Source: Candidatus Raymondbacteria bacterium RIFOXYA2_FULL_49_16 (lineage in GTDB: Bacteria > Fibrobacterota > OXYB2-FULL-49-7 > XYB2-FULL-49-35). From it: 64,000 bases of DNA. The stretch is taken from assembly GCA_001789205.1 (NCBI GenBank), contig MFYT01000109.1, forward strand, positions 19,803 through 83,802, written 5' to 3'. Below, in pieces: positions 1-64,000 of this stretch. A program made the position numbers and the translations under genes. Numbering within the stretch: position 1 is the stretch's first letter; each line of letters begins with the position of its first letter. The notes under the pieces are model-generated. The model was given only the letters and a program-made list of their open reading frames with translations. It was not told where the DNA came from and ran no database searches.

Positions 1-1
1 A

Positions 2-682
2 GCGGTGTCAGCCACGTCGGGCTTTTCGGGCGGCACCACCATCGGGACCGTGGCGGACATTTCCAAGCTCGAAGTCATCACCCAGATCGGTGAAGTTGAC
101 TACGCAAAAATCCATCTTGGCCAGCGCGTGCGCATCAGCCTCGAGTCGGACTCCAAGGCGCAGAGCATAGGCACCGTGTCCCTGGTCTCGCTTGCGGCAA
201 AAAAAGAATCGGGCAGCACCATCAGTAATTTCGAAGTGCGCGTTGCCATCGATTCCCTTATCCCCGGCCTTATTCCTGGAGTAAACGTCAATTCTGATTT
301 TATCGCCCTGGAGAAGAAACACGTGCTCGGTGTTCCTTACACCATGGTCGAAAAACAAAAACGCGGCGACAATGATATCTTTTTTGTGCAACGGCCCGCG
401 GGAAGCAAGGTCGCGCTACCACAAGGTTTTGATAAAGGACCTGATCAAGGGCAACAAAAGCCGGGCGGGCGGGCGGGCGGCAGACGCGGCATGGGCGATA
501 AAATGGACAAACGGATGACAAAGGTACGCGAAGAACGTACAGCAGCCATAGCCAAACTCAACCTGGTAAAACAGCGCATCACAATCGGCGAGACCGATTA
601 CAAATATTACGAAGTACTCGATGGACTTGCCGAGGGTGACACTGTTGTCAAAATCATTGGCGGAGAATCTACCGAAAGATAG
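2..682 (+). CDS. MacA-like periplasmic adaptor subunit (HlyD family), 5' truncated by window
   Basis: This is the C-terminal part of a membrane-fusion (HlyD/MacA-type) protein that links an inner-membrane ABC exporter to an outer-membrane channel. The frame is open from base 2, so the real start lies before the window. The beta-barrel part is seen in segments such as GEVDYAKIHLGQRVRISLES and PGVNVNSDFIALEKK, and the membrane-proximal part in ITIGETDYKYYEVLDGLAEGD near the end. Between them lies a low-complexity Gly/Arg stretch (around residues 150-165) encoded by a CGGG tetranucleotide repeat, which is not typical of the family. The ATPase gene follows after 5 nt, and the two permeases complete a MacAB-like operon. 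The substrate is unknown. Confidence 0.88.
   Translation, partial: AVSATSGFSGGTTIGTVADISKLEVITQIGEVDYAKIHLGQRVRISLESDSKAQSIGTVSLVSLAAKKESGSTISNFEVRVAIDSLIPGLIPGVNVNSDFIALEKKHVLGVPYTMVEKQKRGDNDIFFVQRPAGSKVALPQGFDKGPDQGQQKPGGRAGGRRGMGDKMDKRMTKVREERTAAIAKLNLVKQRITIGETDYKYYEVLDGLAEGDTVVKIIGGESTER
462..481 (+). repeat. CGGG tetranucleotide repeat inside the adaptor gene
   Basis: Four perfect CGGG units (462-477) followed by a partial CGGC encode a Gly/Arg-rich linker in the adaptor protein. Gain or loss of one 4-nt unit would shift the reading frame, so this is a possible slippage site. Four units is short for a phase-variable tract. Confidence 0.6.
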
Positions 683-687
683 GCGCT

Positions 688-1368
688 ATGGACATTGCCA
701 CGGTCCTGGAGACAAAAGACCTCTGCAAATCATACTATCTGGGTAACGATGCAATCCAGGTGCTTTTCGATGTCAACCTTTGCGTCCGCAAGGGAGATTT
801 TTCCGCAATCATGGGTCCATCGGGAAGCGGCAAATCCACCCTGCTCAACATCCTGGGTTGCCTCGACACACCCACATCGGGCGAATATCTCCTGAACGGC
901 CTGCCGGTCAAGACCCTGAGCCAGTCGCGTCTTGCCGATATCCGCAACCGGGAAATCGGTTTTGTCTTCCAGAATTTTAACCTGCTGCCAAAACTCGACG
1001 TATTCAGCAACGTTGAACTGCCGCTCATTTATGGAAATGTGTCCAAAAAGGAACGTCACGCGCTGGTCGAGGAATCGCTCAAAAGCCTGGGGCTCTGGGA
1101 ACGCAGGCACCACAGGCCCAACGAAATATCAGGCGGCCAAAAACAGCGCGCGGCCATTGCGCGCGCTCTGGTCAAAAAACCCTGCATCATTCTTGCGGAT
1201 GAACCCACAGGCAACCTCGATTCCGTTACCACGCACGAGATACTCGAACTGTTCAAGGAATTGAACGCGCGGGGAAACACCATTCTCGTCATAACCCACG
1301 AAAGTGAAGTCGCGGGAACAACAAATAAAGTGTTCCATATCAGGGACGGACGCCTGTATCATGACTGA
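688..1368 (+). CDS. ABC exporter ATP-binding protein (MacB/LolD-type)
   Basis: ATPase of 226 aa that powers the neighbouring MacB-like permeases. The Walker A motif GPSGSGKST is at residues 43-51, the signature is ISGGQKQR, Walker B is IILADEPTGNLD and the switch histidine is in VITHE. The NLD ending of Walker B and the overall length are typical of the LolD/MacB/FtsE class rather than importers. It starts 5 nt after the adaptor stop. Its 3' end overlaps the first permease by 8 nt, so the genes are probably translationally coupled. Unlike MacB itself, ATPase and permease are separate proteins here. Confidence 0.93.
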   Translation: MDIATVLETKDLCKSYYLGNDAIQVLFDVNLCVRKGDFSAIMGPSGSGKSTLLNILGCLDTPTSGEYLLNGLPVKTLSQSRLADIRNREIGFVFQNFNLLPKLDVFSNVELPLIYGNVSKKERHALVEESLKSLGLWERRHHRPNEISGGQKQRAAIARALVKKPCIILADEPTGNLDSVTTHEILELFKELNARGNTILVITHESEVAGTTNKVFHIRDGRLYHD

Positions 1369-2596
1369 CGTGCGAGCGCGTCTCGTAAATTTATTTTTCG
1401 TCAACGGCCAGCTCTGCCTTATAGAAGTGTTCAGTAACAAGCTCCGCTCCTTCATCAGTTCATTCGGCATCTTCCTGGGCGTGGCGTCGCTGCTTATTCT
1501 GCTCTCTTTTATGCACGCTCTGCGAAAAAACGTCACCGACAGCATTGTGGCCATGGGCGGGCTCGATATTATAACCATTACCAAACTCGCGCCTGAGACA
1601 AACGCGGAGGCGCTCGCGTTCAGGCGCTCGCCGGGCCTCAAACTCACCCAGGCAGAGGCATTGCAGCGGGAGATACCAGAGATCACCATGGTACTGCCCG
1701 AGGCGTCATCGGGCCATGCCGAGCTTTCAGTACCAGGCAAGGAAGCCCGTGCCAACCCTGTTGCCGTGAGTCTTCCCTACTCGGACGTGTTCAATTACCA
1801 GATCGGATCGGGCCGCGCGTTTGTCCAGGACGATTTTGATCAGGCGGCAAAGGTATGCGTCATAGGCAGCCGCATACAAGAGAGACTCTTTCCCGGCGTA
1901 CCGAACCCGGTGGGCAAATCCCTGCTATTCAACGGCATGTCGTTCAAGGTCGTCGGCCTTATTTACACCGAAGACCGGTGGGACTGGCGCTCGCGTACCA
2001 TGCTCTATCCCTACCCAACATACGAGCGGTATGTGGGAGGCCAGGACAATGTATTGGGCAGCATCAAAATAAAAGTAAAAACAATCAGCCGTTTGGCCCA
2101 AACAAAGGCGGAAATGACCTCACGGCTCATTAGCATGCACCGCGGTGTCGAGGACTTTGATGTTGTGCTCAACGAGGACAAAATCAAGGAAATGGAGGAC
2201 ACGCAGCGCGCGCTGAATATCCTTATCGTGGTGATCGCTGTGCTCTCACTTTTCATCGGCGGGATAAGCATTATGAACATCATGTTCGCCACCATTGGCG
2301 ACCGCGTACGCGAGATCGGCCTGCGCAAAGCGCTCGGTGCTCACAAAAGCGATCTCTTTGTCCAATTCCTCATCGAATCCGTTCTACTGTGCTTTGTGGG
2401 TGCAATGCCGGGCATGGTGTTCGGGTCAATTCCCACCTTTTTGCCCACGGAACTGCTCCCCATGACTCCTACCCTCGCCGCGGCCGATTACCTGCTCAGC
2501 ATCGGGTTCACCATCTTTGTCGGTATTGGCGCTGGCGTGTTTCCCGCGTGGAAGGCCGCCAACATGCGGCCCATAGAGGCGCTCCAATATGCCTAA
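1361..2596 (+). CDS. ABC exporter permease, MacB/FtsX type (first of two)
   Basis: Inner-membrane permease of about 411 aa with MacB architecture: an N-terminal membrane helix (around SFISSFGIFLGVASLLILL), a large periplasmic MacB_PCD-like domain, then three C-terminal helices forming the FtsX domain. The motif DRVREIGLRKALGAHKSDL is the conserved cytoplasmic loop of FtsX/MacB permeases. I chose the ATG at 1361, which overlaps the ATPase stop; an ATG further upstream at 1304 would lie deep inside the ATPase gene. The gene overlaps the second permease by 8 nt. Confidence 0.9.
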   Translation: MTDVRARLVNLFFVNGQLCLIEVFSNKLRSFISSFGIFLGVASLLILLSFMHALRKNVTDSIVAMGGLDIITITKLAPETNAEALAFRRSPGLKLTQAEALQREIPEITMVLPEASSGHAELSVPGKEARANPVAVSLPYSDVFNYQIGSGRAFVQDDFDQAAKVCVIGSRIQERLFPGVPNPVGKSLLFNGMSFKVVGLIYTEDRWDWRSRTMLYPYPTYERYVGGQDNVLGSIKIKVKTISRLAQTKAEMTSRLISMHRGVEDFDVVLNEDKIKEMEDTQRALNILIVVIAVLSLFIGGISIMNIMFATIGDRVREIGLRKALGAHKSDLFVQFLIESVLLCFVGAMPGMVFGSIPTFLPTELLPMTPTLAAADYLLSIGFTIFVGIGAGVFPAWKAANMRPIEALQYA

Positions 2597-3896
2597 GACA
2601 CGGATGGCGCGCTACGCGGCGGCAGCGCTTACCTTTGCCCGATGGAGCTATGTTGGCGTGCATACGGGCTTCATTGAAATGCGTTCCCATGTGCTCCGGT
2701 CAATCCTTTCCGCCATAGGCATTCTCTTCGGCGTTTTCGTCATGGTCGCCATGCTCTCTCTCATTGGCGGACTCAACACCTTCCTGAACAAACGCATGGG
2801 TGAATGGATGGGTTCGGTTTTTATTGAAAAGATCAATGAGCCCCCAAAGGAAAAGCTGGCCGAATTCAGCCGATCGCGCGGTCTCACCTTCAGCGACGGC
2901 ATTTTCCTGCAGGATAGCGTTCCCTCAGTGCGCACCGTATACAAATCCATTGAAAGGTTCGACCAATTGTTGACCATTGGAGGCCAAACACGCGCGCACT
3001 TCATGGGCGTCGATTCCCAGACTCTGGCAAAACAATTCACCATGGATATTGAACTTGATATCAAAGAAGGCCGCATGCTCGATGCGTCGGATTTTTCCGA
3101 CGGCAGCCTGGTCTGCATGGTTTCGTCGTTTATCGCTGAGGATATTACGCGAAAATTGGAAACCAGCGGAAAGACCGCTGGTGATATCATCGGCAGCAGT
3201 ATTTATTTTAAAAACCAGCGTTTCAGAATTATAGGGGTCTTTGGTCCCAAAAAGGCGGATGTGAAACGGTGGTGGATGCGGAACAACGTGTATGTTCCCC
3301 TGGTGGCCATGCAGAAATATGTGTCGGGCTACAATCCCGATCCGGGCCACCTCTGGCTGCAGGTGGACGATCCTCTGCTTATGGACAAGCAGCTCGACGA
3401 TGTGGTTTCGAACCTCATTGCCCGGCACCGCGGCGTCGAAGACTTTGAATACCGCAAACCCGACAACCTGAAGGAATTTATCAGCATGATGGGCAACGTG
3501 AGCCTCATCATGGGCATCATTGCCGCGATTTCATTGCTTGCCGGCGGCTTGGGCATAATGAACGTGATGCTCTCGAGCATTTCAGAGCGCATCAGGGAAA
3601 TTGGCATCAGAAAGGCATTGGGCGCAAGCACCGTGCAGATTTTCGTCCAGTTTATAGCTGAAACCAGTACTCTCTGCTTTATCGGCGGAACAATCGGTGC
3701 GCTTTTTGGCTGCGTTCCCATGCTGATAGGCGACGCCATTGAGAAAGCGACCGGCGGGGTCATAAATCCCACGCTCCTGCCCCAATACATCCTGGCCATG
3801 GTGGTGGTGATCGCCTCCATGGGCGTGATCTTTGGCCTCTACCCCGCGGTCAAAGCCTCACGCATGAATCCCATCGATGCCCTGAGATACGAATAA
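2589..3896 (+). CDS. ABC exporter permease, MacB/FtsX type (second of two)
   Basis: Second permease (435 aa) of the same exporter and a paralogue of the preceding one. It has an N-terminal helix near residues 35-60 (ILSAIGILFGVFVMVAMLSL), a periplasmic domain, and a C-terminal FtsX domain with SERIREIGIRKALGASTVQI. The two permeases probably form a heterodimer over the ATPase dimer. The start ATG sits within the last codons of the first permease. The operon ends here; 143 nt follow before the next gene, with its own promoter. Confidence 0.9.
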   Translation: MPKTRMARYAAAALTFARWSYVGVHTGFIEMRSHVLRSILSAIGILFGVFVMVAMLSLIGGLNTFLNKRMGEWMGSVFIEKINEPPKEKLAEFSRSRGLTFSDGIFLQDSVPSVRTVYKSIERFDQLLTIGGQTRAHFMGVDSQTLAKQFTMDIELDIKEGRMLDASDFSDGSLVCMVSSFIAEDITRKLETSGKTAGDIIGSSIYFKNQRFRIIGVFGPKKADVKRWWMRNNVYVPLVAMQKYVSGYNPDPGHLWLQVDDPLLMDKQLDDVVSNLIARHRGVEDFEYRKPDNLKEFISMMGNVSLIMGIIAAISLLAGGLGIMNVMLSSISERIREIGIRKALGASTVQIFVQFIAETSTLCFIGGTIGALFGCVPMLIGDAIEKATGGVINPTLLPQYILAMVVVIASMGVIFGLYPAVKASRMNPIDALRYE

Positions 3897-3971
3897 TCCC
3901 TGCTGAGATTGCGGGTTCTGCGGCGATTAACGCGGGTTCCCAAAACATCCGGGAATCTAAAATCTTCCTTA

Positions 3972-4000
3972 TTGACTTCAAACCTTCACTGAGATATATT
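3972..4000 (+). promoter_or_regulatory. Sigma70-type promoter for the SGNH hydrolase gene
   Basis: TTGACT (3972-3977) and TATATT (3995-4000) are separated by exactly 17 bp. A purine-rich ribosome-binding site (AAAGGGGGGAAAC) precedes the ATG at 4040. The position between the exporter operon and the secreted hydrolase supports a separate transcript for the hydrolase and GH20 pair. Confidence 0.7.
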
Positions 4001-4039
4001 ACTAAAGAATACAGGCATAACAAAACAAAGGGGGGAAAC

Positions 4040-6124
4040 ATGGTTTTTTTCAAGAAGCGATTTATCGTCATTGTATGCCTTTTTAGTCTCATTGGGTCAA
4101 CCATAGCCTATACCATTCCCGTCATCGACGCTCAGCTTAAAGCCAACCTTCGCAGCATTAAGAAGCGCGGCGGGCTGATCGGACGCATTGTCGGCAAAAT
4201 GGGCCAGTGGGGCGACTCCATAACAAACTCAATGGCATACCTGGGAAGCCTGGCAGGGTATGGATGCAGCGGGAATACAACGTGCGAAACCTACCAGCCA
4301 ATTCTTATCTGGATGAAGGCCTGCGAGACCTCACCGGGCAGCGGCATTGTCGGCGGCGGATGCAGTTCTCCCCTTGCCGAAAAAGGCGGCGGTCACTGCT
4401 GTGAATCAGGATGGACAATCGAATCAGGTCTCAATGTAATAGCCCGTGTTATAGAGCAGGACAATCCATCCTGGTCTCTTACTATGTACGGCACCAACGA
4501 TATAAACGGCAACAACTGGGACGACGCCCGGGGTGAAACATACAAGCGCCGCCTTAAATATTTCCTCCTGGCAAGCGCTGAAGCGGGCATTCCGCCCGCC
4601 GTAAGCACCATTCCTCCGCGCATGGATGGCTGCAATGTTTCAAACGACTATACGCCAAGCGTCACCATCTGTAATAATAAAATTACCGCGGCGGCAAATG
4701 AGTTGAAAATTCCCCTGGTTGATTTTCATTATGCGTGCGTGGAACACCACCCGTCCGACTGGTGCGGCGGTACTACCGGCACACTGGGCGATGACGGCGT
4801 GCATCCCTCCTGGCACAGCAATACCACGAATTTCGATCCCCCGGCCATTTATAACGATGGATACGCCATACGGGGCAAGCTGACCCTCGATTATGCCCAA
4901 AGACTCAAGGCGATTGTGTTCGATAATAATGCGCCGGACGGTCTGGATCTTCCCATTATCGACGTTTCTTCATCCACACATCTTTGGGGTCAATACACGA
5001 ACAACAGTTCTGTCAGCTTTTCCTGGACACTCGATGGCGGTTCAACGCCAACGGGCTACAGCTACGTATTTGACCAGGTCGACACAACAATGCCCGACCA
5101 AACCAGCGAGGGAACAGGCGTCTCCGCGACAGAGACAGCGACATCATCCGGCGATTGGTATTTCCACATCCGCGCTAACAGCGCACTCGGTTGGGGCCCG
5201 GTGACCCATTACCTTGTCAGGATCCTGCCTGCTGACCAGATGGTCCTGCAGGAAGGCATGAACGGTTATTCCGGTACAGCGGATGCGTCAATTTATGGTG
5301 AAACCAGCCATGGTTCCGACGCCATTATGCGGAAATACAATAGCGGCGGGTCTGGAGACCGTCAGCTCTACAGGTTCAGTCTTGCACCGGCTGTAGGCCT
5401 TGCAGTAACAGGCGCGCAGCTGCAGATCTTTACCGACAGTCCTGCAAACGGCGATTCGGTTGCGCTCTACAAACTGACCGCAAGCTGGGGAGAGGGTTAC
5501 AGCGTATGGAACCAGCAGAAAGGCGTGAGTTGGACTTACCGTTTTGCCGATAGCACGCAGGCATGGACAACTGCCGGCGGCGATTTTGAGCATTCACCCA
5601 TAGGCGCAACCGCGCTGCCAACAGACAGACAACCGACGTGGGTTTCATTCGACATAACCTCGACCGTCCAGGGCTGGCTCGCCGATACATCAACGAACCA
5701 CGGCGTAATCATAATCGGATACGGAGCATGGTTGTCAACTAGTTTTTTCTCGCGGGAGTTTCCTCTCAAGAGCCTGCGTCCCAAGCTGCTGCTCACCCAT
5801 ACCGGCAGCGGCGTCCAAGAGAACATGGCAATGGCGCAGGGTATCGCCCTTGGCCAGCCCTATCCTAATCCGGGCAATCCAGGCGTGGTCATTCCGGTTA
5901 CTCTTGCGCCCTCAGCGCGAGTCCAGGTCTCTGTGTATTCAGTGAAAGGCGAACTGCTTAAGAAGGTCTCACTCGCAAACACAAGCGCTTCTCCCCGTCG
6001 CGAAATACTGCGCTGGGACGCAATTGACATGACAGGCAGCAAGGTCTCCTCGGGCCTGTATCTGGCCCGGATGAAAACGGATGACGGCACGGTGGTGATA
6101 AAAAGATTCGTGATCACGCAATAA
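4040..6124 (+). CDS. Secreted multidomain SGNH hydrolase with DNRLRE-like and FlgD-like C-terminal domains
   Basis: Secreted protein of 694 aa. A Sec signal peptide covers about residues 1-24. An SGNH/GDSL hydrolase domain follows: block I is GDSITNS with nucleophile Ser60, block III is GTNDIN, and the acid/base pair is in DDGVHPS (Asp252, His255). A fibronectin-III-like segment (about 290-395) and a DNRLRE-like beta domain (about 400-590) come next. The last 90 residues form a FlgD-like sorting domain ending SGLYLARMKTDDG..VIKRFVITQ, as used in FCB-group surface export. Several Cys pairs occur near residues 75-130. Substrate is not readable; acyl-ester or carbohydrate-ester hydrolysis fits the family. 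The GH20 gene starts in the stop codon (TAATG), so the two are probably coupled. Confidence 0.85.
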   Translation: MVFFKKRFIVIVCLFSLIGSTIAYTIPVIDAQLKANLRSIKKRGGLIGRIVGKMGQWGDSITNSMAYLGSLAGYGCSGNTTCETYQPILIWMKACETSPGSGIVGGGCSSPLAEKGGGHCCESGWTIESGLNVIARVIEQDNPSWSLTMYGTNDINGNNWDDARGETYKRRLKYFLLASAEAGIPPAVSTIPPRMDGCNVSNDYTPSVTICNNKITAAANELKIPLVDFHYACVEHHPSDWCGGTTGTLGDDGVHPSWHSNTTNFDPPAIYNDGYAIRGKLTLDYAQRLKAIVFDNNAPDGLDLPIIDVSSSTHLWGQYTNNSSVSFSWTLDGGSTPTGYSYVFDQVDTTMPDQTSEGTGVSATETATSSGDWYFHIRANSALGWGPVTHYLVRILPADQMVLQEGMNGYSGTADASIYGETSHGSDAIMRKYNSGGSGDRQLYRFSLAPAVGLAVTGAQLQIFTDSPANGDSVALYKLTASWGEGYSVWNQQKGVSWTYRFADSTQAWTTAGGDFEHSPIGATALPTDRQPTWVSFDITSTVQGWLADTSTNHGVIIIGYGAWLSTSFFSREFPLKSLRPKLLLTHTGSGVQENMAMAQGIALGQPYPNPGNPGVVIPVTLAPSARVQVSVYSVKGELLKKVSLANTSASPRREILRWDAIDMTGSKVSSGLYLARMKTDDGTVVIKRFVITQ

Positions 6125-7773
6125 TGAAAGAAAAAAACCAAATATCCGGCCACGGACTCGGTATCATGAAATATGCAATCATGATACTGGGATTCATGAC
6201 TTTAGGATCAGCGGAAAAGGTAGGTCTCATAGACCGCATTCATCTGGTCCCGCAGCCGCAAAAAATCGTCTACGCGATAAAAAACATCGCTTTTCCAACT
6301 CGTATATCTATTATCGGTATCGATTCTTCGGTTGCGGGACAGAAGGCCCTGGCGCAGACACTTGCGGGAATCCTTGGCAGAATGGAAGGGATAGTATACG
6401 CGTTTCAAAATGCCTATCCATATACAATCACCTTTAAGAAGGAAAAATCCATAAAACATTTGGAAGGATATTCGCTGGTTTCCGAAGAAAACGGGATCGC
6501 GATCCGGTACAGCACGGACGCAGGGGCTTATTACGCTGCCCAAACCCTTTATCAGCTCCTGGCATATTCCTATTCCGGCGTAAATGTTCTTGCCTTCAAC
6601 CAGGAACCCGCTGAAGAAGGCGCGCCAACAAAGAAATATTTTCCTTTGCTGACCATCGAAGACTCGCCAGCCTACGCTGTCCGCTCGGTCATGATCGACA
6701 TGGGTCGCGCGCCCTTTTCCATTCCCCTGATAAAACGTGTTATACGGATAATGGCGCACCTGAAGCTCAACACCCTGCACCTTCATTTATTCGACGACCA
6801 ACTCATGGGTTTTAAATTCAAAAATCTTCCTCTCGGCTCTGAAAACCCCGCAGCCATTACCGCGGGACAACTCAAGGAAATCGTTTCTTATGCCCGCTCA
6901 TACCACGTTTCGGTCATGCCGGAGATTGAATCTTGGGGACATGTAGCGAGCATTATCTATCACTATCCCAAACTTCTCGGAGCGCCGGGCATGTACGGCG
7001 GTTCGTCATTTGCCATTGGCGAAAAGACCTTTGATCTGCTTGGAAAAATCTATGACGAGATAATCCCTTGCCTTGAGGAAACGACCGCAATCCATGTTGG
7101 ACTTGATGAGGCGGTCTGGACCCTTGCTCCTGGTGAGGAGAACAAAGGGCTTACGCCAACCGTCATGGTGAAACGTATCTACGACATTCTCATGACCCTG
7201 GGCGCAAAACATAAGAAACAGATTATTATGCACCTGTGGGCGGACCATGGCGGCAGGCCTTTGCCAAAAGAGATAGGAAAGAAAGTGGTCATTGAGCCGT
7301 GGAAATACCGCCAGACCGATGAGCCGAAAATAATCGCCGCATTGCAACAATACGGCGGCAAGGACAAAACGCCGCTCATGATGGGAGCCGGCGCAAGTTC
7401 GGTCCACTACAATGGTACGTACGAGGCCACGCGCTTTTGGTGCCGCGAAGGACTCAAATATCCGAACGTATTGGGAGTCACGATCTGCATATGGGAGACC
7501 AATGATATTGCGGGAAAACTTATAACCATGTACGGAGGCGCCTGCGCCGCGTGGTCGCCGAACACCCTTGAGCGCACAGACGATGATCCTATTGGAGAGA
7601 GAGCGCGAAACATGGCGGACCGGGAGATGCGCAAGTGGCAGATCATTTTCCCTGACGCGAACCCTGACCAAATCAACGCTGATCGGGGGCCTGAGGCGTA
7701 CCAAGGCAGATATGTTTGGCCACCTCGCGCAGGTGTTCCTGTGGCGCCTACCGCGCTGCCAACGCCCCAATAG
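6124..7773 (+). CDS. Glycoside hydrolase family 20, beta-N-acetylhexosaminidase-like
   Basis: A GH20-type enzyme (549 aa) expected to cleave terminal beta-linked GlcNAc or GalNAc. An N-terminal GH20b-like domain (about residues 35-175) precedes the TIM barrel, which begins VRSVMIDMGRAPFSIPLIKR. The catalytic Asp-Glu pair of the family is Asp328-Glu329 in IHVGLDEAVW. The ATG at 6124 overlaps the previous stop by 1 nt. An internal ATG at 6166 would give a better signal peptide (MKYAIMILGFMTLGSA), so that start is a real alternative. Unlike its neighbour it lacks a C-terminal sorting domain, yet an orphan one lies just downstream on the opposite strand. Confidence 0.87.
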   Translation: MKEKNQISGHGLGIMKYAIMILGFMTLGSAEKVGLIDRIHLVPQPQKIVYAIKNIAFPTRISIIGIDSSVAGQKALAQTLAGILGRMEGIVYAFQNAYPYTITFKKEKSIKHLEGYSLVSEENGIAIRYSTDAGAYYAAQTLYQLLAYSYSGVNVLAFNQEPAEEGAPTKKYFPLLTIEDSPAYAVRSVMIDMGRAPFSIPLIKRVIRIMAHLKLNTLHLHLFDDQLMGFKFKNLPLGSENPAAITAGQLKEIVSYARSYHVSVMPEIESWGHVASIIYHYPKLLGAPGMYGGSSFAIGEKTFDLLGKIYDEIIPCLEETTAIHVGLDEAVWTLAPGEENKGLTPTVMVKRIYDILMTLGAKHKKQIIMHLWADHGGRPLPKEIGKKVVIEPWKYRQTDEPKIIAALQQYGGKDKTPLMMGAGASSVHYNGTYEATRFWCREGLKYPNVLGVTICIWETNDIAGKLITMYGGACAAWSPNTLERTDDDPIGERARNMADREMRKWQIIFPDANPDQINADRGPEAYQGRYVWPPRAGVPVAPTALPTPQ

Positions 7774-7780
7774 ATCCACC

Positions 7781-8023
7781 TTACTTGAGCAGAATGATCC
7801 TTCTGCTCTGTTCAACGCCGCAGCACTGAAACTGGCAGATATATAGTCCGGATGCAACTCTTGCGCCATTCTGATCCACGCCATACCAGGTAACCGTATG
7901 TTGTCCTGAACGGAGCGGCTTATCGACGAGGGGCTGGATCAACTTGCCTTGGATATTGTAGATGGATATTATAACAGCTCGAAAGACCTTTTTATTGTCA
8001 ACATAGAGCAGTTGAGCGGAAAT
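7781..8023 (-). pseudogene. Orphan FlgD-like C-terminal sorting domain (gene remnant)
   Basis: On the minus strand an 81-codon open stretch runs to a TAA (7783-7781) and translates to a textbook C-terminal sorting domain: VIISIYNIQGKLIQPL, then SGQHTVTWYGVDQNGA, then RVASGLYICQFQ and a terminal RRIILLK. No in-frame ATG exists, and a stop codon lies just upstream (8026-8024), so the passenger protein that this domain should be attached to is missing. It has three Cys near the end, unusual for this domain. It is most simply the 3' remnant of a deleted or inverted secreted-protein gene. It fills nearly all of the 272-bp gap between GH20 and the lipocalin. Confidence 0.75.
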
Positions 8024-8045
8024 TTATCCCCTGCCAATGTTATAA

Positions 8046-8570
8046 TTATTCCCCGGAAGAATTTTGCGGGGTAAAGTACAAGTTCTCCGTGGCAAACCCC
8101 AGATTTTTCGCCTTTTCGATCAGCGCTGTCCTTATACTCTCTTCAAGTACCGGGGTTCGTGACAGTATCCAGAGATAGTTTTTTGAACTCGCAACCATTG
8201 CGTAGGTGTAGCGCTCGTCAAGCTCAACAATTACATAATCGCCATAAAAGGGGCCAAAAAATGAAACACGAAAATATCCCTCTCCCGCTGCTCCGGCAAC
8301 AACCGCTTTGCCCACGGCTGTTTTGATTTTCCCGTCCTTGATCCCTTTGTTCACGACCTTAACCAACCCATTTTCCATGAGCGAATAGTACGCTGTCACG
8401 CTGACCAGGCCATTTTCAAAAGAGGCGGGAAGCCGCGCTATCTCATACCATGTTCCCAGATACCGGTTTAGGTCAAACGAGGTTATCGGCTGGAATTCCG
8501 GTGTCTTCTGTCTGCACGACATGCATATGAAAGGCAGAAAAACTAAACACAAGAGGCGGCACATTCGCAT
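8046..8570 (-). CDS. blc: Bacterial lipocalin, Blc-like outer-membrane lipoprotein
   Basis: Small lipocalin (174 aa) with the family signature DLNRYLGTWYEIARLP and the later motifs YAMVASSKNYLWILSRTP and the conserved C-terminal helix. A hydrophobic leader ends in FICMSC, a slightly atypical lipobox, so lipid anchoring is likely but not certain. Blc proteins bind lysophospholipids or fatty acids in the outer membrane of Gram-negative bacteria. It is the last gene of the minus-strand operon, 6 nt after the LOG-family gene. Confidence 0.85.
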   Translation of the reverse strand: MRMCRLLCLVFLPFICMSCRQKTPEFQPITSFDLNRYLGTWYEIARLPASFENGLVSVTAYYSLMENGLVKVVNKGIKDGKIKTAVGKAVVAGAAGEGYFRVSFFGPFYGDYVIVELDERYTYAMVASSKNYLWILSRTPVLEESIRTALIEKAKNLGFATENLYFTPQNSSGE

Positions 8571-8576
8571 AATCGC

Positions 8577-9350
8577 TTACAGGTAATGCTTTGAGATCCG
8601 TGTGGTAACATATGCGAATGCTTCATCAACGCTATCTGTGACCAAAAATAAGTCAAGATCTTCTTTGCTGATAACGCCATAGTGCACAAGCGCCTTAAAA
8701 TTAAAAATCTCCTCCCAGAATGTCTTGCCAAAGAGCACTATGGGGACCCGTTTGTTCAGTTTCCTGGTCTGGATCAGGGTGAGTAGTTCGAATATCTCGT
8801 CAAATGTGCCAAAACCGCCGGGGAACGCTATAAGCGCCTTGGCAAAATAGAGAAACCAGAATTTGCGGATAAAAAAGTAGTGGAACTCAAAGCTCAAGCC
8901 AGGCGTGACATTGGGGTTAGGATGCTGCTCAAAAGGCAGGCTGATATTGAGCCCTATGGATTTTCCCTTGCCAAGCGTAGCGCCACGATTGGCCGCGCCC
9001 ATCATGCCCGGTCCGCCGCCGGTGCAGATGGCAAAACGCTTCGCAGGGTCCTCGATCCGATTCGACCACTGGGCTATCTTCTTCGCGAGCAACACGCACT
9101 TCTCATTCGCCTCGGCAATAACCATGCCTTTTTCCCGCTTTTCACCGGGTAACAGCTTTTTCTTCGAATACTGGGCCCTGGGAAGGGAGCGCGCTGATCC
9201 AAAAAAAACAATCGTATTGTTTACGAAATGGTCTTTGAAGCGCTCAGCAGGCTCCATGAACTCGGACAAGATCCGGAGCATGCGTCCGGCATGACCATGG
9301 AGGAATTCCTGGTTGTCGTAGGCCTTAACAGGAGGTTTTATTTTTTTCAT
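8577..9350 (-). CDS. LOG family protein (TIGR00730, Rossmann fold nucleotide-binding)
   Basis: A 257-aa member of the LOG/TIGR00730 family. The two defining motifs are present: GGGPGMMGAANRGA and PGGFGTFDEIFE. Members either hydrolyse nucleoside 5'-monophosphates to base and ribose 5-phosphate (cytokinin-activating type) or have unknown roles; older annotations as lysine decarboxylase are misleading. The N-terminal extension of about 60 residues (EFMEPAERFKDHFVNN) is typical of the longer bacterial branch. Its start overlaps the end of the epimerase gene by 26 nt, so it is part of the same operon. Confidence 0.85.
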   Translation of the reverse strand: MKKIKPPVKAYDNQEFLHGHAGRMLRILSEFMEPAERFKDHFVNNTIVFFGSARSLPRAQYSKKKLLPGEKREKGMVIAEANEKCVLLAKKIAQWSNRIEDPAKRFAICTGGGPGMMGAANRGATLGKGKSIGLNISLPFEQHPNPNVTPGLSFEFHYFFIRKFWFLYFAKALIAFPGGFGTFDEIFELLTLIQTRKLNKRVPIVLFGKTFWEEIFNFKALVHYGVISKEDLDLFLVTDSVDEAFAYVTTRISKHYL

Positions 9351-10266
9351 ACGCTACCAGCACCTTTAATCCTTCCGTAATGGATGTTGATGGATTGTAT
9401 CCGAGCACAGCGCGTGCCCGTGATATGTCAGCAAACGAATGCTTGATATCGCCTGCGCGCGCCTCCCTGAACTGTGGCTTTAACTCTCGGCCTTCTATTT
9501 CGCCAAGGATCCGAAGAAGATCGAGCAGATTTGTCTGTGAACTGGAGGCAATGTTGAAAACCTCCCCCTTCCCTGCTTTGACGCACCGCATGGCAAGCAG
9601 ATTTGCGGCCACAATGTCCTTAACAAATACAAAATCGCGGGACTGCAGACCATCACCAAAGATGGTCGGGGTTTTTCCCGCGATAACCATATTCACGAAC
9701 CGGGAGATGACTCCTGAATACATGGACGAGGGGTCTTGCCGTGTGCCATAGACATTAAAATACCTGAGCGTTACCGTCTCCAATCCATAGAGTGAAGCGA
9801 ATATCTTCATATAATATTCATCAACGGTCTTTGCCAGCGCATAGGGAGATTCGGGTTCGGGCTTCATTTCCTCGCGCTTAGGAAGCGTGGGCTCGTTTCC
9901 GTATATAGCCGCAGAACTTGCCATAACCGCCCGTTTTATCTTGTTCTCGCGTGCAGCGCTCAATACGTTGAGCGTACCCGTGATATTGATGGCATTGTTA
10001 TCAAAAGGCCGTTCAACGGAATCAAAAACCGAAACAAGGGCTGCTTCGTGAAACACATAGTCCATGCCCTTCATTTCTTCCTTGAGCCGGTCAAAATCAC
10101 ATATATCAGCCTGGATAAAAGAGACCCTTGATTTGAGATGATCAATGTTTTTTAAATGGCCTGAGGCGAGATTGTCGTAAATTTTGACCTGATGCCCTTC
10201 GCTGACCAGTTCCTCTGCAATATGAGAACCAATAAACCCGCAACCACCGGTAATAAAATAGTTCAT
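9325..10266 (-). CDS. NAD-dependent sugar epimerase, extended SDR (GalE/WbpP-like)
   Basis: Extended short-chain dehydrogenase/reductase of 313 aa. The NAD-binding motif [14 protein letters not shown] is at the N-terminus, the catalytic YxxxK is in ESPYALAKTVDEYY, and the middle motif VTLRYFNVYGTRQDP is that of UDP-hexose 4-epimerases. It lies downstream of a sugar-1-kinase-like and a nucleotidyltransferase gene. That order suggests it interconverts UDP-GlcNAc and UDP-GalNAc or UDP-Glc and UDP-Gal. Substrate specificity cannot be read from the sequence. Confidence 0.85.
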   Translation of the reverse strand: MNYFITGGCGFIGSHIAEELVSEGHQVKIYDNLASGHLKNIDHLKSRVSFIQADICDFDRLKEEMKGMDYVFHEAALVSVFDSVERPFDNNAINITGTLNVLSAARENKIKRAVMASSAAIYGNEPTLPKREEMKPEPESPYALAKTVDEYYMKIFASLYGLETVTLRYFNVYGTRQDPSSMYSGVISRFVNMVIAGKTPTIFGDGLQSRDFVFVKDIVAANLLAMRCVKAGKGEVFNIASSSQTNLLDLLRILGEIEGRELKPQFREARAGDIKHSFADISRARAVLGYNPSTSITEGLKVLVAYEKNKTSC

Positions 10267-10293
10267 ACTATGTTTTTCTCTTGTATTGTGTTG

Positions 10294-10312
10294 CCCCCCT
10301 TAACAAGGGGGG
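10294..10312. other. GC hairpin between kinase and epimerase genes
   Basis: CCCCCCTT-AAC-AAGGGGGG forms a perfect 8-bp stem with a 3-nt loop in the 77-nt gap between the kinase stop and the epimerase start. There is no U-tract on the minus strand, so it is more likely an mRNA-stabilising or processing hairpin, or a dispersed palindrome, than a terminator. Confidence 0.5.
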
Positions 10313-10343
10313 GCGGGCCAGTGTCAATGTTCTTTTGGGGGGA

Positions 10344-11456
10344 TCATTTGAATTTCTCCACAATCTCTTCCATCTTCCCCATCTTCTCTTCCATATCAGC
10401 GACCATCTTCAGCTGCGTCCTGCAACGGTCAATATTATGCTCCGGATGTTTGATTTTAAAATACGTATCGCCCTCGATATAATCGGTAAGAAAACGCATG
10501 CCGCACTCAAAGGTTAAAAGTTTTGCCGAGAATGCCAGGTACTCCAATTCCACGGGTGTAAGAAAACCGCGCACCGCATCAAGGTATCCTGCGGCAAGAC
10601 GGTCAAAAAGGCCAAGATCAACGCCTACCTTTGACAGGTCTTTTTCATCTTCAGCGGCGGTGCTTGCGCCAATACGCACTGAATCGCCGAAATCGTAGAG
10701 CACCAGACCGGGCATAACTGTATCCAGATCAATCACGCAGATACCCTCACCCGTTACATCGTCGATCATCACATTATTGAACTTTGTGTCGTTGTGCGTT
10801 ATCCGTTCCGGGATTTTCCCATCGCGTAAAAGACCGCAGAGGATTTTCGCGTCTTTTTCACGCGCCAGGACAAACGCAACCTCGGTTTTCACGGATTGCG
10901 CACGATTTTTCGCGTCTTTGGCAAGTGCGTTGGTGAAATTCACGAACCGCTTTTCAGTATTGTGAAAATCAGGAAGAACATCGAAAAGGCGGTCGCCGGG
11001 CAAATCCGCTATCCTGCGCTGGAAAAAACCGAATGCCCTTGAAGCGTTGTAGATGTGCCTGCCGTCCAAAACAATATCATAGGTCTTTGCCTTATCTATG
11101 AAAAGATAGGCCCGCCAATAATGACCCTCGGGGGACACAAAAAAAGAACGGTTATCGTGTGACAAGACCACGTTGAGCGTTTCGCGCAGCGGGTCGCCGC
11201 CTTGGGCGACAATCTGCTTTTTCAAGTGGCTGGTGACCCTCTGGATGTTTTCCATCACCTTTTCAGGGGTTTTGAAAATATTGGTGTTTATGCGCTGGAA
11301 AATATATTTCAGTTCAGTAGTGCCAGACATGAATGAGGCAAGGAAGGTGTCGTGTATGTGTCCATTGCCGTATGGGATCGCTTCCGTAAAACAGCCGTCA
11401 ATGGCGAAATTCGCTGAAATCGCCTTGAGATCAAAAATGCGGGTGGGCACGCTCAT
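10344..11456 (-). CDS. Sugar kinase of the APH fold, N-acetylhexosamine 1-kinase (NahK)-like
   Basis: A 370-aa kinase with the aminoglycoside-phosphotransferase fold. The catalytic loop is THNDTKFNNVMIDD and the metal-binding segment is CVIDLDTVMPGLVLYDFGDS. The same pairing occurs in the bifidobacterial N-acetylhexosamine 1-kinase that phosphorylates GlcNAc and GalNAc at C1. The neighbours are a nucleotidyltransferase (start-stop overlap ATGA) and an epimerase, the same functional set as in the lacto-N-biose/galacto-N-biose pathway. I infer a HexNAc salvage kinase; another sugar is possible. Confidence 0.8.
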   Translation of the reverse strand: MSVPTRIFDLKAISANFAIDGCFTEAIPYGNGHIHDTFLASFMSGTTELKYIFQRINTNIFKTPEKVMENIQRVTSHLKKQIVAQGGDPLRETLNVVLSHDNRSFFVSPEGHYWRAYLFIDKAKTYDIVLDGRHIYNASRAFGFFQRRIADLPGDRLFDVLPDFHNTEKRFVNFTNALAKDAKNRAQSVKTEVAFVLAREKDAKILCGLLRDGKIPERITHNDTKFNNVMIDDVTGEGICVIDLDTVMPGLVLYDFGDSVRIGASTAAEDEKDLSKVGVDLGLFDRLAAGYLDAVRGFLTPVELEYLAFSAKLLTFECGMRFLTDYIEGDTYFKIKHPEHNIDRCRTQLKMVADMEEKMGKMEEIVEKFK

Positions 11457-12376
11457 GACCGCTCCCAGATATTTTTAGGATACACACCCGATGCGACAAA
11501 CTGCGCCATGGCCGCTTTGACCAAAACATGGTCTTGTTTGTAGGTGACTCCATACCACTTATCGGGGCAGGGCAATATTTTGACCCGCGCTTTCCCGGCC
11601 TGTACCAGCGCATCGACCACTGTGGGCAGAAAAAACTCGGCCTTTGGTTTGCCAAAATTTTCCGCATAAAAATCTTTGAACCCTTTTTCCAACGCTTCGA
11701 AGAGACTTGGAGTGAAGCCCCACATGTTCATTGAAACAATACTCTCCGGAGAAAGCTCGATCCAGCGTTCACCATCCTCGGTATACTTGACCGCAGCGTC
11801 GATCTTCTCGATCCTTGTGCGTTCGTGTATGTCCTTAAGGTATCCCTGTTCGTTTGCCGTGCAAACCCCGCGCGCCACATATCCGTGGTCGGAAAGCGTG
11901 TTTTTAAGCACAAAACCCACCATGGAATAATCAAATACACCATCTGCGTCAGCCGCGGTATTCAGATAATCGCCCAAAACCTTGAAAGAGTGCGATCCGT
12001 AATAATCATCAGCGTTAATTACAGCGAATGGTATTGAGACGCAGTGTTTACTGGTTAGGACAGCATGGCCAGTACCCCAGGGTTTCTGCCGGTCTTTTGG
12101 TACTGTTACGCCAGGGGGCAACAGGGAATCGAGTTCCTGAAAAACATAATCCACATCGGTTTTCTTCTCGATTTTTTTCCCCACAATGTCCCGGAAATCA
12201 GCCTCGAACGATTTTCGGATGATGAATACTATCTTAGAAAAACCAGCCTTAAGAGCATCGTAGACTGAATAGTCGATTATTAATTCTCCAGAAGGGCCTA
12301 CAGGATCCATCTGTTTGAGACCTCCATATCTGTTGCCAATGCCTGCGGCCATGATAACCAGCGTTGGTTTTGCCAT
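11453..12376 (-). CDS. Sugar-1-phosphate nucleotidyltransferase (UDP-sugar pyrophosphorylase-like)
   Basis: A nucleotidyltransferase of 307 aa with a glycine-rich N-terminal loop MAAGIGNRYGGLKQMDPVGP, in which Lys and the Gly run bind the nucleotide, and the mid-protein motif FAVINADDYYGSHSF, where the Asp pair binds metal. It probably joins a sugar 1-phosphate from the downstream kinase to UTP. First gene of a five-gene minus-strand operon; the start ATG has a good ribosome-binding site (AGGGAG) and a promoter 35-65 nt upstream. The stop overlaps the kinase start by 4 nt. Confidence 0.83.
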   Translation of the reverse strand: MAKPTLVIMAAGIGNRYGGLKQMDPVGPSGELIIDYSVYDALKAGFSKIVFIIRKSFEADFRDIVGKKIEKKTDVDYVFQELDSLLPPGVTVPKDRQKPWGTGHAVLTSKHCVSIPFAVINADDYYGSHSFKVLGDYLNTAADADGVFDYSMVGFVLKNTLSDHGYVARGVCTANEQGYLKDIHERTRIEKIDAAVKYTEDGERWIELSPESIVSMNMWGFTPSLFEALEKGFKDFYAENFGKPKAEFFLPTVVDALVQAGKARVKILPCPDKWYGVTYKQDHVLVKAAMAQFVASGVYPKNIWERS

Positions 12377-12409
12377 ACATCTCCCTAAAAATAAGCGAAA
12401 ATCTATGAA

Positions 12410-12439
12410 AGTATAATTTTATAACCCGTTATTTTTCAA
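12410..12439 (-). promoter_or_regulatory. Sigma70-type promoter of the sugar-salvage operon
   Basis: Read on the minus strand: TTGAAA (12439-12434), an 18-bp spacer, and TATACT (12415-12410). The predicted start lies about 25 nt before the nucleotidyltransferase ATG, which has its own AGGGAG ribosome-binding site. Confidence 0.6.
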
Positions 12440-12486
12440 TTCTTTTCAGGAGATTAAAAGCTCAGTTGGCAAGGAGGGAACCAATA

Positions 12487-13128
12487 TCAGGGGACGTCCG
12501 GGCCTGAACAATTCCCTACCAAATCACGTATCACCTCTTCCGGCTCTTCTGACGAATTCACCAGCCTTACTGAACAAAAATTCCTCGCCCCTGCTTGTAG
12601 TACATCAGCCAGGTTATTCCGGTCAATAGCGCCCAGGACAACAGCGGGAACCGTTGTCAGCGAAAGCATCTTCCTCATGCCCTCAATGCCAATAGCCGGG
12701 TCAGGGTTTTTCTTTGTGGGAGTTGGATACACAGGCCCTATGCCGACATATGAAGGCCCAAGCCTGCAGGCAGCTTCTGTCTGGGCCGGGGTATGGGTCG
12801 ACAAGCCAATGATCTTGCCGTGACCCACAATTGCCAACGCTTCAGGGAACGCCATATCACCCTGTCCCAGATGCACGCCATCAGCATCAACGTTGCGGGC
12901 AATTTCCGGGTGGTCATTGACAATAAAAAGGCTCTTTGTTCCAGCAGTGATCTTCCGGATCTCCTCTGCTGTGCGCTCAACCTCATCCAAAGACGCGTCT
13001 TTCATGCGCAGCTGGATAAATGGCACTTCAAGATCGACCATTACCTGGGCAAGATATGCATATCCCCGTACCGGGTTGGTCAGAATACCGTAAAATCCAA
13101 AACAATCAGGCACTTTCAGGCACGCCAT
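12487..13128 (-). CDS. thiE: Thiamine-phosphate synthase
   Basis: ThiE (213 aa) joins HMP pyrophosphate and thiazole phosphate to make thiamine monophosphate. Family motifs are in order: FIQLRMKDAS, then FIVNDHPEIARNVDADGVHL with GQGD, then GLSTHTPAQ, and GIGPVYPTPTKKNP for phosphate binding. Length matches the family. It begins 1 nt after the AEC transporter stop and is the last gene of the dsbD operon. No TPP riboswitch or other thiamine gene is visible nearby. Confidence 0.93.
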   Translation of the reverse strand: MACLKVPDCFGFYGILTNPVRGYAYLAQVMVDLEVPFIQLRMKDASLDEVERTAEEIRKITAGTKSLFIVNDHPEIARNVDADGVHLGQGDMAFPEALAIVGHGKIIGLSTHTPAQTEAACRLGPSYVGIGPVYPTPTKKNPDPAIGIEGMRKMLSLTTVPAVVLGAIDRNNLADVLQAGARNFCSVRLVNSSEEPEEVIRDLVGNCSGPDVP

Positions 13129-13129
13129 A

Positions 13130-14074
13130 TTAAATAAGACCCGTTGATTTGAGAATAAAAACGCCTAAAGCAATAGTGACAACCGAAAAAAGTGTTGTAA
13201 AAACGACAATATCTGCGGCAAGAACAGCGTCGCTCTCCATGGCCTTAGCCATGATAAAACTTGAAATGGCCGTGGGACAGGCAAAAAGAAGGAAAAGCAC
13301 CGCAAGGTCTTCACCGGCAAACCCCATTTTATACGCCGCAAAGGTGAAAATCAACGGTGTTACCACCAGTTTTATGGCAGTGGCCCCCGCAGCAGCGAGC
13401 GCACGCGCTTTCAATGAAGTGAAATTGAGCGATCCGCCAATACCCACAAGCGCGAGCGGCAGGGTAAGCGAAGCCAGGTAGTTAATGGTTTTTGCCGCAG
13501 TGCCGGGTATGGGTATCTTAAAATAGGAAAAAGGAAGCGCTACTATCACTGAAAGAATCAGCGGGTTGGTAAAAATTCCCTTGAGTATCTGCCCAGACCC
13601 TGCTTTCTTCTCAGTGTTGCCCGTGACTGTCAGGAGTATGACCGCGATGACGTTATACAAGGGCATGACAAAGGCCAGCAACAGAGCGGCCTTTGCAAGG
13701 GCATGCTGGCCTAAAAGATTGACCACAAGAGCAAACCCGACTATGGCGTAGTTGCTTCTAAACGATCCCTGCACAAAGGCCCCTCTGCTTGCGCCGCGGG
13801 CGCCAAACAGGCCCGAAACACCCCACGCCAGGCCGGTGATGCACAATGTCTGGAAAAAAGCGAACAAAATTGCATGGGCGTTGAAGGACCGGGTAAAATC
13901 AGTGCGTGAAATTTCGAGAAAACTAAGCGAAGGCAGGGCGATCATGAAAACCATTGAGCTGGAGACCGCGATGAAATTCTCGTTGATAAAATTGCGCCGC
14001 TTCAAAAATATGCCCAAATAAATGATTATAAATACCGGGGCGACAACTTTAAATGAAAAGAGAAGATTTTCCAC
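13130..14074 (-). CDS. AEC family transporter (auxin efflux carrier-like permease)
   Basis: Inner-membrane protein of 314 aa, almost entirely hydrophobic with about ten predicted helices, in two inverted repeats as usual for the AEC family. Recognisable segments include FRSNYAIVGFALVVNLLGQ and the helix-breaking stretch near FACPTAISSFIMAKAM. Bacterial AEC members export organic acids or other small anions; the substrate here is unknown. The start is GTG at 14074, 3 nt after the methyltransferase stop. Placement next to thiE could hint at transport of a thiamine precursor, but nothing in the sequence proves it. Confidence 0.85.
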   Translation of the reverse strand: MENLLFSFKVVAPVFIIIYLGIFLKRRNFINENFIAVSSSMVFMIALPSLSFLEISRTDFTRSFNAHAILFAFFQTLCITGLAWGVSGLFGARGASRGAFVQGSFRSNYAIVGFALVVNLLGQHALAKAALLLAFVMPLYNVIAVILLTVTGNTEKKAGSGQILKGIFTNPLILSVIVALPFSYFKIPIPGTAAKTINYLASLTLPLALVGIGGSLNFTSLKARALAAAGATAIKLVVTPLIFTFAAYKMGFAGEDLAVLFLLFACPTAISSFIMAKAMESDAVLAADIVVFTTLFSVVTIALGVFILKSTGLI

Positions 14075-14077
14075 GCG

Positions 14078-14623
14078 TTATTCCTTTGCACCCGTGTGCT
14101 GCCACTGACGCAGTATCTCAAACAAGACAACGGCAAAGGCGCAGACCACATTTAGGCTGTTCTTGAATCCCCGAAGCGGAATCGAGACAATCGTATCGCA
14201 CACAGCCAGCACCTCTGGTGAAACGCCCAACGCCTCATTACCGACAACCAGGCATACGGGCTTTGGGAAGACAAAATCAGTATACGGGCACGCGCCTTCA
14301 ACAGTCTCAAGTGCAATCACAGGAACGCCCTGTGCGCGGACAGCGCAAACCGCCTCTGAAGTGTCCTTGAAATACTGGCTGGCGACAAAACGATCGGTAC
14401 CCACGGCGGTTTTAATCAGTTTCTTGTGAGGCGGACTGGCGGTATATCCGCATGGTATCACTTTTTCAATGCAACCCGCGTCCGCTGTCCTAAAAATTGA
14501 TCCCACGTTGTACGCGGACCTGAGATTGTCGAGAATGACCTGCACAGGGTTTTTCGGCAGTGCTTGGTACTCTTCGAATGAAAGGGGGGAGTCGAAGGAA
14601 CGAATGGTGAACTGCGTTTCCAT
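14078..14623 (-). CDS. SpoU/TrmH-family RNA 2'-O-methyltransferase
   Basis: SPOUT-class methyltransferase (181 aa) that should methylate a ribose 2'-OH in tRNA or rRNA using S-adenosylmethionine. Motif 1 is DNLRSAYNVGSIFRTADAG, motif 2 LVVGNEALGVSPEVL, and motif 3 IPLRGFKNSLNVVCAFAVV, which form the trefoil knot. There is no N-terminal L30e-like substrate-binding domain, so it resembles the short TrmH/TrmL-like branch. It abuts the DUF58 gene exactly (stop at 14624, start at 14623). Confidence 0.9.
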   Translation of the reverse strand: METQFTIRSFDSPLSFEEYQALPKNPVQVILDNLRSAYNVGSIFRTADAGCIEKVIPCGYTASPPHKKLIKTAVGTDRFVASQYFKDTSEAVCAVRAQGVPVIALETVEGACPYTDFVFPKPVCLVVGNEALGVSPEVLAVCDTIVSIPLRGFKNSLNVVCAFAVVLFEILRQWQHTGAKE

Positions 14624-15499
14624 TTAACGCATGCGCTCCCGCTTTTTAAAAAAGCGGATAAGCGGTTCGACATAGTCCTGACCTGTGGTAAGAGCGACCG
14701 ATTCAACGCCCGACTGTCTGAAAAGCCTGGTGCGTTCCTCTGTCCTGCGCGCGGTCCGGGCCGCGAACTCGTCCATAAAACCGCGGAACGAAGTATCGAC
14801 CAGGATCTCTTCGCCTGTTTCCGCGTCCGTGAGTTCCACAAGACCGACTGGTGGAATGGCGTGTTCGCGGGGATCGGTGATAGTGACAGCAATGCAGTCA
14901 TGCTTCTGACCCGTGACTCGCAGGGGTTGGGAAAACGACGACGCAAAAAAATCAGAGATTAGAAAAACCACGCCCCGTTTTTTGAGGATACGGTTGAGAT
15001 ACGCAAGCGCACCAGCAATATCCGTACCTGTATGGCGGGGCCTGAAATAGAGCAGTTCACGAATCACGCGTAGCACATGATTACGGCCTTTTTTCGGGGG
15101 AATAAACTTTTCTATCTGAGAGGAAAAAATAATAAGACCGACTTTGTCATTGTTTTTGATGGCTGAAAATGCCAGAACAGCGGCCAATTCAACACCCACC
15201 TCCCCCTTCATACGGTTGATGGTGCCGAATTCGCCGCTACCGCTCGCGTCCACCACCAGCATCACGGTGAGTTCGCGCTCTTCCTTGAATATTTTCACAA
15301 AGGGCCGCCCCATGCGCGCGGTAACGTTCCAGTCAATGGTGCGGATTTCATCGCCGGGAATGTACTCGCGCACTTCGGAGAACTCCATGCCCCGGCCCTT
15401 GAAGGCGCTGTGATATTCGCCTGAAAGCATATCGTTCACGATCCGGCGTGTACGGATCTCGATCTGCTTTACCTTTTTTAGTATTTCTGCGGGAATCAT
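14624..15499 (-). CDS. DUF58 domain protein (MoxR-associated)
   Basis: A 291-aa DUF58 protein with the defining motif EVREYIPGDEIRTIDWNVTARMG at residues 41-65 (read in parts: EFSEVREYIPGDE, IDWNVTARMG) followed by a von Willebrand A-like fold starting MLVVDASGSGEFG. DUF58 proteins pair with MoxR AAA+ ATPases; the complex is thought to act as a metal-linked chaperone. The start overlaps the TPR gene stop by 4 nt. The usual BatA/BatB partners are absent from this cluster. Confidence 0.9.
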   Translation of the reverse strand: MIPAEILKKVKQIEIRTRRIVNDMLSGEYHSAFKGRGMEFSEVREYIPGDEIRTIDWNVTARMGRPFVKIFKEERELTVMLVVDASGSGEFGTINRMKGEVGVELAAVLAFSAIKNNDKVGLIIFSSQIEKFIPPKKGRNHVLRVIRELLYFRPRHTGTDIAGALAYLNRILKKRGVVFLISDFFASSFSQPLRVTGQKHDCIAVTITDPREHAIPPVGLVELTDAETGEEILVDTSFRGFMDEFAARTARRTEERTRLFRQSGVESVALTTGQDYVEPLIRFFKKRERMR

Positions 15500-16452
15500 C
15501 GGTTTTCTTTGAGTACCATGGCAAGATGCTTTCGCTCAGCGGTCAGGCGTCGCACATTGCGCAAGCCCCAGAGTAGGTTGATAAGAAGAAGCCCTATCGC
15601 GATGCCAAAATAGACTCTTTTTTTCGCCGCCATAGCGTCGGATGCGGACAAATTGTTCAGCAGGCCCTTTTCGCGCGCATCCGATTTCTGAGTCAGTTGT
15701 TCAATGGTTTCACGATCAGGTTTACCCGTGACCGGAAGGTCGTTGTCCGCCTGGAAGTCCTTGATAAGGGTCAACGCGTTTTTGTCATTATAATTAAGTA
15801 TCTTTAATCTGCTGATAATGTCCAGCTTTATAAACCTGAGCTGTTTGCGCGCCTCCTCGCGGAGATCAAAACCACCCACCTCAGACTGTCCGTTCGGATA
15901 GAACTCGACAATATCACGATAGAGTTCAATGGCCTTATCATAGGAGTGATCGGTCTGGTATACAACTGCAATATAAAAAAGCGCATCATCAGCGACCTCG
16001 CTCTTGGGAAAATCGCGGATAATAATTTCGTATAACGCTCTCATTTCCTTAAAATCATTAAGTTTCCGTGTGCACATGCCCTGCCAGAAAAGGTAGAGGG
16101 GATTCTTTTCCCCAATCCACGCCTTTTGGAAATAGGTGAGCGCCTCGGCATAGTCCTCGTTATTGTAAAATTTCTTTCCCGTTTCAAAATAAGACTCAGA
16201 AGTGACCTTCTTGGTTTTCACGTGCTCACGGACAGTGATGGTGGTTTCCACGACCACCTTTTCCTGGACCGGCGCTTTGGGAGCGAAATCTTTCTGCGGA
16301 GGCGGCGCTTTGCCCTCCTCGACCCAAATGACGCCCTGCTGCTGGTCAAATTTGAGCACCTTTTTCGCTCCTGCCTGCGTGGTTGCAAGCGCGCAAACGA
16401 TACCCAAACCGAGCAGCGCAATACGGCTAAAATTGTATGGAGAACGGAACAT
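15496..16452 (-). CDS. Membrane-anchored TPR-like protein with peptidoglycan-binding-like segment
   Basis: Not a known named protein (about 318 aa). It has an N-terminal signal peptide (FSRIALLGLGIVCALATTQAGA), tetratricopeptide-like repeats around residues 75-200 (SYFETGKKFYNNEDYAEALTYF), a short peptidoglycan-binding-like stretch (DFQADNDLPVTGKPDRETIE) and a C-terminal membrane helix (VYFGIAIGLLLINLLWGL). I chose the ATG at 16452 because AGAGGG lies 6 nt upstream; a longer TTG start at 16470 has no such site. Between DUF58 and MoxR genes it takes the place of the Bat TPR proteins, so it may scaffold this complex at the envelope. Confidence 0.75.
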   Translation of the reverse strand: MFRSPYNFSRIALLGLGIVCALATTQAGAKKVLKFDQQQGVIWVEEGKAPPPQKDFAPKAPVQEKVVVETTITVREHVKTKKVTSESYFETGKKFYNNEDYAEALTYFQKAWIGEKNPLYLFWQGMCTRKLNDFKEMRALYEIIIRDFPKSEVADDALFYIAVVYQTDHSYDKAIELYRDIVEFYPNGQSEVGGFDLREEARKQLRFIKLDIISRLKILNYNDKNALTLIKDFQADNDLPVTGKPDRETIEQLTQKSDAREKGLLNNLSASDAMAAKKRVYFGIAIGLLLINLLWGLRNVRRLTAERKHLAMVLKENR

Positions 16453-16472
16453 GACTTTCCCTCTTGCCAATT

Positions 16473-17465
16473 TTATGGAACTTCGACCGCGTCGAAGACC
16501 CGTTTGATGATTTCGTCAGCGCTCATTTCCTCGGCCTCCGCCTCGTAGGTGAGAATGATGCGGTGGCGAAGGATGTCGAAACCCACGGATTTTACGTCCT
16601 CCGGGGTGACAAAGCCGCGTCTCTTGACAAAAGCGTGCGCCTTCGCGGCCATGGTGAGGTATATGGAAGCGCGCGGCGATGCGCCGTATTCAATAAGGCC
16701 TTTCACCTCTTTGACACCCGCTCCCGCGGGATCGCGCGTGGCAAAAACAAGGCTAACAATGTATTGCTTAATCTTTTCATCGATATAAACGGTTTCAACC
16801 AGTTTTCGCGCTTCGAGTATCTCCTTGGGACCGATTATTTTGCCCACGTTAAAATTGGTCTCCACAGCCATACGGTTGATTATTTGAAGTTCTTCCTCAC
16901 GCGATGGATAATCGACAAAGAGCTTCAGCATAAAACGGTCGATCTGCGCCTCGGGTAGAGGATAGGTTCCCTCCTGTTCAATGGGATTCTGCGTTGCAAG
17001 AACAAGGAAGGGTTCGTCGAGCCGGTAGGTCGCATCGCCTATGGTGACCTGATGCTCCTGCATGACCTCGAGCAGGGCGCTCTGTACCTTTGATGGCGCG
17101 CGGTTTATTTCATCGGCAAGGATGATATTGCTGAAAATGGGGCCTTTGCGCGGTACAAAATCACCCTGTTTCTGGTTGTAAATCATAGTGCCGATAAGGT
17201 CGGCGGGCAGCAAGTCGGGAGTAAACTGGATGCGCTTGAAACCAGTATCAAGGACCTTTGCAAGGGTGTTCACCGTCATGGTCTTTGCCAGACCCGGCAC
17301 GCCCTCGAGTAAAACATGCCCGCGTGTAAGCAAACCGATAAGCAGCCGCTCGACCATATAGCGCTGCCCTACAATGACTTTGCCCATTTCAGCATAAATG
17401 AGATCTACAAAAGCGCTCGCCTCTTTGATTTTCTCGTTGATCTCCATGATGTTCTTCTCCATCAC
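16473..17465 (-). CDS. MoxR-type AAA+ ATPase
   Basis: MoxR-family AAA+ ATPase of 330 aa. Walker A is LEGVPGLAKT, Walker B is IILADEINRAPSKVQSALLE, sensor 1 is LVLATQNPIEQEGTYPLPEA, and the C-terminal lid domain carries GASPRASIYL with sensor 2 Arg. MoxR proteins remodel or activate partner proteins, most often those with von Willebrand A domains such as the DUF58 protein two genes downstream. The start overlaps the dsbD stop by 4 nt. Confidence 0.93.
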   Translation of the reverse strand: MMEKNIMEINEKIKEASAFVDLIYAEMGKVIVGQRYMVERLLIGLLTRGHVLLEGVPGLAKTMTVNTLAKVLDTGFKRIQFTPDLLPADLIGTMIYNQKQGDFVPRKGPIFSNIILADEINRAPSKVQSALLEVMQEHQVTIGDATYRLDEPFLVLATQNPIEQEGTYPLPEAQIDRFMLKLFVDYPSREEELQIINRMAVETNFNVGKIIGPKEILEARKLVETVYIDEKIKQYIVSLVFATRDPAGAGVKEVKGLIEYGASPRASIYLTMAAKAHAFVKRRGFVTPEDVKSVGFDILRHRIILTYEAEAEEMSADEIIKRVFDAVEVP

Positions 17466-19132
17466 CTGCCTCCTGATAAGCTGTTTAGCAGCTCGATAAA
17501 CCGGTCGCGGGGAATAAATTCCGTGACCCTGTTGGTCTCCAAGCCTTGACTGTTAAAAAATAATATGGTAGGCACCCCTACCACAGCATATTTCTTTATA
17601 TAGCTGTTTGCCGCGCCGTCAGCTGCATTGGTAACATCCACTGAGAAAAACACATAGGGAGAGAGCGCTGCCTGTACAGTGGAATCGGTGAGTACCTGTT
17701 CCTCGAACTTACGGCAGGGCGCGCACCAGTCGGCCCTGAAATCTATTACAAACGGTTTGCCCTGTTCTGTAAGCTCCTGCAGCCGTTCACCCGTGGGAAG
17801 ACCATAGGTACGGTGCGCGGACACATGACCGACATGCGGCGGTGCGATAAGAATTGTGCTGTAAAAATACACAAATATCATAATAAGTGCAGCGCCAAAC
17901 AATCTTTGGAAACGCCTGAATCGTAAAAAACGTTCGCCCGCTGATTTTTCCACGAATCCAAGATATACGGCTGCTGCAAGAAGCAGGATTCCGGCACATA
18001 CGGTAACCACGACTGCTGGCGCAACAGGTTTCAGATAGTACAAGGCCATGCCAAGAAGGAGAAAACCAAAAAACTTTTTTACCCAGACCATCCAGCCGCC
18101 TGACCCCGGGAGGCTTTTTATAGATCCGGAGAAAAGCGCGAGAACAAAGTAGGGAGCGCCAAGACCTGTTGCCAGAGTGAAAAAATAGAGAAAACCCAAA
18201 AATGGATCTTTCTTCTCAGCCACATGAATGAGCAGTCCCGCGGTTACCGGTCCCACACAGGGCGCTGCGATAACACCTACGACAAGGCCCATTATCAAGG
18301 CTCCTGCATATCCCTGTTTTCCAATCCCGAACCGCATAAGAAATAAGGGGGCACGCAACTCGTACAACCCGAACATAGAAAAGGAAAGAAGGAAAAAGAT
18401 ACCCGCAACACCCCAGATAACGGTAGGGTGCTGCAGTGCTGAACCCATGATTTTTCCCGACAAGGCTGCCGCCGTACCCAATGCTGAATAGGTAAGGGCA
18501 ATACCCAGTACATAGAGGGCCGCGAGCAGAGAGATGGCCCGTTTTTTTCCCTCAGCCTGGGTGCTGAAAAAACTGATGGTTATAGGAATGACCGGATACA
18601 CGCAGGGTGTGAGATTAAGTGCAATTCCCCCGATAAACAGGAAGAAAAGTACATAGAGCATGCCATGCCCGCTGAACCAATCGTCCGTAGAGGACGCAGC
18701 AGGTTTCGGCACTGGCAAAGACACCTCTTCGATTGCCGGCGGCAAGCATTGCATGCTGTCGCACGCCTGATAGCGCAGCATGGCAGTGAGCGTATCGCCA
18801 TGCCCCGGCAATAGAAGCACTTTGGCCCCAAAGGTCACGGTACCGTCGTAGAGTAGGTCGGTAAAACCGAAAAAAGTCTTTTCCTCGCCTTTTGGATAAT
18901 CGACAGACAACACCCGAACAAACGCGCTTTCTGCGAATGTCAGGACAGTAGGTATCAGAAATGCCTGTCTGAGGGAATGGGCATAGGTATGCCATCCAGG
19001 TTCGACCTTGGCCTGAAAGAGCGCGGTAACAGTATCACCAGTACGCAAACCGCCCTGGACAGCTGTAAACGTGAGTACTTCTGAACCCTGCGAACAGGTA
19101 AAAATAACCAAGGCAAACAGCAATTTTTTCAT
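17462..19132 (-). CDS. dsbD: Thiol:disulfide interchange protein DsbD
   Basis: DsbD carries electrons from cytoplasmic thioredoxin across the inner membrane to periplasmic thiol enzymes. All three domains are present in 556 aa: a signal peptide and N-terminal domain with the Cys pair in YQACDSMQCLPP, a membrane domain with Cys in LTPCVYPVIPITISF and AAPCVGPVTAGLL, and a C-terminal thioredoxin domain with FRADWCAPCRKFEE. First gene of a seven-gene operon continuing into moxR, and followed directly (4-nt overlap). A promoter with extended -10 lies just upstream. Confidence 0.93.
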   Translation of the reverse strand: MKKLLFALVIFTCSQGSEVLTFTAVQGGLRTGDTVTALFQAKVEPGWHTYAHSLRQAFLIPTVLTFAESAFVRVLSVDYPKGEEKTFFGFTDLLYDGTVTFGAKVLLLPGHGDTLTAMLRYQACDSMQCLPPAIEEVSLPVPKPAASSTDDWFSGHGMLYVLFFLFIGGIALNLTPCVYPVIPITISFFSTQAEGKKRAISLLAALYVLGIALTYSALGTAAALSGKIMGSALQHPTVIWGVAGIFFLLSFSMFGLYELRAPLFLMRFGIGKQGYAGALIMGLVVGVIAAPCVGPVTAGLLIHVAEKKDPFLGFLYFFTLATGLGAPYFVLALFSGSIKSLPGSGGWMVWVKKFFGFLLLGMALYYLKPVAPAVVVTVCAGILLLAAAVYLGFVEKSAGERFLRFRRFQRLFGAALIMIFVYFYSTILIAPPHVGHVSAHRTYGLPTGERLQELTEQGKPFVIDFRADWCAPCRKFEEQVLTDSTVQAALSPYVFFSVDVTNAADGAANSYIKKYAVVGVPTILFFNSQGLETNRVTEFIPRDRFIELLNSLSGGR

Positions 19133-19149
19133 CGGGAAAAATATATTAA

Positions 19150-19178
19150 ATTATAGCATCATCTGAAAACATCTGTAA
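19150..19178 (-). promoter_or_regulatory. Extended -10 promoter of the dsbD operon
   Basis: Minus strand: TTACAG (19178-19173), 17-bp spacer, and TGC-TATAAT (-10 at 19155-19150). It lies directly behind the terminator of the lipoprotein gene and 18 nt before the dsbD ATG. Confidence 0.65.
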
Positions 19179-19211
19179 AAAAAAACCGGTCTCTCTCCTA
19201 AGAAAGACCGG
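19177..19211 (-). terminator. Rho-independent terminator of the lipoprotein gene
   Basis: On the minus strand CCGGTCT (19211-19205) pairs with AGACCGG (19192-19186), with two or more further pairs towards the loop, followed by nine U residues (19185-19177). It ends the transcript of the upstream lipoprotein gene before the dsbD promoter. Confidence 0.9.
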
Positions 19212-19241
19212 CGTACCATTTCCTGCCTCCGCGCACGAATG

Positions 19242-20114
19242 TTACATACCTGGATAGGTAGCAGAGACTAAACGACAATAGGCCAAACCGCTCGTTTGCG
19301 CCGAGATGACCGCCAGGCGGACAAACCCCTGGGAAGGCGCCAGAAAATATTCCTTTATATTGGCCTGGAGTGTTGCCGAATTCGACATGACAATCTTAAC
19401 GCAATTCCGGTATGAAACGCTGTTGAACGTGGTATCTCCGATGAAAACCACTGAAGCGTTGGTCTGGCTGACAATCTCCGGGACATAATGAGAACGAAAG
19501 ACCGTATCAGATAACGTAACGACCCCAACGCCTGATTCATCTTTTGAATAAAAAAGTCCGGTTACTGTATCTTTTCCCAATACAATTGTATCAGCAACAC
19601 TGTCGATTTTGTTATCAAAGATAAACCGGTAAAACTGGTATCTAAACGACTTCCAGTTTGAATCAACTACAATTGATGTCTGGCGTCCGAGAAAGTCGAA
19701 AACCCAGTTACTGGCCGAATCAACAGGCAGATAATTTGTTTTGTAATAAATATTGAGCGAACGGGTGGCCTGATTACCATCATTGTCTTTCGCCTTTACG
19801 GTAATCACATTAGCACCGGAAACCAGACCGATCGTTCTTTCCCAGGTGCCATCACTTGCGTGAATATCGGCGGGAAAAGAATTGCCGTCGAGAACAAGTG
19901 TGACACCCTCAAGACCGCTTCCAATGTCAGAGGCTGTGCCGTTAAGGGCGATAGTGTCCACATAAACCGTATCAGAAACATTGTTCATGTCAACGGTAAG
20001 AGTAGGATTAGTCACATCCTGCTCTTCTTCATCTTTCGCGGGATTTACCGTGCATGCAGAAAAAATAAACGCCATACTTACCAGCACAGAAATTACGATT
20101 CTTCCCTTTTTCAT
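19242..20114 (-). CDS. Lipoprotein with bacterial Ig-like domain, function unknown
   Basis: A 290-aa predicted lipoprotein: the signal peptide ends in the lipobox FSAC (Cys21). Residues about 35-120 form an Ig-like domain of the type seen in surface polysaccharide enzymes (NPTLTVDMNNVSDTVYVD, then SGANVITVKAKDNDGNQ). The C-terminal 160 residues are beta-rich and unrecognised. The gene has a strong ribosome-binding site (AAAGGAGGG), stands alone with its own terminator, and is divergent from the small Cys-rich gene. Function is unknown. Confidence 0.75.
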   Translation of the reverse strand: MKKGRIVISVLVSMAFIFSACTVNPAKDEEEQDVTNPTLTVDMNNVSDTVYVDTIALNGTASDIGSGLEGVTLVLDGNSFPADIHASDGTWERTIGLVSGANVITVKAKDNDGNQATRSLNIYYKTNYLPVDSASNWVFDFLGRQTSIVVDSNWKSFRYQFYRFIFDNKIDSVADTIVLGKDTVTGLFYSKDESGVGVVTLSDTVFRSHYVPEIVSQTNASVVFIGDTTFNSVSYRNCVKIVMSNSATLQANIKEYFLAPSQGFVRLAVISAQTSGLAYCRLVSATYPGM

Positions 20115-20222
20115 ATTTTTTCCCTCCTTTAACTAATTTTCAAAATTTCCATTTTATATCAAAATAATTAAATAAATAAATTCAGACAAGTATTTGTTTA
20201 GGAGAGAGTTAAATAAAAACTA

Positions 20223-20251
20223 TTGACATTCAATTTAAATAATTGTAGATA
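20223..20251 (+). promoter_or_regulatory. Sigma70-type promoter of the small Cys-rich protein
   Basis: Consensus TTGACA (20223-20228) with TAGATA (20246-20251) at 17 bp; a better -10 sequence TATACT (20250-20255) overlaps but would need a 21-bp spacer. The ribosome-binding site GGGAGGG precedes the ATG at 20294. Confidence 0.6.
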
Positions 20252-20293
20252 TACTATTAAGAGACTACTACATATTGTACCTGGGAGGGTCGT

Positions 20294-20512
20294 ATGGTTT
20301 GGGAAAAGACTGATTGTTATTCGTGCGCACAACTGGCAGGCTGTCCGGATAAAACCCGTTTTTACCTCAATTACTGCGGCAGCCAGAGAGCGGCAATGAA
20401 GGACAAACTCTTCCAAGCCCGCGAGGAGTGTCTGGCCCGGCGCGGGGTCCACTATATGCGGATCAGGATCAATTATTCTCAATCGAACAGGGATATGCTG
20501 GTCCCGGCCTAG
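20294..20512 (+). CDS. Small cysteine-rich protein, unknown function
   Basis: A 72-aa protein not recognised from any family. Five cysteines fall in the first 46 residues in the pattern C-x2-C-x5-C-x10-C-x17-C (start MVWEKTDCYSCAQLAGCPDK), which could bind a metal or an iron-sulfur cluster. No membrane segment or signal peptide. The reasons to believe it is real are a promoter with a perfect -35 box and a strong ribosome-binding site (GGGAGGG, 7 nt spacing). It is convergent with dgt, whose stop begins 5 nt downstream. Confidence 0.65.
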   Translation: MVWEKTDCYSCAQLAGCPDKTRFYLNYCGSQRAAMKDKLFQAREECLARRGVHYMRIRINYSQSNRDMLVPA

Positions 20513-20517
20513 GCACG

Positions 20518-21666
20518 CTACACCATGGCCCTTGGCATGAATAATTCGTTATAGCTTCTCAAGGCAAAAGCATCGGTCATGCCGGCAATATAATCAGTGA
20601 CCATTTCGTAATCTTCGGCATTTTTATAATTCAGGTTTTTAATAAAATCAAAAAATATCCTGAGCGTAGGGGCCATGGTGACAAGTTTTTCCTTTTCCGC
20701 CTTTTCCCTGCCGCCATGAGTCCGGATAAGGATGTCGATACATTCGTTAAACAGGCTCGCGATAATGTTCGCAATTTTGTCGCCGTAGTTCTGGGTATTG
20801 TAAATGGTCGTGTAATTATAATCGCGCAATTCTTTCATAAGAGCATACGCATTTGCCGAAAGCCGGATCGCATCGGCTCCCCTGTTCTGCAGAATAATAT
20901 CTTCGACCATTTTACCTATGATTTTTCCGTTTGAATCGCCCAGTCCCTCTCTGATACTGGAAGGAATGTCGTCCCGTTTGATAAGCCTCGCTTCAATGGC
21001 GTCCTCAAGGTCCCGACCCAGATATGCGACTTTGTCGACCATGCGCACCAGGCAGCCTTCGAGTGTTGCCGGATATCCGCCGCGGTCCTTGATACTATTC
21101 AAGCGGGTCAGGTCTTTTGAGCGGTCGGGTAAAATCTCGCGCTCAAACTTTTCCCCGCAATGCGAGATAATGCCATCGCGTACTTCGTAGGTCAGATTGA
21201 GGCCATTGCCATAATTGGTGAGATAATCGACAACGCGAAGGCCATGGACCTCGTGCATGAACGAGGCTTTTTTATTATATGATTTAAGGATCCTGTTGAG
21301 CGCGTGTTCGCCCGCATGGCCAAACGGGGCATGGCCCAAATCATGGGCCTTGGCAATTGCTGAAATAAGGTCGAGATTAAGACCCAGGCACTGACCAATG
21401 ACCATGGCAATGGACGACACGTGCAGCACATGCTCCATGCGTGTGCATATATGGTCGTTGTTGGGCGACATGAAAACCTGGGTTTTATGCTTGAGACGCC
21501 TGAAAGGCGGTGAATGAATGATCCTGTTTTCGTCCCTGGCAAAATCGAGTCTGAAAGGGTCGTGCTCCATGCGGCGCACCCGTCCCCTGCTCTGGTCGCT
21601 GCGCATGGCAAAAGGACTCAGCCGTTCCTCGGCCTTCAGGAGAATGGTACGGAATTCCTTAAGCAT
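20518..21666 (-). CDS. dgt: Deoxyguanosinetriphosphate triphosphohydrolase-like HD protein
   Basis: HD-domain dNTP triphosphohydrolase (382 aa) that removes triphosphate from dGTP and other dNTPs. The fold begins RDQSRGR-like (SDQSRGRVRRMEHDPFR), then RLKHKTQVF, the first metal His in TRMEHVLHV, and the HD pair in AIAKAHDLGHAPFGHAGE. I placed the start at ATG 21666 (MLKEFRTILLKAEERL), matching the usual N-terminus; an in-frame ATG at 21705 would overlap the recF promoter. Divergent from recF with about 60 nt between them. Confidence 0.9.
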   Translation of the reverse strand: MLKEFRTILLKAEERLSPFAMRSDQSRGRVRRMEHDPFRLDFARDENRIIHSPPFRRLKHKTQVFMSPNNDHICTRMEHVLHVSSIAMVIGQCLGLNLDLISAIAKAHDLGHAPFGHAGEHALNRILKSYNKKASFMHEVHGLRVVDYLTNYGNGLNLTYEVRDGIISHCGEKFEREILPDRSKDLTRLNSIKDRGGYPATLEGCLVRMVDKVAYLGRDLEDAIEARLIKRDDIPSSIREGLGDSNGKIIGKMVEDIILQNRGADAIRLSANAYALMKELRDYNYTTIYNTQNYGDKIANIIASLFNECIDILIRTHGGREKAEKEKLVTMAPTLRIFFDFIKNLNYKNAEDYEMVTDYIAGMTDAFALRSYNELFMPRAMV

Positions 21667-21670
21667 GGGA

Positions 21671-21699
21671 TTAAAATAGCCAAATTTTATTGATATAAT
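21671..21699 (+). promoter_or_regulatory. Extended -10 promoter of the recF-gyrB operon
   Basis: TGA-TATAAT (-10 at 21694-21699) is a perfect -10 with a TGn extension; TTAAAA lies 17 bp upstream. A 13-bp perfect palindrome TTGATATAATCAA (21690-21702) is centred on the -10 box and could be an operator. Located in the dgt-recF divergent gap. Confidence 0.6.
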
Positions 21700-21726
21700 C
21701 AACATGAGAAAAAGTTATTTTTATCC

Positions 21727-22821
21727 ATGGGCATGGCATATTTCACCGGTATTAATCTTGACGCGTTCCGCAACTTCACAAGAACGGCCGCGTCCTTCCA
21801 TCCTGGGTGCAATGTCTTTTGCGGGAAAAACGGCGCGGGAAAAACCAATCTCCTCGAAGCGCTCTATTTCCTTTCCCTGGGCAAATCGCAAAGACACTCA
21901 CCTCTGAAAGATCTGGTCATGCATTCCAAGACGCAGTTTTCCATCAAGGCGGAGTATTTCGCCTCGGGTGCCGCTCATGAGGCGGCCGCAACCTGTTCTG
22001 AAACAGAACGCTCGTTTTTTCTCGACAAAAACCGGCTGCCATCAGCGGCAGACCTTGTAGGGGTGCTTCCGGTAGTCAGTTTTGCCTCAGAAGACCTGCT
22101 GCTTGCCGCAGGCTTGCCGGCTGAGCGGCGGCGCTTTATGAATATCCTTTTATCCCAGTCTGATAAAATTTATTTTTTATGTATCCGACAATATAACAAG
22201 ACGTTACAACAGAGAAACGCGTATTTGAAAAACAACGGATCAAATGCTCGATACCTGGCTGTTTTAAGGGACCTTTTAGTCGAACTGGGCGGGGAAATCC
22301 GGTTTAAGCAGCAGGGGCTCATTGAAAATCTCATTCCGCAGGCGCGTGCGGCGCTGACGCGCATCAGCGGCGGTGAAAAACTTGACATAGAACATTCCGC
22401 CGCCGCCTTGGCCACAGCCGGAGAGCATCGGAAACGGATGGCGGAAGAATCGCTTCAATGTCAAGCCCGTGAAACCGCGCTGAAAAAAAGTCTGTTCGGT
22501 CCGCACCGGGACGACCTGCGCATTAGCATCAATGGCCGCGACGTGCGGCGTTTCGCTTCAGCCGGACAGATACGTTCGGTGTCGCTCGCTCTCAAGCTTG
22601 CCGGTGTCCGGTATCTCAGGGAAAAACAGGACAGCGGCGGCATTCTTCTGCTCGACGACATTTTCTCGGAACTCGACGATGAGCGAAGCGAACGGTTGCT
22701 CGAATGCGCCCTGCCTGAAAACCAAGTCTTTCTAGCGCTGCCAAAATGTCCCGCCTTTGCCCTTCCGCAAGACAGGGCCGAATTCAATATAGCAGCGGGC
22801 GCCATAAGGCCGCTTGTATGA
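21727..22821 (+). CDS. recF: DNA replication and repair protein RecF
   Basis: RecF (364 aa) is an SMC-like ATPase that loads RecA at gapped DNA. Walker A is FCGKNGAGKTNLLEALYFLS, the signature region is SAGQIRSVSLALKLAGVRYL, and Walker B is ILLLDDIFSELDDERSERLL. Length matches the family. dnaA and dnaN, which often precede recF, are not in this window. The stop overlaps the DUF721 start (ATGA), and gyrB follows, a conserved order. Confidence 0.93.
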   Translation: MGMAYFTGINLDAFRNFTRTAASFHPGCNVFCGKNGAGKTNLLEALYFLSLGKSQRHSPLKDLVMHSKTQFSIKAEYFASGAAHEAAATCSETERSFFLDKNRLPSAADLVGVLPVVSFASEDLLLAAGLPAERRRFMNILLSQSDKIYFLCIRQYNKTLQQRNAYLKNNGSNARYLAVLRDLLVELGGEIRFKQQGLIENLIPQARAALTRISGGEKLDIEHSAAALATAGEHRKRMAEESLQCQARETALKKSLFGPHRDDLRISINGRDVRRFASAGQIRSVSLALKLAGVRYLREKQDSGGILLLDDIFSELDDERSERLLECALPENQVFLALPKCPAFALPQDRAEFNIAAGAIRPLV

Positions 22822-23132
22822 AAATGACGCGGCCCAGGCGCAGGACAGCCGAACCGGTGCAGATAAAGGAGATTGTCGCTGACCTGCTCAGGGAAGCGGG
22901 ATACGAGAACGCGGTCAAAGAACAGCAGGTGCTGACTGCCTGGAGCGAGATCGCGGGAGCCGAGATAGCGAAAAATTCACAACCAACGGAGATACGGAAC
23001 ATGGTCTGTTTCATCAAGGTGAAAAATAGTGTCTGGCGGACCCAGCTTTCATTTTTCAGGGAGAGTCTGGTGGACAAAATCAACGCATATGCGGGGAAGA
23101 AAATCGTAACAAGCATCCATTTCAGCGCCTAG
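22818..23132 (+). CDS. DUF721 (DciA-like) protein
   Basis: A small basic protein (104 aa) of the DUF721/DciA family, some members of which load the replicative helicase. The KH-like fold is seen in VLTAWSEIAGAEIAKNSQPT and VWRTQLSFFRESLVDKINAY. I placed the start at 22818, where ATG overlaps the recF stop; the open frame extends further upstream into recF but without need. Position between recF and gyrB is a conserved context for this family. Confidence 0.85.
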   Translation: MKMTRPRRRTAEPVQIKEIVADLLREAGYENAVKEQQVLTAWSEIAGAEIAKNSQPTEIRNMVCFIKVKNSVWRTQLSFFRESLVDKINAYAGKKIVTSIHFSA

Positions 23133-23142
23133 CGCTGACTAA

Positions 23143-25095
<1,953 letters not shown>

Positions 25096-26466
25096 TCAGC
25101 GAAGCCGGCAATTTTCGATATACGAGGAACGCTGCACATCGATGGAAAGGTCAAACGCGTTGTTCTGCACAATGCTGCGAACATACCCTTGTCCACTGCC
25201 CAGGTTCCGATCAACAACACAGGCGCCTTCCGCGAGTTTTTTGCCGGTAGCGCTGTCGCGGCACGAAAAGGCAAGATAGATCCCGTTATACGCCCGCGAA
25301 ACCGCCCCTGCAAACCGGTAGGTTCCCGACGCCCCTGTCCACGAGAGACCAGCATTGTCCCCTGAAAACAGGACAGAATCGCCTGCAACGCCATCACGGT
25401 ACAACAAGGCATGTACGAATGTATTCCCCGCTGTTCCCGATGGTACGGTAATGGACAATGTGTCGCCAGTCGAATCAATGGCCACTGTTCGTGAATATGC
25501 AAACGCGCGGGGGGCGATTCCTTCGACCCTGCCGTTGGACGAGAAAACATAGGTAAATGTCGTGTCGGTCAAAAATTCACCCCGCATCAGCGTATCCCCA
25601 TCCTCAACCACTGAATAGCGGCTGCCAATCCATGTCTTGATGCTCGCATATCCCGCATACTGGTACAGACGCCGCACTGTGTCCATGACGGCAACGCCGG
25701 CGTTGTCACGCGAAAAATGGTAATATTCAGATATCTTCGTAAGGTATTCCTTCATACGCTCATCGTCGCTGCCAAGTCCCAGGGCCACAGCGCCCGCACG
25801 GTTGAGATAATAAATTTTGTTCACCGACCCTGTATCGGGAAGCGTGTTTTCCTTGCTCCACATGCTCTGATTGTCGACCGCCGCAACAACCACGACGCTG
25901 TCGAACGCGCTTTCAACAGGATAATAGTAATACAGGTATTTAAACGCCTTGTAATACTCTGCATAAAACGAATGGGGCACGCTGAAATATCCATAGTGAT
26001 ATATTTCAACGTGCGAGAGCGCGTCAAACTCCCTGAACGGCGCAGGATCGGCCGCCATGACAGTATAGGGTGAATCGTATGCGGCGACGACTTCAATGGT
26101 GTCGTAATAGGTTTCGAGATTGGCATGGCGGTTCCAGTACCAGGGATATAAGATGCCATACGAAACAGTATCGGCAATAAAAAAACTGCTCGTATCGTCA
26201 GGATTCCCAAAGTCAATAGCCTGGATAAACTGCAGGGTGAAGAAAGGCTGTACGATCGCTGAATCTGCGGCCGCCGTGTCCCTGCCCATGCATGCGGCAA
26301 ACGCGCCAATGGCGCCGGACGAGGCAAAGCGGGCAAGGGCGACAGAAACCGAATCAATCTCAGGATTGGCGGAGGGTTTGACCGGTTGGTTCTGCGAACA
26401 TGAGCATATCAGCAGCGCTCCCACGGCCGTAAAAAAGCCCCGTTTGATTAGTCCTTGTAGTTCCAT
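25096..26466 (-). CDS. Large lipoprotein of unknown function
   Basis: A 456-aa protein not recognised. The hydrophobic leader ends in LLICSCSQNQ, a plausible lipobox (Cys 24). The middle is rich in Tyr and aromatic residues (AEYYKAFKYLYYYYPVESAF), and the C-terminal third is beta-rich. It is the last gene of the rmlB-trxB-CNBD-PpiC operon and overlaps the upstream PpiC gene by 19 nt, so it may be an envelope client or partner of the two prolyl isomerases. Its stop lies head-to-head with the gyrB stop with no spacer. Confidence 0.7.
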   Translation of the reverse strand: MELQGLIKRGFFTAVGALLICSCSQNQPVKPSANPEIDSVSVALARFASSGAIGAFAACMGRDTAAADSAIVQPFFTLQFIQAIDFGNPDDTSSFFIADTVSYGILYPWYWNRHANLETYYDTIEVVAAYDSPYTVMAADPAPFREFDALSHVEIYHYGYFSVPHSFYAEYYKAFKYLYYYYPVESAFDSVVVVAAVDNQSMWSKENTLPDTGSVNKIYYLNRAGAVALGLGSDDERMKEYLTKISEYYHFSRDNAGVAVMDTVRRLYQYAGYASIKTWIGSRYSVVEDGDTLMRGEFLTDTTFTYVFSSNGRVEGIAPRAFAYSRTVAIDSTGDTLSITVPSGTAGNTFVHALLYRDGVAGDSVLFSGDNAGLSWTGASGTYRFAGAVSRAYNGIYLAFSCRDSATGKKLAEGACVVDRNLGSGQGYVRSIVQNNAFDLSIDVQRSSYIENCRLR

Positions 26467-27506
26467 AGCACCGTCACATTTTCACCCGTACGAAGGGATT
26501 TGAGTTGCTGGATCTTTTTCTCGGCAAGCAGCCGTTTTTTGATGTTGTCCTTGACCGATTCAATGGATCGCGAAACCAAGTACGGATCGGACAACGCTTT
26601 GATTATCTGGTATCCAAACATGGTTTTCACCGGTCCGGCGATTTGCCCCTTTTTAAGCGAAAAAACAACCGCGTCAAACTCCGGAATCATGTCTCCCTTG
26701 TTGAATTCGCCAAGGTCGCCTCCCTGTTTGGCCGTTGGCCCTTCAGAATATTTACGGGCGAGCGCCGCGAAATCAGCCCCTTTCTTTGCCTTTTCGGCAA
26801 CATCCTCGGCCTTTTTCCGCACCAGGTCGCGTTCACTTTTGACCTTGGCAATAAGTGCCTCACCGGCAAGCGAAGAGTTCTTCCGCTTCACCAAGTTGTC
26901 GAAGGAGAGCATCTTCTGCTCGGGAATGTCGCGGTCAGGCGCGATAAAGAGAATATGCGCGGCCCGCATCTTCTCCGCCTGGAACTCAGACGCATGGGCG
27001 GAATAGTAGGCCTGCGTCTCGCTGTCCGGAACGGCTATATCTTCGAAAAGCTTGTCACGGGTCTTTTCCATCACCATGATGTCGCGGATATTTTTTCTGA
27101 ATTCCTGAGCGGAAATCTTCTGCTCGGTAAGATAACGGCCAAAGGTTTCCTCGTCCATGATGCCATTCGTCTTCTTCAATAAGTCGATTTTGGTGTTCAA
27201 TTCCTCGTCAGACACGGTTATGGCCAGTGCAGCCGCCTTTTTCAGGATAATGATCTTGTCGATGATGCCGTCGAGAAACTGGCGCCGCATGTCCTCGAGC
27301 GCCGCTCCTTGGGGCCGGACAAACGTGGTATCCACCTTGCGATAGACGGAAACATACCGGTCTATCATCTGTTCTATATCGCGGACATACACCTTTTCAC
27401 CAGCAACGGTAGCGGCTACCGGAGGCTCCTTTTTTGCGCACATGGAAACCATGCACGCGCACCATGCGGCCGCGGCAAGCAGGAATGACCGTGCCCTTGT
27501 ATTCAT
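26448..27506 (-). CDS. PpiC-type peptidyl-prolyl isomerase (SurA/PrsA-like), first of a tandem pair
   Basis: Parvulin-type foldase of about 352 aa. An N-terminal SurA_N-like helical domain (about 30-180) precedes a parvulin domain with KMRAAHILFIAPDRDIPEQK, then FAALARKYSEGPTAKQGGDL with GEFNKGDMIPEFD and GYQIIKALSD. I start it at ATG 27506, which has AAGGAAG 8 nt upstream; the frame is open to 27551. The leader ends in MVSMCAKK, a non-canonical lipobox, so it is probably an anchored periplasmic chaperone. A second PpiC gene lies 11 nt upstream. Confidence 0.87.
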   Translation of the reverse strand: MNTRARSFLLAAAAWCACMVSMCAKKEPPVAATVAGEKVYVRDIEQMIDRYVSVYRKVDTTFVRPQGAALEDMRRQFLDGIIDKIIILKKAAALAITVSDEELNTKIDLLKKTNGIMDEETFGRYLTEQKISAQEFRKNIRDIMVMEKTRDKLFEDIAVPDSETQAYYSAHASEFQAEKMRAAHILFIAPDRDIPEQKMLSFDNLVKRKNSSLAGEALIAKVKSERDLVRKKAEDVAEKAKKGADFAALARKYSEGPTAKQGGDLGEFNKGDMIPEFDAVVFSLKKGQIAGPVKTMFGYQIIKALSDPYLVSRSIESVKDNIKKRLLAEKKIQQLKSLRTGENVTVLWNYKD

Positions 27507-27517
27507 AATGACTTCCT

Positions 27518-28573
27518 TTATTTGTTTATGGTATATCGTTTGACCTTCCATTTTTTCTCGAGCGACTCCATCTTCGACGCCTCAACACCCGCGCGCAGCT
27601 GCGCCTCAATAGCGGACGCGACTTCGTCGAGCGCCTGAATACGCGAGAGCGTATCGGAATGCGCCTTGATTATATGATAGCCGAATTCTGTGGTCACGAT
27701 GCCACTCACTTCACCGTTGCGCAGGGCAAAGGCCGCGGCCTCAAACGGCGCGGTCATGACCCCTTTTCGTACAGTACCCAACCGGCCGCCCTCTGCCGCT
27801 GTTCCGTCCTGCGAATACTTCCTGGCAAAAGCGGCAAAATCGCCGCCATTGAGCACTGAATCGCGGATAGCAACGAGTTTCGCCTTCCGCGCCTCGCATT
27901 CACGCGCCACTGCCGCGTCCAGGGATTCAGGAGGAATGCCCGACCGTGCGCATTCAGTCCTAATACTGGTAAGGCCCCGGTCAGGCATGTCGCGGTCTGG
28001 AGCGTTGATGAGTATATGACTGATTGTAATCTCACAAATACGGTACTTTTCCCTGTCCCGCTCATAGGTGCGGGCCACCAGGGAGTCTGGGACAGTGATT
28101 TCGCCGATGTACTCGGCGCGTATTTTCTCCGCGAGCAGTATGTCTCTGAGATGGGCGTTGTACTCGTCGAGAGTCCAGCCGTCCGCTGCCAAGGCATCGG
28201 CAAAGGCCTTTTCGTCATCGTTATAGATGCCTGAACAGATGATGAGAAAGCGTTCGCGAACTTCGCTATCAAAAACCAGGGTTTTCCGTTTCTGCGCCAT
28301 TTTCACAAATATCGCGGACACCACCATATCAGAAAGCGTGCTATTCCACACTGTCTCCCGCTCAATCGGGGAAAAAGTCTTGTCCGGTGAAAACCTGCGG
28401 ATCTGCCGTTCATAACGGTTGACCGCGGTATCGACTTCAGCGCGGGTAACGTATCCCGCTTTGCTCTCAGCCAGCACACCGGGAGGCCGTTTCGAAAAAG
28501 CGCAGGCCGATGCCGCGATACCGCAGACCACGGCGCAGACGAGGGGGATGACCCCGAGATTATTCCTCTTCAT
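27518..28573 (-). CDS. PpiC-type peptidyl-prolyl isomerase lipoprotein, second of a tandem pair
   Basis: Paralogue (351 aa) of the following gene with a clear lipoprotein leader ending ASAC. The parvulin domain includes ICEITISHILINAPDRDMPD, FAAFARKYSQDGTAAEGGRL and FGYHIIKAHSDTLSRI. Its C-terminus is basic (KKWKVKRYTINK). The ATG at 28573 lies inside the end of the cNMP gene (14-nt overlap). Together the two PpiC proteins suggest an operon devoted to folding envelope or secreted proteins. Confidence 0.87.
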   Translation of the reverse strand: MKRNNLGVIPLVCAVVCGIAASACAFSKRPPGVLAESKAGYVTRAEVDTAVNRYERQIRRFSPDKTFSPIERETVWNSTLSDMVVSAIFVKMAQKRKTLVFDSEVRERFLIICSGIYNDDEKAFADALAADGWTLDEYNAHLRDILLAEKIRAEYIGEITVPDSLVARTYERDREKYRICEITISHILINAPDRDMPDRGLTSIRTECARSGIPPESLDAAVARECEARKAKLVAIRDSVLNGGDFAAFARKYSQDGTAAEGGRLGTVRKGVMTAPFEAAAFALRNGEVSGIVTTEFGYHIIKAHSDTLSRIQALDEVASAIEAQLRAGVEASKMESLEKKWKVKRYTINK

Positions 28574-29687
28574 CGTCGACAAAGGCAACCAGCCACTCCC
28601 GGGTAAGAAGGGCCTTTTCAAGTTTTTTTTCAGCATAAGCAATAGATATTTGTTTGTGCGACAAGTGTGTTGTCGCGGTTATTTTCTCGTCAACATCAAT
28701 GAGACCATTGTTCTTCAGTTCGTCCACATGGTCAAGGTTGATGTGGCGGCCCATACCGGCTTTTTCAAGGGCCACTTCGAGCACGGGCTTGGTGAGGGTG
28801 ATATGCCCGGTGTTGCCACGCATTCCCCGCTCCCTGCCAGCGGCAAGCAGCAGCCGGGAAAAAGCGCACGCTTCCTCGCTCAGCGTTTCGCCGGGAAGGG
28901 TTTTCCCGTTGTAATGTGCGAGCAGATACTCGAAAAAAAGCTGGAGAATATCGTGTTTCTTGATCACTACCATGTCTCTGCCCTTGCTGCTCTTGCCAAT
29001 GACGATCAGTTCCTTGAGAATAAGTTCGGTGAGGATTTTATCGACATCGCCGCCAGAAATGCCGATAGCGTATAACGATTCTTCTTTGATGAGCTCGAGA
29101 GGAATGGCAATAGAGCCGGAACTTTCCGAGATATAGTTATCGGCCAGGAGAAGGATAAGATTGACCACCCCGCCCATATTGTCTGAAATCAGGTTCTCAC
29201 TGTTTTTGTACAGGGTATCGCGCAGCCGTTTGACTACCATTTCAATGACCGAGACCAGCCACGACGGTATTTTTGTATACGTGTCATCGAGAACAGTGCG
29301 ATCAATGGCAAGTGCGGTGCAGTCTTCGATCACCTGCGCGGTCGCCGACCGGGGCATGGCAAGGAGCAGGGACATTTCACCCAATACGCTGCCAGGTCCC
29401 AGTATGGCAAGTTCAATGGTCTTTGCGCCTTCCTGTTTGAGCACTTTGACCTTGCCGGTTTTGATGATGAACATTTCCGTGGTAGTATCACCTTCGATAA
29501 AAATGAGCGATCCGCGTTTGAAAGAACGCTGGTGCTTTGCCGCGGTAGCGCTTTGTGAATGGAGACCAGTGCCGGCTGGCTGGGCCGCCTGCCCGCCGCC
29601 CGCGGGAGGCTGCTGCGGCTGGGTCCGGATCAGCCCGGGACGGGCGCCGGTTTTAAGTTTACCCGAGGGGGTATCGAACCGCATCAT
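28560..29687 (-). CDS. Cyclic nucleotide-binding domain protein with winged-helix-like tail
   Basis: A 375-aa protein. A Pro/Gln/Ala-rich N-terminus (about 1-50) precedes a cNMP-binding fold: RGSLIFIEGDTTTEMFIIKTG, then ILGPGSVLGEMSLLLAMPRSATAQV, which is the phosphate-binding cassette with GEMS and PRSAT. The C-terminal half has two helical segments that look like winged helices (IGISGGDVDKILTELILKEL) but no standard Crp HTH. It overlaps the next cNMP gene by 4 nt. It is probably a paralogue that signals to, or regulates, the folding operon; ligand unknown. Confidence 0.82.
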   Translation of the reverse strand: MMRFDTPSGKLKTGARPGLIRTQPQQPPAGGGQAAQPAGTGLHSQSATAAKHQRSFKRGSLIFIEGDTTTEMFIIKTGKVKVLKQEGAKTIELAILGPGSVLGEMSLLLAMPRSATAQVIEDCTALAIDRTVLDDTYTKIPSWLVSVIEMVVKRLRDTLYKNSENLISDNMGGVVNLILLLADNYISESSGSIAIPLELIKEESLYAIGISGGDVDKILTELILKELIVIGKSSKGRDMVVIKKHDILQLFFEYLLAHYNGKTLPGETLSEEACAFSRLLLAAGRERGMRGNTGHITLTKPVLEVALEKAGMGRHINLDHVDELKNNGLIDVDEKITATTHLSHKQISIAYAEKKLEKALLTREWLVAFVDDEEE

Positions 29688-30688
29688 GGTTTTTTCTGCT
29701 CCCCTTCGGTCTCAAGCCTGAATTTCCCGATCCACGATTTCACCTTTTTGATCCTGTACAGACTGCGCCGGTCGTAGAGTATGCCTTCTTCGTCACCGTA
29801 CATACCGGGCAGGGCGGCTGAAAGAATACCCTTTTTCTCAAATTCCTTGATGGCGCTACGGTTGGTCTTTTCATCGCCAAAATCAAGCGCGGAAAAAGGA
29901 AGAAAATATCCATCCGCGGTCTGCTTGCCGTGCTTCTGCGCCACATAGGCGATATTGCCGAGGAATTCGTGCTGTGGATCAGTGAGGTCAGCGCCCATGA
30001 TCTCCTTGCCCTGCGCCTTGAGCTTCCTGAATTCGACAAAAAGCTTGAGCGCTTCGGCATCGGCGACCGTGACCAGGGTATCGCCTTCGGTGTCCTTTTC
30101 AAGGACTGCCAGCGTTCGCTTCTGGAGGCTTTCAAGAGCCGCGCGCACCGCTTTGTTCGACATGCGCGTGGTAAACATGGAGAAATTGAGCAGATGATTG
30201 AACGGCAGAAACACCTTGTCTTTGGCGCCTTTACCGTACCGTTGGAGCATAAGCGCCACCATGCTCGCTGCGGCGCACTCGCGGTCTCGGACCAGGGACT
30301 TTCCCACACGCGTATTGGCGTCGCGCAGGCGCGAGGTAACGATCTTGACAATGGACCTGAGCCAAAGCGGCACCTTTTCCATGATAGAGTCGAACACAAG
30401 ACGGTTGATGACCATGACCTTGGTCGGTTTGACCGCGCGGACCGTCGCGGAACGGGGCATATTGTCGAGTAGGGCCATCTCCCCGATCATGGCGCCGGTC
30501 CCCAGCTTTGCCAGCTGGATGGCACCCTCGTCCGTATTTTTCAGGACACACACCTCCCCTTCCTGGACCACGAACATCTCGTTGCCGCGTTCGCCTTCCT
30601 TGAAAAGGTCTTCGTTCACCTTATAGACTTTTTCCTGCCGTATTACCGGCCGCTGTCCTGTTTTAAGCGTCCCGCTGTCACCAAGCAT
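29684..30688 (-). CDS. Cyclic nucleotide-binding domain protein, paralogue of the next gene
   Basis: A 334-aa protein with an N-terminal cNMP domain: VNEDLFKEGERGNEMFVVQEG, then LGTGAMIGEMALLDNMPRSATVRA. The tail contains two further helical modules (VRAALESLQKRTLAVLEKD, TNRSAIKEFEKKGILSAALP) resembling winged helices, with the same layout as its neighbour, so the pair arose by duplication. Start abuts the trxB stop with no spacer. A receptor for a cyclic nucleotide or related ligand is likely; DNA binding is only an inference. Confidence 0.82.
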   Translation of the reverse strand: MLGDSGTLKTGQRPVIRQEKVYKVNEDLFKEGERGNEMFVVQEGEVCVLKNTDEGAIQLAKLGTGAMIGEMALLDNMPRSATVRAVKPTKVMVINRLVFDSIMEKVPLWLRSIVKIVTSRLRDANTRVGKSLVRDRECAAASMVALMLQRYGKGAKDKVFLPFNHLLNFSMFTTRMSNKAVRAALESLQKRTLAVLEKDTEGDTLVTVADAEALKLFVEFRKLKAQGKEIMGADLTDPQHEFLGNIAYVAQKHGKQTADGYFLPFSALDFGDEKTNRSAIKEFEKKGILSAALPGMYGDEEGILYDRRSLYRIKKVKSWIGKFRLETEGEQKKP

Positions 30689-31624
30689 TCATCCCTCGTG
30701 TGATTCAAGATACCGTTGCGCGTCGAGCGCTGCCATGCAGCCGCTTCCCGCAGCGGTAATCGCCTGCCGGTACCGGCTGTCTTGCACGTCACCGCAGGCG
30801 AACACACCCTCGGCGCTTGTTACCGTTGAGCTTGGTACGGTCACGATATATCCTGTCTCGTTCAATTTGATTTGTCCTTCGATAAACGCGGTGTTGGGTG
30901 TATGGCCAATGGCATAGAAGATGCCGTTTACCGGAATTTCCCGCGTTGCGCCGGAAACCACGTCCTTCAGGACCGCCCCCTCAACCTTCTGCGTCCCGAG
31001 CGCATCGACTAATACGGTGTTCCAGAGTAGCGTTATTTTCGGGTGTTCCATGGCGCGCTTCACCATGATCTGCGATGCCCGCAAAGCATCGCGGCGGTGG
31101 ACAATATAGACCATGCTGGCAAAATTCGTAAGATAACTCGCCTCTTCGACGGCGGAATCGCCGCCACCCACAACAAGGAGTTCCTTGTTGCGGAAAATAG
31201 GCAGTGCGCCGTCGCAGACCGCGCAGGCTGAAATGCCCCGGTTCCACAACCGCTCTTCCGCAGGCACATGCATGCGCTTGGCCACAGCGCCGGTGGCGAT
31301 AATGACCGCGTGCGCCTGCACTTCGGTGTCACCCTTGACCATGAGCGGGGCATGGGCGCAATCAATCGCCAGCACATCTTCAGGGACCATGCGTGCGCCG
31401 TATTTGACCGCTTGCTGTTTCATGCGTTCGACAAGCTCGGGACCTGTTATACCATCGGGAAATCCGGGAAAATTCTCCACTTCCGTGGTGGTAGTGAGTT
31501 GTCCGCCCGCGGAGCCGCCCGCCATGACACCCTCAAAGACAACAGGGTTCAGGTTTGCGCGGGCGCAATAGACTGCCGCGGTGAGTCCGGCCGGACCGCT
31601 TCCGATGATTACAACCTTTTCCAC
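30689..31624 (-). CDS. trxB: Thioredoxin reductase
   Basis: TrxB (311 aa) reduces thioredoxin with NADPH. The FAD-binding motif is [20 protein letters not shown], the redox Cys pair is CAVCDG, NADPH binding is [15 protein letters not shown], and the C-terminal FAD motif is [21 protein letters not shown] prefer the GTG at 31624 (protein MEKVVIIG) because AAGGAAAGGAA lies just upstream and this is the usual N-terminus; an ATG at 31657 would add 11 residues. It overlaps the rmlB end by 16 nt. It supplies electrons that DsbD elsewhere in the window could use. Confidence 0.93.
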
Positions 31625-32598
31625 GAACTGTTCCTTTCCTTGAGCGGCCGCCACCATGCTTCATTTTCCCGGTACCACGCCACAGTCTCGGCGAGTCCAT
31701 TTTCAAAGGTGTATGCCGGTTTCCAGCCCAATCGCCCCATGATCTTGGAAGCGTCAATCGCGTACCTGAAATCGTGGCCGGGCCGGTCAACGACATATTC
31801 GATATACGATTCGTCTTTGCCCATGAGACGCAGGATTTCCCGGGCGATGTCGATGTTTGTCCATTCGTTCAGGCCGCCGATGTTATATACCTCTCCCTCG
31901 CGTCCCTTTTGCAGAACCGTGAATATGGCGCTGCAATGGTCTCGCACATGCAGCCAGTCGCGTATATTTTCTCCCTTGCCATAGATGGGGATTCTTTTAT
32001 TTTCCATGAGATTGGTGATGAGCAATGGTATCAGTTTTTCCGGAAATTGCAGCGGGCCATAATTATTTGAACACCGGGTTATGGTCCCCGGAAATTTAAA
32101 CGTATGGAAATACGATCTGACCAACATATCAGAGGCGGCCTTGCTTGCCGAGTAAGGGGAATTGGGCGCAAGAGGGGTTTGTTCGGTGAACAAACCGCCA
32201 TTGCGTTCGAGCGAACCATACACCTCATCGGTTGACACATGAACAAAACGGGGGATCTTCTTTTTTCGCGCGGTTTCGAGCAGCAGATGAGTGCCTAAAA
32301 CATTGGTCTGGGTAAAAATCAGTGGTCCAGTGATACTTTTATCCACATGGGATTCGGCGGCAAAGTGTACTACCGCCCCAATGCCGGTCATCGCGTTTTC
32401 AACCGTCTCCGGGTCGTTAATGGTACCTTGAATGAAAGTATATCTTTGATTGCCACTGATAGAAGACAGGTTTTCGGCATTACCCGCATAAGTAAGGGAA
32501 TCTAAATTGACGATCTGTATATCTTTTTCTTTTTCAAGGACATGCAGAATAAAATTTGAACCGATAAATCCGCATCCACCAGTGACTAACAATCGCAT
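31609..32598 (-). CDS. rmlB: dTDP-glucose 4,6-dehydratase
   Basis: RmlB (329 aa) makes dTDP-4-keto-6-deoxyglucose for deoxysugars of surface polysaccharide. The NAD motif is [17 protein letters not shown], the catalytic Thr-Asp-Glu is in [11 protein letters not shown], and YxxxK is in [35 protein letters not shown] is also typical. The ATG at 32598 has AAGGGG upstream; a longer open frame is not needed. The other rml genes are not in the window, so the pathway partner genes lie elsewhere. First gene of the operon through trxB to the lipoprotein. Confidence 0.92.
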
Positions 32599-32644
32599 TG
32601 ACGCCCCTTGATCATGTAATATATTCTCATGAAAATGTAGTAAA

Positions 32645-32674
32645 AAGATACAGATAAATTCTAGAATAAGGCAA
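32645..32674 (-). promoter_or_regulatory. Sigma70-type promoter of the rmlB operon
   Basis: Minus strand: TTGCCT (32674-32669), 18-bp spacer, TATCTT (32650-32645). It lies about 47 nt before the rmlB ATG and just after the panB stop, so the two operons are separately transcribed. Confidence 0.5.
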
Positions 32675-32692
32675 GGTAAATAGCCTGCCCAT

Positions 32693-33466
32693 TCAGCGGT
32701 AGCTTTCTTCATTTAAAGGATAGGCGCCTGAACGCACATCGCAGGCAAAAGTCGCACACCCGTCTATCATCTCTTTTTTTAGTCCTTTATAATGCCGGAC
32801 AAATTTCGGCTTGAATTTGGTGAAAATTCCCAGAAGATCGTTGAAGACTAAAACCTGGCCATCGCATTCCTTTCCAGCGCCAATGCCAATAGTAGGTATG
32901 AAAAGCTCTTGGGTAATGGTTTTTGCAAGCGCCGCGGACATGCATTCAAGCACAATGGCAAAACACCCCGCGTCCTGTATCTGGCGCGTCTCTTCCCGCA
33001 ATCGGGCGGCCTCGACACTGTCCTTTCCCCGGACTTTGTATTCCGTCGCGGTCTGCGGCAAGACCCCAGCATGCCCCATGACTGGAATTCCCGCGTTAAC
33101 AAGCGATTTGATGACAGGAACGTTACACCCTTCTATCTTGACCGCGGCGCAACCGGTGTCAATAAGCGTTTGCGCGTTCCGCATGGCGCTCTCCGGGGTA
33201 TCGTATGTTTGAAAAGGCATGTCACACACGATAAAGGCCTGGGGCGCTCCCCGGACAACCGCCTTGAGGTGGTGTTCCATGTCAGCGAGCGTAACCTCGC
33301 GGGTGGTCTGGTACCCGAGAACCGTGACACCGAGCGAATCGCCCACCAGCACAATATCAGCGCTGGCCGCGTGGACCGCCTCGGCTGAAGCCGAATCGTA
33401 GGCCGTGATCATGACGATCTTTCGGGCCTTCTCTTTCTTTTCACGGAAGACAGCGGTGGAAATCAT
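32693..33466 (-). CDS. panB: 3-methyl-2-oxobutanoate hydroxymethyltransferase
   Basis: PanB (257 aa) makes ketopantoate for pantothenate and coenzyme A. Typical motifs are MITAYDSASAEAVHAA, LVGDSLGVTVLGYQTT, MEHHLKAVVRGAP, and VKIEGC. It binds Mg2+ through the DSLG Asp and the later Glu. The start overlaps the deoxynucleoside kinase stop by 4 nt. folK, deoxynucleoside kinase and panB form one operon, a common combination. No panC or panD is in the window. Confidence 0.95.
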   Translation of the reverse strand: MISTAVFREKKEKARKIVMITAYDSASAEAVHAASADIVLVGDSLGVTVLGYQTTREVTLADMEHHLKAVVRGAPQAFIVCDMPFQTYDTPESAMRNAQTLIDTGCAAVKIEGCNVPVIKSLVNAGIPVMGHAGVLPQTATEYKVRGKDSVEAARLREETRQIQDAGCFAIVLECMSAALAKTITQELFIPTIGIGAGKECDGQVLVFNDLLGIFTKFKPKFVRHYKGLKKEMIDGCATFACDVRSGAYPLNEESYR

Positions 33467-34131
33467 TTCTTCACATGGGTAAGTGGCTTGAAATAACGCG
33501 TACCTTTGCCGCCCTTGTTCAACTCTTTAAGGATTTCATCAAACTCTTCGGCATTGCGCACAAAATCTATTTCCGTGGCATCAACAATGAGCACGGGCGC
33601 GTCAGTGTAATTGAAAAAGAAATGGTTATAGGCTTCGTTGACCGATTCGATATACTCGGGTTCGAGCGATGATTCGTAGGTCCGGTTGCGCTCCCTGACA
33701 TTTTTGAGCAGCCGCTTGCCGGTTGCCTGGAGATATATAATGAAATCGGGCTTGGGAATATGGGTCTCGAGGATCTCCGCGACGCGATCGTAGAGTGAAA
33801 ACTCGTTTTCATTGAGGTTAAGGTTGGCGAAAATCCGGTCTTTTGCGAACATGTAGTCCGAAACCACGATCTGATGAAAAAGGTCTTTCTGGCCTATTTC
33901 TAGTTGCTGCCGGTATCGTGAGAGCAGAAAGAAAAGCTGCGTCTGGAACGCATAGCGGCCACGGTCATTGTAAAATTTCTGTATGAACGGGTTTTCCTCC
34001 ACCTCCTCGAGAATAAGCTTGGCAGTAAGACGGGCTGCAAGCAGTGAGGCGAATGAGGTTTTTCCCGCTCCAATAGCCCCTTCAACGGCAAGATAATGGA
34101 TCTGTTTGAGAAAATCGCCCTGCTGTTTCAT
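33463..34131 (-). CDS. Deoxynucleoside kinase
   Basis: Deoxyadenosine/deoxyguanosine-kinase-like enzyme (222 aa) for nucleoside salvage. The P-loop is VEGAIGAGKTSFASLLA, the base-binding segment is LILEEVEENPFIQKFYND, the catalytic site includes VVSDYMFAKDRIFA, and the LID carries KNVRERNRTYESSLE. Overlaps the folK stop by 4 nt and panB by 4 nt. Substrate specificity among deoxynucleosides cannot be read. Confidence 0.9.
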   Translation of the reverse strand: MKQQGDFLKQIHYLAVEGAIGAGKTSFASLLAARLTAKLILEEVEENPFIQKFYNDRGRYAFQTQLFFLLSRYRQQLEIGQKDLFHQIVVSDYMFAKDRIFANLNLNENEFSLYDRVAEILETHIPKPDFIIYLQATGKRLLKNVRERNRTYESSLEPEYIESVNEAYNHFFFNYTDAPVLIVDATEIDFVRNAEEFDEILKELNKGGKGTRYFKPLTHVKK

Positions 34132-34622
34132 AGTTCGCCGATCTCCTGGCTGCGTACGTGCGCGGGCGCGGCCTCAAGAAGCTCTGAAACGGTCTTTTGA
34201 AGGAGTGGGTGAAAAAGGTCGGGTTTGATGTCGTTCAGGGGTCTAAGCACGAAAAGACGGTTTGGCAATTCGGGGTGTGGAACGGTGAGATCGCCAGCTT
34301 TCAGGATATTTGAATCATAGATGAGGATATCAAGATCAATGAGGCGGGGAAGTTTCTCACCCTTTCCCGAAGTGCGCCCAAGGTCAGCCTCGATGCGCTG
34401 CAACGCGTGGAGAAGATCAGTTGGTTCGAGGTCGGTCATGACTTCAACAGCGCCATTAATGAATTTTCCAGGACCGCCGCCCTGGACTGGAGCGGATTCG
34501 TAGTTGCGGGATTTACGCAACACAGTACCTATTCCCCTCTCAAAAATCGCTGAAAGCGCGCTCTGGATATTAGCCAGCCGGTCACCCTGGTTTGAACCAT
34601 ACCCAATATAGGCGATAGCCAT
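34128..34622 (-). CDS. folK: 2-amino-4-hydroxy-6-hydroxymethyldihydropteridine pyrophosphokinase
   Basis: FolK (164 aa) transfers pyrophosphate from ATP to the pterin in folate synthesis. Motifs: YIGYGSNQGDRLANIQSAL, RNYESAPVQGGGPGKFINGA, IEADLGRTSGKGEKLPRLID and LDILIYDS, the signature with the metal-binding Asp pair. The first gene of the folK-kinase-panB operon, with GGAAGGAG upstream of the ATG. No other folate gene is nearby. Confidence 0.94.
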   Translation of the reverse strand: MAIAYIGYGSNQGDRLANIQSALSAIFERGIGTVLRKSRNYESAPVQGGGPGKFINGAVEVMTDLEPTDLLHALQRIEADLGRTSGKGEKLPRLIDLDILIYDSNILKAGDLTVPHPELPNRLFVLRPLNDIKPDLFHPLLQKTVSELLEAAPAHVRSQEIGEL

Positions 34623-34645
34623 GAGCGAGGTCTCCTTCCAGAAAT

Positions 34646-34675
34646 AAGATACCTTTTGGGCCAGGGTGAATTCAA
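34646..34675 (-). promoter_or_regulatory. Promoter of the folK operon
   Basis: Minus strand TTGAAT (34675-34670), 18-bp spacer, TATCTT (34651-34646), followed by the GGAAGGAG ribosome-binding site of folK. Confidence 0.45.
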
Positions 34676-34698
34676 CATATCAAGATTCATTATTTTTA

Positions 34699-34727
34699 TT
34701 GCCAGATTAAATGTAGAATATTAGATT
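34699..34727 (+). promoter_or_regulatory. Promoter of the small acidic protein
   Basis: TTGCCA (34699-34704), 17-bp spacer and TAGATT (34722-34727), divergent from the folK promoter. The downstream ribosome-binding site AAAGGAGG is strong. Confidence 0.4.
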
Positions 34728-34762
34728 TCATAAATAAAGGACAGCGAAAGGAGGAAAAACAC

Positions 34763-34984
34763 ATGTCCGGTACCAATTACGAGAACGAAAAAAGTCCCTT
34801 CACCCCTTCGGGCGATCTGGAGGATGAAAGCAATCTAAACGAGATACTGATGGATCTTAACGAAGACGATGATGAAGACGGTGAAAACGACATCGCCGAA
34901 ATCAGCGAGATCGAGGAGATCGACAGCGAATCCGATGATTTGGAAGAAGACGAACTCGACGAAGATGGCGAAGAATTTAATTGA
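34763..34984 (+). CDS. Small highly acidic protein, unknown function
   Basis: A 73-aa protein with 33 Asp or Glu, one Lys and no Arg, and no predicted fold; it is probably disordered (for example EISEIEEIDSESDDLEEDEL). It could be a protein-binding acidic tail, an RNA polymerase delta-like factor, or a metal/cation buffer, but no match to a known family can be made from sequence alone. The ribosome-binding site AAAGGAGG at 8-9 nt spacing is the strongest in the region, so it is likely made in quantity. It stands alone between folK and the STAS-like gene. Confidence 0.7.
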   Translation: MSGTNYENEKSPFTPSGDLEDESNLNEILMDLNEDDDEDGENDIAEISEIEEIDSESDDLEEDELDEDGEEFN

Positions 34985-35146
34985 CGCCCGTTTGCTGAAG
35001 GCGCTCTGATACGGGGGCATACGCAGACGCTATTAGGTATTTCTTGTTTTCTTCAGACAATCCTCCAGACAAAGTTGCAACGCAATTCAAGGCAACTGGC
35101 TAGGTCTTTGTGTTTATTGCAGTTATTGTAGTTTTTTTTTAATATG
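34985..35146. other. Non-coding gap, no gene seen
   Basis: Between the acidic protein and the next promoter there is no convincing open frame, terminator or repeat. A weak 5-bp inverted repeat GTTGC/GCAAC lies around 35074-35096 without a U-tract. Confidence 0.5.
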
Positions 35147-35175
35147 TTGACATTTCATTGAATTTAATATATTTT
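35147..35175 (+). promoter_or_regulatory. Promoter giving a predicted leaderless start
   Basis: Perfect TTGACA (35147-35152), 17 bp, then TATTTT (35170-35175) within an AT-rich tract. The predicted transcript start (about 7 nt after the -10) is the A of the ATG at 35182. Alternative -10 hexamers in the same tract (TATATT at 15 bp) would shift it by 2 nt. Confidence 0.6.
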
Positions 35176-35181
35176 ATATAT

Positions 35182-35592
35182 ATGCGGGGTATTAATCGCT
35201 TAAGTTGTGAAATGAGGGGTTCACTCCTTTCCGTTGCGATTACTGGAGACCTTGAAACCGGCGATCTTATCAATTTTTCCTACAAAGTCATGCGTCAACT
35301 GGATCGGATCCGCGCCCCGTTCTTTGCCTTGATCAATATTCATGAGGCAACACTTACTATTCTCGAAGGTCTTGAAGGAAAAATCAGCAAGCAGTTCAAT
35401 GATTTGGCACGTGAAAAAAAAACCATTGCCATTGCCTATGTACTTCCGCCGGAAATGTGCAAATTCTACCTAAAGAGAAAATGCCCTGAGAGCATCAGAG
35501 TATTTGAAGATTCGATCGCTGCCATGCATTGGCTCGAAAGCTTGGGCTTAACGACCGAAAAAAACGCCTCTTCCCTTGCCCAGTTTGCCTGA
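35182..35592 (+). CDS. SpoIIAA/STAS-like protein
   Basis: A 136-aa protein whose pattern of alternating strands and helices resembles the SpoIIAA-like (STAS-related) family: LLSVAITGDLETGDLINFSY, TIAIAYVLPPEM, and a C-terminal RVFEDSIAAMHWLESLG helix. The ATG at 35182 is chosen because it coincides with the predicted transcription start; no ribosome-binding site is present. An in-frame ATG at 35158 lies inside the promoter. Its target is unknown. The window also has two STAS-domain genes downstream. Confidence 0.6.
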   Translation: MRGINRLSCEMRGSLLSVAITGDLETGDLINFSYKVMRQLDRIRAPFFALINIHEATLTILEGLEGKISKQFNDLAREKKTIAIAYVLPPEMCKFYLKRKCPESIRVFEDSIAAMHWLESLGLTTEKNASSLAQFA

Positions 35593-35779
35593 ACAACGCC
35601 GATACAATAACATCATGGACGAGGGTGCAGGGGCTTCAAAGCTTGGTACAAATTAACAATATCCTTAAAAATAAAACATACTATTCGATTGCTGGCCCAT
35701 TCCAATACTTGCTAACCACCGTAAAAATGTATTATATATCGAAAAACCATACTTAACTACATTTCCAAAAGGAGCGTTC

Positions 35780-36490
35780 ATGGGAGGTACACACAGTCAT
35801 GAAGTGAGTTTTTTTAAACCAACTTCAGAACACGGCAAGGCCAATAAAAAATTGATCATTGCGCTGGTGATTATCTGGATCGTCTGCGTTTTCGGATTTC
35901 AGGCCCTGCTTATTCTTTTCGCGAAACCAACACCCGAAGCAAACCTCATTTCTTTTGAAACAGCGTGGTCCGGCGCCGCCCAATCAGGAGCTACCGAAAC
36001 CGTGCAGAAAACCCTGGCGCGCACCTTTCTCGCCGTACTGGGAAAAAATATTGCTATTTCAGCGGATCACAAAAAGGTGTTGAAAGAATCACTTTCCGCA
36101 ACAGTGCTCTCCCTTGTGCCAGCGGACCAAAAAGCGCCATTTCAGGAAACCCTTGCTCAAAATCCTTCGCTTGCGGTTACAACCGCAATTCAGGTCATTG
36201 GCCTTTCGGGAACAGGATTCGATAAAATCATGGCCAACCTGCTCCCCTCTTCGCTTGTCCCGGTCGCTTCCGAGGAAATTTCAGCGGAAAACAAGACCGC
36301 GCTTCCCGCGATCATGAAGCTCTACTGCACGCACAATCAGTGCGGTCTCACCACCATGCGCTTTTTGGGTTTTCCTTTCCATTATTGGTATACTGCGCAG
36401 TTCCTTCTCATTCTCTTTGTGGGTCTCTGCTTGATATACGCGATCATGATCGGGCGGATAAACCGGAAGTTTAAATTCATCGAAGAATAA
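35780..36490 (+). CDS. Sodium:solute symporter small subunit (DUF4212-like) with large periplasmic insertion
   Basis: A 236-aa protein with two membrane helices (about residues 24-46 and 208-230). Its C-terminus, LGFPFHYWYTAQFLLILF and IGRINRKFKFIEE, matches the small-subunit family that accompanies VC_2705-type sodium symporters. Family members of about 90 aa have the two helices close together; here about 150 residues lie between them, rich in Ala, Lys and Glu (HKKVLKESLSATVLSLVPAD). This is either a lineage variant or an added sensing domain. AGGAG precedes the ATG. The symporter gene follows after 31 nt. Confidence 0.75.
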   Translation: MGGTHSHEVSFFKPTSEHGKANKKLIIALVIIWIVCVFGFQALLILFAKPTPEANLISFETAWSGAAQSGATETVQKTLARTFLAVLGKNIAISADHKKVLKESLSATVLSLVPADQKAPFQETLAQNPSLAVTTAIQVIGLSGTGFDKIMANLLPSSLVPVASEEISAENKTALPAIMKLYCTHNQCGLTTMRFLGFPFHYWYTAQFLLILFVGLCLIYAIMIGRINRKFKFIEE

Positions 36491-36521
36491 GGCGACAAAA
36501 CCACCAAATCAGGAGAAACAC

Positions 36522-38204
36522 ATGTCTCGCATTCTTAATATCTTCTGGGTATTCATTCTGGGCATCGCAGCATCAGCCGCCTTTGCCGATGCCGCGGCCA
36601 AGGCCACGCAGCTCGAAGGCGAATTCAAGCTAGGACCCGCAATCATCCTCATTATCATGCTCTGCACCTTTGTCATTGTGGGTCTGTTGAACCGGGCCAA
36701 AGACACATCGACCTACTGGGCTGCGGCGCGAAAAATATCGCCTGTTGGCGCAGGCATGGCCATTGCCTCGAACTGGATGAGCGCTGCCTCGTTTCTGGGC
36801 ATGGCGGCCATCATGTACGGCTCCGGTTACCACGGTCTCTCGTACGTAGTGGGCTGGACCGGCGGTTATGTACTGCTGCTGGTCCTCATGGCGGGCCAGA
36901 TACGGCGATATGGCAAATATACAGCCTCAGACTTCATCGGCGATCGTTATTATTCCCGGGGTCTCAGGGGCGTTGGCGCGGCTGTGGCCATTTTCATTTC
37001 GTTCAGCTATTGTGTCGGGCAATTCGCGGGTATAGGCCTCATGTTCAAATGGATCCTGGGTATAAACTATACCTGGTCCATTATCATTGGCGCCTCGGTC
37101 GTATTGTCCTATACGCTTATATCGGGCATGCTCGGTGTCACAAAAAACATGCAGATCCAATACGTGATCATCATCGTTTCGTTCATGTTACCGCTTTTTA
37201 TTCTTATGCATAAATTCGGATACTTTATTATACCGCAGCTGGGTTATGGGCATTTGGTATCGGATATCGTCGATGGCCTTGACAAAGTCAAGGGTGTCAC
37301 GGCTATGGGGCACAATTTTGCCATTCTGCCCTCTCCTGAATTTGCCATGCCCTGGGATCCCTCCACAGGCATGAGCTCCTTCCAATGGATCGCCATCTGC
37401 TTTTCACTCATGATAGGCACCGCCGGCCTTCCCCACGTCATTCAGCGCTTCTACGTTGTGCCAAACGCAAACGACGCGCGCTGGTCAGTGGTCTGGGGCC
37501 TCTTTTTCATATGCCTGCTCTACTGGAGCGCGCCCATATATTCAGCATTCGGCAAAGTTCTTTCAGCAAGTCCCGAAGTCGGCGTACTCGCCAAGGACGC
37601 GATTGTCGTCTATACGGCGCAGTTGGGTAATGTGTTTCCCCTCATTGTAGGCCTGCTTGCCGCAGGCGCGGTCTCAGCCGCCTTTTCAACAGTCGCGGGC
37701 CTGCTGGTTGCCGGCGCATCAGCCTTCTCGCACGATCTGTATTATAAAACAATCAACCCGGCCGCTTCGGAACGGACACAAATGCTCATCGCACGCGTCT
37801 GTACCATTCTCATGGCCGCTGCCGTGGCCCTTGTCGCGCTCATGAACCTGGGCCTCATTGCCCAGCTGGTTGCCGTGGCCTTTTCCCTTGCCGGTTGCAC
37901 CATTTTCCCACTGTTCCTGCTTGGTATCTGGTGGGGCGGATCGAACCGCGCGGGCGCATGGGCGGGCCTCCTTGCCGGTATCGGAGTTTCGCTGGTTGCG
38001 CTGATCTATTTCGTGGTTGGCAAATTCGGCGGTACGCTTCCGGCGCAAGCATTTGTCAATTACTATCTAAACGCGTGGTATTTCGCCTGGTTTGGGGCGC
38101 CGCTTGCCATCATCGTAAACATCGTTGTCTCAACCGCCACGGGCAAGGACACGCCGGAAAAGATTAAGGAATTCCTTTATCATACGGTGCACGGCAACGA
38201 ATAG
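36522..38204 (+). CDS. Sodium:solute symporter (ActP/VC_2705-type)
   Basis: Sodium-coupled symporter of the SSS family (560 aa) with about 13 helices, probably for acetate or another small carboxylate. The sequences YWAAARKISPVGAGMAIASN, ASDFIGDRYYSRGLRGVGAA, and GLPHVIQRFYVVPNANDARW are typical of the ActP branch. An N-terminal signal-like segment (AASAAFADAAAK) occurs as in ActP. AGGAG precedes the ATG. It is the large partner of the preceding small subunit and precedes a sensor protein, together a recurrent module in environmental bacteria. Confidence 0.88.
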   Translation: MSRILNIFWVFILGIAASAAFADAAAKATQLEGEFKLGPAIILIIMLCTFVIVGLLNRAKDTSTYWAAARKISPVGAGMAIASNWMSAASFLGMAAIMYGSGYHGLSYVVGWTGGYVLLLVLMAGQIRRYGKYTASDFIGDRYYSRGLRGVGAAVAIFISFSYCVGQFAGIGLMFKWILGINYTWSIIIGASVVLSYTLISGMLGVTKNMQIQYVIIIVSFMLPLFILMHKFGYFIIPQLGYGHLVSDIVDGLDKVKGVTAMGHNFAILPSPEFAMPWDPSTGMSSFQWIAICFSLMIGTAGLPHVIQRFYVVPNANDARWSVVWGLFFICLLYWSAPIYSAFGKVLSASPEVGVLAKDAIVVYTAQLGNVFPLIVGLLAAGAVSAAFSTVAGLLVAGASAFSHDLYYKTINPAASERTQMLIARVCTILMAAAVALVALMNLGLIAQLVAVAFSLAGCTIFPLFLLGIWWGGSNRAGAWAGLLAGIGVSLVALIYFVVGKFGGTLPAQAFVNYYLNAWYFAWFGAPLAIIVNIVVSTATGKDTPEKIKEFLYHTVHGNE

Positions 38205-38225
38205 CTGCCACGTGTTTTCTAATTA

Positions 38226-40802
38226 ATGGTGGAAAGCCCCCTGGCTGAAACGCGGGGGCCTTCTAACAAAGTCATGGTTGCGGAGAAAAAACGCATCACA
38301 CGCATATCAAACGGTTTTTTCGGCCGCATGGCCCTTCCAACGCTGCTAACTATTTGTCTTTTTGTCGTTTCCATTTTCGCGGTCATTATTCCCGCCTTCA
38401 AGGCAAACATGCTCGACCGGAAACGGGAAACCATTCGGGAGCTTACGCGATCGACAGCCAGCGTATTGAAGGAGTTGGAAGGTGAACACCGTGCGGGCAG
38501 GCTGACCCTTGAGGAAGCGCAGGGCAACGCCATCCGTTGCATAGAATCCCTCCGATACGGCGACGAAGGCAAGGACTACTTCTGGATCACGGACATGCAT
38601 CCATTTATGATCATGCATCCGTACAGAAAAGATCTGAACAACACGGACCTCACTGGTTTCACGGACCCCCATGGAAAAAAACTCTTCGTTGAATTTGTCA
38701 ACACCGTACGCAAAAGCCGCGCGGGATATGTCGAGTATATGTGGCAATGGAAAGACGACTCCGCGCGTATCGTTCCCAAACTCTCGTATGTGGAGGAATT
38801 CGCCCCATGGAAATGGATCATAGGCACCGGCATCTACATCGAGGATGTGCGCGCTGAAATCAACCGGCTTACCACATGGCTTATAAGGATTTCCGGTGTC
38901 ATTACACTGCTCATGGCAATTCTGCTGCTTATTATCATGCGTCAGGGCCTTTCCTCAGAACAGCGGCGCCGGCAAGCGGAAGAGCGGTTGCGCGAATCCA
39001 AAGAACGGTACCTGGCCCTGGTCGAAGCGAATACTGACGGTCTGATCCTGGCTATTGATGGGGTCTGTGCCTATGCAAATCGACGGGTTCTGGCCATGAC
39101 CGGCTATGGACCGGATGAAATCGTTTCCCAAAATCTGGATGCCCTGCTTTTTGCCAAGGAAAACGATACACCCTTCCCCATCAACGCCCCCTCACCTGCC
39201 GAGGCGCGTCTGAAGAAAAAAAAGGAAGGTTTTGTCGATATTGTCTGCACCGCGACCGACATCTCCTTTTCCGGAAAAAAAGGCAGGGCGCTTTTGATAC
39301 GGGACATAAGCGTCGAACAGCATGCTGTGCAACGCCGGATGATCGAGGAACGGGAACAATTCATTGCGGAACTTCAAGCAGCCCAGCTTTTCCTCAGCCA
39401 ACCGGTGAAAGATATCGCCGCTCCCGTACGCCATTGTCCCATGGCAACACCTGTGCGCGAGGCAGCGGAACTGATGTCGCAGGATCGGTCAGGCGCGGTC
39501 CTGGTCACCTCAACATCAAATGATTTTATCGGCATTGTGACTGACGCGGACCTCAGGGCCCGGTGTGTTGCCCGGAAAAAAGAGGCCACTATCCCGGTGT
39601 TTGAAATCATGAGTTCGCCCCTGGTCACTATTTCGGACAACGCGCTGGTCTACGAAGCAATGCTGCTTATGCAGCACCATGGAATAAACCATCTGGCTGT
39701 CAAAGACGCCCGTGGAAAAATCGTTCAAACCGTAAGCCACCGGGAGGTTTTACAGGTGCACCGGTATTCCTCAACCTTCCTTGTCCGGGAAATCAGCGCT
39801 GCCGAGACAGTGCAGGAGATGGCAGGCAACCGCGACCGCCTGCCCATGCTGATAAAGGCGCTTCTGGACAGCGGCGCCAATGCACGCACGCTCACACGTA
39901 TCGTCTCCCAGGTCTCTGACACGGTTGTCCATAAAGTATTGGACCTTGCCATAGAGGAATTGGGCGTTCCTCCCTGCGCCTTCGCCTTTGTGGTCCTGGG
40001 CAGCGAGGGACGTGAGGAACAGACCCTTGCCACAGACCAGGACAATGCCATAATATACGAGGAAAATGCGACTGAGACCGCCCGGAGCTATTTCCTCAAA
40101 CTCGGTGAAACAGTCTGCACCAGCCTTAACCGGGTGGGTTTCAATACATGTCCGGGAGAAATTATGGCGAGCAATCTAAAATGGTGCCAGCCCCTTTCTC
40201 AATGGAAGTCCTATTTTTCCCAATGGATCAATACGGCAAATCCGCAGGATCTCATAGATGTGAATGTTTTCTTTGATTTCAGATTTGTCTACGGCGATAT
40301 CCGCCTGCCCGCGGGTCTGCACGAGCATATCGATAGTGAATGTGGCAATAAAGCGGCCTTTTTCATGCACCTTGCGAAAAACGCCCTGGCAATTAAGCCG
40401 CCCCTGGGCATATTCGGCGCTCTCCGTCTCGACTTAAAAGGGGAACATCCTGAAACCTTTGATATAAAAAAAGCAATGATGCCCCTGGTCGATTTCGCCC
40501 GTATCCAGTCGCTCAGAAAAAAAATCTCCCAGACCAATACACCCAACAGACTTGAAGAATTCACACGGGCTGGGGGTATTGATGATTCACGGCTGAAAGA
40601 GGTCTTACAGGCATACGATTTTCTCATGCATGTACGGTTTAAACACCAGATAGCCCTTATTGAGGCCCACGAGGCCCCGGATAACAACATCAGCCCAGCG
40701 GCCCTCACTGCCATCGAATTGGCCTTGCTGAAAAAAATATTCAGCCAGTTCGAGGACCTTCAGACAAAGCTCAGTTTTGAATTTACCGGAACAGCGGGAT
40801 AA
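38226..40802 (+). CDS. Membrane sensor with sCache, PAS, CBS pair and DUF294 nucleotidyltransferase domains
   Basis: An 858-aa multi-domain signalling protein. From the N-terminus: membrane helix (about 36-58), sCache_2 sensor (about 60-215, with DYFWITDMHPFMIMHPYRKD and YVEEFAPWKWIIGTGIYIE), second helix (about 218-240), PAS (about 258-365), CBS pair (about 400-515), DUF294 nucleotidyltransferase-like domain (FVVLGSEGREEQTLATDQDN, with the GSxxR and DxD-like motifs), and DUF294_C. It probably senses a small ligand and regulates the symporter. The usual homologues have cNMP-CBS-DUF294; the Cache and PAS input is unusual. ATG 38274 is an alternative start; neither has a strong ribosome-binding site. 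Confidence 0.85.
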   Translation: MVESPLAETRGPSNKVMVAEKKRITRISNGFFGRMALPTLLTICLFVVSIFAVIIPAFKANMLDRKRETIRELTRSTASVLKELEGEHRAGRLTLEEAQGNAIRCIESLRYGDEGKDYFWITDMHPFMIMHPYRKDLNNTDLTGFTDPHGKKLFVEFVNTVRKSRAGYVEYMWQWKDDSARIVPKLSYVEEFAPWKWIIGTGIYIEDVRAEINRLTTWLIRISGVITLLMAILLLIIMRQGLSSEQRRRQAEERLRESKERYLALVEANTDGLILAIDGVCAYANRRVLAMTGYGPDEIVSQNLDALLFAKENDTPFPINAPSPAEARLKKKKEGFVDIVCTATDISFSGKKGRALLIRDISVEQHAVQRRMIEEREQFIAELQAAQLFLSQPVKDIAAPVRHCPMATPVREAAELMSQDRSGAVLVTSTSNDFIGIVTDADLRARCVARKKEATIPVFEIMSSPLVTISDNALVYEAMLLMQHHGINHLAVKDARGKIVQTVSHREVLQVHRYSSTFLVREISAAETVQEMAGNRDRLPMLIKALLDSGANARTLTRIVSQVSDTVVHKVLDLAIEELGVPPCAFAFVVLGSEGREEQTLATDQDNAIIYEENATETARSYFLKLGETVCTSLNRVGFNTCPGEIMASNLKWCQPLSQWKSYFSQWINTANPQDLIDVNVFFDFRFVYGDIRLPAGLHEHIDSECGNKAAFFMHLAKNALAIKPPLGIFGALRLDLKGEHPETFDIKKAMMPLVDFARIQSLRKKISQTNTPNRLEEFTRAGGIDDSRLKEVLQAYDFLMHVRFKHQIALIEAHEAPDNNISPAALTAIELALLKKIFSQFEDLQTKLSFEFTGTAG

Positions 40803-41034
40803 AAGCAGAGTCTCAAAGTACCCAACCTCTCTGAAAATACCCATAAAGCATTGTAAGACAACAAATAAGGCAAATAAAATGCCAATTGTAATAATTGTAG
40901 AAAAATGTGATATATATCATAGAACAAAGAGTTTTATTTTATTATTTTATTTAAATACTTTTTATAATGAATTTGCCAGTAAAACTTGAAACAATTGGGG
41001 AAATAACAGGGAGACAGACATCGTATCTGATTTA
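40803..41034. other. AT-rich intergenic region with a palindrome
   Basis: No gene is seen. Around 40905-40920 the sequence ATGTGATATATATCAT contains the perfect palindrome GATATATATC and could be a regulator site or -10 region for the following gene. TTGTAA (40886-40891) lies 19 bp before TATATA. Low confidence. Confidence 0.3.
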
Positions 41035-41586
41035 TTGGCAGCTCCTTACTGCATGGTCTTCTCCAACAAGCCCGATTGGTATTTAATCTTTGTCGAGCCT
41101 GAACAATTCCTCCAGCTAACCCTGTTTCTGAAAAACCATGGCTATGAACGGAAAAAAGACATAAAATATGATGGCTATTCAAAAAATTTCTACCGATTTG
41201 AAAAAAAGACCGTGCATCAAGATAAATCAATGCTCATCAGGGTAAATATTTTTTTCTCCATTCCCGAACTTCTCCGAATACAGAACAATGAAGACTATAA
41301 AAAAATCGCTGATAGCAATACATTTAAAATTGAAACCATCCCACCCAGGCAACTACAGGCCAAGTCCATACTAAAGAGGCGCATACGATATTCCCTGTTA
41401 AAACAAAGGATCGCCAAAACATTCTGGGTTCTTGGTCTTGTTGGGGTATGTGCAGTACTGGGTAAAGCTGTGTGCATGGCACTCAGCAACGATGCCCCAA
41501 TAAATGAGAACCTGATAATCATTGAAAAACTTGATCATCTGGAGAGAATGGTCAAAGACCTCTCCAAATCTGAAAATAAACCTTGA
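41035..41586 (+). CDS. Hypothetical protein with C-terminal membrane helix
   Basis: A protein of about 180 aa, not recognised. The first 120 residues look globular (NKPDWYLIFVEPEQFLQLTL), followed by a membrane helix (TFWVLGLVGVCAVLGKAVCM) and a coiled tail (IIIEKLDHLERMVKDLSK). The frame is open from 40990. No ATG is well placed: TTG 41035 and ATG 41053 are candidates, while the only ribosome-binding site (AGGGAG, 41008-41013) points at an ATC at 41020. The stop overlaps the TTG start of the next gene, so the two are probably co-translated. Confidence 0.55.
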   Translation: MAAPYCMVFSNKPDWYLIFVEPEQFLQLTLFLKNHGYERKKDIKYDGYSKNFYRFEKKTVHQDKSMLIRVNIFFSIPELLRIQNNEDYKKIADSNTFKIETIPPRQLQAKSILKRRIRYSLLKQRIAKTFWVLGLVGVCAVLGKAVCMALSNDAPINENLIIIEKLDHLERMVKDLSKSENKP

Positions 41587-43157
41587 AAACCAGAGAAAAC
41601 ACCCTCTACCTGCTGCTTACTGTTCTCTTTTTGCTTGTGGCAGTCCCAAACATATACGCTAAACTGTATATCTGGAGCGGCCACTATAGCCCTGTATGGG
41701 ACGACCCCATGAATTGGAGCACGCCCGATGACGGGACTTGTCCCAATACCATAGCTGATACTGCTGTCTTCGATTCTTTGTCCAAGGGACCCTGCGAACT
41801 CAAACGCGATATCAGCCTGCAGAACCTGGAATGCCGTCCTGGTTTCGAATATTCCCTGGATTTGTCGTTCCGTACACTGATGATCGCGGGAAACGCCGAC
41901 TTTTCCATGGGAACCCTCATTGCTGATGACGCAAATATAATCTTTGAGGGACCTGCAAAAAATGTGCAGGTTTTTAAAACCAATCCAAACGCGCGATTCA
42001 ACAGTATAACAGTTATTGGTCAAAGCACAGTGCAGATTGCTGGCGAAATGTTTGAATGCGGTGAATTGACCCTTTTCTCCGGGGCCTGGAGATGGAGCAC
42101 TGGCCAGAACATTATTTCCCGGGGCATGACGATAAGCGACAGCGCTGGAATGATCTTTGATGATAATGTGACCGTGAACATCACATCGGGCAACGCGGAT
42201 CTCAGGGGATTGAACAATCTGACGCTTGGCACAGGAGACACACTCTGTTTTTCCGCACCGGCCGACACCCAGGTGTTTATTCCAAGAACAGGCTTGCTGT
42301 TTCCCAATATAAAGAAAATGAACGCTGGCGTGGTACTGGTCTCAGGCGGCGCTTTAAAGGCCGGTGCGCTCATCCTTATTGACGGAACCTGGCAATGGGG
42401 AGAACAAGGGATCGATACGGTCCTTTTAATAAAAAAGAATGAGAAATCAACCATGATTTTTGACAGTAATACAGTGCAGTTAACCGGAGGTGAGATCGGA
42501 TTCCTGGGGTGGACGAGTGTAAACGCCCAGACCATGCCTTCGGGATTCCAGCGTACGACTCAACAAACCCAAGCCAAACGAGATGATTTGCGATATGGCA
42601 TAACAGGCCAGTCGTGGTTTACTTGGCTGCCGGATACCGTGGTCATCAGGGAAAGGAACTTGGCGTTGGAATTGGGTATAAACCTCTTTTTCCCCTCCCC
42701 TGCGTTATTCACCACTGATACTGTCGACAACCTTGGATACACCATGGGGATACTGTTTCCCATATATATTCAACATGCGCTTTGCTGGTACAGTGTCAGG
42801 GCCATTATGCATGGTTCGGCCGCTCCCTGGGAAAAAGGGAGGGTCTATCTTACCGGGATTAACGAGCTTCTCGTGGGCAAGGCGGTATATATCAAAAAAA
42901 TGCCGTTCGAACTTTCACCTTTTGCGGGTCTTGGGTTTGACAATGGGATTGTGATAAGCAACTCTTCCCAGGAGGGTTTCAAAGGCCATCAGGTGCACTA
43001 CTTTCTCTATGCCTCTCTCGGCGCTTTTATGCGGCGGAATGCCACAGTATTGAGGCGGGACCTTGTTGAGGGGCTAAAAATCAGCTTTTCCAGCGCGCTA
43101 ATACCCAATGAAGACACTAAAGTACGCCTCAGCATATCATTGGTGATCGGTTATTAA
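41583..43157 (+). CDS. Secreted beta-helix-like protein with outer-membrane barrel C-terminus
   Basis: A 524-aa protein with a signal peptide ([21 protein letters not shown]). Residues about 27-310 are short repeated beta strands as in right-handed beta-helix surface proteins ([20 protein letters not shown]). Residues about 340-524 look like an outer-membrane beta-barrel and end in aromatic SISLVIGY, as outer-membrane proteins recognised by BAM do. The TTG start at 41583 overlaps the upstream stop (TTGA). An autotransporter-like arrangement is possible. Function unknown. Confidence 0.6.
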
Positions 43158-43174
43158 ACGGCGGGATAAAAAAA

Positions 43175-43248
43175 TCGGGGCGAGTGGATTTGAACCACCG
43201 GCCACTTGGTCCCGAACCAAGTACGCTACCAGGCTGCGCTACGCCCCG
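43175..43248 (-). tRNA. tRNA-Pro (anticodon CGG)
   Basis: On the minus strand a full cloverleaf of 74 nt is visible: acceptor CGGGGCG/CGCCCCG, D-arm AGCGCAGCCTGGTAGCG, anticodon stem ACTTGG/CCAAGT with loop TTCGGGA (anticodon CGG), and TpsiC arm CCGGTGG..TTCAAATC..CCAC. The 3' CCA is not encoded; a run of seven T residues follows directly and probably ends the transcript. Its 5' half is duplicated at 45792, which marks it as the integration site of a mobile element. Confidence 0.93.
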
Positions 43249-43250
43249 AA
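43222..43250. repeat. Direct repeat (att-like), copy within tRNA-Pro
   Basis: 29 bp identical to 45792-45820, covering the 5' end of tRNA-Pro (acceptor strand and D-arm) plus two bases upstream. Outside the repeat the sequences differ at once. Confidence 0.85.
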
Positions 43251-43259
43251 TGAACGAAT

Positions 43260-43289
43260 AAGATAAAACAAATCAACGGATTGAAACAA
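43260..43289 (-). promoter_or_regulatory. Possible present-day promoter of tRNA-Pro, supplied by the element
   Basis: Minus strand TTGTTT (43289-43284), 18 bp, TATCTT (43265-43260), about 12 nt before the tRNA 5' end. It lies in element DNA, not in the ancestral flank. Confidence 0.4.
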
Positions 43290-43368
43290 GGCTTCTCTCT
43301 GAAAAAAGGGTTCTCGTGTCTGCCATCATTTTAACGTATCTTGTTTAATTTCGATGGACTTTTATTGG

Positions 43369-43382
43369 CAATGGACACCTGG
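43369..43382. repeat. Left copy of a 14-bp inverted repeat (CAATGGACACCTGG)
   Basis: Perfect inverted match with 45472-45485. Includes one of three TGGACACC boxes in the element. It may be a recombinase arm-type site. Confidence 0.5.
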
Positions 43383-43588
43383 TGGACACCTTAAAAAATG
43401 TTAAGCATGATGGAAAAAGCAAGCGCACGGGGCCTTTTAGGAGCTTTAGCAGGCTGGGGCTGGGAATTTTGTATACGGACGGCCTTATCTTCAATCCCTG
43501 GCCTATCCCTGTACGCAGACAGAGCAGGTGAAGGCAGGGTGCGGCTTCACCTGCGCGCCTATAGTTCAACACATGGCGCAGAAAAGAC

Positions 43589-43617
43589 TTGATTATTACC
43601 TTTAATAGTTATATATT
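43589..43617 (+). promoter_or_regulatory. Promoter of the toxin-antitoxin operon
   Basis: TTGATT (43589-43594), 17 bp, TATATT (43612-43617). Seven bases after the -10 is the ATG of the toxin (43624), so a leaderless mRNA is predicted. Confidence 0.65.
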
Positions 43618-43623
43618 ACTTTT

Positions 43624-43890
43624 ATGGGATATAGTGTAACGGTCAAGCGGAAATTGGATAGGGAACTATTAAGGCTTCCACCTGGCGTTAAAAAGTTGCT
43701 TTTCTTGCTGGTCGAGGACTTAAAGGCGGACGGACCATATCAACCGGCATGGCCCAATTATTCCCCCCTTGGCAGCGGGAAATACCATTGCCATTTGAGC
43801 CATAAGTATGTGGCTTGCTGGATTTGGCAAAAAGGAACCATAGAAATCGAGGTGTACTATGCTGGCAGTCGTGAAAACGCCCCATATTGA
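43624..43890 (+). CDS. RelE/HigB-like toxin
   Basis: An 88-aa protein with the RelE/ParE-like toxin shape: basic N-terminal helices (VTVKRKLDRELLRLPPGVKK), a central SPLGSGKYHCHLSHKYVACW strand region, and a C-terminal strand EIEVYYAGSRENAPY. Such toxins cut mRNA at the ribosome or poison gyrase. The toxin precedes and overlaps the antitoxin by 32 nt, as in HigBA-type systems. It has no ribosome-binding site but a promoter placed for a leaderless start. Confidence 0.75.
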   Translation: MGYSVTVKRKLDRELLRLPPGVKKLLFLLVEDLKADGPYQPAWPNYSPLGSGKYHCHLSHKYVACWIWQKGTIEIEVYYAGSRENAPY

Positions 43891-44230
43891 GATTTCCCTT
43901 AATGGCGCGGGTGCAAAAGAGGCGGTGTCCTGGCTTTCCAAGAAATTTGATGTTGAAGTGATCTCCCCGGACGCGCCCGAAAGTGAAACCGTGAACATTG
44001 ATGACACGGAGTTCTGGACCGAGATGCAGCGTAACCGTGTTGGAAACCTGCTTGAAGCGGCGCGCCTGAAGGCCGGGTTCACCCAGGAACAGGCTGCAAA
44101 GACTATGGGGGTCAAGCAGAACATGATAAGCGATTACGAGAATGGACGGCGGCGGCTGTCCCAGCGCATGGCGCAGCGGTTCGCGGATGCGCTGGGGGTC
44201 AAAGTCGAACGGTTCTTTAATAGAAAATAA
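43859..44230 (+). CDS. XRE-family antitoxin
   Basis: A 123-aa protein. Residues 1-60 probably bind the toxin; residues about 60-118 form a Cro/C1-type HTH (ARLKAGFTQEQAAKTMGVKQ, then NMISDYENGRRRLSQRMAQR). Together with the preceding toxin it forms a type II toxin-antitoxin module that likely represses its own promoter. Intact while the rest of the element is broken. A terminator follows 28 nt after the stop. Confidence 0.8.
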   Translation: MLAVVKTPHIEISLNGAGAKEAVSWLSKKFDVEVISPDAPESETVNIDDTEFWTEMQRNRVGNLLEAARLKAGFTQEQAAKTMGVKQNMISDYENGRRRLSQRMAQRFADALGVKVERFFNRK

Positions 44231-44258
44231 TTTCATTGTTTTCGAGGTCCATGGCAAT

Positions 44259-44290
44259 GCCCTGCTTAAAACCGGGGCTTTTTTATTTTT
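44259..44290 (+). terminator. Rho-independent terminator after the antitoxin gene
   Basis: GCCCTG (44259-44264) pairs with CGGGGC (44273-44278, one G-U pair), loop of 8 nt, followed by TTTTTTATTTTT. Confidence 0.8.
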
Positions 44291-44379
44291 AGGTGCATTG
44301 CAGACTGGGGTACAATGTATGCGGGCGGTATTACGTTGAGGGGATGGTTCAAAGCCAAGAAAATTATCATGAAGGCAAA

Positions 44380-44404
44380 ACCCCGGATGGACGGGGTAAT
44401 TTTT
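44380..44404 (+). terminator. Terminator-like hairpin upstream of the HTH gene
   Basis: ACCCCG (44380-44385) pairs with CGGGGT (44392-44397), loop GATGGA, followed by AATTTTT. Could be a terminator or attenuator before the HTH gene. Confidence 0.5.
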
Positions 44405-44440
44405 GGCCGGTAGTTGATAAATCTTTTCGCGGGTGGCAAG

Positions 44441-44638
44441 GTGATTTTAGAAACAAGGCATGACATTAAGGGGCGCGTGATTACCCAGGGGAAAACCCTT
44501 AAGCTCCTTGCGGTCGAATCAAAGCTTTCCTACAATCGGCTTTCCCGGATCGTGAATGGTTTTTCAGAAGCGCGCCCTGAAGAAATGGCAGCAATATGCC
44601 GGACGCTGGCAGCATGGGAACAACGGGGGGTGAAATAA
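44441..44638 (+). CDS. Small helix-turn-helix protein (Cro/C1-like)
   Basis: About 65 aa. The segment LLAVESKLSYNRLSRIVNGF is a Cro/C1-type HTH with recognition helix, so it is probably a phage or plasmid-type regulator. Start is uncertain: GTG 44441 has GGTGG upstream; TTG 44414 is possible. Its TAA overlaps the ATG of the next frame (TAATG). Confidence 0.55.
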   Translation: MILETRHDIKGRVITQGKTLKLLAVESKLSYNRLSRIVNGFSEARPEEMAAICRTLAAWEQRGVK

Positions 44639-44808
44639 TGCTCGTTTCACCGGCCATTTTAACGGATGCGCGTTTTACATGCTTGTCACCTTTGGCGCGC
44701 CATTGCCTGCTGACGCTTGCCCTACGAGCGAATAAACAGGGTTGCTGTGAACCTTCCCAGGCGCGGATCGTGTCGGACATGGGTATCCCAAGCGAATTGA
44801 TACGTTAA
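44638..44808 (+). pseudogene. Truncated HTH replication-initiator-like protein
   Basis: A 56-codon frame starts like the helix-turn-helix initiators of phage and integrative elements (ILTDARFTCLSPLARHCLLT, then SQARIVSDMGIPSE) but stops at 44806-44808, within the HTH. The following frame (open from before the stop) continues as a DnaB-like fragment, so a deletion has probably fused two unrelated pieces. Confidence 0.55.
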
Positions 44809-44867
44809 ACCGGACGGCTGCGGACACTCTGAAACTGTCGGACAACGCAACGCCGTTAAAAACCGTA

Positions 44868-45344
44868 TTGGATTACTTGCGGTTGACCGCTCCGGCCTGC
44901 CTGACACCTGACGGACTAAAAGCGGTTATCCGGTTTCATGTTTCCTTGTTCAAGGTCAAAGTCATTGCGATAGATTTTCTGACAAAAATAATTGTTGATC
45001 CCAGGTATGAGAACGCAGAGCGCGGGAAAATCTGTGCGCGCCTTTCAGCCCTTGCCCGTGAATTACATATTGCTGTCCTTCTGGTTGTCCAGCTAAACAA
45101 GACCGCTGAACAGGTTGAAAATCCGCATATCGGCATGATTGAAGGCAGCGGACAGATAGGACAATTTGCAGACGTGATTTTTATCCTTGTGAACGAATCC
45201 AGGACGCGGACAGATGCGCCGGGGAACATTGCAGGGGAACAGCGCTTGAAACTGCATATTACCCAGCGTCAAGGCGCTTGTTCTAACTGGCTTCCCATTC
45301 GTGCGCGATTACAAACACTTGATTTCCAGGAGGAAAGTCTATGA
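44868..45344 (+). pseudogene. DnaB/RepA-type helicase C-terminal fragment
   Basis: The open stretch encodes the C-terminal half of a RecA-fold helicase: VKVIAIDFLTKIIVD (Walker B-like), ARLSALARELHIAVLLVVQL, and IEGSGQIGQFADVIFILVNE are the DnaB motifs H2-H4. Walker A and the N-terminus are missing. No valid ATG start. Right after its TGA an ATG with a perfect AGGAGG (45328-45333) opens a frame that ends after four codons, a sign that a third gene was also lost here. Confidence 0.6.
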
Positions 45345-45584
45345 CAAACAGCTGAATTGACCGCCTTTGTCGAGGGGAAAAAAACAAGTCCAGTAGAAAC
45401 CAGTCAAAGGTAATTGAAAGCTGTCAAACAAAATGACTTGCAATTTTTCACGGCTTTGTTTAATTTTATTACCAGGTGTCCATTGTCTTAAGGTCCGGAA
45501 AGGGGTCTTGACAATGGAAAAGAAAAAGCCGTCTTGTTCTTTGAAATCGCACACAAAGCATTTCTGGTCGGAAAGGGGGCCGCT
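45345..45584. other. Element right arm, gap before the integrase stump
   Basis: About 240 bp. A frame reading ELTAFVEGKKTSPVETSQR at its start looks like the tail of a lost gene. The right copy of the 14-bp inverted repeat lies at 45472-45485. A 26-codon ORF (45514-45594, AAAGGGG upstream) overlaps the integrase start; whether it is made is unclear. Confidence 0.4.
45472..45485. repeat. Right copy of the 14-bp inverted repeat (CCAGGTGTCCATTG)
   Basis: Perfect reverse complement of 43369-43382; contains the third GGTGTCCA box. Confidence 0.5.
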
Positions 45585-45791
45585 ATGGGCTTAATCCGTA
45601 TCAAGGGCGCATGGGCAATCGACTACTAACGCAATGGCCAACGTGTCCGGGATGTGATAGGGGCAAGTAAAACCCTTGCGGCCCAGGCATTGGCAAAGGT
45701 AAAAAGCGAACTTGCCCAGGATCGTTATTTTCCAGACAGGCCCACGGGCGGCGAAAAAAAGGTTTCTGAAATCCTTGACCGTTCATTTATC
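45585..45791 (+). pseudogene. Integrase N-terminal stump with premature stop
   Basis: From ATG 45585 the frame reads MGLIRIKGAWAIDY, then TAA at codon 15 (45627-45629), then continues in frame as RNGQRVRDVIGASKTLAAQA and LAKVKSELAQDRYFPD. That is the arm-DNA-binding N-terminal domain of a tyrosine integrase (normally WAIDYYxNGxRxR). Only about 65 residues remain; the frame then runs into the right direct repeat and host DNA. The catalytic domain is deleted, and the TAA looks like a point mutation of TAC/TAT. Confidence 0.72.
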
Positions 45792-45820
45792 TACGCTACC
45801 AGGCTGCGCTACGCCCCGAA
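45792..45820. repeat. Direct repeat (att-like), orphan 5' fragment of tRNA-Pro
   Basis: 29 bp identical to 43222-43250. On the minus strand it is the first 27 nt of tRNA-Pro, cut off from the remainder of the gene by the element. Confidence 0.85.
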
Positions 45821-45880
45821 AATAAACTTTGAAAGAACCATAAATAGATCTTTTTCCCGGCCTCCCGTGCAACGTAAATC

Positions 45881-45910
45881 TTGACAACCACATAGACGAT
45901 AAAGTATCAT
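45881..45910 (+). promoter_or_regulatory. Promoter of the double-STAS operon
   Basis: Perfect TTGACA (45881-45886), 18 bp, TATCAT (45905-45910). The predicted start is 3-4 nt before the ATG at 45921, and no ribosome-binding site is present. Confidence 0.65.
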
Positions 45911-45920
45911 ATAAAAACAT

Positions 45921-46592
45921 ATGGAAAAAGACTTTATCTACAAAATTCCTGAGCGTGCAACCCCGGACAATGCCCAGCAAATGCTTGCCGTTTGTCTCAA
46001 GCACTTGAACGAGACCGAAAGCGGCAACACGTATATCGATTTTTCGAACGCGCAAACAATAAACAGCTTCGGCGTGGGTGTGCTGGTCCGTCTGAACAAC
46101 CTCTACACTGGATGCGGCCGCACCTTTATCCTGAAGAACCTTCCTGACTCCATTATAGAAACGTTCATGGCAATGGGTCTCTTCTCGGTCCTGAATATCG
46201 AGCTGAACGACCCTGAACTCAGAAAAAGGTTAAAAGATTCTGAAGTAGGCTCTTCCTTTAAAGTCGATTTTGAAATAGTAAAAAATATCGGTATTTATTC
46301 ATTCAACGGTTCCATGCTCACGCCAAAAGATTCCCACCTTTTCCTGGGAATGACTGAAGCCATACTCGCCGACGGATTCAGGATGCTGCTCGATATGTCG
46401 GGCCTGGTATTCATTGACAGCACGGGTATCTCCGCCATTGCCACGCTCTGCAAACTGATGAAGCACAACAAGGGTGAAATCCGCGTCTGCAGCGCAGGGG
46501 AAATCCTCACCGGCTTGCTGGAAATAAACAGCCTGTCTGGCCTCATCCATGTCTATGAAACACGCGCGGAAGCCTTAAAGGGCTGGGTGTAA
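45921..46592 (+). CDS. Double-STAS domain protein (first of a tandem pair)
   Basis: A 223-aa protein made of two STAS domains (about 1-108 and 112-223), the fold of anti-sigma factor antagonists. In the second, LLDMSGLVFIDSTGISAIAT has the Ser that is phosphorylated in SpoIIAA; in the first, the equivalent is DFSNAQTINSFGVGVLV. It may switch a partner kinase or phosphatase by phosphorylation. The following gene is a paralogue of equal length, so it arose by tandem duplication. No anti-sigma kinase is seen in the window. Confidence 0.82.
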   Translation: MEKDFIYKIPERATPDNAQQMLAVCLKHLNETESGNTYIDFSNAQTINSFGVGVLVRLNNLYTGCGRTFILKNLPDSIIETFMAMGLFSVLNIELNDPELRKRLKDSEVGSSFKVDFEIVKNIGIYSFNGSMLTPKDSHLFLGMTEAILADGFRMLLDMSGLVFIDSTGISAIATLCKLMKHNKGEIRVCSAGEILTGLLEINSLSGLIHVYETRAEALKGWV

Positions 46593-46616
46593 ACCAAAAC
46601 AAGGGGAAAAAACACC

Positions 46617-47291
46617 ATGGAAATAAATATTAGTGAAATAAAACTGTCTGACGTTTTTTCGTACGATGAAACCCATGCCTTGTTGAACGCGGGCAAGGAA
46701 TTTCTTGCCCGTCACCCTATCGGTAACCTCTATCTCGATTTTACCAATGTTACCATTCTTAACTCTCTTGCCATTGGCGCCATTGTCACCCTTTCAAACA
46801 GATTCAAGGAGCAAGACTGCAATCTTGTTTTAAAGAACGTGCCCGAATCCATCGTTCAAATGCTCAACACCATTAATCTCAGGTCATTCCTGAACATCGA
46901 AAGCGCCAAACCAGACAAACCACTCGATGTTTCGGCCGCTGAAGTGAATATTTCATTGATCATAGATTTTGAGTTGATTAAGAATGTCGGCATCTTCTCT
47001 TTTTCAGGATCGCTTCTTACCCCGCAGGATTCAAATCTCTATTTCAGCATGGCGGAGCAGATCCTCAAAGATGGCTATAAAATGCTTCTCGACCTCTCAG
47101 GCATGGTTTTCATCGACAGTATCGGGATTTCGGCCATGGTCAAAGTGAACAATATCATGAAAAAACATAAAGGTGAAATCCGTATCTGCGGCGCTGGCGA
47201 TATTCTAAAAGATGTCCTCGAAACCCACAGTCTCACCAGCATCATTAGACTCTACCCCACACGCGAAGACGCTCTTGATGGATGGCTGTAA
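46617..47291 (+). CDS. Double-STAS domain protein (second of a tandem pair)
   Basis: A 224-aa paralogue of the preceding gene with the same two-domain layout: LYLDFTNVTILNSLAIGAIV and MLLDLSGMVFIDSIGISAMV. The second site has Ser in DSIGIS. AAGGGG precedes the ATG 24 nt after the previous stop, so it is translated conventionally. Duplicated double-STAS proteins could form heterodimers or bind different partners. Confidence 0.82.
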   Translation: MEINISEIKLSDVFSYDETHALLNAGKEFLARHPIGNLYLDFTNVTILNSLAIGAIVTLSNRFKEQDCNLVLKNVPESIVQMLNTINLRSFLNIESAKPDKPLDVSAAEVNISLIIDFELIKNVGIFSFSGSLLTPQDSNLYFSMAEQILKDGYKMLLDLSGMVFIDSIGISAMVKVNNIMKKHKGEIRICGAGDILKDVLETHSLTSIIRLYPTREDALDGWL

Positions 47292-47411
47292 AACCAGCAA
47301 AACAATAACTTATTTATTTCATTTATTATCAATCATTTAGAAAAAAAGCCCCAGCTAATACTTTTCTTCAAATCAGTCGATATAATTTAGTAGAAGGTGA
47401 AAGGAAAGCCC

Positions 47412-47585
47412 ATGAGTCCGATGCGCCGTGATATGTATGAAGAAATCTTCGAGATGCTCAAGTACTGCGGAAACAAACATAAATCACCGCGGCAGCCAAT
47501 CGAACAGCAGGCCTGTATGGAATGGATCACGAAATACGCGGCGCTCTGGCGCTCCAAAAAAGAAGCAGCCCTGCGGCCTGTATAA
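47412..47585 (+). CDS. Small hypothetical protein
   Basis: A 57-aa protein with no known family. It is mostly helical and basic (MRRDMYEEIFEMLKYCGN, ACMEWITKYAALWRSKKEAA). AAAGGA precedes the ATG, and TATAAT occurs at 47381-47386 without a good -35 box. Its TAA directly abuts the stop of the convergent GH84 gene. Probably real but unproven. Confidence 0.45.
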   Translation: MSPMRRDMYEEIFEMLKYCGNKHKSPRQPIEQQACMEWITKYAALWRSKKEAALRPV

Positions 47586-48821
47586 TCACAGGACCTTGTT
47601 AATCAAACTGTCAACAGCCAATCCCGTCATGCTCTTTCTGGTACAATACCACTTCCGGAATAGCTCATCCTTGACCACCTCAGGATCGATAAAACGCAGG
47701 TAGATATTGAAATCACCTAACAAGATATGGATAAACCGGGAGAGTTCGTTGAATAACCCCCTGTCTTGGACCGCATTTGTCGTATCACTGAGAAGTTCAA
47801 TAATGGCGCCGCCTTCTTTGGCGGACACGCGTTGCGATCGCATCCGGGCGGCAATGACGAGTGCTTTTTTCCCGTACGAATAGGGGCCATCGAAGAACTC
47901 CCTGGCAAATGAAAGATGTTTAAACGCCTTTGGCTCTATCTTTGCGGCAGCCCTTTTCCATGACGCTTCTGGATTGTAACCCGCGGGGTCACGTGCATAG
48001 TCCGCCACGGTAAGTAGCGGTATTTTATTCAGATTCAGATATTCGGTCATATTTGTCAAAAAACCTTCGGCGTATTTCCTGAGTGAAGCGTCCCTTCCGG
48101 AAACAGGTCCCAGAAAGACACGCGAAGGCGTATAATCATTCGCATGGTAATTGTCCCAGATAACCAGCTTGCGCCGCATGGTCTCCGAAGCGTCAGCGAC
48201 CATAGCGCCAGTAATTTTTTCAGCAACAACCTGCGGCCCTGTCCAAAAAGCCCTGATTTCCGGATCAAGGACGCTTATGTCCTGAAGGTATTGCGATGTT
48301 CTCTCTGAATATCCTGTATGGGCGGAACAATATTCTGTTGGGCAGAAAAGGAGTTCGCACCCGTTCAGCTTTTCTTTCACCAGATTACCCAGATACGCCT
48401 GCGCTACACCAGGACGTTTGAAGGTCTTTTTGTCCAAAGGACAAAGTTGGGCAGGGATATCGTCCATGAGGAGCGCAAAATGGGAAATGCCAATGCGCCG
48501 CAGTTGATTGTACTTGTTGATCAGCGCCAGTACGTCTTTTTTACTTGTAAAAGTGATGTCCAGCCCCGGGCTCATCGCGTAAATAAACTTGATTCCGCAC
48601 TTGTCCGCTTTCCTTGCCAGGTCCTTGAACCTGCGCAGATCAGCCGCCGGATAGGGCGTACGCCATAACCCCCGATGCAATGGATCATCCTTGGGTGCAT
48701 ACATATAGGCATTCATGCGCACGCCTTTTAGAAATTCAAAAAGTCCCAGCCGTTCCTGGTGCGTATGGGCCTTGCCGTAGTAGCCCTCGATATACCCGCG
48801 AAGTAAAAACGATTCAGCCAT
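47586..48821 (-). CDS. Glycoside hydrolase family 84 N-acetylglucosaminidase-like protein
   Basis: A 412-aa enzyme of the GH84 type (O-GlcNAcase / hyaluronidase family). The N-terminal motif RGYIEGYYGKAHTHQERLGL, the YMYAPKDDPLHRGLWRTPYP segment and the catalytic Asp pair (Asp120-Asp121 in LLMDDIPAQ) are characteristic. No signal peptide, so it is probably cytoplasmic, unlike most bacterial members. I start at ATG 48821 (AAAGGA upstream); the frame is open further. It overlaps the radical SAM gene by 8 nt. It likely cleaves beta-linked GlcNAc. Confidence 0.85.
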   Translation of the reverse strand: MAESFLLRGYIEGYYGKAHTHQERLGLFEFLKGVRMNAYMYAPKDDPLHRGLWRTPYPAADLRRFKDLARKADKCGIKFIYAMSPGLDITFTSKKDVLALINKYNQLRRIGISHFALLMDDIPAQLCPLDKKTFKRPGVAQAYLGNLVKEKLNGCELLFCPTEYCSAHTGYSERTSQYLQDISVLDPEIRAFWTGPQVVAEKITGAMVADASETMRRKLVIWDNYHANDYTPSRVFLGPVSGRDASLRKYAEGFLTNMTEYLNLNKIPLLTVADYARDPAGYNPEASWKRAAAKIEPKAFKHLSFAREFFDGPYSYGKKALVIAARMRSQRVSAKEGGAIIELLSDTTNAVQDRGLFNELSRFIHILLGDFNIYLRFIDPEVVKDELFRKWYCTRKSMTGLAVDSLINKVL

Positions 48822-50256
48822 GGTGCGTCCTTTCAAAGTATTTTTCAACCACGTCAGGTGAATAATGCGCCTCTTCCCTGCCCTGCTTCGTATAGCGAAA
48901 AAGTTTCCTCTCTGTCTCAAACTCCTTGAGGCAGGCATGTTCAAATGTATTTCCTTCGCTTGCCGCGATCTTTTTCCGCAGATTCTCGACCCTGCTCAGG
49001 TAAAAAAGCGTCATGATATCAGCCCTGGAAAATTTCTCGGTCTCAACAGAAGCGGCCGAAAGTCTGAATAGATCATAGTCTCTGGTATTAATATATTTCT
49101 TTTGAACGCAATAATCAAATAACCGCGTACCCGGAACCGGATAAAAAATACTCACCCCGATCCGGACCGGAAGTTGGCGGAGAAAATCAAGACTGAAAAG
49201 CATGTCATCTATTGTCTCGTTTGGCAGTCCAGCAATAAAATATGCCGTAATGGAGAAACCCAGCGCTGAAGCCTCCCGCACTGTGCGGATAAAGGCCTCA
49301 GAGTCAAAAGGCCGCCCCATGCACTTGCACGACCCCTGCTGAGCGCTGGCCAGCGAGAGATTCAAATCCTGGAAACCGGCCTGCCGCATGAGCGCGAGCA
49401 GATTACGATCGAGCAGATGCGCGCATATTCCGTTCATGACCGAGAGTCTGATATCTGGTATGCGTAAATCAATTATCCCCTTCAGCAATGCGCCAGCCTC
49501 TTGCCCGCTGTACCCAAAACTGTCGTCCTGAAAATCAAAATGCCGTATACCGTATTGTTCAGCGCATTCCTTGATTTCAGCAATCACTTTTTCAGGTTTT
49601 CTGACACTATATTTGTTAAAGACTGAATGCACGGAACAAAACGAGCAGGCATAGGGGCAGCCGCGCGATGTTTCATAAAAAGCGGCGCGCCTGCCATTGA
49701 TAATATAATTATCCGGATTAACCAGGCTCCGATCAGCCAATAGCTCCTGATCATAGGGAACCCCGATTATTTTGCAGAATGCCTCCTCCCCCTCGCCCGC
49801 GACAACCTGATTGACCAGCGCTGAACTTTCCCCGCAGGCAGACACATGCGGTCCGCCCATAACAATCGGGACCGTTGGAAAAACTGATTGTGCAATCCGT
49901 GCTGTCCGCATCGCGCTCGAATGATAGGGCGTAAACAAGGATGAAATACCGATCAGGTCAGGCTTCTCAGCGACTATCCGTATTTCGATATCAACCCATG
50001 ATGTTCCAAAATGCTGATAATGACCGAATAGCCTGTACGGGCTTTTGTCCCCTGGCTTATAAAATTCTTTTAGATAGGTCATTTTTTCAGGCACAGGGAC
50101 GATCTCTTTAGCGTCTGATGCCATTGCATCAAAAACAACCACGGCGTGGCCCGCCTTTTTCGGGGCGGATGCTATGCACAGCAGTCCAAGGGGGTATGTG
50201 CGTATGGCTGTGGAGTAAAAATCTTCAACAGGAGGCTGGATAAGCAGTATTTTCAT
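48814..50256 (-). CDS. B12-binding radical SAM protein
   Basis: A 480-aa protein with a cobalamin-binding domain (about 1-150: LLIQPPVEDFYSTAIRTYPL and GISSLFTPYHSSAMRTARI, GGPHVSACGES) and a radical SAM domain with the iron-sulfur cysteines in SRGCPYACSFCSVH. This class does methylation, ring contraction or P-/C-methyl transfer; substrate unknown. It is co-transcribed with GH84 (8-nt overlap), so a sugar or glycoconjugate substrate is possible but unproven. Upstream there is a TATATT box 10 nt from the ATG but no clear -35. Confidence 0.86.
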   Translation of the reverse strand: MKILLIQPPVEDFYSTAIRTYPLGLLCIASAPKKAGHAVVVFDAMASDAKEIVPVPEKMTYLKEFYKPGDKSPYRLFGHYQHFGTSWVDIEIRIVAEKPDLIGISSLFTPYHSSAMRTARIAQSVFPTVPIVMGGPHVSACGESSALVNQVVAGEGEEAFCKIIGVPYDQELLADRSLVNPDNYIINGRRAAFYETSRGCPYACSFCSVHSVFNKYSVRKPEKVIAEIKECAEQYGIRHFDFQDDSFGYSGQEAGALLKGIIDLRIPDIRLSVMNGICAHLLDRNLLALMRQAGFQDLNLSLASAQQGSCKCMGRPFDSEAFIRTVREASALGFSITAYFIAGLPNETIDDMLFSLDFLRQLPVRIGVSIFYPVPGTRLFDYCVQKKYINTRDYDLFRLSAASVETEKFSRADIMTLFYLSRVENLRKKIAASEGNTFEHACLKEFETERKLFRYTKQGREEAHYSPDVVEKYFERTHHG

Positions 50257-50381
50257 TAAACTTAAAATATACGTTATTGACGTTATTGAATCCGCGTATT
50301 GTACGTGCTTAAAAATGAATATATCTCGCCAAAACTGTTGACGCTGGTCAAAGAGACAGGCGAAATGTTATTTTTCAATCT
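50257..50381. other. Divergent gap between radical SAM and nadC genes
   Basis: 125 bp. It contains a direct repeat CGTTATTGA-CGTTATTGA (50272-50289) and AT-rich -10-like sequences on both strands. Neither flanking gene has a ribosome-binding site. Confidence 0.35.
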
Positions 50382-51233
50382 ATGAAACTCAAATTCAATC
50401 CCGCTGATGCTGATAAGATAATACAACTCGCCCTTACCGAAGACATCGGCAAAGGCGATGCTACATCACGCCTTCTCCCAAAAAAAAACGCAAGCGCACG
50501 GATAATCGTTAAAACTCCTGGCATCATCTGCGGCCTGCCGCTTGTTTCACAGATATACAATAAAATTGATAAAAAATTAAAAATCAGGCTGCGCACTGCG
50601 GATGGTGACACTATTAAAACCATGCGGGTAGTGGCTGAAATATCCGGAAACGCGCGAGCAATCCTGACTGGCGAGCGGACTGTTCTTAATTTCTTGTCTC
50701 TTCTATCCGGCATTGCGACAGCCACTGCGCGTTATGTTCGCGCCATAAAAGGCACTCGGGCAGACATATACGATACGCGGAAAACCCACCCAGGTTTGCG
50801 TGCGCTCGCTAAATACGCGGTACGCGCCGGCGGCGGCAAAAACCATCGTATGCGGCTCGATGACATGGTCCTCATCAAGGACAATCATCTTGAAATCACT
50901 GATTTCACCGGTCTGGCGAGAGAGGCGCGAAATAAATATCCCGGTATGCCGATCGAACTAGAGATAGATTCGCTGAAAGAATTGGACAGGGCGCTCTGTG
51001 CCCATGCCGATATCATAATGCTGGACAACATGAGTCCTGCTCAGATACGCGCAGCACTCGCACGCGCGCATCGTCTATGGCCAAGCCAGATTTTTGAGGC
51101 CTCAGGCGGGATTACGCTGAAGAATGTTCGGGAATTCGCTATTACAGGGGTACAGCGTATTGCGATCGGGGCCATTACCCATTCAGCGCCGATACTAGAC
51201 ATTTCAATGGAAATAACCTCACTGCAAAGATAA
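50382..51233 (+). CDS. nadC: Nicotinate-nucleotide pyrophosphorylase (carboxylating)
   Basis: NadC (283 aa) converts quinolinate and PRPP to nicotinate mononucleotide. Motifs: ALTEDIGKGDATSRLL, ERTVLNFLSLLSGIATAT, DTRKTHPGLRALAKYAVRAG, KNHRMRLDDMVLIKDNH, and EIDSLKELDRAL. Length matches the family. nadA and nadB are not in the window. It ends 28 nt before the convergent FAD gene, with a GC hairpin between. Confidence 0.94.
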   Translation: MKLKFNPADADKIIQLALTEDIGKGDATSRLLPKKNASARIIVKTPGIICGLPLVSQIYNKIDKKLKIRLRTADGDTIKTMRVVAEISGNARAILTGERTVLNFLSLLSGIATATARYVRAIKGTRADIYDTRKTHPGLRALAKYAVRAGGGKNHRMRLDDMVLIKDNHLEITDFTGLAREARNKYPGMPIELEIDSLKELDRALCAHADIIMLDNMSPAQIRAALARAHRLWPSQIFEASGGITLKNVREFAITGVQRIAIGAITHSAPILDISMEITSLQR

Positions 51234-51262
51234 TCCCCCTGTTGATGAGGTCTTGGGGGGAT
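51233..51262. other. Hairpin between nadC and the FAD protein
   Basis: ATCCCCC (51233-51239) pairs with GGGGGAT (51256-51262), loop 16 nt, in a convergent gap of 28 nt. No U-tract, so at best a weak bidirectional terminator. Confidence 0.4.
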
Positions 51263-52800
51263 CAAACCATCTTCAGCGCAAAGTTGATCCCATCCGCAGC
51301 GCTGGATACAATACCCCCGGAATAACCAGCCCCCTCGCCTATGGGAAACCACCCTTTACACGACACTGATTCAAAAGTATCCGGATTTCTCGTTATTCTC
51401 ACCGGCGACGAGGTGCCAGTCTCAGGCGCAACCGCAACGCCTTGTTCGATATATCCCCTGATCTTCCGGTCAAAACCATGTATCCCGTGATGTAACGCTT
51501 TTACAATAAAATTAGGCATTAGTCCTGAAATATCTTCGCAATAGCATCCAGGTTTATACGATGAGTGCGCTGTAGCGCTTTTAACACCGCGCATAAAATC
51601 CTTGAGCCGCTGTACCGGAGCGTGCATCGCGGGCCCCTGTGCGCATGCCCGTTCGATCTGTTCTGAAAATTCGACACCAGCCAGCGCATGGTCTGGCAAG
51701 TCAGACGGATACACGGTCACAACCACGGCGCTATTGGTGTTTGGACTGTTACGCATACTCAGACTCATACCATTGACCGCCATCATGCCTTCTTCAGCGC
51801 TCGCGTTGATGATCTCTCCGCCAGGACACACGCAAAACGTATAGATACCCCGTCCATTGCCCATGGATTCGGTCAAATGATAATCAGCCGCGCCAACAAC
51901 AGCGCTGATACCGGATTCGCCATATTGGCTGCTGTCTATAAAATCACGCGGATGCTCTACCCTAAACCCTATGGCAAAGGTCTTCTTTTCTAACGTGACA
52001 TTCAGTTTCAGCATCTCCCTAAACAATGCTCGCGCGCCATATCCCGGAGCACATACAACACAGTCTGAAATCCAATCACCTTTATCAGACATCACCCTGA
52101 GCGTACCGCCATTTTCCGGTTTAAACGAACTGACCTGCGTATTATAAAAGATCTCAGCACCGTTTTCCGTCAGGCTTTGTGTCATTGCACTGATGATCCG
52201 CGTCAGTTTGTCTGTGCCTATATGCGGTTTGGCCATATATCCGGTTTCAGGAATTGCGCCATATTCGATGAATGTCCGGTAGATTACATCCGTTACCGCG
52301 GATCTGTTGCGTGCGGTAAGTTTGCCATCGGAAAAAGCGCCGGCCCCACCTTCGCCAAACAGCACATTGCTCCGCGCGTTAAATATGCCTGTGTCGCAGA
52401 GCAGTCTAACGTCTTGAGCCCTTTCGGCAACCGGTTTTCCCTGTTCCAGAATAATTGGCTTGTAGCCCTTCTTAACCATGGTATGTGCGGCAAAAAGACC
52501 TGCTGGTCCCAGACCAATGATAACAGGCCGCTGTTTAAATGAAAGAGTCCCCGCAGACAGGTCGATCTCTGGAACAACATATTCTTCAAGCCCTGAGATG
52601 GGGTGTGATGCATCCAGTTTCACGGCGCAAGTATATACGTATTTTAATCGGCCTTTTTTCCTCGCATCAAGTGATTGTCTTACAATGATAGCATCGAGTA
52701 TTTCTACAGGAGAAACACCCAGTTTTCCTGCCGCAAGGCCCTGTAAAGTATCCGGGGAATCCAGGGGTTTTGATATGTTTGATACAACAAAATATTTCAT
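51262..52800 (-). CDS. FAD-dependent oxidoreductase of the COG2509 type
   Basis: A 512-aa flavoprotein. An N-terminal region of about 90 residues precedes the FAD-binding motif VIIGLGPAGLFAAHTMVKKG. The sequence NVLFGEGGAGAFSDGKLTAR and the later GEGAGYSGGIVSSAADGINF fit the uncharacterised FAD-dependent dehydrogenases (COG2509). Substrate unknown. Single gene, convergent with nadC and divergent from argJ. Confidence 0.82.
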   Translation of the reverse strand: MKYFVVSNISKPLDSPDTLQGLAAGKLGVSPVEILDAIIVRQSLDARKKGRLKYVYTCAVKLDASHPISGLEEYVVPEIDLSAGTLSFKQRPVIIGLGPAGLFAAHTMVKKGYKPIILEQGKPVAERAQDVRLLCDTGIFNARSNVLFGEGGAGAFSDGKLTARNRSAVTDVIYRTFIEYGAIPETGYMAKPHIGTDKLTRIISAMTQSLTENGAEIFYNTQVSSFKPENGGTLRVMSDKGDWISDCVVCAPGYGARALFREMLKLNVTLEKKTFAIGFRVEHPRDFIDSSQYGESGISAVVGAADYHLTESMGNGRGIYTFCVCPGGEIINASAEEGMMAVNGMSLSMRNSPNTNSAVVVTVYPSDLPDHALAGVEFSEQIERACAQGPAMHAPVQRLKDFMRGVKSATAHSSYKPGCYCEDISGLMPNFIVKALHHGIHGFDRKIRGYIEQGVAVAPETGTSSPVRITRNPDTFESVSCKGWFPIGEGAGYSGGIVSSAADGINFALKMV

Positions 52801-52910
52801 TAGGTTTCTTTCTGCCTACTGGCAGCTGTCTGCTGCCCATTGCCTGCTGAATTCATTGACACGCTCTTTCTAAAATAACGATTTTAATCACCTGTAAAAA
52901 AGGAATATTC

Positions 52911-54113
52911 ATGAAAGAAATCAAAGGCGGTATTACAGCTCCAAAAGGCTTCCTGGCATCGGGCATTGCCTGCGGCATAAAGAAGTCCGGCAAACCCGAC
53001 CTCGCGTTGCTGAGTTCAGTTTCGTCCGCCCTGTACGCCGGGGCCTTTACCACCAACCGGTTTGCCGCAGCGCCTGTTGTCTGGTGCAGAAAAATACTGG
53101 CCCGAAAAAAAGCCATCAAGGCTGTGGTAGTCAACAGCGGAAACGCGAACGCCTGTACCGGTCTCACTGGCGAAAAAAACGCCCGACACATGGCCGAGCT
53201 GACCGCCAAAACACTCGATTGTTCTTCCTCTGAAGTTCTGGTGAGTTCCACGGGCGTCATCGGCCACCAGCTTCCCATGTACAAACTCGAAAAAGGCATC
53301 CCGGATGCGGCGAGTCGCTTGAAAAAAGACAATGGCCACGCCTTTGCAACCGCTATTTTGACCACGGACCTGGTTTCTAAACAGTGCGCGGTCGAGATCG
53401 ATATCAACGGAAGCCCTGTGCGTATCGCCGGCTGCTGCAAAGGCTCGGGCATGATCCATCCGAACATGGCCACCATGCTCGCTTTTGTCACCACCGACGC
53501 GATCATTTCGCTAGAGACCCTTTCCAAGGTCTTTCAACGCGGCCTCACCCTCAGCTTCAATCGGATAACGGTTGATGGAGACACCAGCACCAACGATACC
53601 TGCATCATGCTGGCCAATGGCGAGGCGAAAAACCCTGTCATTAAATCCGGCAAATATCTCGAACTCTTCTCAAAAGCCCTTTTCCACGTGCTCAAAGAGT
53701 TGGCACGCAAAATCGTGGCCGACGGCGAAGGCGCCACAAAGACCGTATCCATTGTTGTCAGGGGTGCAAAAGCCGAGGCCGAGGCCGACAAGGCTGCCCG
53801 AGCCATTGCCAATTCCCCCCTGGTAAAAACAGCCCTCTTTGGCAACGACCCCAACTGGGGCCGTATCCTTGCGGCTGCCGGATACTCCGGTGTTTCATTC
53901 GATCCTTCACGAGTCGAACTGACTCTTTGCGGAATCCGATTGGTAAAAAACGGCCAACCCCTCTTATTCGACGCCAAAACCGCTTCCGACCGGCTCAAAG
54001 AGAAAGAAGTTGATATTGTCGTCGATCTCCACTCTGGCAAGGCCCAGGCCGAGATGCTCACATGCGATTTCTCCTACGATTACGTAAAAATTAACGCAGA
54101 GTACCACACATGA
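52911..54113 (+). CDS. argJ: Bifunctional ornithine acetyltransferase / N-acetylglutamate synthase
   Basis: ArgJ (400 aa) recycles the acetyl group in arginine synthesis. The autocleavage site is in CKGSGMIHPNMATML (Thr is the new N-terminal nucleophile); other motifs are VVVNSGNANACTG and ALFGNDPNWGRILAAAGYSG. AAGGAAT precedes the ATG. TTGACA at 52856-52861 is a possible -35. The stop overlaps the rpiB start (ATGA). No other arg gene is present. Confidence 0.94.
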   Translation: MKEIKGGITAPKGFLASGIACGIKKSGKPDLALLSSVSSALYAGAFTTNRFAAAPVVWCRKILARKKAIKAVVVNSGNANACTGLTGEKNARHMAELTAKTLDCSSSEVLVSSTGVIGHQLPMYKLEKGIPDAASRLKKDNGHAFATAILTTDLVSKQCAVEIDINGSPVRIAGCCKGSGMIHPNMATMLAFVTTDAIISLETLSKVFQRGLTLSFNRITVDGDTSTNDTCIMLANGEAKNPVIKSGKYLELFSKALFHVLKELARKIVADGEGATKTVSIVVRGAKAEAEADKAARAIANSPLVKTALFGNDPNWGRILAAAGYSGVSFDPSRVELTLCGIRLVKNGQPLLFDAKTASDRLKEKEVDIVVDLHSGKAQAEMLTCDFSYDYVKINAEYHT

Positions 54114-54559
54114 ACACTGAAAAAAGCATCATTATCGGCTGCGACCACGCGGGCTACCTTCTCAAGGAAAAAATTAAGACACACCTCGGGTCTCTGGGAT
54201 ACACGGTAACTGACGTAGGCACTGATTCGGATCTCGCGGTCGACTATCCCCTTTTTGCGGTCAAACTGTGCGACCGGATAAAAAGCGGGGAATTTGAACG
54301 GGGCATTCTGGTCTGCGGAACCGGCATAGGCGTTTCCATTGCCGCAAACCGCAACAAAGGCATCCGTGCGGCGCTTTGTACCAGTGTCGAACTGGCGCGC
54401 CTCTGCTCGCAGCACAACAACGCAAACGTACTGTGTCTGGGCGGCCGTACGACAAAAGAAGATAACGCATACGCGATCACAGAGGCCTGGCTTACCACGC
54501 CCTTTGAAGGCAAACATCACCAGCGCAGGGTCGACATGCTCGACCAAATACAATGTTGA
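54110..54559 (+). CDS. rpiB: Ribose 5-phosphate isomerase B
   Basis: RpiB (149 aa) interconverts ribose 5-phosphate and ribulose 5-phosphate. Motifs: IIIGCDHAGYLLKEKIKTHL, GILVCGTGIGVSIAANRNKG, RAALCTSVELARLCSQHNNA, NVLCLGGRT. Start overlaps argJ by 4 nt; glyA follows after 27 nt. rpiB-glyA adjacency is common. Confidence 0.95.
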   Translation: MNTEKSIIIGCDHAGYLLKEKIKTHLGSLGYTVTDVGTDSDLAVDYPLFAVKLCDRIKSGEFERGILVCGTGIGVSIAANRNKGIRAALCTSVELARLCSQHNNANVLCLGGRTTKEDNAYAITEAWLTTPFEGKHHQRRVDMLDQIQC

Positions 54560-54586
54560 CCCGCCCCATTTTCCAAGGAGAAATTC

Positions 54587-55882
54587 ATGATGGACAACCT
54601 TAAAAAAAATGACCCGGCCATTTTCGACATGGTGGTCCGCGAACAGCAGCGCCAGGAAGAGGGCATGGAACTCATTGCGTCTGAAAACTATGTCTCGCGG
54701 GCAGTGCTCGAGGCAATGGGCACGGTGCTCAACAATAAATATTCAGAAGGGTATGTCGGGAAACGGTACTACGCGGGAAACGAAATTGTGGACGAGGTGG
54801 AACAGCTCTGTATGGACCGGGCGCGGGCGCTTTTCGGGTGCGAACATGTGAATGTCCAGCCTTTGTCAGGAAGTCCGGCCAATGCAGCGGTCTATTTTGC
54901 CCTGCTCAAGCCAGGCGACAAAGTGCTGGGACTTGCCCTTGACCACGGCGGCCATCTTTCCCACGGTCACCCGGTAAATTTCTCCGGCATGCTATACAAT
55001 TTCACCCAGTATATGGTTGAGAAAGAAACTGGCCGGATCAATATGGACCGCGTCAGGGAAATAGCGCTTCGTGAAAGGCCAAAAATGATCCTCGCGGGGT
55101 TTTCCGCCTATTCACGCAATCTCGACTGGAAAATCTTCAAGGCCATTGCCGATGAAATCGGGGCCATCACCTTTGCCGATATCGCCCACATTGCGGGCCT
55201 CATAGCAGGAAAGCAGCTCGACTCGCCTATTCCCCATTTTGACGTGGTTTCCACAACAACGCATAAAACATTGCGCGGGCCGCGCGGCGCCATTATCATG
55301 TGCAAGGAGAAGTTCGCCAAGCAGATCGATACCGCGCTCTTTCCCGGACTCCAGGGTGGCCCCCACGACCATATCAACGCGGCAAAGGCCGTTGCCTTTA
55401 AAGAGGCGCTCGAGCCCTCGTTCCAGACCTACTCGAAGAAAGTGATGGAAAACGCCAAAATGCTTGCCGCTGAGCTCATGCGGCTAGGCTTCAAAGTAAT
55501 CTCCGACGGGACCGACAACCATCTCATGGTGGTTGATATGACCTCACGCGGTGTTCCCGGGCTCAATGCCGAACGGGCCCTCGATGCCGCGGGAATTTCC
55601 TGCTCCCGGAGCACCATACCTTTTGACCCGCGCAAGCCTTTCAATCCCAGCGGAGTGCGTCTGGGAACACCGGCAATCACAACGCGCGGCATGGGCAACG
55701 ATCATATGAAAATAATTGCCGGATGGATAGACCGGGTCGTCACAGCAGCTGCTGCTGACAAAGCGTCTGAGTCGCTCAAAGGCCCAGAAATGACCGCGGC
55801 CTACAAAAGCAACAGCGCAATTAAAAAGGTGAAAGAAGAGGTCAAAGAATTTTGTCTTAAATTTCCCCTGTTTCATTCATGA
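54587..55882 (+). CDS. glyA: Serine hydroxymethyltransferase
   Basis: GlyA (431 aa) makes glycine and methylene-tetrahydrofolate from serine. The PLP lysine is in STTTHKTLRGPRGAIIMC; other motifs are IASENYVSRAVLEAMGTVLN and GYVGKRYYAGNEIVDEVEQL, and KIADEIGAITFADIAHIAGL-like (residue run at about 185-205). AAGGAG precedes the ATG at 54587; the second ATG (54590) is an alternative. The stop overlaps the deaminase start (ATGA). Confidence 0.96.
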   Translation: MMDNLKKNDPAIFDMVVREQQRQEEGMELIASENYVSRAVLEAMGTVLNNKYSEGYVGKRYYAGNEIVDEVEQLCMDRARALFGCEHVNVQPLSGSPANAAVYFALLKPGDKVLGLALDHGGHLSHGHPVNFSGMLYNFTQYMVEKETGRINMDRVREIALRERPKMILAGFSAYSRNLDWKIFKAIADEIGAITFADIAHIAGLIAGKQLDSPIPHFDVVSTTTHKTLRGPRGAIIMCKEKFAKQIDTALFPGLQGGPHDHINAAKAVAFKEALEPSFQTYSKKVMENAKMLAAELMRLGFKVISDGTDNHLMVVDMTSRGVPGLNAERALDAAGISCSRSTIPFDPRKPFNPSGVRLGTPAITTRGMGNDHMKIIAGWIDRVVTAAAADKASESLKGPEMTAAYKSNSAIKKVKEEVKEFCLKFPLFHS

Positions 55883-56319
55883 AAACCAAACGCCCGTTGT
55901 GGGACGCCTATTTCATGGGCATCGCCCATGCAGTGTCGCACCGTTCTACCTGCGACCGCAACCATGTGGGTGCGGTCATTGTCCGGGACAACACGGTCCT
56001 GGCAACAGGATACAATGGCAGCGTCCGGGGTTTGCCCCATTGCGCTAAAACAGGCCATATGATGGTCAATGGCCATTGCACCACAACAGTCCATGCGGAA
56101 GTAAACGCCATTGTCCAGGCAGCGCGCATTGGCGTGGCCATACAAGGCGGTGCGATGTATGTGACCTCATCCCCCTGCTGGAACTGCTTTAAACTCATCG
56201 CTAATGCGGGAATAACGAAAATATGCTATGGCAAGGAATATGGAACCGATACTGCATTGGTGAAAAAATACGCGCGCCGCGCGGGAATCATTCTGAAAAG
56301 AACCGCTGTCCTTAACTGA
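55879..56319 (+). CDS. dCMP deaminase-family protein (ComEB-like)
   Basis: A 146-aa zinc deaminase. Zinc and catalytic motifs are TTVHAEVNAIVQAAR and SSPCWNCFKLI, with the N-terminal RSTCDRNHVGAVIVRDN. It converts dCMP to dUMP for thymidylate synthesis. Start overlaps glyA by 4 nt, linking one-carbon supply and thymidylate precursor. It overlaps the convergent MlaF-like gene by 8 nt at the 3' ends. Confidence 0.9.
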   Translation: MKTKRPLWDAYFMGIAHAVSHRSTCDRNHVGAVIVRDNTVLATGYNGSVRGLPHCAKTGHMMVNGHCTTTVHAEVNAIVQAARIGVAIQGGAMYVTSSPCWNCFKLIANAGITKICYGKEYGTDTALVKKYARRAGIILKRTAVLN

Positions 56320-57040
56320 AAAAATCCTTCAGTGCAGGCAGGGCCGCGCTCCGGGCCTCTGCCGTACTGCCATTAAACGCCACGGTTCCCTTGTCGAGCA
56401 TGACCACCCTATCCGCAATGCGCTCTATGCTTGCAATGTCGTGCGTGACAACCACAATAGAGACCCCGGTCTCTTTCCGGATTTTGAGAAGCAGAAGGTC
56501 GAGAGAACGGGTGGTAACCGGATCGAGGCCCGCGGAAGGCTCGTCGCAGAAAAGCACCTCAGGATCGAGCGCCATGGCCCGCGCAAGCGCGGCCCGTTTC
56601 AACATGCCGCCGGAGAGTTCTGATGGCAATTTGTGAGACGCATGCGCCATACCCACCTGCTCAAGTTTTTCCCGGGCTATGGCGTAGATTTCAGACCGTT
56701 TCTTCTTTGTGTGCATTTCGAGAGGAAGCGCCGCGTTCTCGACAACCGGCAGCGAGTTGAGCAGCGCGCCGCGCTGGAAAAGCACACCCATGCGTTTGAA
56801 AATACCCTCTTTCTCAACAGCCTCCCTGTCGCACACCTCGCATCCAAGAAGTTTGACGCTCCCGATCTGGTAGTCTACCAGGCCAAGCATGTTTTTAAGC
56901 AGCGTTGTCTTGCCGCACCCGCTCTTGCCGATGATAGCGCAGATTTCTCCCTTGCCTATGGTGAGAGAGACACCACTGAGGATGACCGCGCGGCCATAGG
57001 TGCAGGTGAGATCGGAAATATGGATGACCGGTTCGCTCAT
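56312..57040 (-). CDS. ABC transporter ATP-binding protein of the MCE/Mla system (MlaF-like)
   Basis: A 242-aa ATPase. Walker A GKSGCGKTT, signature LSGGMLKRAALARAMAL (SGGM is typical of MlaF), Walker B VLFCDEPSAGLDPVTTRSLD, switch VVTHD. Last gene of the MCE operon; 9 nt after the permease. It powers phospholipid transport between membranes. Confidence 0.92.
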   Translation of the reverse strand: MSEPVIHISDLTCTYGRAVILSGVSLTIGKGEICAIIGKSGCGKTTLLKNMLGLVDYQIGSVKLLGCEVCDREAVEKEGIFKRMGVLFQRGALLNSLPVVENAALPLEMHTKKKRSEIYAIAREKLEQVGMAHASHKLPSELSGGMLKRAALARAMALDPEVLFCDEPSAGLDPVTTRSLDLLLLKIRKETGVSIVVVTHDIASIERIADRVVMLDKGTVAFNGSTAEARSAALPALKDFFS

Positions 57041-57049
57041 GGGTCCCTG

Positions 57050-57862
57050 TTAGAAATAAAACAGCACGCCAAAAAGGCTGTCAGCCGCGATAATAGCAAA
57101 AATTGAGGTGACCACCGATGCCGTGGTCGCCCGGCCAACGCCGTCAGCGCCCCCAGTAAACCTGAGACCCTTGTGACACCCGATGACCGTGATCAGCACG
57201 GCAAAGACCAGACTTTTAATGAGTCCGGAAAGAATATGTTTGAACACAAGCGCCTGGCTCAGTTGGAGCCAGAAAGCGGCAAAACTCAGCTTGAGGTATG
57301 TGACCGCTATGATTGTTCCGCCCAGGATGCCCATAAAATTTGAAAACATGGTAAGAACAGGCAAGGCAAGCAGCATTGCCCACAGCTTGGGTACCATGAT
57401 AAAACGCACGGGATTTAAGCCCATGGTTTTTAACGCGTCAATTTCCTCGCTGAATTTCATGGTGGCCACTTCAGAGGCAATGGCCGATCCGCTGCGACCG
57501 GCAATAATGATTGCGGCCATGAGCGGCCCCATTTCAGCGGTAATGCCCACGGCAAGAAGGTCGGCCACAAAAATATTTCCGCCCACCATGCGCAGTTGCG
57601 CCGCTGACTGCAAAGCGGAAATAAAACCAATGAGAAACATGATAAGGCCGATGATGGGCACCGCCCCCAGGCCATAGTCGAGGCCATTGCGGACAAATTC
57701 GCCCCGCCGTGTGGTTTTCCCCCCCGATACCAGGGAGAGAAAGCTCCACATCACCATCTCCGAGGCGAGAAAGACCATTGCCGTAAATTCGTTAAACAGG
57801 GAGATGACAAAATCCGCGATGGCAATGAAAAAAGAATACGTATGCGCCTTAATTCGCATCAT
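57050..57862 (-). CDS. MlaE-family ABC permease
   Basis: A 270-aa permease with five to six helices and the family motif region GRSGSAIASEVATMKFSEEI and DALKTMGLNPVRFIMVPKLW. MlaE proteins form the core of MCE lipid transporters. Start overlaps the lipoprotein gene by 14 nt. Confidence 0.92.
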   Translation of the reverse strand: MMRIKAHTYSFFIAIADFVISLFNEFTAMVFLASEMVMWSFLSLVSGGKTTRRGEFVRNGLDYGLGAVPIIGLIMFLIGFISALQSAAQLRMVGGNIFVADLLAVGITAEMGPLMAAIIIAGRSGSAIASEVATMKFSEEIDALKTMGLNPVRFIMVPKLWAMLLALPVLTMFSNFMGILGGTIIAVTYLKLSFAAFWLQLSQALVFKHILSGLIKSLVFAVLITVIGCHKGLRFTGGADGVGRATTASVVTSIFAIIAADSLFGVLFYF

Positions 57863-58475
57863 TGGCGGCTGTTAATTCCTTGTTGAAAACAGAAATAGCG
57901 TCCTTGATAAAAGAACCGTAGATGTCGGCAAGCAGAATACTGAATCGTTCGGCGAGAATAGTATACCCAGAACCATCGCACTCGGCAGCGGCCTTGTATT
58001 TTTTTTCAAATAACAGCGTGCCGCTGCTTTTGGTAATACGGAGTTCAACGGCCAGGGACGCCTTTCGCTTGCTCCCTCGTTCGTCTTCTTCAATGACAAG
58101 AATGTCTCCGCTAATAACATAATCGGGCAATTCATCGATAAGCGTTTCCCGGACTGATTTGACAAGAAGCACTGACTTACAGGTTTGCACCAGAAGATCA
58201 GTCGCCGACACATCGGGCCTGATTGCCCACGATGCGTTATTTGCAAAGTCAACGGTATAGTCGCTCGTGCGGGTAATGACCTTGGCATTGTCGTACAAAG
58301 GCGTGAGTTTCAAACGTTTGACCTGTAGCTTGAACGGATAGCCGTTTTCAGGCTGCCCTGCCATGGAAGCCGCAGGCACCGCAGGCTCGAAATAGATGAG
58401 CAAGCTTTTTCGTGAAATTTTTCCCGAGCATCCGGCAAGGGCCAGGCATGCGGCTAAAACAAATACCAATCGCAT
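57849..58475 (-). CDS. ABC-type transport auxiliary lipoprotein (PqiC-like)
   Basis: A 208-aa lipoprotein; lipobox LALAGCSG (Cys at about residue 16). Segments KSLLIYFEPAVPAASMAGQP, WAIRPDVSATDLLVQTCKSV and VRETLIDELPDYVISGDILV fit the ABC_trans_aux (PqiC/YmbA) family, the outer-membrane tether in Pqi-type MCE systems. 3 nt after the MCE gene. Confidence 0.82.
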   Translation of the reverse strand: MRLVFVLAACLALAGCSGKISRKSLLIYFEPAVPAASMAGQPENGYPFKLQVKRLKLTPLYDNAKVITRTSDYTVDFANNASWAIRPDVSATDLLVQTCKSVLLVKSVRETLIDELPDYVISGDILVIEEDERGSKRKASLAVELRITKSSGTLLFEKKYKAAAECDGSGYTILAERFSILLADIYGSFIKDAISVFNKELTAANDAN

Positions 58476-58478
58476 GAA

Positions 58479-59456
58479 TTACTCCTGTTTGCGAATGAGA
58501 AGTGAAGGATTGTCCTTGATGGTCTGGGTGAAATCGGCCAGGTTACGGATAGTAACTTCAAGACGGTCGAGGATCTGGTTCACCCGTTCGCGGCTGGTCA
58601 CAATGGTTTTATTGGCTTCGTTGATTGTACGTGTGCTCGCTTCAAGCGTTTTGTTGAGGTTATCGAGCGACTTGCCCAGTTTTCCCTGGCCCAGGCCGTC
58701 CTTGATATCCCCTGAAATAGTCTCCATGTTCTTGAATGTTTTAACCAGCGATTCATTCTTAATCACCCGGTCCGCATCAGAAATGGCGCTGTCGAGCCGG
58801 GAAAGGACCTTGTTTGTCTGCCCGAACACACCCATGCCCTGACTGGGCAGCTGCGCGGTGAATTTGGCGACATTGTCCTTGTTCTGAGCCACCATCTGAT
58901 TGAGGCCTATAGCGAGCTGGTTAATAGAAGCAAGCGTATGGGAAATCTCGTTTGCATTTACCCCGCCGGTCATGGCAACCAGGTTGTTGAGCACCACCTC
59001 GATCTTCTGCATGATAATATCGGCCTTGCCCGTAACCATATCGATTGCGCTCAGGCCCGACTGGATATAGTCGCCGGGATTGAGCCGCGGCGAACTGTTC
59101 GATTCTTTGACAATATCGATATATTTGATGCCCGTGATGCCAAATACGTGGACAACCGCCTGCGCATCGGATTTGATGGCAATGCCCTTTTTGATGGAAA
59201 TGCGCACCAGAATCTTGGTGACATCGTCAGCTGCAAAGGAGAGTTCATCGACCTGTCCGATTTCCACGCCGTTCCGTTTGACCGGGTTACCCACATTGAG
59301 GCCGGAAATGGACTCTGAATATTCAATATAATACAGGTCGTTCTTTTTTAAAAGTTCTTTGCCAACAGTGAGGAAAACAAAGGCAAGGATGAGCACTATG
59401 CCGATGAAGAGAAAAAAACCAAGCCGGATTCTTTCACCTTTGGTAACCATGGGCAT
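58479..59456 (-). CDS. MCE/MlaD domain protein
   Basis: A 325-aa protein with an N-terminal membrane helix (FFLFIGIVLILAFVFLTVGK), a MlaD/MCE domain (about 40-120: SISGLNVGNPVKRNGVEIGQ, HVFGITGIKYIDIVKES), and a long helical C-terminus (about 150-325) rich in coiled-coil heptads (LNKTLEASTRTINEANKTIV). It forms the periplasmic ring of the lipid transporter; the helical tail could build a needle. First gene of the MCE operon. Confidence 0.92.
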   Translation of the reverse strand: MPMVTKGERIRLGFFLFIGIVLILAFVFLTVGKELLKKNDLYYIEYSESISGLNVGNPVKRNGVEIGQVDELSFAADDVTKILVRISIKKGIAIKSDAQAVVHVFGITGIKYIDIVKESNSSPRLNPGDYIQSGLSAIDMVTGKADIIMQKIEVVLNNLVAMTGGVNANEISHTLASINQLAIGLNQMVAQNKDNVAKFTAQLPSQGMGVFGQTNKVLSRLDSAISDADRVIKNESLVKTFKNMETISGDIKDGLGQGKLGKSLDNLNKTLEASTRTINEANKTIVTSRERVNQILDRLEVTIRNLADFTQTIKDNPSLLIRKQE

Positions 59457-59514
59457 ATAAAATAACTATAATGTGATCCCGTTTACCATAGGAACGCTGA
59501 TTTTTGTTCCCCGG

Positions 59515-59681
59515 CTATTCGATCCCCAGTTTTTTCTGTATCTGTTCAAGTGAAATGCCCTTTGTTTCGGGCATGACCGTGAGTACCCAAATGAGACTGC
59601 ATTGATGCCCGAAAGCTGGTTAAACATGGCAATGGCCATGGCCAGCATGAAAGGCGGCACAGTGGTCAATGCCTGCACCAT
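59515..59681 (-). pseudogene. Remnant of an MFS sugar-porter gene
   Basis: Two frames on the minus strand show pieces of a sugar transporter: LAMAIAMFNQLSGINAV (the helix-7 QLSGINAV motif) from 59681, then a frame switch at about 59595 into LIWVLTVMPETKGISLEQIQ and KKLGIE-stop (TAG at 59517-59515), the conserved PETKG C-terminus. Everything between helix 7 and the tail is deleted. It lies downstream of, and slightly overlaps, the esterase gene. Confidence 0.75.
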
Positions 59682-60448
59682 TTCTTTATAAACGCCACTG
59701 TGGTCTCAATCAGTGCTTCTTTCCATTGCAAACGGGAAAAACCATGGTCAGCGCCTTTGATTATTTTCAACAAGGCCGTGGGCCGGCCATACCATTTCTT
59801 TAGTTCTTTGCCCGTGGTAACAGGTACGGTTTCATCTTTTGCCCCATGGATAATAAGTACCTGCCCCGCGAACTCGGCCGCTTTCCGGAATGGGTTTCCA
59901 TACAACTTTAAAAATGTTATTCGTGAATCATAATATCCCCTGCCCAGCCGCAAGCCATCGAGGTCGATGCTGTTGTTTTTATCGCGCGGCTTGGTTTTCC
60001 AGAGATTACCGATATACTCAATGCCTTCTCGTATTGCCGGCGCCCACAATACCGCTCCCTTGAGACGCGGCGCATCCGGCGCAATAATACTGGAAATAAA
60101 TCCGCCAAGGCTGTGTCCCATAATAAACAGATTAGCAGGATCGGCGCAGGAAAGCTTTGACATATACGTGTAAATTGCGCGTGCCTCATCGATCTCTGAT
60201 AAAAGTGTCATGTTCTCGAAAAGACCGTCGCTTTCGCCCGATCCGCCAAAATCGAAACGGACACTGCCAATACCAGCCTTTGCCAAAATCCTGGAACATT
60301 CCACGAACTTGAAAGCCTCCTCCATTTTATCTCCTGTAAAACCGTGGTACATGGCAACAAAGGGAAATTTCTTTCGTTTTTGTTCCGGCACATGCAGCAT
60401 GCCTCTGAGTGTGAGACCTTTGACCTTTAATTCAACGGCTTTTTGCAT
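59666..60448 (-). CDS. Alpha/beta hydrolase, esterase-like
   Basis: A 260-aa hydrolase. The nucleophile elbow is IMGHSLGGFISS; the acid is in IHGAKDETVPV and the His in KGADHGFS. FDFGGSGESDG and the N-terminal GLTLRGMLHVPEQ resemble cinnamoyl/feruloyl-esterase-like proteins (Est1E, LJ0536 type). GGGAGGA precedes the ATG. No signal peptide. Substrate is not certain; a short-chain or aromatic ester is likely. Confidence 0.83.
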   Translation of the reverse strand: MQKAVELKVKGLTLRGMLHVPEQKRKKFPFVAMYHGFTGDKMEEAFKFVECSRILAKAGIGSVRFDFGGSGESDGLFENMTLLSEIDEARAIYTYMSKLSCADPANLFIMGHSLGGFISSIIAPDAPRLKGAVLWAPAIREGIEYIGNLWKTKPRDKNNSIDLDGLRLGRGYYDSRITFLKLYGNPFRKAAEFAGQVLIIHGAKDETVPVTTGKELKKWYGRPTALLKIIKGADHGFSRLQWKEALIETTVAFIKKWCRH

Positions 60449-60470
60449 GATTGTCCTCCCTTAACTGAGT

Positions 60471-61781
60471 TCAATTGCCTTCTGCAAGAAATTCTTCAAG
60501 AGTTATCCCTTTCACGTCTTTCGCATCAAAATGCCCGTTATGTATCACCAAAAGCCTTTTCCCCGGAAAAGCATGCGTAAACCACGCGAATTCAACAGGG
60601 CTGGATTGCCCATATTTTACCTCGATGAACATTGTGGAATCATTGACAAAATCAACTTCATGTTCCTTGCTCTGCCAGAAAGGGAGCATCTCGGGCATGT
60701 CTTTGCCCGTAATCGCGGCCCGCCGCCACAGTTCCTGCGCCACAACCCATTCATACCACTGCCCTAGAACCTGGCTGGGCATTGCCTTGAATTCACCGGG
60801 CGTCCGGGGTGAGAGCGGGTGAAATACCGATGCCGCAAGAACATTTATAAAATGATACTTTTCCGGCTTGCGCGGTACTGCCACGCCGGTCCCGGGATCC
60901 CAGAAAAACCCCCTTCCCACGCATAGAAGTTCGGTCAGAATACGGATATATTCCGCGGCCACTGTATTGTTTGCAAGTCCCGCTTCTTTCGTTAGTTTAT
61001 ACTGGCCAAATGGCGTGCCTCCCCTTTGGGCAATGCATTCAAGCACATGAATCAGGCTTACCCTGCTTCTCCCGTCCGCCGCAAACTCGCCGAATATCCA
61101 ATCGCGTATCATCTCAATTATAAAGGCCGGCAACGAACCGGTTTTTGCGATCTCCGCACAGGCCACAGGGCATCCGCCAGCCAGACAATAGGCGGAGAGC
61201 GTATCCTCTTTCAATATACTGCCGCATACCCGGCTGAATTCAAAATACGAAATCGGCGTGAAAATAAAATTAGTGCGAGCGAGCCTGCCCTTTCTTCCAG
61301 GAAGGCGTTCTGTTCCCCGCATCAGGTCCGTGGCCCTGGAACCGGTTGTTACGACAAGAACATTGTCCAGTTCACCCGCATCAAGGGTCCTTTTCAGTGC
61401 TTTCTGCCAATTTTTAACCGCAGTTATCTCATCAATGAAGAGACGGCGGACACCCGTTTCCGCTGGAAAAAGCGCGGACGTCTCCTGTATGGCTTGGGTC
61501 AATGCATTTTCATCAGAAATAAAATCGCCGTTCAAATAGAAAGCGCTTCCTGGCCCGAACGAACGGATAGTCTGCTTTATGGCCCCTTCCATCCATGTGC
61601 TTTTGCCATACTGCCGCGCTCCGCGCACCAGCATGACGCCTGGTTCTTCAGGAAGTTCTTTTAACCCGAAATCAAGGTCGAAAACATAGGGAACATTCTT
61701 TAGACGGTCAAGATGTGGAAAGACCCCTCTCTCGTCTATGCGGCCCGTAGACAGTACTTGGTTTATTGTGTTAACGTTCAT
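60471..61781 (-). CDS. AAA-type ATPase with DUF4143-like C-terminus
   Basis: A 436-aa ATPase of the group annotated as ATP-binding protein DUF4143. Walker A is RGARQYGKST, Walker B RRLFIDEI, and TTGSRATDLMRG follows as sensor. A winged-helix-like segment (FGQYKLTKEAGLANNTVAAE) and a C-terminal nuclease-like fold with EVDFVNDSTMFIEVKYG (PD-(D/E)xK pattern) follow. Typical variable genes that move between genomes. No ribosome-binding site. Its promoter and start codon carry a double AACGTT operator, suggesting tight self-repression. Confidence 0.8.
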   Translation of the reverse strand: MNVNTINQVLSTGRIDERGVFPHLDRLKNVPYVFDLDFGLKELPEEPGVMLVRGARQYGKSTWMEGAIKQTIRSFGPGSAFYLNGDFISDENALTQAIQETSALFPAETGVRRLFIDEITAVKNWQKALKRTLDAGELDNVLVVTTGSRATDLMRGTERLPGRKGRLARTNFIFTPISYFEFSRVCGSILKEDTLSAYCLAGGCPVACAEIAKTGSLPAFIIEMIRDWIFGEFAADGRSRVSLIHVLECIAQRGGTPFGQYKLTKEAGLANNTVAAEYIRILTELLCVGRGFFWDPGTGVAVPRKPEKYHFINVLAASVFHPLSPRTPGEFKAMPSQVLGQWYEWVVAQELWRRAAITGKDMPEMLPFWQSKEHEVDFVNDSTMFIEVKYGQSSPVEFAWFTHAFPGKRLLVIHNGHFDAKDVKGITLEEFLAEGN

Positions 61782-61811
61782 AACGTTAGTAAATATAACG
61801 TTTAGAACGTT
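61773..61811 (-). promoter_or_regulatory. Double operator AACGTT-N3-AACGTT over promoter and start codon
   Basis: Four AACGTT hexamers start at 61773, 61782, 61797 and 61806 (spacings 9, 15, 9). They form two identical 15-bp elements, AACGTT-cat-AACGTT and AACGTT-tag-AACGTT, 24 bp apart. The first contains the ATG of the ATPase gene, the second lies between its -35 and -10. Each element is palindromic. Confidence 0.75.
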
Positions 61812-61821
61812 ATATTGGCAA
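61792..61821 (-). promoter_or_regulatory. Promoter of the DUF4143-type ATPase gene
   Basis: Minus strand TTGCCA (61821-61816), 18-bp spacer, TATATT (61797-61792). Predicted start about 4 nt before the ATG at 61781; no ribosome-binding site. Confidence 0.6.
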
Positions 61822-61907
61822 TAGTATTTCGCATCTCTTTTATAATCATTGCTTTATATAGTTTTATACAATGCTTTTCTAAGGGCGGCATATTATTTGG
61901 CAGTGAG

Positions 61908-62657
61908 TTATTGAAAAGTGATGGCAATAGCTCGTACCTGCTTCAAGGCTGTATCAAAATCAGACAGGTCTGAATAAATGGCTGGCGGGTCCTGGATTTT
62001 GCCACCATGTCCGACAGAATGAAGGGAACAGACAAGCCCTGGTTGTATTTCCGGGACTTTTACTGAGTACACAATTGACGGCTGGCCGACCCAGTCGTTG
62101 TTTTCCTTATTATAGACGGCATTGAGATCACCCGATTTGTTGATTTCAGCAAAAAAGGCATATGGTTTTACCGCTTGTCGCAAACGCGTCTGAACCGTGA
62201 AACTTGATTGGGGCGTTGCAGAGGTCACAGCGTCAGTATAGGGTTTTTCCTTTGATGGAAGCTCCTTGCCCGCTGCTTTTACACGTGAGGCCCACACAGG
62301 AAAGCATTCTGAGAAAAAGAGCGCGCCCTTTTTGTTTTTTCCCGCGTGCCGCATCTTTTTAAAGTCCGCGCCTGTGATATATACGGTCTCCATGAGCTGG
62401 CCCAGACTGTCCTCGGTCCAGATGACGATTTGGGGCAAGACATTGAAAATTACTGGCCCGAGTCTCATACGTGCGCTAAACGCAGTGTCCTTGATGATAG
62501 TGACCTGTATGGGCATGCCATTGGATTTCTGCTCAAGCACGATGGTTTTGTGCGTGTGGTCCATTTTGTTCATTACGCAGCTAAAACCCATCAAAAGCGC
62601 AACGAACAATAACAAAACACCGTGGTTTCTACTCAATATCCACACCCCATTTCTCAT
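61908..62657 (-). CDS. Lipoprotein, unknown function
   Basis: A protein of about 249 aa. From ATG 62657 the leader is MRNGVWILSRNHGVLLLFVA and ends at LMGFSC, a plausible lipobox. The rest is beta-rich. YTDAVTSATPQSSFTVQTRL resembles the DAVTGATP-type motif of DUF2271-like periplasmic proteins, but I cannot assign a family with confidence. A GTG start at 62723 is possible. It overlaps the Bro-N gene end by 29 nt. Confidence 0.6.
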   Translation of the reverse strand: MRNGVWILSRNHGVLLLFVALLMGFSCVMNKMDHTHKTIVLEQKSNGMPIQVTIIKDTAFSARMRLGPVIFNVLPQIVIWTEDSLGQLMETVYITGADFKKMRHAGKNKKGALFFSECFPVWASRVKAAGKELPSKEKPYTDAVTSATPQSSFTVQTRLRQAVKPYAFFAEINKSGDLNAVYNKENNDWVGQPSIVYSVKVPEIQPGLVCSLHSVGHGGKIQDPPAIYSDLSDFDTALKQVRAIAITFQ

Positions 62658-62937
62658 TGATAGGAGAAACAATATCACCGTGTATCTCCGCGCGACCCTT
62701 TCTAAGACCAAATTCGGTAGCACGCATCTTCAACTGGTGACAATTTGTCACCGCTTGGCTACCCTCTTTTCTTAACCGCTCTTTCAACTTATTCCAGTAC
62801 TTCCGGGATGCCTGGAAATCGGATTGCTGCAGGAGTACCTGCACGATATCCACAACTGAGAAATACCACTTTCCGGCCTTTTCATTATAAAGCCTGCGGA
62901 TACTGAAGTTCTCAAATAAAGTGATTTCTGTACTCAT
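62629..62937 (-). CDS. Bro-N (phage antirepressor-like) protein, probably truncated
   Basis: About 102 aa starting at ATG 62937 (GGAAAG upstream; an ATG at 62949 is also in frame). The N-terminal FENFSIRRLYNEKAGKWYFS, VVDIVQVLLQQSDFQASRKY and WNKLKERLRKEG segments are the Bro-N domain of phage antirepressors. After QLKM the family motif stops and a short unrelated tail ends at 62629, so it is probably truncated or frame-shifted. It sits next to a recombinase. Confidence 0.7.
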   Translation of the reverse strand: MSTEITLFENFSIRRLYNEKAGKWYFSVVDIVQVLLQQSDFQASRKYWNKLKERLRKEGSQAVTNCHQLKMRATEFGLRKGRAEIHGDIVSPINEKWGVDIE

Positions 62938-63000
62938 TGTTCTTTCCATGAAAAATTACCTTTCCCCAGCGACCTTGTCAATGCTTCCTAGCATCCTGGT

Positions 63001-63801
63001 TTATTCCGTTATTCTATCCAGCGGACTCACAACCCCTGCCAGATCTCTTGCACAAACCTGAGTGTATACCATGGTGGTCTTAGGACTGGCATGCCCCAAA
63101 AGCGCCTGAATCCGTCTCAAATCTGCACCCTGCTCGAAAAGGTGCGTGGCAAATGAATGCCGCAAGGAATGAACACCGGCCTTTTTGAGTATGCCAGCCT
63201 TTTGCATTGCCCGGACAAGCACAGCCTGGACCGACCTGGTGGTCAAATGCGTTTCAAAACCAGAACCCGGGAACAACCAGGCAATGGGCCGGTATGTTTC
63301 AGTATATTGCCTGAGCAGATCCAGGGCCGCACTGGACAACACTGTGTATCTGTCCTTTTTGCCCTTTGACTGCCGTACATGAACAAGCCCTCGTTCAGGG
63401 TCAATATCCGCGGGTTTCAAGCGCACAGCCTCTCCCACCCGCAAGCCTGAGGAATAGATAAGCGTGAGAATTGTCCGGTGTTTGAGATTGGGTACCGACC
63501 TGAACAATTCCAGTATCTCCTTTGTGCTGAACACAACAGGCAGTTTTCGGCCGCGTTTTGAACGGGGAAGTTCGTATTGCAGGGGCCTGTGAAGAATGTG
63601 ACGGAACAGGAATTCAATGGCGTTTGCGGCAAGATTTATGGATCCTGCGGAATATTCGCGCTCCTCTGCGCAATGCAGGAGGAATGCCCGGACGTTTGTC
63701 TCCGTGAGTTTTTCAGGGCAGGTCTCCGCATGTGCTGCGCAAAGCTTATTATAATAAAGGTAATTCCTTATGGTGCTTTTGCTGAACTGACGGATCTGCA
63801 T
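63001..63801 (-). CDS. Tyrosine recombinase, C-terminal in-frame part of an interrupted integrase
   Basis: A 266-aa tyrosine recombinase with a SAM-like N-terminal domain (QIRQFSKSTIRNYLYYNKL) and a complete catalytic domain: first Arg in YSSGLRVGEAVRL, Lys in QSKGKKDRYTVL, HxxR in GVHSLRHSFATHLFEQG, and His and Tyr in LLGHASPKTTMVYT. The frame continues upstream in register: 19 codons, then an amber TAG (63861-63859), then more integrase-like sequence to the window edge. ATG 63801 could still restart translation. Confidence 0.82.
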   Translation of the reverse strand: MQIRQFSKSTIRNYLYYNKLCAAHAETCPEKLTETNVRAFLLHCAEEREYSAGSINLAANAIEFLFRHILHRPLQYELPRSKRGRKLPVVFSTKEILELFRSVPNLKHRTILTLIYSSGLRVGEAVRLKPADIDPERGLVHVRQSKGKKDRYTVLSSAALDLLRQYTETYRPIAWLFPGSGFETHLTTRSVQAVLVRAMQKAGILKKAGVHSLRHSFATHLFEQGADLRRIQALLGHASPKTTMVYTQVCARDLAGVVSPLDRITE

Positions 63802-63858
63802 TTCAACTTCGATGTCTCTGAATATATCAAGGGGTATCAGGCTGGAATTGGCTGAATC

Positions 63859-64000
63859 CTAACCCAGGATTTGGCTGGTTTGCGCGGGTATGAGGGTCTG
63901 CAAGACAGCGTCCGCTTCCTTGGTTCGGGGAAGAATCCAGAGCTTCCTGTCCCGGTCCCATCTGCGCCCCTCAACAGACCTGATCATATTGATTTGATTG
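63859..64000 (-). pseudogene. Upstream in-frame part of the same recombinase, ended by TAG
   Basis: Minus strand reads IRSVEGRRWDRDRKLWILPR, then TKEADAVLQTLIPAQTSQIL-Gly, then TAG. The GRRWDxxxKLWxLPxT pattern is the usual N-terminal arm region of this integrase type, and the frame joins the 63001-63801 gene. The stop is most simply an amber mutation in one original gene. The 5' end is cut by the window. Confidence 0.7.

Follow-up and report, generated by a model that had tools for sequence, protein, structure and literature searches.

A long-loop DUF4212 subunit encoded with a VC_2705-type symporter and a Cache-CBS-DUF294 sensor: a putative uptake and sensing module for short carboxylic acids

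In Geobacter, acetate is taken up by the SSS proteins AplA-C (PMC7894505). In the case of Pseudomonas, the targets of CrbS/R are actP, a DUF485 accessory gene and Pflu5625, a gene for a cNMP-CBS-nucleotidyltransferase protein (PMC5715377), and in P. aeruginosa the homologues of PP_0353 and PP_0354 adjoin actP and yjcH (PMC9927547). PP_0354 of P. putida belongs to the same regulon as actP, its deletion has no consequence for growth on acetate or pyruvate (PMC9927547), and the protein has been described as functionally uncharacterised (PMC8402216). It has been shown that the receptor PscD binds acetate, glycolate, propionate and pyruvate through contacts with Tyr90, Trp92, His103, Phe126, Tyr143, Trp145 and Lys156, and the structure 4k08 was crystallised with acetate (PMC5062169). 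No mention of DUF4212 was found in the literature that we searched. To our knowledge, no role has been established for the accessory subunits of SSS symporters, and we know of neither a signal nor a target for the CBS-nucleotidyltransferase proteins that accompany acetate symporters. The clade described here provides an entry to both, since its Cache pocket predicts a signal and its folded insert gives a handle on the function of the small subunit.

The window, i.e. the whole stretch of 64,000 nucleotides that was analysed, contains a run of three genes with the following features:

35780-36490, + strand: DUF4212 small subunit, long-loop form, 236 aa (open reading frame; DUF4212 and TIGR03647 profiles)
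35828-35920, + strand: membrane helix 1 of the subunit, residues 17-47 (AlphaFold model, pLDDT about 96)
35921-36376, + strand: inserted, predicted periplasmic all-helical domain, residues 48-199 (AlphaFold; short-form HMM; charges)
36377-36469, + strand: membrane helix 2, residues 200-230, with an invariant FPFHY at its start (alignment; AlphaFold)
36522-38204, + strand: SSS symporter of the VC_2705 (TIGR03648) subfamily, 560 aa (TIGR03648; SSF Pfam; tree)
38226-40802, + strand: membrane-anchored sensor, sCache-PAS-CBS2-DUF294-DUF294_C, 858 aa (Pfam; AlphaFold model)
38412-38867, + strand: sCache_2 domain of the sensor, residues 63-214 (Pfam; alignment; model overlay)
39003-39305, + strand: PAS region, about residues 260-360 (PF00989 at 22.6 bits, just at the cut-off; TIGR00229 above its cut-off)
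39423-39770, + strand: CBS pair, about residues 400-515 (PF00571 in two stretches; Foldseek to CBS-pair structures)
39837-40247, + strand: DUF294 nucleotidyltransferase domain, residues 538-674 (165 bits; GlnE-like in Foldseek)
39999-40046, + strand: motif GSEGREEQTLATDQDN within DUF294, residues 592-607
40356-40784, + strand: DUF294_C helical domain, residues 711-853 (131 bits)

The three genes, all on the + strand, are separated by gaps of 31 bp (subunit to symporter) and 21 bp (symporter to sensor), and no terminator-like sites were found on that strand inside the run. Directly 5' of the small subunit lies a 144-aa open reading frame (35158-35592, + strand) that appears SpoIIAA/STAS-like by eye and has no Pfam match. 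A 524-aa protein encoded at 41583-43157 (+ strand) has an N terminus resembling a signal peptide and a repetitive sequence that looks beta-rich, likewise with no Pfam match.

We consider it reasonably probable that the three genes constitute an uptake and sensing module for C2/C3 monocarboxylates of the acetate type, in which the domain inserted into the small subunit serves as a cap or docking module of the symporter. The symporter would import the carboxylic acid together with Na+, the DUF4212 subunit would bind it via both helices and the conserved motifs close to the membrane, and the insert, on the periplasmic face, would act as an auxiliary cap or docking module. The third protein may detect acids of this class in the periplasm by its Cache domain, with PAS and CBS as further inputs, and would switch a GlnE-like nucleotidyltransferase acting on a putative cytosolic partner.

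The small subunit is recognised by both DUF4212 of Pfam (57.2 bits, cut-off 30) and TIGR03647 of NCBIfam (46.9 bits, cut-off 26.05), each in two separate stretches; rather than a contiguous two-helix protein of about 90 aa, there is a split profile match with some 140-150 residues between its halves. In the AlphaFold model (mean pLDDT 94, built with 50 aligned sequences), 152 residues lie between the membrane helices, in agreement with the figure of about 150 given in an earlier note on this DNA, and the insert is made up of a helical domain and two short strands near the helix ends. That ordinary family members have almost no loop, as the same note held, is borne out by the contiguous DUF4212 proteins, in which the whole domain covers about 79 positions and about 10 residues separate the helices. 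An HMM of the short form matches residues 14-60 and 190-233 of the subunit, which places the insertion in the inter-helix loop, immediately ahead of the conserved L(N/T)...GFP motif. Judged by its sequence, the 236-aa subunit is a long-loop variant of DUF4212 and not a typical member.

A scan of named genomes with a symporter alignment yielded 80 relatives with approximately 69-82% identity which, being picked by their similarity to the symporter of the window, represent its clade and not the family. The small subunit was located in 78 of these 80 loci, the other two having no subunit sequence beside a contig end, and all 78 subunits are long (177-286 aa), except for a 165-aa fragment cut by a contig end. 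By label, the clade spans at least eight phyla (Ignavibacteriota, KSB1, Bacteroidota, Planctomycetota, Verrucomicrobiota, Cloacimonadota, Delongbacteria and Riflebacteria); it should be noted that the MAGs labelled Alphaproteobacteria, Ectothiorhodospiraceae, Dependentiae and Desulfobacterales among the loci may be misbinned. No plasmid homologues of the small subunit were found. Among 247 evenly drawn Bacteroidota genomes, DUF4212 exceeded the cut-off in 85, three of which match by the second half only and are long-form-like; of 149 Planctomycetota genomes drawn in the same way, 28 have a DUF4212 gene, long-form-like in two. With the insert present in 78 of the 80 loci, we rejected a frame artefact or a single odd occurrence as explanations; we likewise rejected the view that every DUF4212 protein normally has it, since these proteins are contiguous in all but 3/85 of the Bacteroidota and 2/28 of the Planctomycetota. 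The earlier view of the insert as non-standard thus holds for the family as a whole (3/85 and 2/28), but not within this one clade, where the insert is the standard form in 78/78 loci from many phyla. The insert is a conserved, undescribed add-on of one branch of the transporter family, distributed across many bacterial phyla and a minority form overall.

In a tree of 53 symporters, the long-loop group falls on one side of a branch with a support of 96/97, and the haloarchaeal and the Bacteroidota short forms, each supported at 100/100, both lie apart from it. This tree, which samples few short forms and includes some long branches, would be explained by a single gain of the insert. Within the phylum of the window, the only one of 167 genomes with a DUF4212 gene is that of the window itself, and the nearest relatives belong to Ignavibacteria and KSB1. 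Together, these observations suggest that the operon may have been acquired horizontally, the window's genus and family having no other genome listed.

The median net charges over 50 sequences are +2 for the N-terminal tail and -6.5 for the insert and, with positive charge before helix 1 and negative charge over the loop, the insert probably lies in the periplasm; the net charge of the C-terminal tail is 0, so that the positive-inside evidence at this end is weak and does not decide the topology. Conservation of the subunit peaks beside the membrane (PTPE at 50-53 and HN.S.LTD..FLGFPFHY at 185-202) and, within the insert, is lowest in the distal helices at 115-140, which vary in length. One locus (L038:5451-5981) carries what can be regarded as a natural deletion, a 177-aa subunit with a shortened loop from which much of the variable middle is gone, and which could help to show what part of the insert is important. 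The membrane-proximal conservation and this short loop fit a module held to the symporter better than a conserved distal binding pocket. A conserved disulfide in the insert was considered and rejected, since neither Cys183 nor Cys188 of the window sequence is conserved.

We regard it as improbable that the insert instead gates the symporter as a sensory or ligand-binding domain in the periplasm. Such a role would suit a confidently folded, conserved and extracytoplasmic domain of about 150 residues, but the distal helices are poorly conserved and length-variable, the invariant residues cluster beside the membrane, nothing convincingly similar was seen among known sensor domains, and a dedicated Cache sensor is encoded alongside. 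A Foldseek search of the insert against the PDB gave no clear match to a known fold (best E 1.3), which is no proof of a new fold, and the best result of VIA-align against the PDB (Z 5.6, rmsd 4.8 over 101 residues) is of a kind common for helical models and is no evidence either way. The extracytoplasmic sensor to which a ligand can be assigned is, by residue matching, the Cache domain of the third protein, and not the insert.

The composition proposed earlier for this third protein (sCache, PAS, CBS pair and DUF294) agrees with Pfam, with PAS only just at its 22.6-bit cut-off and DUF294_C detected as well. Among 37 aligned sensors, sCache_2, DUF294 and DUF294_C are found in all 37 and CBS in 33. 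CBS domains commonly read adenine nucleotides. In the alignment, all seven PscD contacts map onto identical residues of the window sensor (Y118, W120, H131, F154, Y171, W173 and K185), all seven are invariant in 46/46 co-located sensors, and the modelled Cache domain overlays 4k08 at 1.0 Å and 5g4y at 1.5 Å. The presence of the complete set in all 46 sensors leads to the prediction that C2/C3 carboxylates are the signal. This assignment of a likely signal from the Cache pocket is the most specific result of the present analysis.

The symporter matches TIGR03648, the VC_2705 family, with 500.4 bits (cut-off 320.75), and the SSF Pfam profile. Its haloarchaeal relatives (43-46% identity) adjoin a gene for acetate-CoA ligase (acetyl-CoA synthetase, acs), as do three Bacteroidota short-form operons, one of which also carries a cNMP-CBS-DUF294 gene. 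Its substrate is likely a short monocarboxylate, conceivably acetate itself, and the protein probably uses sodium to drive the import of small organic acids, acetate being one example. No acs gene scored over the cut-off in the window genome, which has three full-length and two partial acetate kinase homologues; the substrate could hence be another short acid, or acetate may be handled via AckA. In our estimation it is rather unlikely that the symporter carries some other solute (lactate, pyruvate or an amino acid) and that the signal of the sensor is unrelated to it: the breadth of the SSS family, the acceptance of pyruvate by similar Cache domains and the missing acs would all be compatible with this, but the Cache pocket presents the exact C2/C3 carboxylate set, and relatives of the symporter are linked to acs.

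As to the output of the sensor, the motif GSEGREEQTLATDQDN is retained, as had been stated in the earlier note, and G592, S593, D604 and D606 of the G-S ... D-x-D catalytic motif are invariant in 46/46 sensors. The DUF294 and C domains match the N- and C-terminal adenylyltransferase structures of GlnE in Foldseek. The protein has the CBS pair-DUF294-DUF294_C order of the COG2905-like CBS-DUF294 signalling proteins, with sCache and PAS in place of their N-terminal cyclic-nucleotide-binding domain; the cNMP form is present at two of the loci that we compared (L091 and L086).

In 30 of the 36 fully covered loci, meaning those in which the sequence extends for at least 5 kb to either side of the symporter, a DUF294 protein is encoded nearby (Cache plus DUF294 in 29), which substantiates the co-conservation of sensor and transporter proposed earlier. 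The window genome has a single DUF294 gene, the one beside the symporter; with one such gene per genome, a chance adjacency is very unlikely (expected well under 1% in a multi-megabase genome). The pairwise distances of subunit, symporter and sensor correlate across 43 genomes (rho 0.61-0.66; none of 500 permutations as high), a correlation that would fit inheritance as a unit and also plain shared ancestry, to which part of it is due.

The earlier note also proposed that the transporter is directly tuned by the sensor through nucleotidylation, which our results do not support: 6/36 fully covered loci have a long-loop subunit without a DUF294 gene nearby, and in eight whole genomes checked for such loci no DUF294 match was found in five, a weak absence since the genomes are MAGs. 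That the DUF294 protein nucleotidylates the symporter or the small subunit and so tunes transport seems unlikely to us, despite the tight gene run, the co-conservation, the intact nucleotidyltransferase acids and the GlnE-like fold. The nucleotidyltransferase has no known target, some long-loop subunits occur at loci or in genomes in which a DUF294 gene was not found, and in P. putida loss of the related gene PP_0354 left growth on acetate and pyruvate unaffected (PMC9927547). Moreover, acs lies between the cNMP-CBS-DUF294 gene and the transporter at the short-form locus L091, and the target may therefore equally be metabolic. The occurrence of the insert where DUF294 was not found further indicates that its role is probably independent of the sensor.

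Several other families recur beside the transporter genes. A family of predicted outer-membrane beta-barrel proteins of about 418 aa, undescribed and with no Pfam match, is encoded at 36 loci (e.g. L007:1-1200), in many of them directly 5' of the subunit. At 48 loci, mainly of Bacteroidota (e.g. L035:7639-8424), the symporter gene is directly followed by that of a TPR protein of some 257 aa that has a hydrophobic stretch near its N terminus, and a calcineurin-like metallophosphoesterase is encoded beside the sensor at 22 loci, many of them of Bacteroidota (e.g. L035:8548-9291). It is a guess that such a phosphoesterase might undo the modification made by the neighbouring nucleotidyltransferase. 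In the window, porin, TPR, metallophosphoesterase, TIM-barrel or CRP neighbours were dismissed, as tblastn gave no match to the family representatives.

The position of the outer-membrane family, often directly before the subunit, would agree with docking of the insert to other parts of the envelope, be it this beta-barrel protein or the Cache sensor. We hold this to be quite improbable, as Pfam does not recognise the outer-membrane protein and the window yielded no homologue of it, so that it is not needed at this site. Very improbable, in our view, is a single complex of insert, Cache-CBS-DUF294 protein and symporter in which the carboxylate outside sets a reversible nucleotidylation of the transporter; if true, the transporter's own periplasmic sensor would control it directly and covalently. 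We retain the insert as a putative cap or docking module of the symporter itself.

In comparison with known systems, the locus passes the same cut-offs as the VC_2705 symporters and their DUF4212 subunits (TIGR03648/TIGR03647), and here too the subunit directly precedes the symporter; it differs from them in the subunit, which is split by about 150 residues, and in the symporter, whose clade is separate from the sampled short forms (96/97). With the CrbS/R (MxtR/ErdR) acetate regulon it shares the combination of a two-part acetate symporter with a CBS/nucleotidyltransferase protein (Pflu5625/PP_0354), which are sometimes neighbours (PMC5715377, PMC9927547), whereas there the accessory subunit is DUF485 and the input domain binds cNMP, in place of the DUF4212 and Cache-PAS found here. 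The association in its general form is known from CrbS/R, and the locus departs from it in the Cache-PAS input and the long-loop subunit. The single-Cache receptors PscD, McpP and Adeh_3718 share the seven contacts, with a domain overlay of 1.0-1.5 Å on Adeh_3718 and PscD, but their output is a chemotaxis signalling domain and that of the window sensor is PAS-CBS-DUF294. Glutamine synthetase adenylyltransferase, GlnE, has in common with the sensor the fold of the nucleotidyltransferase and the following helical domain and the G-S and D-x-D motif, at an identity of only 12-14% and an overlay of only 5-6 Å. The symporter and the sensor are thus variants of known parts, and the domain on the outside is an undescribed add-on.

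Follow-up and report, generated by a model that had tools for sequence, protein, structure and literature searches.

In ParA/SopA partition systems the ATPase represses its own operon, with a DNA-binding helix that acts on repeated promoter sites. Toxin–antitoxin operons, which have a scattered distribution, are controlled by an autoregulating antitoxin through palindromic operators over the promoter and start codon. An autorepressor with tandem operators is a known principle. Among predicted defence systems one of the commonest is PDC-S01, an ATPase fused to a PD-(D/E)XK member (PMC12988326), and for most candidates of this kind experiments are pending (PMC12988326, PMC13356809); the passages on PDC-S01 consulted here mention no operator. 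The open-licence literature searched contained no account of how the AAA_14–DUF4143 family is regulated, no report of autorepression in it, and nothing on AACGTT operators or on an autorepressing leaderless AAA ATPase. Here, we describe a member of this family in a 64,000-nt stretch of DNA (the window), at whose gene start two palindromic units probably form a private operator, with the ATPase acting as its own repressor.

Four AACGTT hexamers, beginning at 61773, 61782, 61797 and 61806, make up two exact AACGTTN3AACGTT units with a period of 24 bp (Table 1), as the first-pass annotation of this DNA had described. No other exact match occurs in the window, and the 5.43-Mb host genome contains none elsewhere and one extra site with one mismatch. 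The distal unit belongs to a 25-bp palindrome (61792–61816, AATATAACGTT-TAG-AACGTTATATT) and the proximal unit to a 17-bp palindrome (61772–61788). The predicted −35 and −10 boxes, with an 18-bp spacer, give a 10/12 match to the σ70 consensus and are the top promoter-like site in the region. The coordinates bear out the placement of one unit within the spacer, where it shares a single base with TATATT, and of the other over the ATG. The predicted transcript start falls ~3–5 nt 5′ of the ATG.

Table 1. Features of the ATPase gene and its putative operator (window coordinates)
Feature	Coordinates	Strand	Basis or remark
AAA_14–DUF4143 ATPase gene, 436 aa	60471..61781	-	ORF and Pfam
PD-(D/E)XK-like motif EVDFV...IEVK, residues 375–389	60615..60659	-	Conserved columns
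Winged-helix domain, about residues 240–302	60876..61064	-	AlphaFold2 model
Recognition helix region, residues 271–284, invariant N271–N272	60930..60971	-	Alignment and model
Walker A motif GARQYGKST, residues 54–62	61596..61622	-	Sequence
Proximal operator unit	61773..61787	.	Exact match; position kept in relatives
Start codon ATG	61779..61781	-	Central triplet of proximal unit; MNV start kept in many relatives
Predicted −10 box TATATT	61792..61797	-	Consensus match only; in 9-bp gap between units
Distal operator unit	61797..61811	.	Exact match; position kept in relatives; in −35/−10 spacer
Predicted −35 box TTGCCA	61816..61821	-	Consensus match only

The protein had been called a DUF4143-type ATPase, and both Pfam domains are indeed matched above their curated cut-offs: AAA_14 with an E value of 4e-20 and 72.6 bits (cut-off 27) and DUF4143 with 2e-12 and 47.5 bits (cut-off 28.1). 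At an E value of 0.01, AAA_14 is matched by all 28 subfamily members and DUF4143 by 26 of the 28. Residues G54, G59, K60 and S61 of the Walker A motif are invariant in the subfamily alignment, and the subfamily carries an extra N-terminal stretch (MNVxxIN...) relative to other AAA_14–DUF4143 ATPases. In an AlphaFold2 model built with 28 sequences (mean pLDDT 91.8, pTM 0.91), the P-loop domain is joined by a winged helix and, C-terminally, by a putative nuclease domain in which the pattern E-x-D...E-V-K is conserved. The winged-helix-like segment suspected earlier is confidently modelled as a winged helix, with pLDDT above 90, helices at residues 240–253, 260–267 and 272–284, and wing strands to residue 302; N271 and N272 stand at the start of the recognition helix. 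A sequence search found no related solved structure. A structure search matched residues 22–322, the N-terminal part with the winged helix, to the archaeal ATPases 2QEN and 2FNA (Z about 15); plant NLRs and CED-4 were also among the top matches, by fold comparison alone, and RFC and Cdc6 matched as well.

A scan of ~85,000 species genomes for two units separated by a gap of 5–30 bp yielded 66 loci, which separate into two classes. In 22 of them the element spans 38 or 39 bp overall, with the same geometry as in the window, and in 19 of these 22 the subfamily ATPase gene directly adjoins the element (some of the genes are cut by a contig end, and longer stretches were used for some loci). Two more loci retain only remnants of the ATPase: at L088 (1–150) the operator lies beside only the ~25 last codons, and at L093 (minus strand from 3707) ~35 N-terminal codons stand by the operator and are followed by decay. 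At the one remaining locus, L034 (6291–6400), only ATG-AAC-GTT is left of the gene. The ATPases found by the scan are 42–54% identical to the window protein, and their hosts belong to the Bdellovibrionales and relatives, Legionellales, other Gammaproteobacteria, Planctomycetota, Elusimicrobia, Kiritimatiellae and others. Since the same 39-bp geometry precedes the same gene in other phyla, the element is far beyond chance, and comparison of these sequences shows that operator and gene have been inherited together across phyla. In the Legionellales some operators have three or four 24-bp units (L031, 449–511 and flanks; L035, 6837–6900). The other 44 scan loci are mostly arrays with a 9-bp period, in various spacings and at unrelated places. 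Arrays of the 9-bp AACGTTNNN unit occur at many places in Prevotellaceae, Firestonebacteria and Thermoflexales MAGs (L028, L029, L033, L061, L069, L074 and others), and we saw no link between them and this ATPase.

Of the 31 members now assembled, 18 came through the motif, so only the other 13 test the association between operator and gene. These were obtained by searching whole genomes, with the motif ignored, using a profile of 16 subfamily members. The subfamily is a sharp class in this search, with E values below 1e-165 compared with 1e-57 to 1e-64 for the next family; there was one partial match, with its N terminus cut off (L142). An operator-like element was present at the gene start in every one of these 13 full members. 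Of them, nine show 1–4 mismatches over the 24 fixed positions, the best of ~4,500 shuffles having 6, and two (L098 and L138) are degenerate. The other two, L141 and L145, carry two copies of ACAATT-N3-AATTGT; the period is again 24 bp, and the ATG is once more the central triplet of the proximal unit. AACGTT is itself palindromic, so that inverted and direct repeats of it cannot be told apart, and it is the ACAATT variant that identifies the symmetry as a true dyad. Thus, inspection of relatives' gene starts, where absence of the repeat beside the same gene would have counted against the first reading, found the element kept.

The promoter register is conserved as well. For the 22 members whose ATG falls within the element or adjoins it, the highest-scoring in-register −35/−10 pair averages 8.77/12, compared with 6.66 ± 0.21 for shuffled sequences. 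The −35 box sits on or close to the border of unit 1, which fills the spacer; the −10 box lies in the 9-bp gap, and unit 2 covers the predicted start point. Most often the −10 box ends 6 nt ahead of the ATG; transcripts are therefore predicted to have no leader or almost none, and the almost leaderless mRNA proposed for the window gene would apply to its relatives too. The first-pass annotation had further proposed that this placement blocks both transcription and translation. The operator ends upstream of the ATG in 9 of the 31 members, with the form of the element kept, and what is constant is thus its overlap with the promoter rather than with the start codon. The first half of that proposal is therefore supported by the promoter overlap, and the translation block is not.

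The ATPase had been suggested as its own repressor, and the comparative data make this likely: the element travels with the gene and is nearly the sole site in each genome, no neighbour gene is conserved, and the protein has a modelled winged helix. Each of 21 element-carrying genomes contains two or three exact sites, too few for a regulon, and in the ORFs of the 31 loci no gene family besides the ATPase occurs in more than three. These observations bear on the chief alternative, that the operator serves another, host-encoded regulator and the ATPase itself does not bind. Many defence genes are under separate regulators, and the winged helix could have another role. However, such a regulator would need to persist in several phyla and yet keep to a single target, with two or three sites per genome and no common neighbour gene, and in L141 and L145 the half-site and the recognition helix of the ATPase differ together. 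We consider this alternative unlikely.

In the AACGTT members the recognition helix is almost invariant and reads ANNTVAxGY, or nearly so; the two members with ACAATT half-sites share ANNSAALDY. Both half-site types occur, with one gene each, in a single genome (G652). The switch in half-site and helix was probably a single evolutionary event. In a sister subfamily, sampled as eight proteins ~50% identical (order-wide searches for further members gave ten proteins only), the residue after the conserved N is S with AACTTTT...AAGTT and H with TGCTTGA, a grouping that spans branches of the tree. This grouping, which was devised post hoc, gives permutation values of 0.004–0.03 on inverted-repeat words, and covariation on plain k-mers is not significant (~0.06). 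When 12-residue windows of 104 family proteins were ranked by how well they predict shared operator words, with overall identity allowed for, the best one started at residue 267, in the recognition-helix region (partial rho 0.47, the highest of the scan), but neither the home-only nor the non-home subset of these proteins showed this peak. The link between recognition helix and operator is thus suggestive, and the case for autoregulation comes mainly from co-inheritance, the single-locus genomes and the lack of any other shared gene.

In the favoured reading, autorepression from a private operator, an ATPase dimer would sit on each dyad unit through its winged helices, and the dimers, side by side on the 24-bp repeat, would exclude RNA polymerase and hold expression low. 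A trigger at the ATPase domain, possibly phage infection, would take the protein off the operator and raise expression, and after release the PD-(D/E)XK-like domain would act. The evidence for the regulatory part of this scheme is far stronger than that for the defence part. Alternatively, the ATPase might bind the operator chiefly as an activator, or use it as a platform on which inactive effector is parked. The tandem arrays of up to four units (L031), beyond what simple repression needs, and the STAND-like folds that match the model are consistent with such a role, but the spacer and the predicted start, which the units cover, are where repressors classically bind, and most members keep this register. 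Activation in place of repression seems unlikely given the predicted overlap with the promoter core, and we regard this pair of possibilities as improbable. It is very improbable that the repeats serve the PD-(D/E)XK-like domain, whose motif is conserved in the C-terminal domain, as a target or cleavage site, that they mark the end of a mobile element, or that they are a chance repeat akin to the many AACGTTNNN arrays among the scan matches; those arrays have other spacings, and the 39-bp loci stand apart from them and go with the gene.

Mobile-element ends were rejected specifically, as the genome holds no second copy of the site and hence none flanks the 3′ end of the gene. Restriction-site avoidance was also rejected, with 7 AACGTT seen in the window outside the element and 8.2 expected from pentamer counts, as was the regulon of a global regulator, with no further sites in the genomes. 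Carriage by phages or plasmids was set aside too: tblastn with the window protein found no relative in 50,697 phage records (E 1e-5) or 72,556 plasmid records (E 1e-20), and a search of viral contigs found no subfamily relative. A tyrosine recombinase gene (Phage_integrase, 2.7e-36; 63001–63801, minus strand) lies ~1.2 kb upstream of the ATPase gene. Beside it is a short ORF without a Pfam match (62629–62949, minus strand), which we take to be reminiscent of a Bro-N domain. The ATPase gene may stand on the margin of a mobile or defence region.

The host genome contains 27 DUF4143 matches. Several of the paralogues, L182, L185, L197 and L199 among them, have their own palindromes, of different sequences, over the promoter or start codon. 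A palindrome at p ≤ 0.05 against the sequence's own shuffles was found in 28% of 71 other family upstream regions compared with 2% of 50 controls, in a sample that includes some near-identical genes and sets of unequal G+C (0.30 and 0.42), corrected only by the per-sequence shuffles. Whether every member of the AAA_14–DUF4143 (PDC-S01) family is a self-repressed effector encoded by a single gene, with a private operator that its own winged helix reads and with recognition helix and operator changing together, so that many paralogues coexist without cross-talk, is in our view evenly balanced. If it held family-wide, it would explain how dozens of such ATPases are kept silent in one genome, and it would provide numerous naturally matched operators and recognition helices from which winged-helix specificity could be learned. 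For the present protein, the private operator lends itself to direct study, giving a binding site, a reporter and, for mutagenesis, a predicted recognition helix.

Comparison with the known systems places the locus as follows. With its domain order, Walker A motif, DUF4143 domain and PD-(D/E)XK-like motif, the window ATPase is a member of the AAA_14–DUF4143 family (PF13173 and PF13635), from which at large its subfamily is distinguished by the N-terminal stretch and the AACGTT operator. It also matches the PADLOC profile of PDC-S01, a single-gene phage-defence candidate, through several models (best E 3e-20, residues 48–418, judged on E alone), and its defence role is accordingly a predicted one. 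Residues 22–322 match PABY2304 (2QEN), Sso1545 (2FNA) and proteins of the NLR/CED-4 type in fold, at 14–17% identity, which makes a STAND-type NTPase fold a candidate; such a likeness of fold shows no common function. Toxin–antitoxin operons are similar in the operators over promoter and start codon and in the scattered distribution; however, no conserved second gene was found here, no non-ATPase family occurring in more than three of the 31 loci, and a single gene encodes the effector and the DNA-binding domain in one protein. By analogy, the locus resembles ParA/SopA in having an ATPase with a putative DNA-binding helix and repeated sites over its own promoter. It is not a member of that group, as Pfam significance was reached by AAA_14 and DUF4143 only, with no ParA-type domain found, and the protein is an AAA_14 ATPase without a partner gene.
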